This document shows, in pieces, positions 1-43,272 of a stretch of DNA of 43,272 bases. The position numbers and the translations under genes are program-made. Positions within the stretch are counted from its first letter, which is position 1. Each line of letters starts with the position of its first letter. Source of the stretch: Candidatus Accumulibacter regalis (GTDB lineage Bacteria; Pseudomonadota; Gammaproteobacteria; Burkholderiales; Rhodocyclaceae); assembly GCA_000585075.1 (NCBI GenBank), contig JEMY01000070.1, positions 1 to 43,272 on the forward strand, written 5' to 3'. A model generated the notes under the pieces. The model worked only from the letters and a program-made list of their open reading frames with translations. It was not told the origin of the DNA and made no database searches.

Positions 1-1042
1 TCAGCTCAGCGCGGGAATGGGCGCTGGCTTGCAGCAGCCCGGCGCCGAGCCGGCGCCGCAGGTTGCGCAGCCGCTCGCCGTGCTGGGCCAGGTACTGCGC
101 CGGATGTTGCAGGCGGCGGGCGAGCCAGTCCACCTGCTGGCCACGCTGGGCAAGAAGCTGCTCGATCTGCCTGCGCAGGGCGGCCTGCGAGCCAGCGAGA
201 CGAGCGAGCAGGGCTGCCTGCGCGGGGGCGGCGAGTTCGGCCGCCGCCGTGGGTGTCGGCGCACGCTGATCGGCGGCGAAGTCAGCGAGGGTGAAATCGG
301 TTTCGTGGCCGACTCCGCAGATCACCGGCAGCGGGCAGGCGCGGATCGCCCGCGCCACGCGCTCGTCATTGAACGCCCAGAGGTCTTCCATGCTGCCGCC
401 GCCACGACAGACGATCAGCACGTCGCAGTCGCGGCGCTCGCCGGCGCGGCAAATGGCGTCGGCAATCTGCGCGCCGGCGCTGTCGCCCTGCACCGGCGTC
501 GGGTAGACGACGATGCTCAGCTGCGGCGCGCGGCGGGTGAGCGTCGTCAGCACGTCGCGCAGTGCGGCGGCCTGCAGCGAGGTGACGATGCCGACGCGGC
601 GCGGAAACGTCGGCAGCGCGCGTTTGCCGGCGCTGGCGAAGAGCCCTTCGCCGTCGAGCTTTTGCTTGAGGCGCAGGAACTCTTCGTAGAGGTTGCCGAC
701 ACCGCCGCGCCGCGCGGCTTCGACGTTAAGCTGGAAGTCGCCGCGCGCCTCGTAGAGGGTGACCAGCACCCGCGCCTCGATGTGCTGGCCGTTTTCCAGT
801 CGCCAGCCGAGGAGCTGCGCGCGACTGCGGAACATCACGCAGCGCACCTGTGCGGCGGCGTCCTTGAGCGAGAAGTAGACATGTCCGGAAGGCGCCCGGC
901 TGAGGTTGGAGACCTCGCCGGCGACCCAGCACAGCGGAAAAGCGGACTCAAGTCGCTCGCGCGCGAGGCGGTTGAGCATGGCCACCGGGATCACCGGAGC
1001 GCTGGCGGGAAAGGCGTTGCTGGCCGGGGAAGTCTCTGACAT
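1..1042 (-). CDS. xseA: Exodeoxyribonuclease VII large subunit (3' end cut by window edge)
   Basis: Catalytic large subunit of exonuclease VII, which with XseB degrades single-stranded DNA to oligonucleotides in the cytoplasm. The protein begins MSETSPASNAF. An N-terminal OB-fold runs over about residues 20-115, with the family-typical WVAGEVSNLSRAPSGHVYFS stretch. The exonuclease VII C-terminal region follows (RVGIVTS, VCRGGGSMEDLWAFND, GVGHETD, then a long basic/leucine-rich helical part). About 347 codons are in the window without a stop; the family is usually 400-460 residues, so only the C-terminus is missing. The ATG has no Shine-Dalgarno sequence, and a TAGAAT -10-like hexamer lies 6 nt upstream (1049-1054, minus), so a leaderless transcript is possible. 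Identification is from conserved motifs. Confidence 0.93.
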   Translation of the reverse strand, partial: MSETSPASNAFPASAPVIPVAMLNRLARERLESAFPLCWVAGEVSNLSRAPSGHVYFSLKDAAAQVRCVMFRSRAQLLGWRLENGQHIEARVLVTLYEARGDFQLNVEAARRGGVGNLYEEFLRLKQKLDGEGLFASAGKRALPTFPRRVGIVTSLQAAALRDVLTTLTRRAPQLSIVVYPTPVQGDSAGAQIADAICRAGERRDCDVLIVCRGGGSMEDLWAFNDERVARAIRACPLPVICGVGHETDFTLADFAADQRAPTPTAAAELAAPAQAALLARLAGSQAALRRQIEQLLAQRGQQVDWLARRLQHPAQYLAQHGERLRNLRRRLGAGLLQASAHSRAEL

Positions 1043-1387
1043 CCGCGGATTCTACATGGCTCGCTGCGCGCGTTGCCGGCGACGGTGTTCTGGCGCCCCC
1101 GTTTGGCGGCCGCCGGGCAGTCTGCGGCTGACGTGCAGGCTGTCCCCCCGTCGCTTCGTTGCTCGCTTGGCAGGCACGGCAAAAAAACGCTTGCCCGTTC
1201 GCCACTTGCGCCGCTTGCCAACAGCCTGGCAGCACTCTTATCCACCGTTCCTGTGGATTCCCGGGCGGTCGGTGAGTGCGTCCGCCCTGGCTGGCGTCGC
1301 TTCGCAGCGGCAGGCAGCGCATCGGCACTTGCCGCAAAGCCTGGCGCAGGCTAAAGTTCTCCCCTTGAAAATCACCTGGGGTGCACC
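1043..1387. other. Non-coding gap between xseA and exbB
   Basis: A 345-nt divergent intergenic region. ORFs here are short and have no recognisable family. It holds a pair of facing DnaA-box-like sequences (TTATCCACC at 1238-1246 and, on the other strand, GAATCCACA at 1252-1260). Just before exbB it holds the 11-mer CTTGAAAATCA (1364-1374). I could not place a convincing sigma-70 promoter for exbB. Confidence 0.5.
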
Positions 1388-1996
1388 GTGTTTGCCATCG
1401 TTCAGGCCGCTGGTTGGCCAATCTGGCCCTTGCTGCTGGCGTCGATCCTGGCCGTCGCGCTGATCATCGAGCGCCTGGTGGCGCTGCGGCGGGCCAAAGT
1501 CGTTCCGCCCGGCCTGTTGCAGCGGGTGGTCAGCGAATTCCGGGAGAGAGGTGCGACACAGGCGATGGTCGTCGATCTGGAGGCGCATTCGCCACTCGGT
1601 CGCGTGCTCGCCGCCGGTCTGCGCAACGAGGGGTGTTCGCGCGAAATCATGAAGGAGTCGATCGAGGAGGCCGGCACCGTCGTTTCGCACGAGCTCGAAC
1701 GCTATCTGACGACGCTCGGCACCATTGCCTCGATCAGCCCCTTGATGGGCCTGTTCGGCACCATCGTCGGCATGATCGAGATCTTCGCCTCGCAGGCGCC
1801 CAGCGGCAGCAACCCGATGCAACTGGCGCACGGGATTTCGGTGGCCCTGTACAACACGGGCTTCGGCCTGGTGATCGCCATTCCGAGCATGATCTTCTGG
1901 CGCCACTTCCGTGCCCTGGTTTCCGGTTTCGTCATCGACATGCAGCAACAGGCGGTGCGTCTGGTCGAGGTTCTGCACGGCGAGCGCCGGTCCTAG
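1388..1996 (+). CDS. exbB: ExbB/TolQ/MotA-family proton channel protein
   Basis: Inner-membrane proton-channel subunit that works with ExbD to energise TonB-dependent outer-membrane transport. The protein has 202 residues. An N-terminal membrane helix (about 8-27, WPIWPLLLASILAVALIIE) is followed by a cytoplasmic loop and two further helices. The second contains the typical TLGTIASISPLMGLFGTIVGM segment and the third FGLVIAIPSMIFW. The start is GTG, 13 nt after the CTTGAAAATCA motif; only a weak GGGG purine run serves as ribosome site. exbD follows after 9 nt. No tonB is next to it, and a TolQ-like role cannot be excluded, but the exbB-exbD-lpxK order is common in Rhodocyclales-type genomes. 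Confidence 0.9.
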   Translation: MFAIVQAAGWPIWPLLLASILAVALIIERLVALRRAKVVPPGLLQRVVSEFRERGATQAMVVDLEAHSPLGRVLAAGLRNEGCSREIMKESIEEAGTVVSHELERYLTTLGTIASISPLMGLFGTIVGMIEIFASQAPSGSNPMQLAHGISVALYNTGFGLVIAIPSMIFWRHFRALVSGFVIDMQQQAVRLVEVLHGERRS

Positions 1997-2005
1997 GAGC
2001 CGACG

Positions 2006-2422
2006 ATGAACTTTCGCCGCGGTCGCACCAGCGACGTGCCCGAGATCAACCTGATTCCCTTCATCGACGTGCTCCTGGTGATCATCATCTTCCTGATGCT
2101 CACCACCACCTACGCCAAGTTCTCGGGGCTGGAGATCAACCTGCCGACGGCCGACGCCAGCAAGCAGAACGAGCAGCCCAATGAAGTCAGCGTGAGCGTG
2201 ACCCAGTCCGGCCAGGTGCTGGTCAACAAGGCGCCGCTCGCTGCCGTCAGCGTCCAGGCGATCAGCGACGCGCTGCGCCGCGCCGCCGGCGAGGCCAAGG
2301 ATCCGGTGATCGTCATCAACGCCGACGCCAAGGCAACGCACCAGAGCGTTGTCGACATCATGCAGGCGGCTCAGGCAGCCGGTTACCCGCGCATTTCCTT
2401 CGCCACGCAATCGCCCCGCTGA
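2006..2422 (+). CDS. exbD: ExbD/TolR-family biopolymer transport protein
   Basis: Single-span inner-membrane partner of ExbB, 138 residues. The short basic cytoplasmic N-terminus (MNFRRGRTSDVPEINLIPF) is followed by a membrane helix at about residues 17-38 (IDVLLVIIIFLMLTTTYAKF). The conserved membrane aspartate that carries protons is the D of PFIDVLL. A periplasmic domain fills the rest, with VSVTQSGQVLVNK and the DPVIVINADAKATHQSVVDIMQAAQ segment typical of ExbD. Its TGA overlaps the ATG of lpxK by one base (TGATG), so translation is probably coupled. Confidence 0.92.
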   Translation: MNFRRGRTSDVPEINLIPFIDVLLVIIIFLMLTTTYAKFSGLEINLPTADASKQNEQPNEVSVSVTQSGQVLVNKAPLAAVSVQAISDALRRAAGEAKDPVIVINADAKATHQSVVDIMQAAQAAGYPRISFATQSPR

Positions 2423-3480
2423 TGGCCGCTGGCGGCATCGCAGGCAGCCTTTCTCGGCGCTGGTATGAGCGGCGTCTGACCCCTGCCCTGTGGCCACTGC
2501 TGCCCCTTTCGTGGCTCTTCGGCGCGCTTGCCGGGCTGCGGCGCGGGTTGTTCCGCTGCGGGGTGCCGCTGGCACAGCGCCTGCCGGTGCCGGTGATCGT
2601 CGTCGGCAATCTTACTGTGGGTGGCAGCGGCAAGACGCCGCTGGTGCTGTGGTTGGTCGAGCGTCTGCGCGAAGCCGGTTGGCGACCGGGCATCATCAGT
2701 CGCGGCCATGGTGGCAGCGGCGAGGGCGTGCGCGTGGTCGCCGCGGGCACGCCACCTTCCCTGGTTGGCGATGAGCCGCTGCTCCTCGCACGGCGTGGCG
2801 GCGTGCCGGTCTTCGTCGGTCGCGACCGGGTGGCGGCCGGGGAAACCCTGCTCGCCGCTCATCCCGAATGCGACGTGATCGTCTCCGACGATGGCCTGCA
2901 GCACTATCGCCTGCAGCGCACCGTGGAAATCGTGGTCTTTGACGGGCGCGGCGCCGGCAATCGCCGGCTGCTGCCTGCGGGCCCCCTGCGCGAGCCACTG
3001 CGGCGACTGACCGGGGTGGGCGCAGTGGTCTGGAACGGCCGCCGCGAACCTGACGTGGCGGCCGCCGCCGGCGATTGTCCGCAGTTCGACATGCGCCTCC
3101 TGGGCCAGCGCTTCGTCGCCGTCGGCGAGTACGCCCGTCGGCGCGCCGATAGTTGCGACGCGGCTTCTCTGCGCGGTCGCAAACTTTATGCGCTGGCCGG
3201 GATCGGCGATCCTGCTCGTTTCTTCGCGCAGCTGCAGGTGCTGGGGCTCGATTTCGAAGCCCACCCCTTTGCCGACCACCATGCCTATACTGCCGCCGAC
3301 CTGGCCTTTGCTGGCGACGGCGTCCTTCTGATGACCGAAAAAGATGCGGTAAAATGTGCGCCGATTGTGAGCGGCGAGGCTTGGGTACTGCCGGTCGAAG
3401 CGGTCATCAGCGGCCCGCCGGGGGGGGCTGGTCTTTTCGAGACAATTCTGGAGAAACTCAATGGACGCACGACTGCTTGA
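2422..3480 (+). CDS. lpxK: Tetraacyldisaccharide 4'-kinase
   Basis: Phosphorylates the 4' position of the lipid A disaccharide precursor at the cytoplasmic face of the inner membrane, the sixth step of the Raetz pathway. The protein has 352 residues. The N-terminal hydrophobic stretch ([17 protein letters not shown]) matches the membrane-associating helix of LpxK. The Walker A region reads [18 protein letters not shown] at about residues 60-77, and the [14 protein letters not shown] motif lies near residue 155. The start overlaps exbD by one base. The 3' end overlaps the following zinc-protein gene by 20 bases, so exbB, exbD, lpxK and trm112 read as one transcription unit linking outer-membrane energisation with lipid A synthesis. 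Confidence 0.95.
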
Positions 3481-3637
3481 TATCCTCGTCTGCCCGATCT
3501 GCAAGGCCAACCTCGAATACCGCAAGGCGCAGTCGGAACTGGTGTGCAAGCCTTGCCGGCTGGCTTTCCCGGTCCGCGACGGCATCCCGATCATGCTCCA
3601 GGATGAAGCCCGTCCGCTGACCACCGACGAAGCCTGA
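3461..3637 (+). CDS. Trm112/YcaR-family small zinc-binding protein
   Basis: A 58-residue protein beginning [20 protein letters not shown]. The pattern CPxC (residues 11 and 14) followed by CKPC (29 and 32) gives four cysteines for one zinc, and the rest follows the UPF0434/Trm112 pattern ([16 protein letters not shown]). In bacteria these proteins usually sit between lpxK and kdsB, exactly as here; eukaryotic Trm112 activates methyltransferases, but the bacterial role is not firmly known. The start lies inside the 3' end of lpxK. kdsB follows at once. Confidence 0.9.
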
Positions 3638-3655
3638 GTGCCGGGCCGCGCAAAC

Positions 3656-4444
3656 ATGCACGCGACGCCGTTCAAGGTGGTCATTCCGGCGCGTTTTGCG
3701 TCGACCCGCTTGCCGGGCAAGCCTCTGCTCGACCTGGCCGGCAAGCCGATGGTCGTGCGCGTCGCCGAGCGTGCCGTCTTGTCGGGTGCCGATGAAGTGC
3801 TGGTGGCCACCGACCATGCGCAAGTGCTGGCGGCGGTCGAGCGCCACGGCTTGCGCGCCATGTTGACCCGTGCCGATCACGTCAGCGGGACGGACCGCCT
3901 GGCCGAGGTGGTCGATGCTGCCGGCTGGAGTGACGACACCATGGTGGTCAACGTGCAAGGCGACGAACCACTGATCGACCCGGCGCTGATCGCCCGGACG
4001 GCAGCCCAGCTGGCGCAGAGCGGTGCCGACATCGCCACCGTTGCGCACCCCGTCGCAGACGCCGCCGATTTCTTCAGTCCGCATGTGGTCAAGGTGGTGC
4101 TGGCCGCCAGTGGCGACGCGCTCTATTTTTCGCGGGCGCCGATTCCCTACGCGCGCGACCACTTTGCCCGCGAGGCGGGCGGCGAAACGCTGCCCGCACA
4201 CATGCTCGCCTATCGCCACGTCGGGCTCTACGCCTATCGCGCGCGCTTCCTGCGCACCTATGCCGGCCTGGCGCCTTCCCCACTGGAAACTCTTGAAGTG
4301 CTCGAGCAGTTGCGTGCCCTGTGGCACGGCTTTCGCATCAGCGTGGCAATTTCCGACCAGCTGCCGGCTGCCGGTGTCGATACCCCCGCGGATGCGCAAC
4401 GCGTTCAGGCATGGTTCAAAAAGTTTGACCGTCTGCCGGTTTGA
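3656..4444 (+). CDS. kdsB: 3-deoxy-manno-octulosonate cytidylyltransferase
   Basis: Makes CMP-Kdo from Kdo and CTP for lipopolysaccharide inner-core synthesis in the cytoplasm. The nucleotide-binding signature is [19 protein letters not shown] at the N-terminus; the active-site region [13 protein letters not shown] and the segment [14 protein letters not shown] are typical of KdsB. From the ATG at 3656 the protein has 262 residues. A GTG at 3638, directly after the preceding stop, would add six residues (MPGRAN). I prefer the ATG because homology begins right after it, but neither start has a clear ribosome site. It belongs functionally with lpxK just upstream. Confidence 0.94.
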
Positions 4445-4514
4445 GGGTAAGTTGCGGCGTGTTGATCACGACAACGTGCTGCCGGCGGCCCGTGGCTGGA
4501 GTGCAAGTGTCTGA

Positions 4515-5213
<699 letters not shown>

Positions 5214-5524
5214 CCCTCGCCATCGATGACGGTGGATCGCAAGGAGGGCGCTTCTGCGCAACTCGCCAGTGCCAGTGCCGTCGCTTCCCGATTGCGGGCA
5301 TGGGGCCACTGCGGTCTCACCAGCGCCGCTGCTGCGGCGTTTGTTGCGTCTGCGGAGCGGCCAAGACTCTGTTCTCCGCCACTCCGGCTTGAAGCGTCCG
5401 CAGCGAGCGAGCGTTCAAGCGGTGTTTAGCATCGGTTTTTTGTTGTTCAAGTCGCTTATGGGGTAAATTTCAGCCACGGGGAGTTCCCCTGGGAGCTGGG
5501 AAACTTTAGAGAGGGAGGTTGTAT
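5214..5524. other. Non-coding gap upstream of the pyrophosphatase gene
   Basis: A 311-nt region between adk and hppA. The first 200 nt have no recognisable gene; a 67-codon frame at 5226-5429 is alanine/serine-rich and lacks family features. The last 95 nt turn AT-richer (around 5436-5470, TTTTTTGTTG and TAAATTT), which suggests the hppA promoter lies there, but no hexamer pair is convincing. A small inverted repeat, GGGGAGTTCCCC, follows near 5477-5490. The hppA ribosome site GGAGG is at 5514-5518. Confidence 0.5.
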
Positions 5525-7969
5525 ATGGGTTATCTGGTGTTCGCGCTGATATGTGCGCTCATTGCAGTAGGTTACGGCGCTGCAATGACCAAATGGATTC
5601 TCGGCTTGCCAGCCGGCAATCCGAAAATGCAGGAGATTGCCAAAGCCATTCAGGAGGGCGCTTCTGCTTATCTCAACAAGCAGTACACCACCATCGGCGT
5701 CGTCGGTGCGGTTCTTTTCGTGGTCATCTGGCTGGCACTCGGCAAGCTCATGGCCATCGGCTTCCTGATCGGCGCCGTCCTCTCGGGGGCCACCGGCTTC
5801 ATCGGCATGAACGTTTCGGTCCGCGCCAACGTGCGCACCGCCGAAGCGGCGCGCAACGGCATTGCCCCGGCGCTGGACGTCGCCTTCAAGGGGGGTGCCA
5901 TCACCGGCATGCTCGTCGTCGGTCTGGGTCTGCTCGGTGTTGCCGGCTACTACGCCATCCTCCGAGACCCGAGCGGCGACCTGCACCACGCAGTAGAACC
6001 GCTGATTGGTCTGGCCTTCGGCGGCTCGCTGATCTCGATCTTTGCCCGCCTGGGTGGCGGCATCTTCACCAAGGGAGCGGACGTCGGTGCCGACCTGGTC
6101 GGCAAGGTCGAAGCGGGAATCCCGGAAGACGACCCACGTAACCCGGCGGTCATCGCCGACAACGTCGGTGACAACGTCGGCGACTGTGCGGGTATGGCTG
6201 CCGACCTCTTCGAGACCTACGGTGTGACCGTGGTGGCGACGATGGTGCTTGGCGCAATGATGCTCAAGGGCGTCCCTGGCGCCAGCGACAACCTGATCAT
6301 CTACCCGCTGGTCCTGGGGGGGGTTTCGATCATTGCCTCGATCGTTGGCTGCTTCTTCGTCAAAGCCAGTGATGGCGGCAAGATCATGAATGCGCTCTAC
6401 CGCGGCCTGGCCGTCGCCGGCGCGCTGGCTCTGGTCGCCTTCTACCCGGTGACCATCATGCTGCTCGGCGACGGAATAACGCTCGCTGACGGCAGGCTGA
6501 TCAGCTCGGGGAGCATCTTCGGGGCGGCGACCATCGGTCTGATACTGACCGGCCTGCTGGTGTGGATCACCGAGTATTACACCGCGACCGAGTTCTCGCC
6601 GGTCAGGAGTGTTGCCCAGGCTTCGACCACCGGTCACGGCACGAACATCATCGCCGGTCTCGCCGTCTCGATGAAATCGTGTGCCCTGCCGGTACTCTCC
6701 GTTTGCGCGGCGATCTACGTCACCCATGCGCTGGCCGGCCTTTACGGCATCGCCATCGCGGCGACCGCGATGCTGTCGATGTCCGGGATCATCGTTGCCC
6801 TCGACGCCTATGGGCCGATTACCGACAACGCTGGCGGTATCGCCGAAATGGCCGGTTTGCCGGCGTCGGTGCGTGATGTCACCGACCCGCTCGACGCGGT
6901 TGGCAATACCACCAAGGCGGTGACCAAAGGCTACGCCATCGGCTCCGCCGGTCTGGCCGCGCTGGTCCTGTTTGCCGACTACACGCACGCCCTCGAAGCC
7001 AACTTCGGCGGCAGCATGCGTTTCGATCTCTCGAATCACATGGTGATCATCGGCCTCTTCCTTGGCGGTCTGATTCCCTACCTCTTCGCTGCCATGGCGA
7101 TGGAGGCCGTGGGTCGTGCTGCCGGTTCCGTCGTCGTCGAAGTGCGCCGGCAGTTCAAGGAGATCAAGGGCATCATGGAAGGCAAGGCGAAGCCGGATTA
7201 CTCCCGCGCCGTCGGCATGCTGACCGCTGCAGCGATCCGCGAAATGATCATCCCCTCGCTGCTGCCTGTACTGGTGCCGGTGCTCGTTGGCCTGCTGCTT
7301 GGCCCGCAGGCGCTCGGCGGCCTGCTGATGGGAACGATCATCACCGGTCTCTTCGTCGCCATCTCGATGACCACCGGTGGTGGTGCCTGGGATAACGCCA
7401 AGAAGCACATCGAGGACGGTCACTTCGGCGGCAAAGGCTCGGAAGCGCACAAGGCTTCGGTGACCGGAGATACCGTTGGCGACCCGTACAAGGACACGGC
7501 CGGTCCGGCGATCAACCCGCTGATCAAGATCATCAACATCGTGGCCCTGATGATCGTGCCCTTGATGGTCCCTGCCGCAGGCGCCAAGCCGATGCCGGCG
7601 GCGCAAGCTCCGGCTGCCGCTCCGGCTGCCGTTCCAGCTACGGCGATGGCCGCCGCGCTGCCAATGGCCACGGTCTACTTCGAAGTCGGCTCGGCCGAAC
7701 TTCCGGCTGATGTCGCGACGACGCTTGAAGGCATCGTCGTCTATGCCAAGGCCAATGCCGGCGCCAGGCTCGGTATTTCGGGCTTCCACGATGCCACTGG
7801 CAGTGCGGAAGCCAACGCCGAGGTTTCGAAGAACCGTGCCCTCGCTGTCGCTGAGGCGCTGAAAATGGTCGGAATCGCCGAAGAGCGTATCGAGCTGAAG
7901 AAGCCCGAGTTGACCACCGGCACCGGCGACGGCGCCGAGGCGCGTCGCGTCGAGGTCAGTGTGATGTAG
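5525..7969 (+). CDS. hppA: Membrane-bound proton-translocating pyrophosphatase with C-terminal OmpA-like domain
   Basis: Couples pyrophosphate hydrolysis to ion export across the inner membrane. About sixteen hydrophobic helices span residues 1-690. The substrate signature [11 protein letters not shown] is at about 186-196, followed by the acidic [20 protein letters not shown] segment. GNTTKA at 460-465 has Lys464, the mark of K+-independent proton pumps (K+-dependent ones have Ala there). After the last helix an Ala/Pro-rich linker (about 680-712) leads to an OmpA-type domain (715-814). In it Asp756 (GFHDATG) and Arg771 (SKNRA) are 15 residues apart, like the peptidoglycan-binding Asp271/Arg286 of OmpA, and it ends RRVEVSV. 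Typical pumps have 660-720 residues. ATG 5525 is chosen because GGAGG lies 6 nt upstream; an upstream TTG at 5519 abuts the ribosome site. Confidence 0.93.
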
Positions 7970-8020
7970 TCGCGGCATGTGCAGCGGCGGCTTGCCGCTG
8001 TACTCGCCGTCCGCTTGGCG

Positions 8021-8063
8021 AAAAAAAAAACGAACGGGCCGTCATGCGGCCCGTTCGTTTTTT
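8021..8063. terminator. Bidirectional intrinsic terminator
   Basis: A ten-base A run (8021-8030) is followed by a perfect 10-bp stem: CGAACGGGCC at 8031-8040, loop GTCATGC, GGCCCGTTCG at 8048-8057. Six T residues follow (8058-8063). The A and T tracts let it act from both sides, ending hppA (plus) and the convergent YbhB-like gene (minus). Confidence 0.92.
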
Positions 8064-8134
8064 ACGCGTGCGCCCGATCGGTCGCCAGGGCGCAGCCAGT
8101 TGCCTCTGCGCTGGCTGCCGCCATGCGGGCGACT

Positions 8135-8761
8135 CTACTTGAGCGCAGGATTCAGCGTGTAAGTGCCGGTCAGGCTGGCCTGCGCGAGGATGTGCCCGTG
8201 CATCGCGGCACGCACCTGCTGCCCGGTCACTTTACCTTCGACATCGAGCTTGGCCACGTCGAGCGCAAAGACGGTATACACATAACGGTGGACGATTTCG
8301 TCGTTCCACGGCGGGCAGGGGCCGTCGTAGCCGTAGTAGTCGCCGCGCATATCGTTGTCGCCGGCAAACCAGCTGGTGTAATCGTTGATCCCCTGGCGTG
8401 CGTCGTGTGGCGCGTGTGGACCGGGCTTGCCACGTGGCGTGACATCGCTGGAGAACTCGCCTTCGCCGATCTCGTCGAGGCTGGCCGGCAGATCGAAGAG
8501 CACCCAGTGGAAGAAATCGACGCGCGCCAGCGACGCCGGCACCGTCCGGTCCTCCTGATTGACGTCGTCGCCCTGGCTCGGAACGTCGGGGTCGTGGCAG
8601 ATGACGGCCAGCGACTGGGTGCCGGCCGGGGCATCGCTCCACGCCAGCTGCGGGTTGCGGTTGCTGCCCAGGCAGACGTGGTGATCGGGGTCGGCAATGC
8701 AGAAAGCGAAATCGCCGGGGATCTCTTGCCCGTCAGTGAAACTACTGCTGCTCAATTTCAT
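8135..8761 (-). CDS. YbhB/YbcL-type phosphatidylethanolamine-binding (PEBP) family protein
   Basis: Soluble PEBP-fold protein of 208 residues; bacterial members bind small anionic or phospholipid-like ligands and their role is not settled. Visible family features are PQLAWSDAP, the ligand-site ICHDPDVP, FHWVLFDLP and the C-terminal YGYDGPCPPWNDEIVHRYVY block (the GPCPP...HRY signature). The start is the ATG of MKLSSSSFTDGQ because GGAGGATCAACG is directly upstream. A frame upstream of it is open but would run into murJ. The gene is convergent with hppA and shares its terminator. No signal peptide is seen, so it is probably cytoplasmic. Confidence 0.9.
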   Translation of the reverse strand: MKLSSSSFTDGQEIPGDFAFCIADPDHHVCLGSNRNPQLAWSDAPAGTQSLAVICHDPDVPSQGDDVNQEDRTVPASLARVDFFHWVLFDLPASLDEIGEGEFSSDVTPRGKPGPHAPHDARQGINDYTSWFAGDNDMRGDYYGYDGPCPPWNDEIVHRYVYTVFALDVAKLDVEGKVTGQQVRAAMHGHILAQASLTGTYTLNPALK

Positions 8762-8780
8762 CGTTGATCCTCCTGATTGA

Positions 8781-10319
8781 TTACTCGGCCGCGCTGCGTT
8801 TGAAGTCGCGCAGGCGAAAACCTGCAATCCATAGTGTAGCGAAATAGACGCTCGCACCGAAGCTCACGAGGAGCGAAAGGCGGAGCAGGCGCTGGCTGAG
8901 GTTCCAGCCCAACCAGGCGCTCTCTTCGTCAACGGTGAACCAAAGCGCTGCAGCCATGGCCGCCATGGCCAGCACGAGGCGGGCGTAGAAGAGTAGCCAG
9001 CCGGGTTGCGGGGCGTAGATGCCGCCCTGCCGCAAACCGCGAAAGAGCAGGCTGGCGTTGAGAATCGCCGCCAGGCTGATGGCCAGTGCCAGTCCGGCGT
9101 GCTGCAGCCAGCCGACCAGCAGCAGGTTCAGGACCTGTGTCGTGCACAGTGAAATGATCGCGATCCGAACCGGCGTGCGCACGTTCTGGCGGGCATAGAA
9201 ACCGGGGGCGAGAACCTTCACCAGGATCAGGCCGAGCAGTCCTATGCTGTAGGCGAGCAGCGCGTTGCGAGTCATCAAGACATCGTGGGTGGTGAACGCG
9301 CCGTGGTAAAACAGCGTCGTGATCAGCGGCGTCGCCAGCAGCGCCAGCGCCAGCGCTGCCGGCGCGGCGAGGAGGAAGGTCAGCCGCAGTCCCCAGTCGA
9401 GAAGCCGCGAGTAATCGTCGTGTTCTCCGACGGCATGGTGACGCGCAAGCGAGGGCAGCAGAATGGTACCCAGGGCCGCGCCGAGCAGCCCTGCCGGAAA
9501 CTCCATCAGCCGGTCGGCATAGTACAGCCACGAAACACTGCCGGTGGCCAGGAACGAGGCGAAAACGGTATTCAGCAGCAGGCTGACCTGAGCCACCGAA
9601 ACGCCCAGCAAGGCCGGCGCCATCAGCCGCAGGATGCGGCGAACGCCTTCGTCGCGCAGCTGCAGCGAGAATCTGGGCAGCATGCCGATGCGCTTGAGCG
9701 CCGGGATCTGGAAGGCCAGTTGTACGGCGCCGCCGATGAAAACGGCCCAGGCCAGCGCCAGGATCGGCGGCTCGAAGTGCGGCGCCGCAAACAGCGCCAT
9801 GGCAATGAACGAAACGTTGAGCAGCACGGGCGTGAAAGCCGGAACGGCAAACCGACTCCAGGTATTGAGCACGCCGCCGGCCAGTGCGACCAGCGACATG
9901 AAGAGAATATAGGGGAAGGTGATGCGCGTCAGACTGACGGTCAGGGCGAACTTTTCCGGGTCGTCGGCAAAGCCCGGCGCCGAGAGGTAAACGAGCAGCG
10001 AGGCGCCTGCCATACCGAGCACGGTCACCGCCAGGACGAGGAGAAAAAGTGCGCTGCTCACGCGATCGACGAGCAGCCGGGTTTCTTCCGGGCCGCGCTT
10101 GTTGCGGTATTCGCCGAGAATCGGGACAAACGCTTGCGAGAAAGCGCCTTCGGCAAACAGCCGGCGGAGCAGGTTGGGGAGCTTGAAAGCGACGAAGAAA
10201 GCGTCGGTCAGCAGCCCGGCGCCGAAAGTCCGGGCAATCACGAAGTCGCGCACGAAGCCGAGGATACGCGACAGCAGGGTCATGCTGCTGACGGTGGCGA
10301 GTGTCTTCAGGAGATTCAT
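8781..10319 (-). CDS. murJ: Lipid II flippase MurJ
   Basis: Flips the lipid-linked peptidoglycan precursor across the inner membrane. The protein has 512 residues, the normal length, and is strongly hydrophobic with about 14 helices. The N-terminus (MNLLKTLATVSSMTLLSRILGFVRD) and following ARTFGAGLLTDAFFVAFKLPNLLRRLFAEGAFSQAFVP are typical of MurJ and include the conserved arginines of the central cavity. It ends RDFKRSAAE. In many betaproteobacteria rpsT lies beside murJ; it is not found here. An 8-bp inverted repeat lies 22-53 nt upstream of its start. Confidence 0.95.
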   Translation of the reverse strand: MNLLKTLATVSSMTLLSRILGFVRDFVIARTFGAGLLTDAFFVAFKLPNLLRRLFAEGAFSQAFVPILGEYRNKRGPEETRLLVDRVSSALFLLVLAVTVLGMAGASLLVYLSAPGFADDPEKFALTVSLTRITFPYILFMSLVALAGGVLNTWSRFAVPAFTPVLLNVSFIAMALFAAPHFEPPILALAWAVFIGGAVQLAFQIPALKRIGMLPRFSLQLRDEGVRRILRLMAPALLGVSVAQVSLLLNTVFASFLATGSVSWLYYADRLMEFPAGLLGAALGTILLPSLARHHAVGEHDDYSRLLDWGLRLTFLLAAPAALALALLATPLITTLFYHGAFTTHDVLMTRNALLAYSIGLLGLILVKVLAPGFYARQNVRTPVRIAIISLCTTQVLNLLLVGWLQHAGLALAISLAAILNASLLFRGLRQGGIYAPQPGWLLFYARLVLAMAAMAAALWFTVDEESAWLGWNLSQRLLRLSLLVSFGASVYFATLWIAGFRLRDFKRSAAE

Positions 10320-10340
10320 TGCGGCTCCGGGCGGCGCCGC

Positions 10341-10372
10341 GCAGGCGCAAAGCCCGTCATCTTAGCGCCTGC
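10341..10372. repeat. Inverted repeat in the murJ leader
   Basis: GCAGGCGC at 10341-10348 and GCGCCTGC at 10365-10372 form a perfect 8-bp stem with a 16-nt loop, inside the 153-nt gap between the small membrane protein gene and murJ. It lies upstream of murJ and downstream of the preceding gene on the same strand. It could be a weak terminator or a leader structure; there is no U run. Confidence 0.4.
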
Positions 10373-10472
10373 AGGGCGGAAGCAGAACGCCTTTGTGGCG
10401 GCGAGCGTGCTTCGCAGAACAGCTGGCCGGTGGCGGGCGTCAGCGCCGCCACCTCCGATTCTCCGGTCAGGG

Positions 10473-10778
10473 CTACTGGGCTTGAGCCGGCTTGGCTTCC
10501 GCGTTGATGGTGATGCCGCGCTGTTGCAGCGCATTGACCACCGTCTGCGCATTCTTGTTACCGGCGCTGGCCAGCTTCTGCGTGCCGGCGGCCAGCGAAT
10601 CGAGCTGCGCGCGCATCTTCTGGGCGTTCGTGTAGGTGCTGTCCTGATTGCTGCGCAGGCTCGCCAGCTGGGCCCGCTCCTGGTTCAGCTGGCGAGCCTG
10701 GAAGCCGAACCAGACGACCAGCGCCAGAGCAATCAAGAGCACCGGGAGAAAGAAATTCGTTTGCTGTGGCTCGTTCAT
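10473..10778 (-). CDS. Small one-helix membrane protein with coiled-coil tail
   Basis: Not recognised as a named family. From the ATG at 10778 it has 101 residues. A short N-terminus (MNEPQQTNFF) leads into one membrane helix (LPVLLIALALVVWFGFQARQL), then a hydrophilic, probably coiled-coil region rich in Gln, Ala, Ser and Leu. The tail ends VVNALQQRGITINAEAKPAQAQ. A GTG three codons upstream (10787) overlaps the preceding stop; I prefer the ATG because GGTGAG lies 4 nt before it. With the adjacent gene it forms a pair of like-built proteins, suggesting a complex anchored in the inner membrane with helices in the periplasm. Function unknown. Confidence 0.7.
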   Translation of the reverse strand: MNEPQQTNFFLPVLLIALALVVWFGFQARQLNQERAQLASLRSNQDSTYTNAQKMRAQLDSLAAGTQKLASAGNKNAQTVVNALQQRGITINAEAKPAQAQ

Positions 10779-10783
10779 GTCGC

Positions 10784-11068
10784 TCACCGTGCCGCAGCGG
10801 CTTGACCGCCGGCGCTGAAAGTAATTCCCTCCGAGGCCAGCAAGTCGCGCAAGGCGGTATCGTTGTCGCGCGCCGCAAGGTCGGCCAGCGACTTGATCAG
10901 CGACTGGTAGAGAGGTTCCAGTTGCAGGCTCTGCTGGATGTACTGGCCGCGTGTGGCCAGCTCATTCTGTTCCTGGCGGTTGGCGCTGAACATCAGCGCA
11001 TTGACAATCGCCAGACACAGCGCCAGGGCGCCCAGGGCGAGCAGGGCACGATATTGCATAGTGGTCAA
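10784..11068 (-). CDS. Small one-helix membrane protein, partner of the next gene
   Basis: Not recognised as a named family; 94 residues. An N-terminal hydrophobic segment (YRALLALGALALCLAIVNALMF) is either a membrane anchor or an uncleaved signal, followed by a polar helical region (SANRQEQNELATRGQYIQQSLQLEP). The tail DLLASEGITFSAGGQAAAAR resembles the ending of its neighbour (QQRGITINAEAKPAQAQ), so the two may be diverged paralogues. The TTG at 11068 has GGGAG 7 nt upstream; an ATG three codons later has no ribosome site at proper distance. It lies between the large PEP-CTERM gene and murJ, all on minus. Confidence 0.68.
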   Translation of the reverse strand: MTTMQYRALLALGALALCLAIVNALMFSANRQEQNELATRGQYIQQSLQLEPLYQSLIKSLADLAARDNDTALRDLLASEGITFSAGGQAAAAR

Positions 11069-11213
11069 TCGAGGACTCCCGAGAAATTCAAGGAACGCGC
11101 CTTGCCGCGGCGAACAGGGGAAACGAGTGGCAAGAAGGCGCGGTGGAAATGGTCGTGGCTAACGGGCGGCTAACAAGTGGTTAACAGGTGGCCGATCGGT
11201 GGCCAGAGGCGAC

Positions 11214-11239
11214 ACGGGTTCCTCTGCCGAGGAACCCGT
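11214..11239 (-). terminator. Hairpin after the PEP-CTERM gene
   Basis: An 11-bp perfect stem with a 4-nt loop (CGGGTTCCTC at 11215-11224, TGCC, GAGGAACCCG at 11229-11238, plus a flanking A-T pair) lies just past the stop of the large secreted protein gene. There is no proper U tract on either side, so it may be an RNA 3'-end stabiliser or a weak terminator. Confidence 0.5.
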
Positions 11240-11247
11240 TTGCGGCT

Positions 11248-14200
11248 TTAGTCTAACATTCCGCGGCGACGCTGGAGAACAATGATCGCCATGGCGATGG
11301 TCAGCAGCAGCAGAGTGCCGGGTTCCGGAATCTGGTTGCCGCCGCCCGCCTGTACCCGAGCCTGGACGGTGAGCCGGATGTCCTGGAAGGCGGCGCTGTA
11401 GCCGCTGCCATTGTGACCGACGGCCGAGAGTACGATGGTGTCGCTGAAGCTGCCGACATTCAGGGCATCGAACGCAATCTCGAGGCCGACTTGCGCTTCA
11501 CCGGCGCGCAGATCGGCAAAGGAAGCGAAGCCGCTCTTCAGGAACTCGTTGAGCGCGAAGCTGTAAGCGCCATCGAGCAGGTCGGCCGGGCCGACGACGT
11601 CGTTGGCCAGTTGCAGCAAGGCGCTGACCATGCCGCTGCCCGCGGTGAGCGTGCCGAAGTCGAGCAGGAAATCAAAGCCGCTGCCGCCCAGCGAGCCCGC
11701 CCCCGAGGTCTTCGAGAAGGTCGGCTTGGCGTAGTTGTTGACCTGCGCCTGCAGGGTGAGCGCGGTGTCGCCGAGGCCAAGGTCGGCCATGTCCGGGTTG
11801 TGGCTGGCAAACTGCAGCCGGTCACCGCCCTGGGTAAACACCCCGGCGCTGGTCGTGTCGAGGCTGACCAGCAGGCTGCTGGCGTCGGTCTGTCCGGCGG
11901 CCAGGCCGCTGACGCTGCCACTGCCGCCGAAGGGACCGACGGGCATGTTGATGAAGCTGCCCTGCAGCGTATCGTTGAGGGCCGCCACCGGCGCGCTGTT
12001 GGTGACCGAGATGTTCTTCGCCGCAACGACGTCGCCTTTGTGGACGATCCCGAAGTCGACCAGCACCGTATTCACCTGCGCGACGGCCTTCTCGTACACC
12101 CTGCCGGCCAGGCTGACTACTTGGCTGCCGACTGAAATGTCGGCCGCACCGGTGGTGCCGGCCCCGGTCGATGCGAAGTTCACTTCCGCGCTGCCGGCGA
12201 CGTTGCCGGCCGAGCTGGTGTTCAACGCAATCTGCAGGCTGCTGGCGTCTGTGCCTTGCGCTGCCAGGTTGGCGATGGCGCCGCTAGCCGAGAAACCGCC
12301 AGCCAGCGTGCCGAAGCCGGCCTTGAGCCCTTCGGTGAAGCTGTCCGGACTGGCGTTGGTGACGCTGATCGCCGCCATCGGTGCCGCGTCGCCGCGACGT
12401 GCCACGAGGGTGACGTCGGTAGTGTTCAGGGTCGGGTTGGCCAGCCGATAGACGTCACCGCTGACGTTGACCGTCTGCGGCGCGAGATTCGTCGTTCCCA
12501 GGCCGCTGGTGCCGTCACCGTCGGAGACCAGCGCGATCGTTGCGCTGCCGCTCTTGGCGCCGGCGCTGCTGGTATCGATGCCGACACGCAGGTCGCTGCC
12601 GTTGGTCGCCTGGGCGGCGAGCAGATTGAAGGCGCCGCTGGCGGTGACTGGCGCGCCGTTGGAGCTGATGCTGGCGTTGAGCTTTTCGGAGAAGCCGTCG
12701 TTGGCCGCCGTGTTGGTGATGCTCAAGGTCTGCTCGGCCGTGCTGCCGATGCGCAGAGCACCGAAGTTGACCGGGTTGGGAGTCGCCGGGCTGGCGCTGG
12801 CCAGGCGGAAGACACTGCCGCTGGTGGTGATGTCGCCACTGACGCCGATCGTCTGCGACGCCAGCGCGGTGATGCCCAGACCGCTGGTGCCGGCGCCGTC
12901 GGAAGCAAAGTTGATCACCTGCGTGCCGTTGACGTTGCCCGCGGCGGTCGTGTTCAGGCCGACGAGCATGCTGCTGCTGTTGGTCGCCTGTGCCGCCAGT
13001 TGGCTGATGCTGCCGCTGGTCGTGATGCGCGCGTCCGAGCTGGCGCCGAAGCTGGCGTTGAGTTTTTCCGAGAAGCCGTCGGCGAGCGCCGTATTGCTGA
13101 TGCTCAGCGCCTGCTGGACGAAGTCGCCGACGTGTACGTTGCCGAAGGCAACGGCGCCGAGGTTGTTGGCCGACGCCAGGCGGTAGACGTCGCCGCTGAC
13201 GTTGATCGTCTGGCTGCCTGCGGCAATCGCCGCCAGGCCGCTGCTGCCGGTACCGTCGGAGACGTAGCTGATCGTCGCGCTGCCGCTCTTGGCGCCGGCG
13301 CTGCTGGTATCGATGCCGACCTGCAGGCTGCTGCTGTTGGTCGCCTGTGCCGCGAGCAGGTTGACGCTGCCGCTGGCGGTGGCCGGACCGCCGTTGGAGC
13401 TGATGCTGGCGTTGAGCTTTTCGGAGAAGCCATCGGCGGCGGCGGTGTTCTGCACCGTCAGCAGCTGACTCGCGGAATCGCCGACGTGGCGGTTGGCGAA
13501 GACGATTGGCGTCGGGTTGGCTGCGCCGGCCGCCAGGCGGTAGACGTCGCCCGAGACGGTGAGCACCTGACTGCCGACGCTGGCTGCGACCAGTCCATTG
13601 CTGACGCCATTGACCTTGCCCGCGGTCTCGTAGGCGAGCGTCACGGTGCCGCTCTTGGCGCCTGCGGTGCTCGTGTCGAGGCCGCCGACCGTGATCGAGC
13701 CGCTGCCCGTGTTGCTGGTGCCGGCAAGCCGCCCGGTGATGGTGCCGCTGCCGGTAGCGCCGCTTGATCCCCCGACGCTGACGTTGAGGTCTTCGCTGAA
13801 GGCACCCGCCGCCGCTGTGTTGCTGACCGTCACCGTGGCCGTGTTGCTGCCGCCCACGCGCTGGTTGGCCACCAGCACCGGTGAGCCGGCGCTGCCGACG
13901 GCCGCGTTGTAGGCCGCAGCATTGCTGGCCAGCACGATGTTCAGCTTCTGGTCGGGGATATTCTCGAAATTGCTGCGCAGGTTGAGGACCTGGCCGCTGA
14001 GCGGTGCGAGAGCGCCGGCGCTGGCTGCGCTGAAGGTCACGCCGAGGTTGCCGGTGTTGTTGCCCGGCGCGCCGGTGTTGTAGTTGCCGGCCGTGACACC
14101 GCTGCCACCGAGGCGTGCATCGCTCAGATTGGCGCCGTTGACGCTGGTCTGGACGGCGCCGCGCAGCGCCGGGCCGGTGGTGCCGTTGTTGGCGATCTGG

Positions 14201-17200
14201 TAGTTGAAGGTGGTGTCACCGACGCGCACGTTGTTGATCGTCAGTGTCGCGTTGGTGGTGGCGCCGTTGCTCACGCCGGCGCCGGTGATCACCTGCGCGA
14301 CATCGCCACCGGCGACGATCTGGCCGAGCCCGGAAACGCCGGCGCGGCGGTTGAAGGCGTTGCCTGCGCCGGCGGCGACGTTGGTGTAGTCGGTGTTGAT
14401 GGTCAGGTTCTGGGTGCCGATGTTGAGCGTCGATCCGGCAGCACCCATGACCAGCCGGCCCTGCGTGTTCGCGGCGTTGGTCAGGTTCATCACGCCGCTC
14501 GCATCGACTTGCAGCGTGCCGCTACCGGTGACGCCGTTGTCGATCGTCAGCGTCCCGTTTTGCGCACGCAGGGTGCCATGGTTGGTCAGCGTGCCATCGG
14601 TATTGACTCGGATCAGGCCACCGCCGTCTGAATTGATCGTGCCGTTGTTCACCAGCGTGTGTGTGCCGCCGATATTGATCTGGCCACCGATATTGCCATT
14701 CTCGCCGCGGATGGTGACGTTCGAGCCGATGGTGCTCGTGCCGTTGCCATCCAGGTCCAGGCGGTTGCCGGCGCCGGTGTTGCCGAAGACGATCGAGCCA
14801 TTTCCGGCGAGTGCCTGTCCGCCCTCGAGGCTGAGTATGCCATTGTTGTTGATGTTGACCGTACCATTGACCGTCAGGCCATTGACTGCGCGCTCGCGGC
14901 TGTTGACGAGGGTGGCCATGTCCAGCGTGCCGCCGATCGTCGTTGCATCGAGATAGTTGCTGGCACTGCTGGTGACCCGGAAGACGCCACCGTTGACTGA
15001 ATTGATCGCTCCGCCGGTGACCCGTTGTGTCGACTGGAGAACGACACCGTTGTCGGCGAGGATCACGCCGCTGGCGGTGTTGTTGACGTTGCTGTTCAGG
15101 TTCAGGGTGCCACCGTTGCGTGCTTCCAGGACGCTGTTGTTGGTCACCGCCGAGTCGGTGATGGTGATCGTTCCGCCAGCGACATCGGCGGAGATCCTGC
15201 CGTTGTTGAGCAGCGTCTGCGTGCCGCCGATATTGATCTGGGCGCCGATGGTGCCGTTCTCGCCGCGGATGGTGACGTTCGTGCCGACGGTGGTGGTGCC
15301 GTTGCTATCGAGGTCGACCCGGTTGCCCGGACCCGTGGCCCCGAGCACGATGCTGCCGTTGCCATCGAGGGTGCCGTTACCCTCGAAGCTGAGGATGCCG
15401 TTGTTGTTGATGTCAATGGTGCCGTTGAGCGTCAGGCCGCCCCCAATGACGCGTTCGCGGGCGTTGGTGGCGGTGAGGTCGAGGTTGCCGTTCAGGGTGA
15501 CGCCGCTGAGGTAGTTGGCAGCGCTGCTGCTGGCGCGGAAGATGCCGCTCCCCGAGGTATTGACCGTGCCGCTGATCACCACGCCGCTCTGCTGCACGGT
15601 GCTGCCGGCACCGGCGACGATCTGGCCGCTGGCACCGCCGGCGACGTTGCTCGACAGGAGCAGGGTGCCACCGTTACTGGCTTCCAGGATGCCGTTGTTG
15701 GTCACCGCCGAGGTGGTGATGTTGATCGTTCCGCCAGCGACATCGGCGGAGATCCTGCCGTTGTTGACCAGCAGTTGCGTGCCGCCGATATTGATCGCGC
15801 TGCCGATGGTGCCGTTCTCGCCGCGGATGGCGATGTTCGACCCGACGGTGGTGGTGCCGTTGCCGTCGAGGGCGACGCGGTTGCCCGAACCGGTGGCCCC
15901 GAGCACGATGCTGCCGTTGCCATCGAGGGCGCTGTTGCCCTCGAAGCTGAGGACGGCGTTGCTATCGATGTCGATCCTGCCGTTGAGCGTCAGGCCGCCC
16001 CCAACGACGCGTTCGCGAGCGTTGGTGGCGGTGAGGTCGAGGTTGCCGTTCAGGGTGACGCCGCTGAGGTAGTTGGTAGCGCTGCTGCTGGCGCGGAAGA
16101 CGCCGCTCCCCGAGGTATTGACCGTGCCGCTGATCACCACGCCGCTCTGTTGCACGGTGCTGCCGGCACCGGCGACGATCTGGCCGCCGGCACCGCCGGC
16201 GACGTTGCTGGTCAGGAGCAGGGTGCCCCCGTTCTTGGCTTCCAGGATGCCGTTGTTGGTCACCGCCGAGTCGGTGATGGTGATCGTTCCGCCAGCGACA
16301 TCGGCGGAGATCCTGCCGTTGTTGACCAGCGTCTGCGTGCCGCCGATATTGATCTGGCCACCGATGGTGCCATTCTCGCCGCGAATCGTGACGTTCGTGC
16401 CGACGGTGGTGGTTCCGTTGCCGTCGAGGTCCACGCGGTTGCCCGAACCGGTGGCCCCGAGCACGATGCTGCCGTTGCCACTCAGGGCGCCGTCGCCCTC
16501 GAAGCTGAGAATGCCGTTGTTGTTGATGTCTATGGTGCCGTTGAGCGTCAGGCCGCCCCCAACGACGCGTTCGCGGGCGTTGGTGGCGGTGAGGTCGAGG
16601 TTGCCGTTCAGGGTGACGCCGCTGAGGTAGTTGGCAGCGCTGCTGTTGGCGCGGAAGACGCCGCTCCCCGAGGTATTGACCGTTCCGCTGATCACCACGC
16701 CGCTCTGCTGCACGGTGCTGCCGGCGCCGGCGACGATCTGGCCGCTGGCACCGCCGGCGACGTTGCTGGACAGGAGCAGGGTGCCACCGTTCTTGGCTTC
16801 CAGGATGCCGTTGTTGGTCACCGCCGAGTCGGTGATGGTGATCGTTCCGCCAGCGACATCGGCGGAGATCCTGCCGTTGTTGACCAGCGTCTGCGTGCCG
16901 CCGATGTTGATCTGGTTGCCGATGGTGCCGTTCTCGCCGCGGATGGTGATGTTCGACCCGACGGTGGTCGTTCCGGTGCCGTCGAGGTCCACGCGGTTGC
17001 CCGGACCGGTGGTCCCAAGCACGATGCTGCCGTTGCCACTCAGGGCGCCGTCGCCCTCGAAGCTGAGGATGCCGTTGTTGTTGATGTCAATGGTGCCGTT
17101 GAGCGTCAGGCCGCCACCAATGACTCGTTCCCGGGCGTTGGTGTTGGTCATGTCGAGGTTGCCGTTCAGGGTGACGCCGCTCAGGTAGTTGGAAGGGCTA

Positions 17201-17706
17201 CTGAATGCCACCAGCGCGCCGCTACCCGTTGTGCCGATAATGCCGCCGGTGATGGTGCTGCCGAACTGGTTGACGACGCTGCCGTCATCGATGTTGATCG
17301 TGCCGCCGGTGTTGTTGATGTTGTGGCCGACGGAGACGCCAATATTGGCCGTCGAGGCGCCGCCGACGTTGATGACGCCGCTGTTGGTGGTGCCGCCACC
17401 ACCGACGAGGTTGAGGCCGAAGGCGTCGATGTTGATCTGGCCGGCGTTGTTCAGCGTCCGAATCGACTGCCCGGTGTTGATCGTGACCACGCCCGCGGCG
17501 CCGATATTGGCGGTGTCGCTGCTGCCGGGCGTGGTCGCCGGATTACCATTGCCCGCGCCGCAGGTCAACCAGTCGGAGGGCGTCGCCCAGTTGCCGGCGG
17601 TAACGTTCCAGGTGCAGGTGACCGCGAGGGCTTGCTGTGCGGGGAAGGCGAGAAGAATGGCAAGAAGGGCTGGCTTGACTGTCGAAAGCGGGTGATTGGC
17701 GCGCAT
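11248..17706 (-). CDS. Giant repeat-rich secreted protein with PEP-CTERM sorting signal
   Basis: A 2152-residue exported protein, probably a surface or matrix protein. A signal peptide spans residues 1-28 (ending FPAQQALA). A short cysteine-containing start (VTCTWNVTAGNWATPSDWLTC) is followed by a Gly/Asn/Thr-rich beta-helix-like region. Within it are four 186-residue repeats (about residues 174-917) and a degenerate fifth, built on motifs such as YLSGVTLNGNLD, LTLNGTIDINNNGILSFEG and TIRGENGTIG. About residues 1150-2050 hold several copies of another module (VYRLA...FGNVHVGD...SISNTA...DGFSEKLNASI) that resembles HYDIN/ASPM-like 'choice-of-anchor D' Ig-type repeats. The C-terminus is a PEP-CTERM signal: IPEPGTLLLLTIAMAIIVLQ then RRR, which an exosortase would cleave. 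AGAGGAGACACCC precedes the ATG, and a sigma-54-type promoter lies upstream. No two-partner secretion domain is seen. Confidence 0.9.
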   Translation of the reverse strand: MRANHPLSTVKPALLAILLAFPAQQALAVTCTWNVTAGNWATPSDWLTCGAGNGNPATTPGSSDTANIGAAGVVTINTGQSIRTLNNAGQINIDAFGLNLVGGGGTTNSGVINVGGASTANIGVSVGHNINNTGGTINIDDGSVVNQFGSTITGGIIGTTGSGALVAFSSPSNYLSGVTLNGNLDMTNTNARERVIGGGLTLNGTIDINNNGILSFEGDGALSGNGSIVLGTTGPGNRVDLDGTGTTTVGSNITIRGENGTIGNQINIGGTQTLVNNGRISADVAGGTITITDSAVTNNGILEAKNGGTLLLSSNVAGGASGQIVAGAGSTVQQSGVVISGTVNTSGSGVFRANSSAANYLSGVTLNGNLDLTATNARERVVGGGLTLNGTIDINNNGILSFEGDGALSGNGSIVLGATGSGNRVDLDGNGTTTVGTNVTIRGENGTIGGQINIGGTQTLVNNGRISADVAGGTITITDSAVTNNGILEAKNGGTLLLTSNVAGGAGGQIVAGAGSTVQQSGVVISGTVNTSGSGVFRASSSATNYLSGVTLNGNLDLTATNARERVVGGGLTLNGRIDIDSNAVLSFEGNSALDGNGSIVLGATGSGNRVALDGNGTTTVGSNIAIRGENGTIGSAINIGGTQLLVNNGRISADVAGGTINITTSAVTNNGILEASNGGTLLLSSNVAGGASGQIVAGAGSTVQQSGVVISGTVNTSGSGIFRASSSAANYLSGVTLNGNLDLTATNARERVIGGGLTLNGTIDINNNGILSFEGNGTLDGNGSIVLGATGPGNRVDLDSNGTTTVGTNVTIRGENGTIGAQINIGGTQTLLNNGRISADVAGGTITITDSAVTNNSVLEARNGGTLNLNSNVNNTASGVILADNGVVLQSTQRVTGGAINSVNGGVFRVTSSASNYLDATTIGGTLDMATLVNSRERAVNGLTVNGTVNINNNGILSLEGGQALAGNGSIVFGNTGAGNRLDLDGNGTSTIGSNVTIRGENGNIGGQINIGGTHTLVNNGTINSDGGGLIRVNTDGTLTNHGTLRAQNGTLTIDNGVTGSGTLQVDASGVMNLTNAANTQGRLVMGAAGSTLNIGTQNLTINTDYTNVAAGAGNAFNRRAGVSGLGQIVAGGDVAQVITGAGVSNGATTNATLTINNVRVGDTTFNYQIANNGTTGPALRGAVQTSVNGANLSDARLGGSGVTAGNYNTGAPGNNTGNLGVTFSAASAGALAPLSGQVLNLRSNFENIPDQKLNIVLASNAAAYNAAVGSAGSPVLVANQRVGGSNTATVTVSNTAAAGAFSEDLNVSVGGSSGATGSGTITGRLAGTSNTGSGSITVGGLDTSTAGAKSGTVTLAYETAGKVNGVSNGLVAASVGSQVLTVSGDVYRLAAGAANPTPIVFANRHVGDSASQLLTVQNTAAADGFSEKLNASISSNGGPATASGSVNLLAAQATNSSSLQVGIDTSSAGAKSGSATISYVSDGTGSSGLAAIAAGSQTINVSGDVYRLASANNLGAVAFGNVHVGDFVQQALSISNTALADGFSEKLNASFGASSDARITTSGSISQLAAQATNSSSMLVGLNTTAAGNVNGTQVINFASDGAGTSGLGITALASQTIGVSGDITTSGSVFRLASASPATPNPVNFGALRIGSTAEQTLSITNTAANDGFSEKLNASISSNGAPVTASGAFNLLAAQATNGSDLRVGIDTSSAGAKSGSATIALVSDGDGTSGLGTTNLAPQTVNVSGDVYRLANPTLNTTDVTLVARRGDAAPMAAISVTNASPDSFTEGLKAGFGTLAGGFSASGAIANLAAQGTDASSLQIALNTSSAGNVAGSAEVNFASTGAGTTGAADISVGSQVVSLAGRVYEKAVAQVNTVLVDFGIVHKGDVVAAKNISVTNSAPVAALNDTLQGSFINMPVGPFGGSGSVSGLAAGQTDASSLLVSLDTTSAGVFTQGGDRLQFASHNPDMADLGLGDTALTLQAQVNNYAKPTFSKTSGAGSLGGSGFDFLLDFGTLTAGSGMVSALLQLANDVVGPADLLDGAYSFALNEFLKSGFASFADLRAGEAQVGLEIAFDALNVGSFSDTIVLSAVGHNGSGYSAAFQDIRLTVQARVQAGGGNQIPEPGTLLLLTIAMAIIVLQRRRGMLD
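14957..17188 (-). repeat. Four 558-bp tandem repeats inside the PEP-CTERM gene
   Basis: Unit starts fall at exactly 558-bp spacing (14957, 15515, 16073, 16631 on plus coordinates), each coding 186 residues in frame. Long stretches are identical: positions 16261-16346 and 16819-16904 match base for base over about 86 nt. A fifth, diverged copy runs on to about 14560. High identity between neighbouring units points to recent duplication or gene conversion. Confidence 0.93.
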
Positions 17707-17789
17707 GGGTGTCTCCTCTGATCACGGACGGAACGCCGACAGCACTCGGCGCCGGCCGGCAACATAAAGCAACTTGATGTCAGTCCTAA

Positions 17790-17806
17790 AAGCAAGTCCT
17801 ATGCCC
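17790..17806 (-). promoter_or_regulatory. Sigma-54-type (-24/-12) promoter of the PEP-CTERM gene
   Basis: On the minus strand the sequence reads GGGCATAGGACTTGCTT, close to the RpoN consensus TGGCAC-N5-TTGCW: GGCA and TTGCT are kept, with the essential GG and GC separated by exactly 10 nt. Transcription would begin near 17780, leaving about 75 nt of leader. PEP-CTERM genes are commonly RpoN-dependent through the PrsK/PrsR system, which supports the call. Confidence 0.7.
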
Positions 17807-17918
17807 GCAAGGGTTGGGTGGTGGCTCGCAGCGGCTTTCCGGTGCTTTTTCAAGCGCTTGAGGAAGCCATCGCGGCGCGTTGCAGGGACGGGTCGGCAGT
17901 TTTCCTGAGCGTGCCGCG

Positions 17919-17935
17919 GGCGCTTGTAAAGCGCC
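17919..17935. promoter_or_regulatory. Candidate upstream activator site
   Basis: Inverted repeat GGCGCTT-GTA-AAGCGCC with perfect 7-bp arms, centred about 147 nt upstream of the predicted sigma-54 start. That distance is typical for enhancer-binding activators. It might instead serve the LuxR-type gene, whose start is only 66 nt away on the other side. Prediction only. Confidence 0.35.
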
Positions 17936-18001
17936 AGGGTGATGCAATTGCACCATTGGCGGAGAGCGGTAGAGAACGGGTTTTTGGTGCACAATGCGCG
18001 C

Positions 18002-18967
18002 ATGCCGAACGTCGACGCTGGCCCTCTGAATGCGCTGATCCTGCACCTTTATCGCGACGGTCGCGAGGTGCCGCTGGGCAGTTTCCAGGCCTGGGCAGTC
18101 GAGCAGCTGCGCTCGCTGGTGGACTTCGATTCGGCGTGGTGGGGCAACGCCACGGCGCATCCTCCGGCGCTGCACGAAGTGTTCCTGCACAACTGCGATG
18201 AAAGCATCGTCGACGCGTATCCGCCTTTCGTCGACGGCGATTTCTTTCGCGCGGCCCTGGTCGCCTCGCCTGGCATTTCGGTCAACATGAGTGACCTCAC
18301 CACGCGCGCACGCTACGTGCGCACAGCACTGTATCGCCAGCTGGGGCGGCGCTTCAGGATCGAATGGTCGCTGGGAACGCTGGTCATCGAACCGACGTCG
18401 TCGCTATACGAGTTCCTGACCCTGTGGCGTCACGACCGCAAGCGCCCTTTTTCCGAGACCGAGCGGCAAACCAAGGAACTGCTGATGCCGCACCTGGTGG
18501 AGATACATCGCGCCGTGCGCTTGCGTCATTTCCTGAGAGTTCCCGGCGTCTTCAACCGCGAGTGGGCGGTGGCCGATGCGCGGGGTTTCCTGCGTGAGGC
18601 TTCACCGGCCTTCATTTCCCGCGTCAGTGCGCTCTGGCCGGGCTGGCGTGGCAGCGCCCTGCCCGAGCCGCTCCTCGCTTCACTGCGCACGGGGCGTGCG
18701 TATGTGTCGCCCGAGCTGGCTCTGGACGTTGCGTCATGCGGTCACCTGCGCTACCTCAGCGCTCGATCGGACGGCGCGCTGGCGCAGCTTTCGGCGCGCG
18801 AAGGCGAGGTTGCCACGCGCTATGCGCAGGGCGAAACCTATTCGGCAATCGCCGCGAGCCTGTCGCTTTCTCCGGCAACGGTACGCAACCATATTGCCCA
18901 CTGCTTTCGCAAGCTGGGGGTCAACAACAAGGCTGAACTGGTGCGTCGCCTTGCCGACAAGGCGTGA
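18002..18967 (+). CDS. LuxR-type helix-turn-helix transcriptional regulator
   Basis: A 321-residue DNA-binding regulator. The C-terminal 60 residues form a LuxR/FixJ-type HTH (LSAREGEVATRYAQGETYSA then IAASLSLSPATVRNHIAHCF and RKLGVNNKAELVRRL), the normal position for this class. The N-terminal 240 residues are not a response-regulator receiver (no acidic triad) nor a clear autoinducer domain; they are of unknown ligand type, with a GAF-like feel (QLRSLVDFDSAWWGNATAH). I chose the ATG at 18002 (MPNVDAG) because upstream codons of the open frame lack conserved features. It diverges from the PEP-CTERM gene, so it may control that gene or itself; the lipocalin-like gene is convergent. Confidence 0.85.
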   Translation: MPNVDAGPLNALILHLYRDGREVPLGSFQAWAVEQLRSLVDFDSAWWGNATAHPPALHEVFLHNCDESIVDAYPPFVDGDFFRAALVASPGISVNMSDLTTRARYVRTALYRQLGRRFRIEWSLGTLVIEPTSSLYEFLTLWRHDRKRPFSETERQTKELLMPHLVEIHRAVRLRHFLRVPGVFNREWAVADARGFLREASPAFISRVSALWPGWRGSALPEPLLASLRTGRAYVSPELALDVASCGHLRYLSARSDGALAQLSAREGEVATRYAQGETYSAIAASLSLSPATVRNHIAHCFRKLGVNNKAELVRRLADKA

Positions 18968-18999
18968 TGCGCTGGCGCCCGGTTCGGTCGTGCCGAGCG

Positions 19000-20205
19000 C
19001 TATTTCTTGCGCTTTGCCGATGCGGGTTCCTTTGCCGGCTCCTTCACCGGCTCGTAGCCGCTCAACTCCATGAAGCCGCCACCGTTGTGCGAGCCGCTCA
19101 CCTTGACCGCGCCCTCCCAGTACACGTTCAGCGTCGTCGTGCGTGAATCAAACTCGCTCGCCCGGATGACCGGGTCCACCTGCAGTTGCAGGCCCTGCGA
19201 GGGAATCGCGACGGTCCAGTCCAGCGGATAGCGCACTCCGGATTCAGGGCTCATCCAGCTGGCCGTTGAGCCAAGCGCAATGTCGGCATCGCCGAGGGCC
19301 GTTACCGTGCCGTTCCTCGCGTAGGTGCCCATGCGCTGGACCGGTTTTCCCTGCCGATCGAAGAGCTCGAAAATCATGATGTCGGCACCGTCGGTCAGTT
19401 GCAGGGCGAACCAGTTCCAGCGCAGGTTTGCTGCTTCGAAGTCACCCCATTGGTGGTCGAACCACACTTCGCCGCGTACCGCTTTCCGCTGGCCCTCGAC
19501 GGTCAGCGTCCCATGCGCGGTCATGCGTGGACGCGAAGTGTAATAGCTCTTGCCGGCGGCAGCGAAGTCGAGCAGGCCGGCGACCGGCGTTCCCGGCGCC
19601 TGGTGCAGGACCGGCGCGTTCCGGTCATCGAGTTGCAGATCGAGCGAAAAGTCCTTGCCGGCCATCCTGGCCAGGTGTTTTTCCCCGTTTCCCTGCAGCT
19701 GCCATTTGCCGAAGGTCAGGTTGAAGCCATCCCGGCGCCCATCCGAGGGGTTGCCGGCGGTACGCGCCTGCTCGGTGTATCGCTTCTCGGTCCGATGGTC
19801 GAGGAGCGAGCCGTGGAAGACCGTGTGCGTCAGCGTTCCGCGCCGCAGGAAGCTGGCCAGGTGAAACGAATACTTTTCACCGGAGTCGGTTTGCAGGTGG
19901 CCGCTGTAGTACCACCACTCGGTGAGCTTGTCGTGCACCGCGTCGTCGGCTGGCAGTCTTACCGGCGGCAGCAGCCCGGCGTCGGCGCTCGCGCTGGCCA
20001 AAGTGGCTACCCGACTGGCCGCGCCGGAGGGTACGGGCAGCGGTTCGGAGCGCATGAAGAGCACCCAGACGACGACCATCAGAATGGCCAGCCAGCCGGT
20101 AATGACCAGCCATCGATAGCGTCGGAACCAGCGTGCCGAGCCGGCATGGGCTTTGCCGCGACTGTGGCGTCGGCCGCCATAGGAACTGGTGATCTGCGTG
20201 CTCAT
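19000..20205 (-). CDS. Membrane-anchored lipocalin-like (CrtC/AttH-type) protein
   Basis: A 401-residue protein of the AttH/carotenoid 1,2-hydratase-like superfamily. The N-terminus is basic, followed by one membrane helix (about residues 32-51, LVITGWLAILMVVVWVLFM) and a periplasmic domain. Marks of the family are TEWWYYSGHLQTDSGEKYSF, SFLRRGTLTHTVFHG and GEVWFDHQWGDFE. The C-terminus is Lys/Glu/Pro-rich (VKEPAKEPASAKRKK). It is not likely to be a true carotenoid hydratase, because no carotenoid genes are near. The ATG overlaps the TGA of exosortase-associated hydrolase 1 by four bases, so it belongs to the acp-hydrolase 2-hydrolase 1 operon and may act on a lipid or envelope product of that pathway. 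Confidence 0.85.
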   Translation of the reverse strand: MSTQITSSYGGRRHSRGKAHAGSARWFRRYRWLVITGWLAILMVVVWVLFMRSEPLPVPSGAASRVATLASASADAGLLPPVRLPADDAVHDKLTEWWYYSGHLQTDSGEKYSFHLASFLRRGTLTHTVFHGSLLDHRTEKRYTEQARTAGNPSDGRRDGFNLTFGKWQLQGNGEKHLARMAGKDFSLDLQLDDRNAPVLHQAPGTPVAGLLDFAAAGKSYYTSRPRMTAHGTLTVEGQRKAVRGEVWFDHQWGDFEAANLRWNWFALQLTDGADIMIFELFDRQGKPVQRMGTYARNGTVTALGDADIALGSTASWMSPESGVRYPLDWTVAIPSQGLQLQVDPVIRASEFDSRTTTLNVYWEGAVKVSGSHNGGGFMELSGYEPVKEPAKEPASAKRKK

Positions 20206-21218
20206 GCGAGAAATCCCCCGGTGGTGGGAGCGGTTTCAAGAACCTCGCTCACGGTGTCAAGCCAGGCCAGCGTGGCGTCTTCGACTTGCGCACGCTGCGT
20301 GCGAGAGGAAAAAGTGTGATCGGCCTCGGCAAGATCGACCCGCCGCACCTTGGCCGCGTCGACGAGTCCTGACCAGGCCGGGTCGCTGCCGGCAAACTCG
20401 AGGAACTCCTTGGCAGTGTAGTCCTGTCCGCTGAGGATCAGTAGCAGCCGGCCGGGAAACTCGCGCCAGCCTTCCGCCATGCGTTCCTGGAAGCGGTGCC
20501 TTTGCGGCGCCTTGCCTGGCGCGCGCGAACGCCGCGCCAGCATTGCGCTGGCAAGCAGCGCGCGCAGCGACTTGACCACTTCGAGGCGGCCGCTGAGCAG
20601 CTTGCGCCAGAATTCGCCTTGCAGCAGGCGCTGGCCGTAATAGTGCTTGATGTGCGTCTGCGCCAGGCTGACCTCCGAGCGCACCCAGGGGTTGAGCAAG
20701 GCCAGGCCGGCGATGCGCGGGTCTCGGCTTGCCTGGACGTACAGCAGGGCAGCCGATGCGGCGTCGCAAAGGCCCCAGAGAACGACGCGCTGCAGCGCCG
20801 GGCTGGCGCTCTGGAAGGCATCGATGGCCGCAGCGATGTCCGTCGACACCTCCTCGAAGCCACGCATGCCGCCACCGGCGTCACCCATGCCGCGGTAGTC
20901 GAAACGCATTGCCGGATAACCTGCGCCGGCGAGGCGCCTGGCCAGCAGCAGGAACTGGCGGTGACTGCCCACCCGGTACTGCGGGCCGCCGACGACGATC
21001 AGTACGCCGCAGGCGGCGCGCTGCGCGCGGCGGCGGTCGTCGGCAGTGAGCCTTGCCGGTTGGCCGTTGGCTGCGCCGTCCGGCAGCCCTGCCTGGTCCT
21101 GGTCACAGTTGGTGGTTTGCTGGCTGCCACCGTGGCGCCCGGCCAATGGCCAGGCGACAATCGCCGGCAGCAGTTCGCCGGCGCAGGGAATGAGCAGCGC
21201 CTGTTCGCGGATGTTCAT
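20202..21218 (-). CDS. Exosortase A system-associated hydrolase 1 (alpha/beta hydrolase)
   Basis: Alpha/beta-hydrolase family protein found with EPS/exosortase-A loci; substrate unknown. From the ATG (MNIREQALLIPCAGELLPA) it has 338 residues. Family features are GVLIVVGGPQYRVGSHRQF, MRFDYRGMGD, the nucleophile elbow LWGLCDAASAAL (Cys where serine hydrolases have Ser) and AEADHTFSSR near the end (His). Between the first strand and GVLIVVGG there is an insert of about 45 polar residues (roughly 30-75: SQQTTNCDQDQAG, DDRRRAQRAAC) that, as far as I know, standard members lack. The start is set by a four-base ATGA overlap with hydrolase 2; the upstream open frame is a shadow of that gene. Confidence 0.9.
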   Translation of the reverse strand: MNIREQALLIPCAGELLPAIVAWPLAGRHGGSQQTTNCDQDQAGLPDGAANGQPARLTADDRRRAQRAACGVLIVVGGPQYRVGSHRQFLLLARRLAGAGYPAMRFDYRGMGDAGGGMRGFEEVSTDIAAAIDAFQSASPALQRVVLWGLCDAASAALLYVQASRDPRIAGLALLNPWVRSEVSLAQTHIKHYYGQRLLQGEFWRKLLSGRLEVVKSLRALLASAMLARRSRAPGKAPQRHRFQERMAEGWREFPGRLLLILSGQDYTAKEFLEFAGSDPAWSGLVDAAKVRRVDLAEADHTFSSRTQRAQVEDATLAWLDTVSEVLETAPTTGGFLA

Positions 21219-22036
21219 GCCGGAATGGTTTCCGAGAGGGCGCGCAGGCTGGCCTCGAGGAGCGCCGGACACTCGCTGATCTCGGTCGTCTGCCAGAACG
21301 CAGGGCCGCTGACTGCCGTGCCGCGTGCTTCCTGGCCGGCGGCCTGCCACTGCGTGAGACGCGCCGTGGCCGCCGGCGACAGGCTGGCATCGGGCCGCCC
21401 GGAGATCTCGATCCACTCGACGCGACCCGAGCGGTGCGGCAGCAGGAGTTCCGCCTGTTCGAGACCATGCGCCAGCGCCGGCGACAACAGATAGCCGGCG
21501 ACCTCGATGGCTTCGCCCTGCCGGAGCTGGCTGCGCAAGCGCTCCATGACGCCCTTGCCATCGCTGGCGAGCATTTCGGCGGCCACTTTCAGGCGCAGGA
21601 ATTGCTGCAGGAACTGCTTGCCGGAGAGCACCGGTTGCCAGAGCAGCAGCTTGACCGGCGTTGGCATGCGCTGCGCCGCCTCATTGACCAGCAGGCAGCC
21701 ACTGCGCAGGCCCCACAACCACAGGGGGGCCGCCGTCCGTTCCTGCAGCCAGGCACAGGCGAGTCTTACGTCGGCCAGCCAGGCCTCCCAGGTGGCGTCG
21801 CCGAAATCACCCGTACTGTCGCCGCAGCCGAGCAGATCGATCTGCAGCACGCTGTAGCCGGCGCTGGCCATGGCCCTGGCCTGCAGGGCCGCCATCCGGC
21901 GAGACTTGTTGAGCTCCTCGCCGAAGGGGTGCACGTAGACCACTGCGCCACGTTGCTTCGTCGCCGGCTCCGGGGTGTAGAGCAGGGCAAAGCGCTGGCC
22001 GGCGGCGCTGGGCAGGAAGAAGGCTTCGCAGGGCAT
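21215..22036 (-). CDS. Exosortase A system-associated hydrolase 2 (alpha/beta hydrolase-like)
   Basis: A 273-residue alpha/beta-hydrolase-fold protein of the exosortase-A accessory set. Family features are GAVVYVHPFGEELNKSRRM, LQIDLLGCGDSTGDF and LWLWGLRSGCLL. The last is the position of the nucleophile elbow but has no serine, which I recall as usual for this family; catalysis is therefore uncertain. The tail ALLEASLRALSETIPA ends at a stop overlapping the next start. It lies between the acyl carrier protein and hydrolase 1, an order seen in exosortase-A loci, and suggests processing of an acyl-carrier-bound substrate. Confidence 0.9.
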   Translation of the reverse strand: MPCEAFFLPSAAGQRFALLYTPEPATKQRGAVVYVHPFGEELNKSRRMAALQARAMASAGYSVLQIDLLGCGDSTGDFGDATWEAWLADVRLACAWLQERTAAPLWLWGLRSGCLLVNEAAQRMPTPVKLLLWQPVLSGKQFLQQFLRLKVAAEMLASDGKGVMERLRSQLRQGEAIEVAGYLLSPALAHGLEQAELLLPHRSGRVEWIEISGRPDASLSPAATARLTQWQAAGQEARGTAVSGPAFWQTTEISECPALLEASLRALSETIPA

Positions 22037-22046
22037 GGTCGGCGGC

Positions 22047-22298
22047 TCAGGCGCCGAGTTTTCCCTGCACGAAGTCGAGCAGCGTGCCTAGCGAGGCAAA
22101 GACCGTGCCGTCGATTTCATCGTCGTCCACGACAAAGCCGAAACGTTCCTCCAGGGTCGTGATCAGGGCGACGACGGCCATCGAATCGAGTTCCGGAATG
22201 GCGCCAAGCAGGGGCGTGTCCAGGGTGAAGGCGCTGGTGCGGCCCTTGAGGCTCAATACCTCGTCAAGCACCGCGACGACCTCGTTTCTGATCTCCAT
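22047..22298 (-). CDS. Acyl carrier protein, exosortase-A-associated type
   Basis: An 83-residue acyl carrier protein. The phosphopantetheine attachment serine is in IPELDSMAVVALI (DSM, comparable to DSL of fatty-acid ACPs), preceded by FTLDTPLLGA and followed by LEERFGFVVDDDEIDGTVF. The ATG is chosen because ACAGGAG stands just before it; an upstream in-frame ATG at 22370 lacks conserved sequence. First gene of the operon acp-hydrolase 2-hydrolase 1-lipocalin-like. It probably carries an acyl group for the exosortase/EPS pathway rather than for general fatty acid synthesis. Confidence 0.9.
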   Translation of the reverse strand: MEIRNEVVAVLDEVLSLKGRTSAFTLDTPLLGAIPELDSMAVVALITTLEERFGFVVDDDEIDGTVFASLGTLLDFVQGKLGA

Positions 22299-22395
22299 GT
22301 TTTCTCCTGTGGCGGGGTTGTTCCAGCATTCGAGTATGCCGTATTCCGTATTGCGCAGTCGGCCAGCCAAGCCGGTGCTGGTCGTTTGAGCGGCG

Positions 22396-22401
22396 ATTAT
22401 A
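22396..22401 (-). promoter_or_regulatory. -10 box of the acp/exosortase-associated operon
   Basis: On the minus strand this is a perfect TATAAT, followed by CGC. No recognisable -35 box lies 16-18 nt upstream; a Crp-like site occupies that position instead. Transcription would begin near 22389, giving a leader of about 90 nt before the acyl carrier protein. Confidence 0.6.
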
Positions 22402-22422
22402 ACGAGCTGCTTGCCGAGCCTC

Positions 22423-22438
22423 CGTGAGATAGGTCACG
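22423..22438. promoter_or_regulatory. Crp-like palindromic site at about -41
   Basis: CGTGA-GATAGG-TCACG: perfect 5-bp arms with a 6-nt spacer, agreeing with the Crp consensus TGTGA-N6-TCACA except for the outermost base pair. Its centre is 40-41.5 nt upstream of the predicted start, the position of class II activator sites, and it replaces the missing -35 box. Confidence 0.6.
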
Positions 22439-22627
22439 TGGCGAGCGTCCGGATCGCCAGCGGCGCCGGCTTTTACGGGGCGGGTGGGGAAGGTGGCGGC
22501 GTGCCCTGCCATGGCCAGGCCTTGCTGGCCAGGCGGGCGGATGAGAGACTGGCGTGCATCGTCAGGTGAGCCGGCTGGCGCCCGACTGGGCCAGCCGGCA
22601 GCACCGGCACGCTTCCTGGAGTAAAGA

Positions 22628-23155
22628 ATGGCCGAATCGACCCTGCCGGCGCAGCCGGGAGCCCCCGTAACCCGTGCATTGCCCGCCTTCGAGAGCAAGA
22701 TCGTTGCCCCCGGCGAGCTTGCCGGGCGCCTCGCCGACGTGGCGCGCCCTCTGGTGTTCACCAATGGCTGCTTCGACATCGTTCATCGCGGGCATGTGAC
22801 GCTTCTCGCGCAGGCACGGGTGCTGGGTGCGGCGCTGCTGGTGGCGGTGAACTCGGACGCCTCGGTCAAGCGCCTGGGGAAAGGCGACGACCGGCCGGTG
22901 AATTGCCTGCTCGATCGGCTGGCGGTGATCGCGGCGCTGGAATCGGTGACGCTGGTGACCTGGTTCGACGAGGATACGCCGCTGCAGCGGATTCTCGAGT
23001 GCCGGCCGGAGGTTCTCGTCAAGGGTGGCGACTGGCCGGTCGAGAAAATCGTCGGCAACCGCGAAGTGAGCGCCGGCGGGGGGCGCGTCGTGTCCCTGCC
23101 TTTCATCCACCAGACTTCCACCACCGCGCTGCTCGAGAAGATCCGCCGACTGTAG
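22628..23155 (+). CDS. rfaE2: D-glycero-beta-D-manno-heptose 1-phosphate adenylyltransferase
   Basis: Transfers AMP to heptose 1-phosphate to make ADP-heptose for the LPS inner core, in the cytoplasm. The 175-residue protein is the stand-alone equivalent of the C-terminal domain of E. coli HldE. The nucleotidyltransferase signature TNGCFDIVHRGHVTLL has the HxGH-type motif; VNSDASVKRLGKGDDRPVN and VKGGDWPVEKIVG are also typical, and it ends QTSTTALLEKIRRL. The separate kinase gene (rfaE1) is not in the window. Confidence 0.94.
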   Translation: MAESTLPAQPGAPVTRALPAFESKIVAPGELAGRLADVARPLVFTNGCFDIVHRGHVTLLAQARVLGAALLVAVNSDASVKRLGKGDDRPVNCLLDRLAVIAALESVTLVTWFDEDTPLQRILECRPEVLVKGGDWPVEKIVGNREVSAGGGRVVSLPFIHQTSTTALLEKIRRL

Positions 23156-23212
23156 CCCGTGCTGCCTCCTGCCGGTCCGGGGGGAAGCGGGCCCGCGTTG
23201 CGCGGCGGCGGC

Positions 23213-24067
23213 TTAGGCTTGGCCGCCGAGTGCGGCTTTCAGCGAGGCAACGTCGTCGGCCGACTCGGCGAGCAGGGGCTCGAGTTCGTCGGCTGCGAAC
23301 AGCTGCGCGACAACGGCGGCGTCAGGCGGTGCGGAGTAGGCGTCATCTCGCCAGCCGTGTTGCACATTGGCCAGGCGGTTGGCGACGAACAGGACTTCGG
23401 CCAGTGTGCCTACGGTGTCAAACACGTGCTCCAGTTCGTGCTCCTGAACGACGGTCAGCAGTTCCTCGGGCAAGCCCATCGCGGCGAGCAGGGCGTGCCC
23501 GATGTCGGCATGCCATTGCACCAGCAACTGGTGCAACTCGGCCGGGTCGGCGATCAGGTCGGGGAAATTCGCCGCTCGCGAGAGCAGGTAGAAGACGCCG
23601 ATATCATGGACCAGGCCGGCGAACATGGCCTCGTCCGGGCTGATCTTGGTCAGTCGCCGGGCGAGCACGCGCGACAGGGCAGCCACGTGCATGCTGTGTT
23701 CCCAGAGGCGTCGCGAGAGGGCTTCGAAGGGTGCCATTTTCTTCGAATTGAGCAACTGTTCCATGGCCACGGCAAACGAGACGCTGCGTACCGCTTCCAT
23801 GCCGACGCGAGCGATGGCTCGGTTGAGGTCGGCGATGACCCGTCCGGAACGGTTCATCGCCGCCGAGTTGGCCAGACGGATGATCTTGGTGCTCATCAGC
23901 GGCTCGGCGCTGACCAGCGTTCCCAGTTGTTCGATGGTCAGGTCGGGCTTCTTGAGGGCCGTTCGTACCCGGAAAGTGATGTCGAGAAAGGTCGGAAAGC
24001 AGACCATTTCGCTGGACAGGTCGCGGGCGATATCTTCGAGGATGCGGAAGCTTATTTGATTGCTCAT
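23213..24067 (-). CDS. HDOD-domain protein
   Basis: A 284-residue protein consisting largely of an HDOD domain, a relative of HD phosphohydrolases that has lost catalytic residues and takes part in signalling. Typical stretches are LVSAEPLMSTKIIRLANSAA, LNRAIARVGMEAVRSVSFA and FAGLVHDIGVFYLL (residues HD kept at one point). Near the end NRLANVQHGW follows. I chose the ATG of MSNQISFRILED because GGAG lies 9 nt upstream; a GTG six codons earlier has no ribosome site. Partner or signal not evident; no kinase or cyclase is adjacent. Confidence 0.88.
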   Translation of the reverse strand: MSNQISFRILEDIARDLSSEMVCFPTFLDITFRVRTALKKPDLTIEQLGTLVSAEPLMSTKIIRLANSAAMNRSGRVIADLNRAIARVGMEAVRSVSFAVAMEQLLNSKKMAPFEALSRRLWEHSMHVAALSRVLARRLTKISPDEAMFAGLVHDIGVFYLLSRAANFPDLIADPAELHQLLVQWHADIGHALLAAMGLPEELLTVVQEHELEHVFDTVGTLAEVLFVANRLANVQHGWRDDAYSAPPDAAVVAQLFAADELEPLLAESADDVASLKAALGGQA

Positions 24068-24136
24068 TGCTTGTTGCTCCGACACGCTGTGCGCGGTGGC
24101 AGGGCGCCGGGGCCGCTGCCTGCGCTATTTGTTCTC

Positions 24137-24160
24137 CTGGCGCACCCCGGGAGGCGCCAG
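24137..24160 (-). terminator. Hairpin downstream of the yajD-like gene
   Basis: CTGGCGC (24137-24143) and GCGCCAG (24154-24160) form a 7-bp stem directly after the HNH nuclease stop on the minus strand. There is no U run, so it is at most a weak terminator before the HDOD gene. Confidence 0.4.
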
Positions 24161-24167
24161 TTGCTGA

Positions 24168-24551
24168 TTAGTTGCGTTTCAGCAGGTCCTTGAGGTTGGC
24201 GAACGGCTGGCCGGTGGCGACGGCCCTGGTTTTCGCGCCAGACGAATCGATCCCCGCCTGACGCGCCGCGTCGGCGTCGAGTTGCCGCGAGTGCTCGTTG
24301 TCGTGACAGTACAGGCATAACAGTTCCCAGTTACTGCCGTCGCCGGGGTTGTTGTCGTGGTTGTGATCGCGGTGGTGAACGGTCAGTTCGCGCAGGTTGT
24401 GGTGGCTGAATTCACGACTGCAGCGTCCACAGATCCATGGGTAGATTTTCAGCGCCTGTTCGCGATAACCGGCCTCGCGGCTCTGGCGATTGCGCACCGC
24501 GTCGGCGATCAGACGGTCGGTGTGGGCGCTCTTGGCATTGTCGTTGGCCAT
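24168..24551 (-). CDS. yajD: YajD-family HNH nuclease
   Basis: A small 127-residue HNH-fold protein. Two CxxC pairs bind structural zinc: CGRC at residues 41-44 and CLYC at 79-82. The HNH core is LTVHHRDHNHDNNPGDGSNW, with the following HDNEHSRQL. The N-terminus MANDNAKSAHTDRLIADAVR resembles E. coli YajD. The tail (KTRAVATGQPFANLKDLLKRN) is also family-like. The start is the ATG at 24551; the frame is open further upstream but unrelated. YajD's biological role is not known; it is not linked here to restriction or phage genes. Confidence 0.88.
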   Translation of the reverse strand: MANDNAKSAHTDRLIADAVRNRQSREAGYREQALKIYPWICGRCSREFSHHNLRELTVHHRDHNHDNNPGDGSNWELLCLYCHDNEHSRQLDADAARQAGIDSSGAKTRAVATGQPFANLKDLLKRN

Positions 24552-24616
24552 TTCATGGACTCCCTGATGGAATGAATACGGTCGCTTGCAGTGCTCGCCG
24601 GCACGTCGTGTCGCGG

Positions 24617-25783
24617 CTAGACACGGAGCGCGATCAAGGGCACGCGCATCTCGCTGCTGCTGGTGCCGCCGTGCACGCCGAGCATGGTGTAGCGTTTTTC
24701 GCCAGGCAGCCAGTCCTTGATCGTCCAGTTGTCCTTCATCAGCAGCGTGTAGTCGCCAACCCTCGACGCGAGAGCGCGATGATAGGGCGGCGGACCGAAC
24801 CAGCCGGCGGCGATCAGCTCCTCGCTGGCGTAGAGGTGGCAGGCACGAGCGAGATGGCGGCGGACGTAGCTTTCGAAAGCTGGCCGCTTCGCCGCGGCGA
24901 CGTAGCAATAGGCGACGCGACGCTCGCCGCACAGCGGCCGCTGCAACAGTGCGGCGAGCTGCGGGTGGTCGTCGACATCGATCGCCCGTCGGCCCGGAGA
25001 ATCGATGAACCCGTGGTCGGCAGTGACCAGCAGCCAGGTATTGCTGCCGCGAAGCCGTCGTCGCAGTTCGCCGAAATGGGCGTCAAACGCGGCCAGCGTC
25101 TGCTGCGCCTGGCGGCTGTCGGTGCCGTAACGGTGTGAATGGGTGTCGAGATCGGGATAGTAGGCGTAGATATAGCGCGACTTGACCTTTTCCTGGGTGA
25201 GTTCGCCGATGTTGGCGAAAATCTCCGGCAAGGCGCGGTAGGCTATGGTCTGCGCGCCGCGCGAGTGCCAGCTGTTGAAGGCGCTGGCGGCGATACTTTG
25301 TGGCGCGATCACCCACGATTCTCGGTTCAGTGTCTGAAACAGCGATTGATGCTTGAAAAGGCGTGCTGGCAGCTGTTCGGCCGGGGTCAGCGACGGTCCG
25401 TCGCGGGGAGTTAGTGGCAGGATGGCCAGCGTCTGGTCGATCTCGTCGAGGTGCATGTGCCAGCCGGTCAGTCCGTGCTGCGCCGGGGCCAGTCCAGTCA
25501 TGAAGGTGGTGATCGCGCTGGCGGTCGTCGATGGGAAAACCGAGGTCATGCTGCCCAGTTGATGCTCCTGCAGATGCCGGCTGGCGGAATGCCTGGCCAG
25601 GGTGCGCAGGCCGAGGCCGTCGACAACGATCAACACCACATGCCTTGCCCGGGCGAGTTGTGCCGCCGACAGCAAGGCCAGCGGCGGGTAGTCGCTGCGC
25701 GTGCTGCCGCAGGCGGTGGCGATGCTCTGCATCAGGTTGACGATGCTGCCGCCGCTGTAGTCGGGGAGTTGGGTCGAGCTCAT
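24617..25783 (-). CDS. Alkaline phosphatase-superfamily (phosphodiesterase/nucleotide pyrophosphatase type) protein
   Basis: A 388-residue member of the type I phosphodiesterase/nucleotide pyrophosphatase family. First metal site: LIVVDGLGLRTL; probable nucleophile threonine or serine in SMTSVFPSTTASAITTFMTG; second metal sites in YYPDLDTHSHRYG and LLVTADHGFID; late histidine in LGVHGGTSSSEMRVPL. All the expected metal ligands seem present, so it is probably active as a phosphohydrolase, substrate unknown. No signal peptide, so cytoplasmic. It follows phaC after 33 nt on the same strand, which suggests co-transcription. Confidence 0.88.
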   Translation of the reverse strand: MSSTQLPDYSGGSIVNLMQSIATACGSTRSDYPPLALLSAAQLARARHVVLIVVDGLGLRTLARHSASRHLQEHQLGSMTSVFPSTTASAITTFMTGLAPAQHGLTGWHMHLDEIDQTLAILPLTPRDGPSLTPAEQLPARLFKHQSLFQTLNRESWVIAPQSIAASAFNSWHSRGAQTIAYRALPEIFANIGELTQEKVKSRYIYAYYPDLDTHSHRYGTDSRQAQQTLAAFDAHFGELRRRLRGSNTWLLVTADHGFIDSPGRRAIDVDDHPQLAALLQRPLCGERRVAYCYVAAAKRPAFESYVRRHLARACHLYASEELIAAGWFGPPPYHRALASRVGDYTLLMKDNWTIKDWLPGEKRYTMLGVHGGTSSSEMRVPLIALRV

Positions 25784-25816
25784 CGGGTAGGTGTTCTCTC
25801 AGGCAGCTGCGGCTGG

Positions 25817-27649
25817 CTAGGGCGCCGCGGGTGGGGCGTCGTGACCGCCGGCGTAGCTGCCGGGAGCATCCTCGATCACCTTCAGTGCCCGCTCACCCGG
25901 CTGGCGCGCGCCGACCAGGGTATTGCCATCGGCCTGGGCGAGCAGCCATTGTTGCCAGTCGGTCCACCATGAACCGTGGTGCCGGGTGGCGCTGCTCAGG
26001 AACGCGCCTGCCTGTTCGGGCAGGGTGCTGCTCTCGTTTGTCCAGTAGCCGTGTTGCTTGGCCGCGGGCGGATTGATCGTCCCGGCGAGGTGGCCGGAAC
26101 CGCCGAGGACGAAGCGGCGCGGGCCGCCGGGCAGCTGCGCGCCGTTGTAGACACTCCGCCACGGGGAAATATGGTCTTCGATCGTGGCCAGGAAATAACA
26201 CGGCACCTTGACCCGGGAGACGTCGATGGCGACGCCGGCCAGGGTAACCCCGCCCGGCTGCCGCAGTTTGTTGGCCTGGTAGAAGTTCTCCACATAGAAG
26301 CGGTGCAGCGCCGTCGGCAGGCGCGTCACGTCGGCGTTCCAGTGCAGCAGGTCGAGCGGAAAGCGATCCCTGCCGAGAAGGTAGTTGTTGACCACGACGG
26401 ACCAGATCAGGTCGTTGGCGTGCACCATCTTGTACGTGCTGCTGGTCAGCGCTGCGCTGTCGCGATGGCGCGTTCCGGCGGTCTTTCCTGTGTTCCCGGG
26501 CGCCGCCTCGGCAAGCGTTGCCAGTTCGCCGGGTGCGGAGAAGTCGATCAGCGTTCCCAGGAAAGTCGCTGAAGCCACACGCTTGTCGCGGCGGGCGGCC
26601 ATCCAGGCGAGGGTGGCCATCAGCAGCGTGCCGCCGAGGCAGTAGCCGACGACGTCGACCTGCTTCTCGCCGCTTGCCTGCTCGACAGCGTCGATTGCCG
26701 CCAGTACGCCATCGACCAGATAGTCGGCGAAGCCTCTCTGTGCCAGTCGCTGGTCGGGGTCGACCCAGCTGATGATGAAGGTCGTGAAGCCCTGTTCGCT
26801 CGCCCAGCGGACGAAGGAATTGCTTTCGCGAAGGTCGAAGACATAGTACTTGTTGATCCACGGCGGCACGATCAGCAAGGGTTTCCGGTGCTGGTGGCTG
26901 CCGGTCGCCTGGTACTGAATCAACTGCATCAGCTCGTTCTGGTAGATCACCTTGCCCGGGGTGCTGGCCAGGTCCGTGCCGAGACGCCAGGCGCCGCTGT
27001 CGCCAGGCCGCGGGGGAAGCCGCCCTTGCAAATCGCCTGCGGCGAAGTCCTTGAGCAGGTGCTTGAGGCCCTTGAGCAGGTTCTTGCCCTTGCTGCTCAC
27101 CGTTTCGCGCAGCACTTCCGGGTTGGTGAGGGCGAAGTTGGTCGGCGCCAGCGCGTCGATGTACTGCCGCGTGAGCGTGCTTACCCGCTGCCGGGTCACT
27201 TCATCGAGGCCCTCCGCGCCGGCCACGGTCTGGTGCAGATGGCGAGCCGTGATCAGGTACGATTGTTTGATGAAGTCAAAAAGAAAATTCTCCTGCCAGG
27301 CTTCGTCGGCGAAGCGTTCGTCATCGGCGTCGGGGCGGGCCACGGCGTGCGAGGGCATGCCCATGCTGCGCAGCATGGACTGCTGCCACAACTGGACGTG
27401 ATCGCGCATCATCGCCATCTGGGTTTGCGCCAGCCGGTACGGGCTGACCAGCAGCCGCGCCGAGAGATCCATGAACGCCCCGGCGACTGCGAATTCCTCG
27501 CTGGGAAACCAGATACCTTTTCTGGCGGTCTTCTTCATGTGCCGGCGCAGCAGGCGTGATGCGCGCTGGGCGACTTCCAGATAGCTGTTGGCGACCTCTG
27601 CGGCGGCGGGCAGAGATCGGTCTTGTGCACTCGCTGGCGGCGATGTCAT
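25817..27649 (-). CDS. phaC: Class I poly(3-hydroxyalkanoate) synthase
   Basis: Polymerises (R)-3-hydroxyacyl-CoA into storage polyester at the granule surface. The protein has 610 residues. The N-terminal part (about 20-200) has the PhaC_N pattern. The lipase-like box GYCLGGT contains Cys337; the other triad members are Asp492 (ATIEDHISPW) and His520 (GGSGHLAGT). HANDLIWSVVVNNYLLGRD is strongly conserved. The cap segment just before that (about 376-410, AEAAPGNTGKTAGTRHRDSA) differs much from canonical PhaC1 at equal length. This may be a specialised paralogue; the usual phaA/phaB/phaR are not adjacent. The MBL-fold gene ends two nt before its ATG. Confidence 0.94.
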   Translation of the reverse strand: MTSPPASAQDRSLPAAAEVANSYLEVAQRASRLLRRHMKKTARKGIWFPSEEFAVAGAFMDLSARLLVSPYRLAQTQMAMMRDHVQLWQQSMLRSMGMPSHAVARPDADDERFADEAWQENFLFDFIKQSYLITARHLHQTVAGAEGLDEVTRQRVSTLTRQYIDALAPTNFALTNPEVLRETVSSKGKNLLKGLKHLLKDFAAGDLQGRLPPRPGDSGAWRLGTDLASTPGKVIYQNELMQLIQYQATGSHQHRKPLLIVPPWINKYYVFDLRESNSFVRWASEQGFTTFIISWVDPDQRLAQRGFADYLVDGVLAAIDAVEQASGEKQVDVVGYCLGGTLLMATLAWMAARRDKRVASATFLGTLIDFSAPGELATLAEAAPGNTGKTAGTRHRDSAALTSSTYKMVHANDLIWSVVVNNYLLGRDRFPLDLLHWNADVTRLPTALHRFYVENFYQANKLRQPGGVTLAGVAIDVSRVKVPCYFLATIEDHISPWRSVYNGAQLPGGPRRFVLGGSGHLAGTINPPAAKQHGYWTNESSTLPEQAGAFLSSATRHHGSWWTDWQQWLLAQADGNTLVGARQPGERALKVIEDAPGSYAGGHDAPPAAP

Positions 27650-27651
27650 GG

Positions 27652-28719
27652 TCAGTGTCCGGCGGGTTGTCCTGGAGGCCCGGCAGCGCCCTGCTTCTTG
27701 ACGAAACGGATCAGGCCGCTTTCGTCCTCGCTGCGCAGCAGTCGGCCGGCGTGCTCGAGCCGGTTGAGATGGGCGATCGCCTCACCCATGGCGAACATCG
27801 TCTGATGGGTGTCGAGATCACGTGCGAACAGGGTCATCAGCAGCTCGGCAGCGCTGCGCGGGCTGGTGCAATGGTCTTCGAGCACCTGCAGCCGCTCTTC
27901 GTGATGGGCGTGCAGGGCATTGACGCGGTTCTCGATTCCGTGAAAAGGCAGTCCGTGCGACGGCAGGACCAGCGTTTCGGCCGGCAGTTCGCGGTAACGG
28001 TCGATCGACTGCAGGAAGTCGCGCAGCGAATCGGCTGTCGGGGTGACGGCAAAGACGCTGATGTTGGTCGAGATTTTGGGCAACAGCATGTCGCCGGAAA
28101 TCAGGACGCCCAACTCGCGACAGTAGAGCGCGGCATGTTCCGGCGAGTGGCCGAAGCCGAGGCGAACCTGCCAGCGCTGCCTGCCGATGTGCAGTTCGTC
28201 ACCCCCAAACAGGCGCTGGTAGGTGGTTGGCAGGCTCGGCACGCCACGGTTGTAGTTGCCGCTGCGCCGCTCAAGCGCCGCACAGCGGTCGGCGTCGAGT
28301 CCGTGCGCACGAAACTGGCGCAGCATCGGCTGATTGCCGTGCCCGCCGATTTCGTGCCAGACCGCGTGCGCGGTCAGATACTCGCCCAGCGTCATGCACA
28401 CCGGCGCGCCGGTCTGTTCCTGCAGCCACGCGGCGAGGCCGAGGTGATCGGGGTGAAAGTGGGTGACGATGATGCGCACGATTCGCCCGCCACGTTCGCT
28501 CGCGCTCAGCCGGGAAAGGATCGTTTGCCAGCAGGCCTTGACCGTGTCGAGCGCAAAACCGGTATCGACAATCGTCCAGCCGTCGTCGTCCTCGAGCAGC
28601 CAGAGGTTGATGTGATTCAGCGCGAAGGGCAGCGGCATGCGCAACCAGTGGATGCCGGGAGCGACCGCGAAAGTTTCTCCGGCGGCCGGGGGGGTGGCAA
28701 AAGGGTAGTCGGGGAGCAT
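27652..28719 (-). CDS. Metallo-beta-lactamase-fold hydrolase
   Basis: A 355-residue MBL-fold protein. The metal-binding motif is THFHPDHLG (His87, His89, Asp91, His92); further ligands lie in GHSPEHAALY, ISGDMLLPKIS and LPSHGLPFHG. The C-terminal part (HHEERLQVLEDHCTSPRSAA) resembles the LACTB2-like winged-helix tail of this subgroup, often hydrolysing thioesters or RNA. It forms an operon with phaC (2-nt gap), so a thioesterase-like activity on acyl-CoA compounds is possible but unproven. It diverges from liuR across a 64-nt gap. Confidence 0.88.
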   Translation of the reverse strand: MLPDYPFATPPAAGETFAVAPGIHWLRMPLPFALNHINLWLLEDDDGWTIVDTGFALDTVKACWQTILSRLSASERGGRIVRIIVTHFHPDHLGLAAWLQEQTGAPVCMTLGEYLTAHAVWHEIGGHGNQPMLRQFRAHGLDADRCAALERRSGNYNRGVPSLPTTYQRLFGGDELHIGRQRWQVRLGFGHSPEHAALYCRELGVLISGDMLLPKISTNISVFAVTPTADSLRDFLQSIDRYRELPAETLVLPSHGLPFHGIENRVNALHAHHEERLQVLEDHCTSPRSAAELLMTLFARDLDTHQTMFAMGEAIAHLNRLEHAGRLLRSEDESGLIRFVKKQGAAGPPGQPAGH

Positions 28720-28750
28720 TGGGCGGTGGATTGTAAAAACGTCCGGAATC

Positions 28751-28756
28751 TATAAA
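28751..28756 (+). promoter_or_regulatory. Probable -10 box of liuR
   Basis: TATAAA lies 28 nt upstream of the liuR ATG, and AGGAGG follows between them. A matching -35 at normal spacing is not clear; TTGTAA at 28731-28736 is only 14 nt away. The gap is shared with the divergent MBL gene. Confidence 0.4.
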
Positions 28757-28783
28757 CTTGGCCGCTCAGGAGGCTGGCCCCTG

Positions 28784-29329
28784 ATGGCCTCTGCAGCGAA
28801 GCATTCTACACGTGATCAGACTCCGGACAGCCCTGCAGTGGATCAGCAAGCGACGACCTTCAGCATTTCCGATCTGGCGCGGGAGTTTCACATCACGCCA
28901 CGAACGATCCGTTTCTACGAGGATCAGGGTCTGCTCTCGCCGATGCGCGAAGGTCGGACGCGCGTGTTCACGCGCCGTGACCGCACGCGTCTGAAGCTTG
29001 CCCTGCGTGGCAAGCGGCTGGGCTTCAGTCTGGTCGAAATTTCCTACCTGATCGGTATGTACGACCGTGCGCGCGACAAGAACACCCAGTTGTCGGAGTT
29101 CCTGAACGGCCTGCAGCAGCGCAAGGAAGCCCTGTTGCAGCAACGCGAGGACATCGAGGCGGTGCTGCAGGAAGTCTGCAACTTCGAACAGCAATGCCGG
29201 CAACTGCTGCTGACCCGCGCGGCGAGCGAGTCGGTCGATAAGGCGGCCGGCAACGGGACCGGCAGGGCGGTCGACGATGCGACCAGGAAAGCGGCCAACA
29301 AAGCGGCGAAAGCCGACAAGGTGGCGTGA
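28784..29329 (+). CDS. liuR: MerR-family regulator of leucine/isovalerate catabolism
   Basis: A 181-residue MerR-type regulator. The HTH follows an extended polar N-terminus: FSISDLAREFHITPRTIRFY then EDQGLLSPMREGRTRVF. The coiled-coil dimer helix is at about 100-145 (LNGLQQRKEALLQQREDIEA), and an Ala/Lys-rich tail ends the protein. A set of cysteines (CNFEQQC) lies at the end of the coil. The first gene of the liu cluster with this fold is the known LiuR, which controls isovaleryl-CoA degradation. The ATG lies 10 nt after AGGAGG. The downstream palindrome 29348-29365 is its likely operator. Confidence 0.93.
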   Translation: MASAAKHSTRDQTPDSPAVDQQATTFSISDLAREFHITPRTIRFYEDQGLLSPMREGRTRVFTRRDRTRLKLALRGKRLGFSLVEISYLIGMYDRARDKNTQLSEFLNGLQQRKEALLQQREDIEAVLQEVCNFEQQCRQLLLTRAASESVDKAAGNGTGRAVDDATRKAANKAAKADKVA

Positions 29330-29347
29330 GAGCGCCGCGCGAAAGTA

Positions 29348-29365
29348 GTTGACGTTTACGTCAAC
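29348..29365. promoter_or_regulatory. LiuR-like operator
   Basis: GTTGACGTTTACGTCAAC: perfect 8-bp arms around TT, with the ACGT-N2-ACGT core known from LiuR-type sites. It overlaps a -35-like TTGACG (29349-29354). TTAAAT (29372-29377, 17 nt spacing) could be the -10, which would put the transcript start at the thioesterase start codon. Confidence 0.75.
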
Positions 29366-29375
29366 GTAACCTTAA

Positions 29376-29834
29376 ATGGCGGCCATGCACAAAGCCCAGG
29401 ATCCCGATTTTGCCGAACGTGTCCGCGCCAGCTTCGATCGCCAGCAGGCGATGGCGCTGATTGGCGCGAGCATGGCGGTGGTCGAGCCCGGGTACACCGA
29501 GATCCATTTGCCGCATAAGGCCGAAATCACGCAGCAACATGGCTACATCCATGGCGGCGTGGTCGGCATGATCGCCGACTCGGCGGCCGGTTACGCCGCC
29601 AGTACGCTGACCGCGCCGGAGACGGGCGTGCTGACCGTCGAGTACAAGCTCAACCTGCTGGCGCCGGCCGAGGGCGATCTGCTGATTGCCGAGGGGTCGG
29701 TACTCCGCTACGGGCGGACGCTGATCGTCACCCGCGCCGAAGTGTTTGCCGTTCAGCATGGCCGCAAGAGCATGTGCGCCCTGATGCAGCAGACGATCAT
29801 GACTGTTCACGGCAAGAAAGAGCATCCGCGCTAG
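29376..29834 (+). CDS. PaaI-type hotdog-fold thioesterase
   Basis: A 152-residue hotdog-fold protein, probably hydrolysing acyl-CoA thioesters. The family core is ITQQHGYIHGGVVGMIADSAAGYAA, with the HGG loop and conserved Asp, followed by EYKLNLLAPAEGDLLIAEG. It is the first structural gene after the LiuR site. In this setting it could release CoA from isovaleryl- or methylcrotonyl-CoA when these build up. Neither the ATG at 29376 nor the one at 29385 (MHKAQDP) has a ribosome site, and the predicted -10 overlaps the first, so a leaderless start at 29385 (149 residues) is possible. Confidence 0.87.
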   Translation: MAAMHKAQDPDFAERVRASFDRQQAMALIGASMAVVEPGYTEIHLPHKAEITQQHGYIHGGVVGMIADSAAGYAASTLTAPETGVLTVEYKLNLLAPAEGDLLIAEGSVLRYGRTLIVTRAEVFAVQHGRKSMCALMQQTIMTVHGKKEHPR

Positions 29835-29867
29835 TACCTGCCCCAGCCCACCCAAGGAGCGAGAGAC

Positions 29868-31031
29868 ATGGAATACCCGAGCCTCAACTTTGCCCACGGC
29901 GAAACGATCGACATGCTGCGGGAAAGCATTCGCGGCTTTGCTGCTGCCGAAATCGCACCGCGTGCCGAGGCCATCGATCGCGACAACCTGTTTCCCGCCG
30001 ATCTGTGGCGCAAGTTCGGCGACATGGGGTTGCTCGGGATGACCGCCGACGAGGAGTACGGCGGAACCGGGCTGGGCTACCTGGCGCACATCATTGCCAT
30101 GGAAGAGGTTTCGCGGGCGTCGGCGAGCGTCGGACTCTCGTACGGCGCGCACTCCAACCTGTGCGTCAACCAGATCGGTCGCAACGGCAACGCTGCACAG
30201 AAGGCCAGGTACTTGCCGAAGCTGATTTCCGGCGAGCACATCGGCGCGCTGGCGATGTCCGAAGCCAACGCCGGCTCCGACGTCGTGAGCATGAAGCTGC
30301 GCGCCGAAGCCAGGGGCGATCACCTCGTGCTCAACGGCGGCAAGATGTGGATCACCAACGGCGGTGACGCCGACACCCTGGTGGTTTACGCGAAGACCGA
30401 CCTCAACGCCGGGGCGAAGGGAATCACCGCGCTGATCGTCGAGAAGGGAATGAAGGGTTTTTCCTGCGGCTCGAAGCTCGACAAGCTCGGCATGCGCGGC
30501 TCGAACACCTACCCGCTCTTCTTTGACGACTGCGAAGTGCCGCTGGAAAACGTTCTTGGCCAGCTCAACGGCGGCGTGCGCGTGCTCATGAGCGGCCTCG
30601 ACTACGAGCGCGCGGTGCTTGCCGGCGGGCCGCTGGGGATCATGGCGGCGGCGATGGATCTGGTCTTGCCCTACCTGCACGACCGCCAGCAGTTCGGGCA
30701 GGCGATCGGCGAGTTCCAGTTGATGCAGGGCAAGGTCGCCGACATGTACACCACCTTCAACGTCTGCCGGGCCTACGTCTATGCCGTGGGCCAGGCCTGC
30801 GATCGCGGCGAAACGACACGTAAGGACGCCGCCGGCGCGATTCTCTACGCCGCCGAAAAGGCGACCTGGATGGCCGGCGAGACCATCCAGACGCTCGGCG
30901 GCAACGGCTACATCAACGAGTATCCGGCCGGCAGGCTGTGGCGCGACGCGAAGCTTTACGAAATCGGCGCCGGCACTTCGGAAATCCGCCGTATGCTGAT
31001 TGGTCGCGAACTGTTCGCCGACACGCTCTGA
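29868..31031 (+). CDS. liuA: Isovaleryl-CoA dehydrogenase
   Basis: FAD enzyme oxidising isovaleryl-CoA to 3-methylcrotonyl-CoA, the first liu-specific step. The protein has 387 residues. It has [17 protein letters not shown] and the substrate-binding [15 protein letters not shown], with the catalytic base Glu247 in the position special to isovaleryl-CoA dehydrogenases. The ending [38 protein letters not shown] is typical of the family. A ribosome site AAGGAG lies 10 nt upstream. The gap of 33 nt after the thioesterase suggests a shared transcript. Confidence 0.95.
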
Positions 31032-31149
31032 GGCGCGATGCGCCCTACACTGCGCCTTACGCCGCTGGGCGGGAGCCTGCCTGCCGCCACGGCGTAGCGC
31101 GTTTTCAGCAGCTATTCTGCAGTCCTTGTCCGCAGCTTTCGGGAAGATC

Positions 31150-32292
31150 ATGACCACCATCCTGCGCAACCTCACCGCCGACGACAGCGCTGCTGTCGAA
31201 CACGTTCGCCAGTTTTTCCGCAACTATGCCGCCTGGCTGGGCGTCGATCTGTCATTCCAGGGTTTCGAGGAGGAAATGGCGTCGCTGCCGGGCGCCTATG
31301 CAGCCCCATCGGGTCGCCTGTTCTACGCCGAGCGCGACGGCCGGCCGGCGGGCTGCGTCGGCATCCGGCCGCTGTCCGCGGGTCTCTGCGAGATGAAGCG
31401 CCTGTACGTCGAGCCCGGGCAGCGCGGTGGCGGTGTCGGTCTCGAGCTGGCGCTGGCGGCGATCAAGGCGGCCAAGGAAATCGGTTACAAGCGGCTGTTG
31501 CTCGACACCCTGCCGGCGATGCGCGTCGCCGTCCGGCTGTATCGTGAATTGGGTTTTCACGAAGCGCCCGCGTACTACCAGACGCCGATAGAGGGGACCA
31601 TGTTTCTCGCCCTCGATCTGCAGAACTGGACCGAGGAGGAAGTGGCCAACGAAAACCTCTTTCACCTCTTCGACTTCAACCGCGCCTGGTCGAATCGCAT
31701 GCAGGAAAGCGACGCCGAGTATTTCATGCGCCTGTCGCGGCTGCAGACGCCAGAGTATCTGTGGATCGGCTGTTCCGATTCGCGGGTGCCGGCGAACGAG
31801 ATCGTCGGCCTGCTGCCGGGCGAGATCTTCGTGCATCGCAACGTCGCCAACGTCGTCGTGCATACCGATCTCAACTGCCTGTCGGTGATCCAGTTCGCGG
31901 TCGATGCGCTCAAGGTGCGGCACGTCATGGTCGTCGGCCATTACGGTTGCGGGGGGGTGAAGGCGGCGCTCAATCGCGACCGCGTCGGCCTCGTCGACAT
32001 CTGGTTGCGGCACGTGCGCGACGTGCACGACAAGCACCTGGCGCGCGTCGACAGCCTGCCGCCCGAGCAGCGACACGACCGCCTGTGCGAGCTCAACGTC
32101 CTCGAGCAGGTGGCCAACGTCTGCCAGACCTTCGTCGTCCAGGATGCCTGGCAGCGTGGCCAGCCGCTGACCGTGCACGGCTGGATCTACGGCCTCAAGG
32201 ATGGGCTGATGCGCGACCTCGGGTTTACCGTGCACCGCCAGGAAGACCTGCTGCCCACCTACCTGACGGCGCTCGAAGCCTTGCAGGGCTGA
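31150..32292 (+). CDS. GNAT acetyltransferase / beta-carbonic anhydrase fusion
   Basis: A 380-residue, two-domain protein in one uninterrupted frame. Residues 1-158 are a GNAT domain, starting MTTILRNLTADDSAAVEHVR, with the acetyl-CoA loop QRGGGVG (91-97) and CEMKRLYVEPG before it. From about 163 (NENLFHLFDFNRAWSNRM) a beta-class carbonic anhydrase follows. Its zinc and active-site residues are Cys208, Asp210 and Arg212 (GCSDSR) and His264/Cys267 (GHYGCGG). The anhydrase makes bicarbonate from CO2; the LiuBD carboxylase encoded downstream consumes bicarbonate. The acetyltransferase substrate is unknown. The start is the ATG at 31150; the frame is open upstream, overlapping liuA. The EamA gene follows after one base. 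Confidence 0.93.
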   Translation: MTTILRNLTADDSAAVEHVRQFFRNYAAWLGVDLSFQGFEEEMASLPGAYAAPSGRLFYAERDGRPAGCVGIRPLSAGLCEMKRLYVEPGQRGGGVGLELALAAIKAAKEIGYKRLLLDTLPAMRVAVRLYRELGFHEAPAYYQTPIEGTMFLALDLQNWTEEEVANENLFHLFDFNRAWSNRMQESDAEYFMRLSRLQTPEYLWIGCSDSRVPANEIVGLLPGEIFVHRNVANVVVHTDLNCLSVIQFAVDALKVRHVMVVGHYGCGGVKAALNRDRVGLVDIWLRHVRDVHDKHLARVDSLPPEQRHDRLCELNVLEQVANVCQTFVVQDAWQRGQPLTVHGWIYGLKDGLMRDLGFTVHRQEDLLPTYLTALEALQG

Positions 32293-32293
32293 C

Positions 32294-33250
32294 GTGGCGG
32301 CTCACTTGTCAGTTCCCCTGGAGCGGTTTTCCGCGTCGCCGGCGACCTATTTCAAGCTGATTGCCACGGCGGCGCTGTGGGGGGCGACTTGGGTCGCCGC
32401 GCGCATCGCGGTCAGCGAAGCGGCGCCGCTGGCCGTGGCCAGCTGGCGCTTCCTGCTCGCGGCGCTGGTTCTCGGTGCCCTGCTGGTCGTTCGCGAAGGT
32501 TGGCCGCGGTGGTCGCTCGGCGAGTGGCTGACGCTCACCGCGCTCGGCGCCACCGGCATCTTCCTTTACAACGTCTGCTTTCTCTACGGCATGACGATGA
32601 TTCAGGCCGGCCGTGGTGCGCTGGTCGTGGCGCTGACGCCGGCGCTGATCGCCGCCAGCGACTGGTTGCTGTTCGGTGCGCCGATGTCGCCGACCAAGGC
32701 GCTCGGCATCGGCCTGGCTGCCTTCGGTTGTCTGCTGGTGGTCACCAATGGCCATCCCTACCTGCTGCTTGCCGGCGAGGTGGGGCTCGGTGAATGGCTG
32801 ATCATCGGCTGCGCCGTGATGTGGACGATCTACACTTTCCTCGGGCGGCGCGGTACCCGCTCGCTGTCGCCGCTGGCGATGACTTTCGGCGCCAGTGTCA
32901 CCGGCTGGTTGATGCTGACCGGCGCGGCGCTGCTGCAGGGTTCGCTGTTTTCGCTGGCCGAAACGACCTGGCGTGGCTGGAGCGCAATCGTTTTCCTCGG
33001 TCTTTTCGGCACCGCGCTGGCTTTCACCTGGTACGCCGAGGCCGTCCAGCGCATCGGCGCCACGCGTTCGGCGGCGTTCATCAATCTGGTGCCGGTCAGC
33101 GCCGTCATCCTTGGTGCCGTGTTGCTCGGAGAGCGGCTCGGGCTGGCCGTGCTGAGCGGCGGCGCCCTGGTGATTGCCGGCGTCTACATCACCAATCGCG
33201 CCGGAGTGAAACTTGCGTCCGGTGCCAACCTCAAGGAGAAAGCTGCATGA
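32294..33250 (+). CDS. EamA/DMT-family transporter
   Basis: A 318-residue inner-membrane transporter with ten hydrophobic helices in two EamA repeats. Each repeat has the typical opening (YFKLIATAALWGATWVAARI; EWLIIGCAVMWTIYTFLGRR), and the second ends VPVSAVILGAVLLGERLG. Start is GTG, one base after the preceding stop, without a good ribosome site. The ATG of the next acyl-CoA dehydrogenase overlaps its TGA (ATGA). Family members export amino acids or metabolites; its place inside the liu operon suggests an organic acid or branched-chain compound, but the substrate cannot be read from the sequence. Confidence 0.9.
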   Translation: MAAHLSVPLERFSASPATYFKLIATAALWGATWVAARIAVSEAAPLAVASWRFLLAALVLGALLVVREGWPRWSLGEWLTLTALGATGIFLYNVCFLYGMTMIQAGRGALVVALTPALIAASDWLLFGAPMSPTKALGIGLAAFGCLLVVTNGHPYLLLAGEVGLGEWLIIGCAVMWTIYTFLGRRGTRSLSPLAMTFGASVTGWLMLTGAALLQGSLFSLAETTWRGWSAIVFLGLFGTALAFTWYAEAVQRIGATRSAAFINLVPVSAVILGAVLLGERLGLAVLSGGALVIAGVYITNRAGVKLASGANLKEKAA

Positions 33251-34383
33251 TTCTGACTCAGGAACAGGAAATGATTCGTGACTCGCTGCGTGAATTCGCG
33301 CGCGAGCGTCTGGCCCCCTTCGCCGGCGAATGGGACCGCAATCACACGTTTCCGGCTGAGGCCTTGCGCGAACTCGGCGAACTTGGCGCGCTCGGGATGG
33401 TGGTCCCCGAGGAGTGGGGCGGTGCCGGCATGGACTACATGTCGCTGGTGCTGGTGATCGAGGAAATCGCTGCCGGTGATGGCGCCACCTCGACCATCGT
33501 CAGCGTCCAGAACTCGCTGGCCTGCGGGATCACCATGAAGTACGGCACCGACGAGCAGAAGGAAACCTGGCTCAAACCGCTGGCCAGCGGCGAGAAACTC
33601 GGTTGCTTCTGCCTGACCGAACCGCACACCGGGTCCGACGCGGCAGCGATCACTACCCGTGCCGACCGCGACGGCGACCATTTCGTCCTCAATGGCGTCA
33701 AGCAGTTCATCACCACCGGCAAATACGGCCAGGTGGCGATCGTCTTCGCAGTGACCGACAAGGCTGCGGGCAAGAAAGGCATCTCGTGTTTCCTGGTGCC
33801 CACCGACACCCCCGGCTATATCGTTGCGCGCATCGAGGAAAAGATGGGGCAGCGTGCTTCGGATACTGCCCAGATCCTGTTCGAAGACTGCCGCGTTCCG
33901 GCGTCCTGCCTGCTCGGCAGGGAAGGCGACGGCTACCGCATTGCCCTGTCGAACCTCGAAGCCGGCCGTATCGGCATCGCCGCGCAGTCGGTCGGCATGG
34001 CGCGCGCCGCCTTCGAATGCGCGGTGCAGTACGCCAAGGACCGCGCAACCTTCGGCAAGCCGATCATCGAGCACCAGGCAGTGAGCTTTCGCCTTGCCGA
34101 CATGGCCACCCAGATCGACGCCGCGCGGCTGATGGTCTGGCGCGCTGCAACTTTCAAGGATGCCGGAAAGCCCTGCCTCAAGGAAGCGTCAATGGCCAAG
34201 ATGTTCGCCTCCGAAATGGCCGAGAAGGTCTGTTCGGACGCCATCCAGATTCTCGGCGGTTATGGCTACGTCAGCGATTTCCCGGTCGAGCGGATCTACC
34301 GCGACGTCCGCGTCTGCCAGATTTACGAAGGCGCCAACGACATCCAGCGGCTGGTCATCGGCCGCGCCGTTGCCGACGCCTGA
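33247..34383 (+). CDS. Short-chain-type acyl-CoA dehydrogenase
   Basis: FAD-dependent acyl-CoA dehydrogenase of 378 residues, second in this cluster. Motifs are CFCLTEPHTGSDAAAITTRA, VKQFITTGKYG and SNLEAGRIGIAAQSVGMARA. In the last the Glu/Gly pattern differs from LiuA, and the base is expected in the C-terminal part (YEGANDIQRLVIGRAV, Glu of YEGAN) as in short-chain enzymes. It probably acts on a different acyl-CoA, such as 2-methylbutyryl-, isobutyryl- or butyryl-CoA. The start overlaps the transporter stop, so the two are probably translationally coupled. The gap to the next gene is 103 nt. Confidence 0.92.
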   Translation: MILTQEQEMIRDSLREFARERLAPFAGEWDRNHTFPAEALRELGELGALGMVVPEEWGGAGMDYMSLVLVIEEIAAGDGATSTIVSVQNSLACGITMKYGTDEQKETWLKPLASGEKLGCFCLTEPHTGSDAAAITTRADRDGDHFVLNGVKQFITTGKYGQVAIVFAVTDKAAGKKGISCFLVPTDTPGYIVARIEEKMGQRASDTAQILFEDCRVPASCLLGREGDGYRIALSNLEAGRIGIAAQSVGMARAAFECAVQYAKDRATFGKPIIEHQAVSFRLADMATQIDAARLMVWRAATFKDAGKPCLKEASMAKMFASEMAEKVCSDAIQILGGYGYVSDFPVERIYRDVRVCQIYEGANDIQRLVIGRAVADA

Positions 34384-34486
34384 CATGAGCCGCCACGCGC
34401 TGCGGCCGCAGGCGGACGCCGCCTGGCTCAAGGTCCGCTCGCCACACCGCTGGCCGGCGGTTTCCTTTGGATCGGGATAGGTACCC

Positions 34487-35089
34487 ATGCCGGAACCCAT
34501 CGATTTCTACTTCGACTTCTCGTCGCCGTATGGCTACCTGGCCTCCGAGAAGATCGACGAACTCGCCAGGAGCCACGGGCGCCAGGTCAGGTGGCGGCCG
34601 ATTCTGCTCGGCGTGGTGTTCAAGCACACCGGCGCTGCGCCCTTGACGCTGGTGCCGCTCAAGGGCGAGTACTCGGTGCACGACTTCTCTCGTTCGGCGC
34701 GCTTCCTCTCTGTGCCTTACCGCCATCCGACGAAGTTTCCGCTCGCCACGCAGCACGCGGCGCGCGCCTATTACTGGCTGGACGATCGGGACTGCGCAAC
34801 GGCGCGGGTCTTCGCGCACTCGCTTTTCCGCGCGCTCTACGCCGAGGGGCGCGACATCTCCGACCTGGACGTGGTCATCGAACTGGCGGCGCGGCACGGT
34901 GCCGATCGCGACCTGCTGTCTGTCGCGCTCAACGGCCCCGAACTCAAGCAGCGGCTGAAAGGCGAATGCGACGCGGCGCTCGCCAGGGGCGTCTTTGGTT
35001 CGCCGTACATGATCGTCGACGGCGAGCCATTCTTTGGCGTTGACCGACTGCCGCAAATGGATCGCTGGCTGACCTCTGGAGGTTTCTGA
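34487..35089 (+). CDS. 2-hydroxychromene-2-carboxylate isomerase-like (DsbA-fold) protein
   Basis: A 200-residue thioredoxin/DsbA-fold protein of the HCCA-isomerase/kappa-class GST group. The N-terminus [20 protein letters not shown] has the catalytic serine region (SSPYGY) in place of a CxxC. The C-terminal [20 protein letters not shown] is the family hallmark. In naphthalene degradation the enzyme is glutathione-dependent, but no aromatic catabolic genes are near; here it may isomerise or protect an acyl-CoA intermediate. Its TGA overlaps the liuB ATG by one base (TGATG). Confidence 0.9.
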
Positions 35090-36714
35090 TGCCCGTACTG
35101 CAAACCCAGCTCAACGCGCGGAGTGCCGAATTCAAGGCCAACGGCGAGGCCATGCGTGCGGTCGTTGCCGATCTGCGCGCCACCGTCGCGCGCATCGCCC
35201 TCGGGGGGCCTGAAAGCGCGCGCCAGAAACATCTGGCGCGCGGCAAGCTGCTCCCACGCGAGCGCGTGAACGCCCTTGTCGACCCCGGCTCGCCCTTTGT
35301 CGAACTCTCGCAGCTGGCCGCCTACGGCATGTATGGTGGCAGCGCGGAGAATCCGTTCGAGGTGCCGGCGGCGTCGCTGATCACCGGTATCGGGCGGGTG
35401 AACGGCGTCGAGTGCATGATCGTCGCCAACGACGCGACGGTTAAAGGGGGTACCTACTACCCGCTGACCGTCAAGAAACACCTGCGCGCGCAGGAGATCG
35501 CCGGCGAGAACCGCTTGCCGTGCATCTACCTGGTCGACTCGGGCGGCGCTTTCCTGCCCATGCAGGAGGACGTCTTTCCGGACAAGGAGCATTTCGGCCG
35601 TATCTTCTACAACCAGGCCAATCTTTCGGCGGCAGGCATCCCGCAGATCGCAGCGGTGATGGGCTCATGCACCGCGGGCGGGGCCTATGTGCCGGCGATG
35701 TCCGACGAATCGATCATCGTCAAGGATCAGGGAACGATCTTTCTCGGCGGGCCGCCGCTGGTCAAGGCGGCAACCGGCGAAGTGGTGAGCGCCGAGGATC
35801 TGGGTGGCGCCGACGTGCATACGCGCGTCTCGGGTGTCGCCGACCACTACGCCGAAAACGACGCGCACGCGCTGGTGATTGCTCGTCGCATCGTCGGCAA
35901 TCTCAACTGGCGCAAGCACCCGCCGCTTGCTCTGAGCGAGCCGCGGGCACCGCTGTACGCGGCCGACGAGTTGTACGGAGTGATCCCCAGCGATAGCAAG
36001 AAGCCTTTCGACGTGCGCGAGATCATCGCGCGCATCGTCGATGGCTCGGACTTCGACGAGTTCAAGGCGCGTTACGGAACGACCATCGTCTGCGGCTTTG
36101 CGCGCGTCTGGGGCTATCCGGTCGGAATTGTCGCCAACAATGGCATCCTGTTTTCGGAATCGTCGCTGAAAGCCGCCCATTTCGTCGAACTCTGCGCGCA
36201 GCGCGGCATTCCGCTGCTTTTCCTGCAGAACATTACCGGCTTCATGGTCGGTCGCAAGTACGAGAACGGCGGCATTGCTCGCGACGGTGCGAAGATGGTC
36301 ACCGCCGTCGCCTGTGCCAGGGTACCGAAATTCACGGTGGTCATCGGCGGTTCTTTCGGTGCCGGCAATTACGGCATGTGCGGGCGTGCCTACTCGCCGC
36401 GTTTCATGTGGATGTGGCCGAATGCGCGCATTTCGGTGATGGGCGGCGAGCAGGCGGCGGCCGTTCTGGCAACGGTCAGACGCGACGGCATAGAAGCCGC
36501 CGGCAAGTCGTGGAGCGCTGCGGACGAAGAGGCGTTCAAGGCGCCGATCCGCGCCCAGTACGAGGTCCAGGGCCATCCCTACTACGCCAGCGCCCGCCTC
36601 TGGGACGATGGCGTGATCGACCCCGCCGACACCCGGCGGGTTCTCGGGCTCGGCCTCTCGGCAGCGATGAACGCCGCAGCCGAAGCGACGAAGTTCGGCA
36701 TTTTCCGGATGTGA
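35089..36714 (+). CDS. liuB: Methylcrotonyl-CoA carboxylase, carboxyltransferase (beta) subunit
   Basis: Transfers the carboxyl group from biotin to 3-methylcrotonyl-CoA, making 3-methylglutaconyl-CoA, together with LiuD. The protein has 541 residues, the usual size. Family features include [54 protein letters not shown] and [17 protein letters not shown]. The acyl-CoA side shows [20 protein letters not shown] and [19 protein letters not shown]. It begins on the overlapping TGATG of the isomerase gene; liuC follows after 11 nt. Confidence 0.96.
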
Positions 36715-36725
36715 GCGAGGTTTTG

Positions 36726-37520
36726 ATGAGCGACTACCAAGCAATAGTGACCGAGGTCGACGCCGGTGTCGGCATCCTGACGCTGAACAAGGCCCGGCGC
36801 CACAACGCTTTCGACGCGCAACTGATCGCCGAGATCACGGCCGGTTTGCGAGAACTCGACGCCGACGCCGATGTCCGTGTCGTCGTCCTCTCGTCTACCG
36901 GCAAGAGCTTCTGCGCCGGCGCCGACCTAACCTGGATGCGCGCCGCTGCCGGCTACTCGGAGGAGGAAAACCTGCGCGACGCGAATCGCCTGGCCGAGCT
37001 CCTGTCGACGCTCAACGAACTCTCGAAGCCGACGATTGCACGCGTCCAGGGACCTGCCTACGGCGGTGGCGTCGGCCTGATCGCCGCCTGCGATATCGCC
37101 GTGGGTACCTACGACGCCGTCTTCTCGCTCAGCGAAGTGAAACTGGGGATCATTCCGGCGCTGATCAGTCCCTACGTCCTGGCGGCCATCGGCGAGCGCT
37201 ACAGTCGGCGCTACATGCTGACCGCCGAGCGCTTCTCGGCTGCAGAAGCTTACCGGATCGGCTTGCTGCACGAGATCGTTCCTGGCGAGGAACAACTCGA
37301 CGAGGCGATTGGCGAAATCGTCGACAGCCTGCTGGCCAACGGCCCGAGCGCGCAGGCCGAGTGCAAGGCGCTGCTCCGCGTCGTCGTCGGGCAGCCGATC
37401 GACGAGCAGACGATCGCCGAAACGGCACAACGCATTACCCGCGTGCGCAGCAGTCCGGAAGGCCAGGAAGGTCTGGCCGCTTTCCTCGAAAAGCGGCGGC
37501 CGAACTGGCTGCTGGAGTGA
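36726..37520 (+). CDS. liuC: Methylglutaconyl-CoA hydratase (enoyl-CoA hydratase family)
   Basis: Hydrates 3-methylglutaconyl-CoA to HMG-CoA. The protein has 264 residues, a normal crotonase size. The oxyanion-hole parts are GKSFCAGADLTWMRAAAGYS and RVQGPAYGGGVGLIAACDIA. The catalytic glutamate region is FSLSEVKLGIIPALISPYV, close to AUH-type enzymes. The trimer helix region ends AAFLEKRRPNWL, again like AUH. Next to LiuB and before LiuD, the position agrees with the known liuABCDE order. A gap of 127 nt follows. Confidence 0.95.
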   Translation: MSDYQAIVTEVDAGVGILTLNKARRHNAFDAQLIAEITAGLRELDADADVRVVVLSSTGKSFCAGADLTWMRAAAGYSEEENLRDANRLAELLSTLNELSKPTIARVQGPAYGGGVGLIAACDIAVGTYDAVFSLSEVKLGIIPALISPYVLAAIGERYSRRYMLTAERFSAAEAYRIGLLHEIVPGEEQLDEAIGEIVDSLLANGPSAQAECKALLRVVVGQPIDEQTIAETAQRITRVRSSPEGQEGLAAFLEKRRPNWLLE

Positions 37521-37647
37521 TGCGCGGAGTGGCCAGCCGGAGAACGACGCACCGCCATCAAAATGCATTGCCCTGCGGCTTGCCGCTGTTGAACCATTGA
37601 CTCGACATTCACGGCGCACTGGCGGCGTGGAGGCGAAAGGTGCTCCG

Positions 37648-39684
37648 ATGTTTACAAAGATTCTGATAGCCAATCGCGGCGAGATCGCCTGCCGCGTGAT
37701 CAAGACCGCGCGGCGCATGGGCGTGCGTACGGTGGCCGTCTATTCGGAGGCCGACGCCAACGCCCGCCACGTGCGCCTGGCTGACGAGGCCGTGTGCATC
37801 GGTCCCGCTGCCGCCCGCGAGTCGTACCTGGTCGGCGAGCGAATTCTTGCTGGCGCCCGCCGAACCGGTGCGCAGGCGATCCATCCCGGCTACGGCTTTC
37901 TGTCCGAGAACGACGTCTTTGCCGACGCCTGCGCTGCCGCGGGGATCGTCTTCATCGGGCCGCCAGCAGCAGCGATCCGCGCCATGGGTTCGAAGTCGGC
38001 GGCCAAGGCGATCATGAGCGCTGCCGGCGTCCCGGTGACGCCCGGCTACCACGGCGACGACCAGGAGGCGGAGCTTCTGCGGGGAAAAGCCGACGCGATC
38101 GGCTATCCGGTGCTGATCAAGGCAGCGGCCGGGGGCGGCGGCAAGGGAATGCGCCTGGTCGAGCGTGGCGAGGATTTTGCCGCCGCGCTGGCGTCGTGCC
38201 AGCGCGAGGCGCTCTCGTCGTTCGGCGACGACAAGGTGCTGATCGAGAAGTATCTTAGCCGTTCGCGGCATATCGAATTCCAGATCTTCGCCGATACGCG
38301 CGGCAACTGCGTTCATCTTTTCGAACGTGACTGCTCGGTGCAGCGCCGTCATCAGAAAGTTCTCGAGGAAGCACCGGCTCCGGGAATGACGAGCGCACGG
38401 CGCACGGCGATGGGCAAGGCGGCCGTCGACGCCGCGCGCGCGGTCGGTTACGTCGGCGCGGGCACGGTGGAGTTCATCGCCAGCGACACTTTCGTGGCTG
38501 ATGGAAGCTTCTATTTCATGGAAATGAACACCCGCCTGCAGGTCGAGCACCCGGTCACCGAAATGATCTCCGGGCAGGATCTCGTCGAGTGGCAGCTGCG
38601 CGTGGCCAGCGGCGAAGCCCTGCCGCTACGCCAGGAGCAACTGGAAATCCGTGGGCACGCGCTCGAGGCGCGGATCTATGCCGAGAACCCCGAGCAGGAT
38701 TTCCTGCCGTCGACCGGGCGGCTGGTACATCTCTCGCCGCCGGCCGAAAGCCTCAACGTGCGCGTTGACACGGGCATCGAACAGGGCGACGAAATCACGC
38801 CGTTCTACGACCCGATGATCGCCAAACTCGTCGTTTGGGACGTGGACCGTGACGCGGCCCTGGCGCGCATGTGGCAGGCGCTGGCCGACTACCGCATCGT
38901 CGGCGTCAGCACCAACGTCGCGTTCCTGTCACGCCTGGTGGTCTGTCCGGCTTTTGCCGACGCCGATCTCGATACCGGCCTCATCGAGCGCAGCCGCGAG
39001 TTCCTGTTTCCGGCCCACAGCGAACCGCCGCGCAATGTCTTTTTCGTCGCCGCGGTCGCCGGTTTGCTGCGCGAGCAGGCGGCGGCGCTCAGCAGGGCCA
39101 GCCATTCGGGCGACCCCTGGTCGCCGTGGAGTTCGCACGACGGCTGGCGCCTGAACATTCAGTCGCGACGCACGCTCACCTATCGCAGTGGCGAAGCAGT
39201 GTTCGAAGTGGCGGTTGACTACGAGGTCGATGGCTGGCGCCTGACGCTGGCTGGCGAGTCGGTGCTTGCCCGCGGTCGGGTTCTCGAGAGCGGACGCTTT
39301 GCCGGCCAGCTCGCCGTCGAACTCGACGATCGTCGCCTGGTGGCCAGCGTCGTCGCTGTCAATGAGAAGCAGGAGCAGAAGCGGTATGTCTTCCTGCATG
39401 GCAGCAACTACCTGATCCTGCGCGACGATCCGCTGCACCTGGTCGAGGCCGGCGGTACGCACGGCGGGGGCCTGACGGCGCCGATGCCGGGCAAGGTTGT
39501 CGCCTTGCTGGCAGCGGTCGGCCAGCAGGTGGAAAAAGGTGCGCCGCTGCTGATTCTCGAAGCGATGAAGATGGAACATACGATCACCGCGCCGAAGAAT
39601 GGCATCGTCAAGGCCTTCTGCTACGCTGCCGGCGATCAGGTTGCCGATGGTGCCGAACTGGTCGACTTTGCCGCGGAGAAATGA
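37648..39684 (+). CDS. liuD: Methylcrotonyl-CoA carboxylase, biotin carboxylase/carrier (alpha) subunit
   Basis: Carboxylates its own biotin with bicarbonate and ATP and passes the group to LiuB. The protein has 678 residues. It starts [20 protein letters not shown]. The biotin carboxylase domain (about 1-445) includes the glycine-rich [14 protein letters not shown] loop and [17 protein letters not shown] middle BT region follows, and a biotin carrier domain ends the protein with AMKM at 639-642 (biotin on Lys641). The ATG lies after a weak GGAGGCGAAAGG site; the open frame upstream is not conserved. liuE starts one base after its stop. Confidence 0.96.
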
Positions 39685-39685
39685 A

Positions 39686-40630
39686 ATGGCGTTGCCGAAA
39701 CACGTCAAACTGGTCGAAGTCGGTCCCCGCGATGGCTTGCAGAACGAGGCGCAGATCGTTCCGGCGGCGATCAAGATCGAATTGATCGAACGTCTCGCCG
39801 ACGCCGGGCTGTCGACCATCGAGGCGACCTCGTTCGTGTCGCCGAAGTGGGTGCCGCAAATGGCCGACAGCGCCGAAGTCCTGCGCGCGGTGTTGTCCAG
39901 TCCGCGCCGCCGGCCGCAGGTCGCGTATCCGGTACTGACGCCCAATCTCAAGGGCTTCGACGCGGCCATCGAGGCTGGTGCGCAGGAGGTGGCAATTTTT
40001 GGCGCCGCTTCGGAAGCGTTCTCGGAGAAGAACATCAACTGCAGTATCGCCGAGAGCCTGAAGCGCTTCGCCGCCGTCGTCGACGCCGCCAGCGCCCTCG
40101 AGATCCGCGTACGGGGCTATGTGTCCTGTGTCGTCGCCTGCCCTTACGAAGGACCGGTTGATCCGCGACGTGCCGCCTGGGTCGCGCGGCAGCTTTTCGA
40201 GATGGGTTGCTACGAGGTCTCGCTCGGCGATACCATCGGCGCCGGAACGCCGGCGTCGATCACCAAGATGCTCGAAGCGTGTGCGACGGTGGTGCCGATC
40301 AAGCGCCTGGCGGGCCATTATCACGACACCTACGGGATGGCGATTGCCAACATCTACGCTTCGCTGCAGATGGGCATGGCGGTTTTCGACAGCTCGATCG
40401 CCGGTCTCGGTGGCTGCCCCTATGCCACCGGGGCGAGTGGCAACGTAGCGACGGAAGACGTCGTTTATCTGCTCCAGGGGCTGGCCGTCGAAAGCGGTGT
40501 CGACATGGGCAAGTTGCTCGCTGCCGGCCAGTTCATAGCCAGTCACCTGGGCCGCGAACCGGCGTCGAAGGCGGCGCGCGCGCTGCGCGCGCGCCAGCGC
40601 GCGGGCTCAAGGCTGGGGCAAGGCTTTTGA
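39686..40630 (+). CDS. liuE: Hydroxymethylglutaryl-CoA lyase
   Basis: Splits HMG-CoA to acetoacetate and acetyl-CoA, the last liu step. The protein has 314 residues, of TIM-barrel HMGL type. The active-site start is [17 protein letters not shown]. Metal and substrate residues lie in [14 protein letters not shown] and [15 protein letters not shown]. The catalytic cysteine loop is [20 protein letters not shown]. The C-terminus is Arg/Ala-rich ([17 protein letters not shown]), longer than needed. It gives acetyl-CoA and acetoacetate that could feed PHA synthesis. Confidence 0.96.
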
Positions 40631-40646
40631 TGTGGAGGAAATGGCC

Positions 40647-40883
40647 GTGAGTCGAGGGCAAGCACAAAGTGTCGCTTCGCCGTGCATCAACGTCTGCAAG
40701 ATGGACGACGACGGCGGCTTCTGTCTCGGCTGCTTCCGGACGATCGACGAGATTGCCGTCTGGAGCCGCGCCCCGGACGAGCAGCGCCTGAGAATCCTGG
40801 TCGCTGTAGAGCGTCGCCGCGTTCAGCACGACCCCGCCGGCTGTGCGTCGGGAGGGGAGTTTCGTGGCGACTGTGAGCGCTGA
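40647..40883 (+). CDS. DUF1289 cysteine-rich small protein
   Basis: A 78-residue protein with the DUF1289 pattern: SPCINVCKMDDDGGFCLGCF, then RTIDEIAVWSRAPDEQRLRI. The four cysteines likely bind zinc or an iron-sulfur cluster; function unknown. I chose GTG at 40647 because GGAGG (40634-40638) lies 8 nt before; an ATG at 40641 is only 2 nt from it, and a GTG at 40632 would overlap it. It follows liuE after 16 nt, as DUF1289 genes often trail metabolic operons in betaproteobacteria. Confidence 0.82.
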   Translation: MSRGQAQSVASPCINVCKMDDDGGFCLGCFRTIDEIAVWSRAPDEQRLRILVAVERRRVQHDPAGCASGGEFRGDCER

Positions 40884-40913
40884 CCGGCGGCGAGACGAGC
40901 GAGGAGTAAGCAA

Positions 40914-40967
40914 ATGAAACACCGACCGGTTCGCTGCGAATTCATTGCTCATGGCCCCTGCTCATGA
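40914..40967 (+). CDS. 17-codon ORF coupled to the second cysteine-rich protein
   Basis: A short frame (MKHRPVRCEFIAHGPCS) begins with an ATG placed 7 nt after a strong GAGGAG ribosome site. Its TGA overlaps the ATG of the next gene (ATGA at 40964-40967). The next gene has no ribosome site of its own, so translation of this frame probably drives it. It has no recognisable family. Confidence 0.5.
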   Translation: MKHRPVRCEFIAHGPCS

Positions 40968-41155
40968 GCGAGACTGAAGACGACTATCTCTGTGTCGGCG
41001 TCTGCATGTTCGACCCGGATTCGGGTTACTGCCTTGGCTGCGGGCGCCCGCCCGAGCCGGTGTCAGACGCCGCGCAGGGGATCGTCGTCGAAGAGGTGCA
41101 GCCGCTGCGGGTCGTCGATGAGGGACTGAACGGCGATTCCCCCGACAAGTCCTGA
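40964..41155 (+). CDS. Second DUF1289-like cysteine-rich mini-protein
   Basis: A 63-residue protein. Its N-terminal half repeats the cysteine pattern of the DUF1289 gene just upstream: CVGVCMFDPDSGYCLGCGR (four cysteines). The rest is acidic (VVEEVQPLRVVDEGLNGDSP). No ribosome site precedes the ATG, which overlaps a 17-codon upstream frame. Its TGA in turn overlaps the ATG of the MBL gene (TGATG), so three frames are chained by stop-start overlaps. It may be an electron- or metal-carrying partner of the downstream hydrolase; this is a guess from linkage. Confidence 0.78.
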   Translation: MSETEDDYLCVGVCMFDPDSGYCLGCGRPPEPVSDAAQGIVVEEVQPLRVVDEGLNGDSPDKS

Positions 41156-42069
41156 TGTTGCCCGACAACCTCCTGGTCCTCGAACGCGGCTGGCTGTCGT
41201 CGAACAACATCGTTTTCCTCGAAGGCGAGCGGGCGGCACTGATCGATAGCGGTTACGTCACGCAGGCCAGCCAGACGCTTGCCTTGCTCGAACACGCGCT
41301 GGCTGGTCGTCGCCTGACGCGCTTGCTGAACACCCATTCGCATTCTGACCATATCGGAGGCAACGCCGCGCTGGTCGAGGCTTTTGGCTGCCAGGTCGTC
41401 GTTCCGCACGGAATCGACGCGACGATCGCCGAGTGGGACGAAGAGGCGCTGCTGCTTTCACCGCTTGGTCAGTCCGCCGCCCGCTTTCGCCACGATGCGA
41501 CGCTTGCCGCTGGCGATGAAATCGAGCTCGGCGGTCTCAACTGGCGGGCGATCGCGGTTCCCGGTCACGACATGGACGCCCTCGCCTATCACAACCCCGA
41601 ACGGCGTATCCTGATTTCCGGTGATGCGCTGTGGCGCAATGGCTTCGGGGTCATCTTTTCGGAACTTCTTGGCCATCCGGAAGGTGCCGGTGGCCTCAAG
41701 GCGGCGCGTGAAACGCTCGATGTGCTTGCTCGCCTGCCGGTCGAAGTGGTGATCCCCGGTCATGGCGCGCCTTTCGTCGACGTCGAAGATGCTTTCGAGC
41801 GGGCGTATCGGCGGCTGGCTGCGTTCGAACACGACGTCGATCTGCTCGTCTGGCACGCGCTGAAGGTGATTCTTGCTTTTGCCTTGCTGGAAAGACGGCA
41901 GCTGCCGCGCGCCGATCTGCCCGTTTTTCTTGCGCGCCTGAGTTTTTGCCAGAGCCTCAACGCGCGCTACCTGAACCTCAGCAACGAGGTGCTGGCGCAC
42001 CGCCTGGCTCGCGACCTGATCCGCGTGGGCACGCTACGCGACGAGCAGGGAGTGCTGGTCGCCATGTAG
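41155..42069 (+). CDS. Metallo-beta-lactamase-fold hydrolase, liu-cluster end
   Basis: A 304-residue MBL-fold protein. The first metal motif is NTHSHSDHIGGN (His61, His63, Asp65, His66); further ligands lie in VPGHDMDALAY, LISGDALWRNG and VIPGHGAPF. A C-terminal helical part (DLLVWHALKVILAFALLERR) follows. Substrate unknown; a thioesterase-like activity on acyl-CoA would fit the cluster. It overlaps the cysteine-rich gene by one base. Convergent to it after 26 nt is the thioredoxin-like gene. Confidence 0.9.
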   Translation: MLPDNLLVLERGWLSSNNIVFLEGERAALIDSGYVTQASQTLALLEHALAGRRLTRLLNTHSHSDHIGGNAALVEAFGCQVVVPHGIDATIAEWDEEALLLSPLGQSAARFRHDATLAAGDEIELGGLNWRAIAVPGHDMDALAYHNPERRILISGDALWRNGFGVIFSELLGHPEGAGGLKAARETLDVLARLPVEVVIPGHGAPFVDVEDAFERAYRRLAAFEHDVDLLVWHALKVILAFALLERRQLPRADLPVFLARLSFCQSLNARYLNLSNEVLAHRLARDLIRVGTLRDEQGVLVAM

Positions 42070-42095
42070 CTGCGCTATCGCGCTGCTGCACCCGC

Positions 42096-42542
42096 TCAGT
42101 CCTGGGGACAGAATCTTCCCAGGCAAGCGGCATCGAGGTGGCGCAGGTCCGGGTCGTCCTGCCAGCCGTGACGGTCGACGCTGGAGAATGCGTATTCCTC
42201 ACTTTCTTCGCTGCTTTGTTCCAGGAAAGCCTCGAGCGTGCGTTTCAGGTGACTCGGTGTCGGCAGCATGATGCCGTAGAAGAGGACCAGGTTGCGACGC
42301 TTGATGAGTAGCGTTGGGAAGTTTTCCACGTCGATGTCGCCCAGGTTGTCGGCGTGTTCCTCGATATCCAGCCAGTGAAATCCGGCCTCCGGGAACTGGC
42401 GGGCGAGCGCCGCGAAGCCTTCCCGGTACTCGCGGCAAACGCCGCACCATTCGGCGCACAGGCAAACGATCACGAACTCGGCAAGCGCGGGGTTTCGTTG
42501 CCCATGCTTTTCCGGGTGATCGGTGCGAGGCGCGCTCTCCAT
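42096..42542 (-). CDS. Thioredoxin-fold protein
   Basis: A 148-residue protein with a thioredoxin-like redox site CAEWCGVCREYREGF (Cys33, Cys36), and the cis-proline part VENFPTLLIKRRNLVLFYG. The C-terminal tail is acidic (EQSSEESEEYAF) and ends RHLDAACLGRFCPQD. No signal peptide, so cytoplasmic. The ATG at 42542 is used; a TTG at 42572 would overlap the response-regulator stop and add ten residues. Reductase partner is not in the window. Confidence 0.82.
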   Translation of the reverse strand: MESAPRTDHPEKHGQRNPALAEFVIVCLCAEWCGVCREYREGFAALARQFPEAGFHWLDIEEHADNLGDIDVENFPTLLIKRRNLVLFYGIMLPTPSHLKRTLEAFLEQSSEESEEYAFSSVDRHGWQDDPDLRHLDAACLGRFCPQD

Positions 42543-42568
42543 GACGCCGGCGTTCGCTGAACGCGTGC

Positions 42569-43272
42569 TCAAGCGCTGCCCTGGCTGTTGGCCAAGCGCT
42601 GGATGTGGGCGATCAGCTGCTCCTCGGGGTAGGGTTTGCCGAGCAGTACGTCTACGCCCGCGGCGTCGGCTTCACCACGCAACTGCTCACTGTCCGAAGT
42701 GACCATGATGATCGGCAGGCGCGCGGTGGCGGCATTGGCACGCAGCTGTCGTGCCAGCTGCAAGCCGCTCATGCCGGGCATATCCACGTCGGTAATCAGT
42801 ACGTCCGGCAATGCGGCCTCGATTTGCTGGGCCGCGTCCAGTCCGTCTTCGGCCATGACCACCTGGTAGCGCTGGGTGCCGAGCAGGCGGCCGGTCTTGA
42901 CGCGCACCACCTTGGAATCGTCAGCGATCATCACCACCGTTTCTTCTGGCGTCTTGGCTTTTGCTGGCGCCACAGGCGGGGCGCTGGCGGCCGCCAGGCG
43001 CTGCGCTTCCTCGGCTGCTTTCCGTTCAGTGTCGCGGCGAGCGCTCTCTTCGGCTGCCTGGCGCTCGGTTTCGCGAGCAATGGCTTCGGCAACGGCCAGA
43101 CGCTCTTCTTCTTCCGCACGCAGCGCTTCCTCAACGGCCTTGCGGTCCGCTTCGACTTGCGCAGCTTCCTCGGCGGCCTGGCGTTCGGCGGCGGCGCGCT
43201 TGGCTTCCTCGGCGGCCTGGCGTTCGGCGGCGGCGCGCTTGGCGTCCTCGGCGGCCTGGCGCTCGGCGGCGG
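42569..43272 (-). CDS. Response regulator with Ala/Glu/Arg-rich coiled-coil N-terminal segment (5' end cut by window edge)
   Basis: The C-terminal 125 residues are a receiver domain: VVMIADDSKVVRVKTGRLL, the phosphoacceptor aspartate in VLITDVDMPGMSGLQL, and the lysine in LLGKPYPEEQL. Upstream in the same frame lie at least 100 residues of Ala/Glu/Arg-rich helix, including three 13-residue copies of AAERQAAEEAKRA-like sequence, up to the edge; the true start is outside. A GTG at 42973 could start a short version, but the frame has no stop before the edge and the repeats keep the same frame, so a longer protein is more likely. Receiver at the C-terminus means it may sense or tether through the coil. 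The partner kinase is not seen. Confidence 0.82.
   Translation of the reverse strand, partial: AAERQAAEDAKRAAAERQAAEEAKRAAAERQAAEEAAQVEADRKAVEEALRAEEEERLAVAEAIARETERQAAEESARRDTERKAAEEAQRLAAASAPPVAPAKAKTPEETVVMIADDSKVVRVKTGRLLGTQRYQVVMAEDGLDAAQQIEAALPDVLITDVDMPGMSGLQLARQLRANAATARLPIIMVTSDSEQLRGEADAAGVDVLLGKPYPEEQLIAHIQRLANSQGSA
43165..43272 (-). repeat. 39-bp tandem repeats coding a 13-residue coiled-coil unit
   Basis: Nearly three copies of a 39-bp unit (GGCCTGGCGTTCGGCGGCGG then CGCGCTTGGCTTCCTCGGC) lie before the edge, coding AAERQAAEEAKRA in the response-regulator frame. They continue beyond the window. Confidence 0.85.

Follow-up and report, generated by a model that had tools for sequence, protein, structure and literature searches.

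The gene at positions 5525-7969 (+) of the window, the 43,272-nucleotide contig of Candidatus Accumulibacter regalis that was analysed as a whole, raises the question of why a pyrophosphate-driven proton pump should end in an OmpA-like domain. The initial annotation had proposed such a fusion, and the gene indeed consists of a single uninterrupted frame with an ATG at 5525 and a stop at 7969 (814 amino acids plus stop), preceded by a ribosome-binding-like GGGAGG 6 bases upstream of the ATG. On the forward strand, the H+-translocating pyrophosphatase (H+-PPase) module occupies positions 5525-7573 (residues 1-683), an Ala/Pro-rich linker positions 7574-7663 (about residues 684-713) and the OmpA-like domain positions 7664-7966 (residues 714-814). 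Pfam searches matched the H_PPase family (PF03030) to residues 12-677 over the whole profile (1-645 of 645, 894 bits) and OmpA to residues 718-791 (profile 1-76 of 98) with 44.1 bits, compared to a curated cut-off of 27.2. Both domains exceed their curated cut-offs within one open frame, and the fusion is real. In NCBIfam, PPase models scored best and OmpA-type lipoproteins came next, with much lower scores. A terminator-like hairpin followed by a T run was recognized by eye at 8029-8064 (+); it was not listed by the pattern scan, which may have missed it since the stem continues into the T stretch. The promoter scan yielded no site.

An assembly error or a frameshift at the linker, which had been named as one of the findings that would refute the fusion, is ruled out, as none of the 10 pumps of the Ca. 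Accumulibacter clade, which come from separate assemblies, has an interrupted frame. A relative that ends at a contig edge before the linker (L033) stands outside this count. The fused frame is also present in a single-contig genome of the same genus (G018, L245) and in further single-contig genomes of the order (G156, G406), and the joining of two genes by misassembly was thus rejected. The nearest named relatives are Ca. Accumulibacter genomes, with pump identities of up to 95%. The window genome (G000) consists of 85 contigs, another of which carries a second, divergent membrane PPase (L002, G000:C36, 936-3065); this 844-amino-acid frame scores 587 bits against PF03030, has no OmpA tail, and the GNTT motif was not found in it.

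The pump module contains the GNTTKA motif with Lys464, a lysine that marks K+-independent H+-PPases. It is invariant in the 14 fused proteins that were aligned, and GNTTKA is present in 123 of the 123 pumps of the pump tree, fused and unfused alike. Its signature supports the initial classification of the protein as a K+-independent H+-PPase. The conserved catalytic stretches of PF03030 (41 residues) are invariant in the 14 fused rows and align with VrPPase. In phmmer alignments the pump can be followed up to residue 757 of 766 of VrPPase and up to residue 713 of 729 of the K+-insensitive pump 8b37, that is, nearly to the ends of both, and the extension therefore starts where known pumps stop.

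Only one helix separates the last catalytic stretch (11 residues) from the linker. This last pump helix spans about residues 664-683 by eye, and residues 653-680 in a weak, low-confidence full-length model built from 14 rows, with a mean pLDDT of 69.3. In PPase structures, the catalytic site, including the last catalytic stretch, faces the cytoplasm, and both termini are on the opposite side of the membrane. No statement on the position of the PPase C-terminus was found in the papers searched for it. With a cytoplasmic catalytic stretch and a single helix before the linker, the C-terminus of the pump would be periplasmic. Independent support comes from other carriers of the same domain, described below, which bear it on periplasmic ends: the C-termini of CtaC, CcoP and PufC and the N-terminus of AmtB are all periplasmic. 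The periplasmic location, on which the initial annotation had made its proposal depend, is very probable in view of the alignment, the helix count and the tagged ends of these carriers.

The linkers of 36 fused pumps are 21 to 78 residues long (median 33.5) and contain 40% Ala and 14% Pro. In the window protein, pLDDT is below 50 over residues 681-712 of the full-length model, and a 12-base repeat inside the linker (7607-7639) may explain why linker length varies. At 3.4-3.6 Å per residue, 21 residues would reach 71-76 Å and 33 residues about 115 Å. The inner membrane lies approximately 80-100 Å from the peptidoglycan, so that the shortest linkers, of 21-26 residues (10 of the 36 fused pumps; 71-94 Å at full stretch), would be tight.

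The OmpA-like domain by itself was modelled from 75 related sequences with a mean pLDDT of 93.9 and a pTM of 0.87. Its predicted order is strand-helix-strand-helix-strand-short helix-strand, and its best Foldseek matches are Pal/OmpA domains, among them 3td4, a diaminopimelate complex (TMq 0.86), and 3td5, with a peptidoglycan pentapeptide (TMq 0.84). The description of the domain as a complete OmpA-type domain holds for the modelled fold, but the stretch between strands 3 and 4 is shorter than in canonical OmpA, which is the reason why PF00691 aligns over 1-76 of 98 only. Despite this shortened region, the domain keeps its RRVE end. It has the fold and the Asp/Arg pair in common with the domains of Pal, OmpA and YiaD; those domains, however, are found on outer-membrane proteins or lipoproteins, whereas the fusion domain sits on an inner-membrane pump.

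Asp756 (codon 7790-7792, +) and Arg771 (codon 7835-7837, +) are 15 residues apart, as had been noticed, and are invariant in the first 14 fused proteins aligned; their profile columns coincide with the Asp and Arg of Pal and YiaD when solved chains of these proteins are aligned to the profile. Both residues are kept in 96 of the 98 domains compared (97 of the OmpA subfamily plus that of L094, some of them close relatives), a count that leans towards the motif since the search profiles contain it. The arginine alone is kept in all 98, as is the Arg807/Arg808 pair near the C-terminus of the domain, and the aspartate is replaced by Ala in one PPase (L197) and by Ser in one PufC (L199). In a 75-row alignment (A4) of 52% mean identity, from which 23 of the 98 had been removed (L197, L199, L094 and 20 domains already represented by a relative), the Asp/Arg pair is among 9 invariant columns. 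Within Ca. Accumulibacter, the median dN/dS (45 pairs of 10 sequences each) is 0.183 for the OmpA domain and 0.061 for the pump; the linker, for which 37 of 45 pairs could be used, has a median of 0.315, with high dS for the OmpA domain and the linker (medians above 1). By these ratios, the OmpA domain evolves faster than the pump within Ca. Accumulibacter, yet under purifying selection.

The window genome contains 17 OmpA matches, the fusion PPase included. Ten of the 16 other proteins were analysed with Pfam, which identified two MotB stators, both with MotB_plug, and six proteins with OmpA alone; in the fusion protein, no MotB_plug match that would indicate a MotB plug segment was found by Pfam. 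That the domain was derived from one of the genome's other OmpA genes is not supported, the next best match reaching 26.8 bits and 31% identity. In one protein of this genome, an OmpA match occurs together with an eCIS core domain (L124:1408-2979, -), and a DUF389 protein has a sub-threshold OmpA match (L128:1384-3204, -).

The initial annotation knew of no description of such a fusion, which was not borne out. According to a 2024 review (PMC11210485), the H+-PPase of Paucibacter sp. KCTC 42545 ends in an OmpA-like domain; four more proteins appear in its Table 2, including an 818-residue one of a 'Betaproteobacteria bacterium'. The review describes a remote resemblance to OmpA and leaves the role to be elucidated. 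The pump-OmpA architecture was thus already known, and the Paucibacter protein (UniProt A0A0U2VTE8, 810 amino acids) has the same architecture as the window protein. The Asp/Arg pair, the other carriers and the repeated origin, which are treated here, are not dealt with in the text of that review available to us.

Other carriers of this OmpA subfamily were searched for in 399 genomes of the order with a profile (A3) built from 13 fused PPase domains, scoring at most 12 candidates per genome. As the profile was built from PPase tails, the survey favours PPases. Besides the window, 82 matches with at least 82 bits were found in 58 further genomes, and the next match listed scored 72. They were sorted into H+-PPases (23), small proteins (23), CtaC, which is cytochrome c oxidase subunit II (11), the photosynthetic reaction-centre cytochrome PufC (8), DUF937 proteins (5), BON proteins (4), CcoP of the cbb3 oxidase (3), RND adaptors (3), the ammonium transporter AmtB (1) and another c-type cytochrome (1). 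Pfam was applied to 19 of the 59 non-PPase loci, covering nine kinds, and the other labels come from motifs and likeness; 'small protein' is the default label (23 loci with a single helix by eye), and L214, at a contig edge, was labelled PPase from its tail. Pfam identified COX2, cytochrome c and OmpA together in four loci, CytoC_RC with OmpA in three, FixP_N with cytochrome and OmpA in two and Ammonium_transp preceded by OmpA in one. The rest of the 19 fit their labels, BON being barely above the cut-off. In the AmtB protein (L223:3737-5668) a stretch resembling a signal peptide is followed by the OmpA domain, which is thus N-terminal. Eight genomes have a PufC that ends in an OmpA domain (L198, L199, L203, L204, L207, L209, L210 and L213; three checked with Pfam), and the alignments of L199 with solved PufC chains lie mainly upstream of the OmpA part. 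In L170, which was counted as CtaC, the CtaC end and the OmpA domain are in different reading frames.

The four energy-converting kinds, H+-PPase, CtaC, CcoP and PufC, account for 45 of the 82 matches, or for 22 of 59 when the PPases are set aside. Two energy complexes are tagged in 8 of the 59 tag-bearing genomes, that of the window included (7 without L170), and the carriers are spread over many families of the order. Another 35 of the 82 matches are on proteins without known chemiosmotic role (DUF937, BON, RND adaptors and small proteins), and energy coupling is therefore not the only context of the subfamily. Around the single-helix OmpA genes, clustering of the flanking frames and Pfam analysis of 10 (5 matched) revealed no energy-related partner.

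The fused PPases form one clade in neither the pump tree nor the OmpA tree. Twelve changes of the fused state are required in the pump tree (FastTree, 123 rows), of which starred branches force at least 9, and 13 are required on a thinned pump tree; gain, loss and transfer look alike in these counts. The tree holds 36 of the 39 fused pumps, L214 having been skipped and L239 and L242 missed by the motif filter, which also removed some unfused loci. A single clade of all fused pumps was rejected in a 59-row thinned set with hand-picked unfused rows (p-AU 2.6e-68). The OmpA tree is built on few columns and leaves many forks unresolved; the carrier changes 25 times on it, and a single clade of PPase tails is rejected (p-AU 0.0014 with L094, 0.00099 without). 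L094 probably arose by a separate fusion event, as its OmpA domain is canonical and full (profile 2-98, 77.7 bits) and clusters with other OmpA domains of the window genome (support 93).

The starred Ca. Accumulibacter pump clade is fused throughout, most of its rows coming from hits ranked with the fused protein as query, and in the neighbouring clade, which contains Propionivibrio and others, some labelled Accumulibacter, 8 of 9 pumps are unfused. In the family sample, all four genomes of the window's genus are fused, as are at least 9 of the 99 PPase-bearing genomes, a count in which frames shorter than 780 residues were taken as unfused by length, in which L249, L250 and L251 were seen to lack the domain, and which does not cover five long second-type PPase frames and several pumps truncated by the end of a contig. 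In 12 of the 123 tree pumps, the C-terminus carries a tail of 27-65 residues (Ala+Pro 26-62%) but no OmpA domain (L046, L052, L060, L062, L070, L071, L080, L088, L096, L102, L110 and L112), downstream of which no convincing OmpA remnant was found, the best scoring 5.9 bits. A weak OmpA match in an 855-amino-acid frame with two internal stop codons (G429:C126:84797-85096, -) is perhaps a decayed fusion.

A profile of the pump end plus tail was run over 398 genomes of the phylum. Among the matches listed, it aligned end to end in five, namely the window, G406, G156 and G490 in the order, and G1063, which belongs to the class outside the order and was seen to be fused; in the other rows among the matches listed, the alignment covers the pump end but no more than a portion of the tail. 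G204 gave a partial match (1-105) in an 896-amino-acid frame. When the OmpA profile was run over 274 genomes of the class, 11 had matches at E 1e-18; one match above 100 bits lay outside the order, on a protein that is by eye not an energy complex. On these profile searches, the habit of OmpA tagging seems to be centred on the order.

What the domain may do for the pump can be approached from these data. The reading that we favour, with some reserve, is that it attaches to peptidoglycan and so acts as a tether between pump and sacculus. The protein would be a PPi-driven inner-membrane proton pump, itself operating like other K+-independent H+-PPases, whose C-terminus would exit the last helix on the periplasmic side. 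A flexible Ala/Pro tether would then lead to the OmpA-type domain, which would bind the diaminopimelate of peptidoglycan via Asp756 and Arg771, hold the pump to the sacculus and thereby limit its position and diffusion. It would be one case of a wider habit of the order, in which one OmpA subfamily has been added repeatedly to the periplasmic side of chemiosmotic complexes (H+-PPase, CtaC, CcoP and PufC). This reading is favoured because the fold and the residues fit, the domain is very probably on the right side of the membrane, it is kept by selection and it has repeatedly been added to proton-gradient complexes; it is also the simplest account. Our confidence is good for peptidoglycan binding as such and moderate for tethering as the physiological role. 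The benefit might be, as a guess, a fixed position or spacing in the plasma membrane. Evidence against it is the lability of the fused state across the pump tree and the family sample, the short linkers of some relatives, the two domains without the aspartate, the non-energy carriers and the weakness of the full-length model. A polyphosphate-specific role, to which the initial annotation alluded in mentioning polyphosphate/PHA cycling, is unlikely as a general explanation, since fused proteins are spread over many families of the order, and the polyphosphate metabolism of the organism need not be involved.

The MotB/PomB stators are ion-translocating inner-membrane complexes anchored to peptidoglycan by an OmpA-type domain, and the fusion pump resembles them in this combination. 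The stators need anchoring for torque, whereas the pump is without known mechanical output, and solved MotB chains reach no more than 24-36 bits with the subfamily profile.

The domain could instead be a protein-protein docking unit, offering a Pal-like face to TolB, to an outer-membrane lipoprotein or to a partner complex, in which case pumps and oxidases would be linked to the Tol-Pal system or to each other. The close Foldseek matches include Pal from TolB/Pal complexes (2hqs, 4r40 and 2w8b), and the shortened region between strands 3 and 4 is peculiar to the subfamily. However, the diaminopimelate-binding Asp/Arg pair and the C-terminal Arg pair are nearly invariant over very different carriers, which have no obvious common partner, and we regard docking as unlikely. 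It is quite unlikely that the tail is a nearly neutral passenger, left by fusions that often arise and decay and that the pump does not need. The abundance of OmpA genes and Ala/Pro tails in these GC-rich genomes, the many changes of the fused state on the trees and the 12 of 123 pumps with tails lacking the domain would suit such a passenger, but the purifying selection on the domain, the motif kept in 96 of 98, the fusion kept in 10 of 10 Accumulibacter clade pumps and the repeated addition to a few kinds of energy complexes (22 of the 59 non-PPase matches) argue against it. That the tether is a sensor, through which wall tension or spacing would act on the pump via the linker and the last helix and make PPi-driven proton pumping respond to the state of the envelope, is very improbable: the linker leaves straight from the last pump helix, and the window genome has two MotB genes, whose products belong to stators that change state and bear OmpA-type domains, but a linker that is long, predicted to be disordered and variable would transmit force poorly.

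A broader and more tentative proposal, somewhat less likely than not, is that the OmpA subfamily is a dedicated, portable cell-wall anchor for chemiosmotic machines, by which the proton pumps, the terminal oxidases and a photosynthetic reaction centre of the order would each have been attached to the sacculus independently, with a parallel in Gloeobacter photosystem I. A peptidoglycan-binding extension of Gloeobacter PsaB has reportedly been noted earlier. Like the fusion pump, Gloeobacter violaceus PsaB (7F4V) belongs to an energy complex and has a C-terminal OmpA-type tail, the deposited 872-residue chain matching the OmpA profile at 755-863 (E 6e-11); unlike it, PsaB represents another complex, another phylum and another OmpA sequence. 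In the paper describing the 7F4V structure (PMC9000952), PsaB is modelled as residues 3-727, and the words OmpA and peptidoglycan are absent from its main text as available to us. A scan for OmpA domains in Burkholderia (PMC2716516, 2009) met a putative cytochrome c oxidase (ORF13), which resembles the CtaC fusions of our survey in bearing an OmpA domain on an oxidase; in the part of that paper at hand, ORF13 was set aside for its annotation and not tied to other energy complexes.

No paper connecting the OmpA fusions of H+-PPase, oxidase and reaction centre was found in the open-access literature, within which the recurrence of the domain on H+-PPase, on two kinds of oxidase and on a reaction-centre subunit looks new; the pump fusion alone is a published curiosity. 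This recurrence suggests that some of the energy machinery of bacteria is anchored to the cell wall. The fusion, its tail being a separable domain, bears on the question of whether bioenergetic complexes move freely in bacterial plasma membranes or are fixed in space. If the subfamily does act as an anchor, energy conversion in the plasma membrane would be held at fixed positions under the cell wall.

Two other features of the window are worth recording. A 2152-amino-acid open frame extends over positions 11248-17706 (-), and on its opposite strand successive open frames follow one another exactly 558 bases apart (14957, 15515, 16073, 16631 and 17189); by its sequence, the frame probably encodes a giant protein with long, similar repeats of 186 residues. 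Finally, short-period repeats of 39 and 78 bases are located at the contig end (43125-43272, +), and are perhaps the cause of the assembly break.
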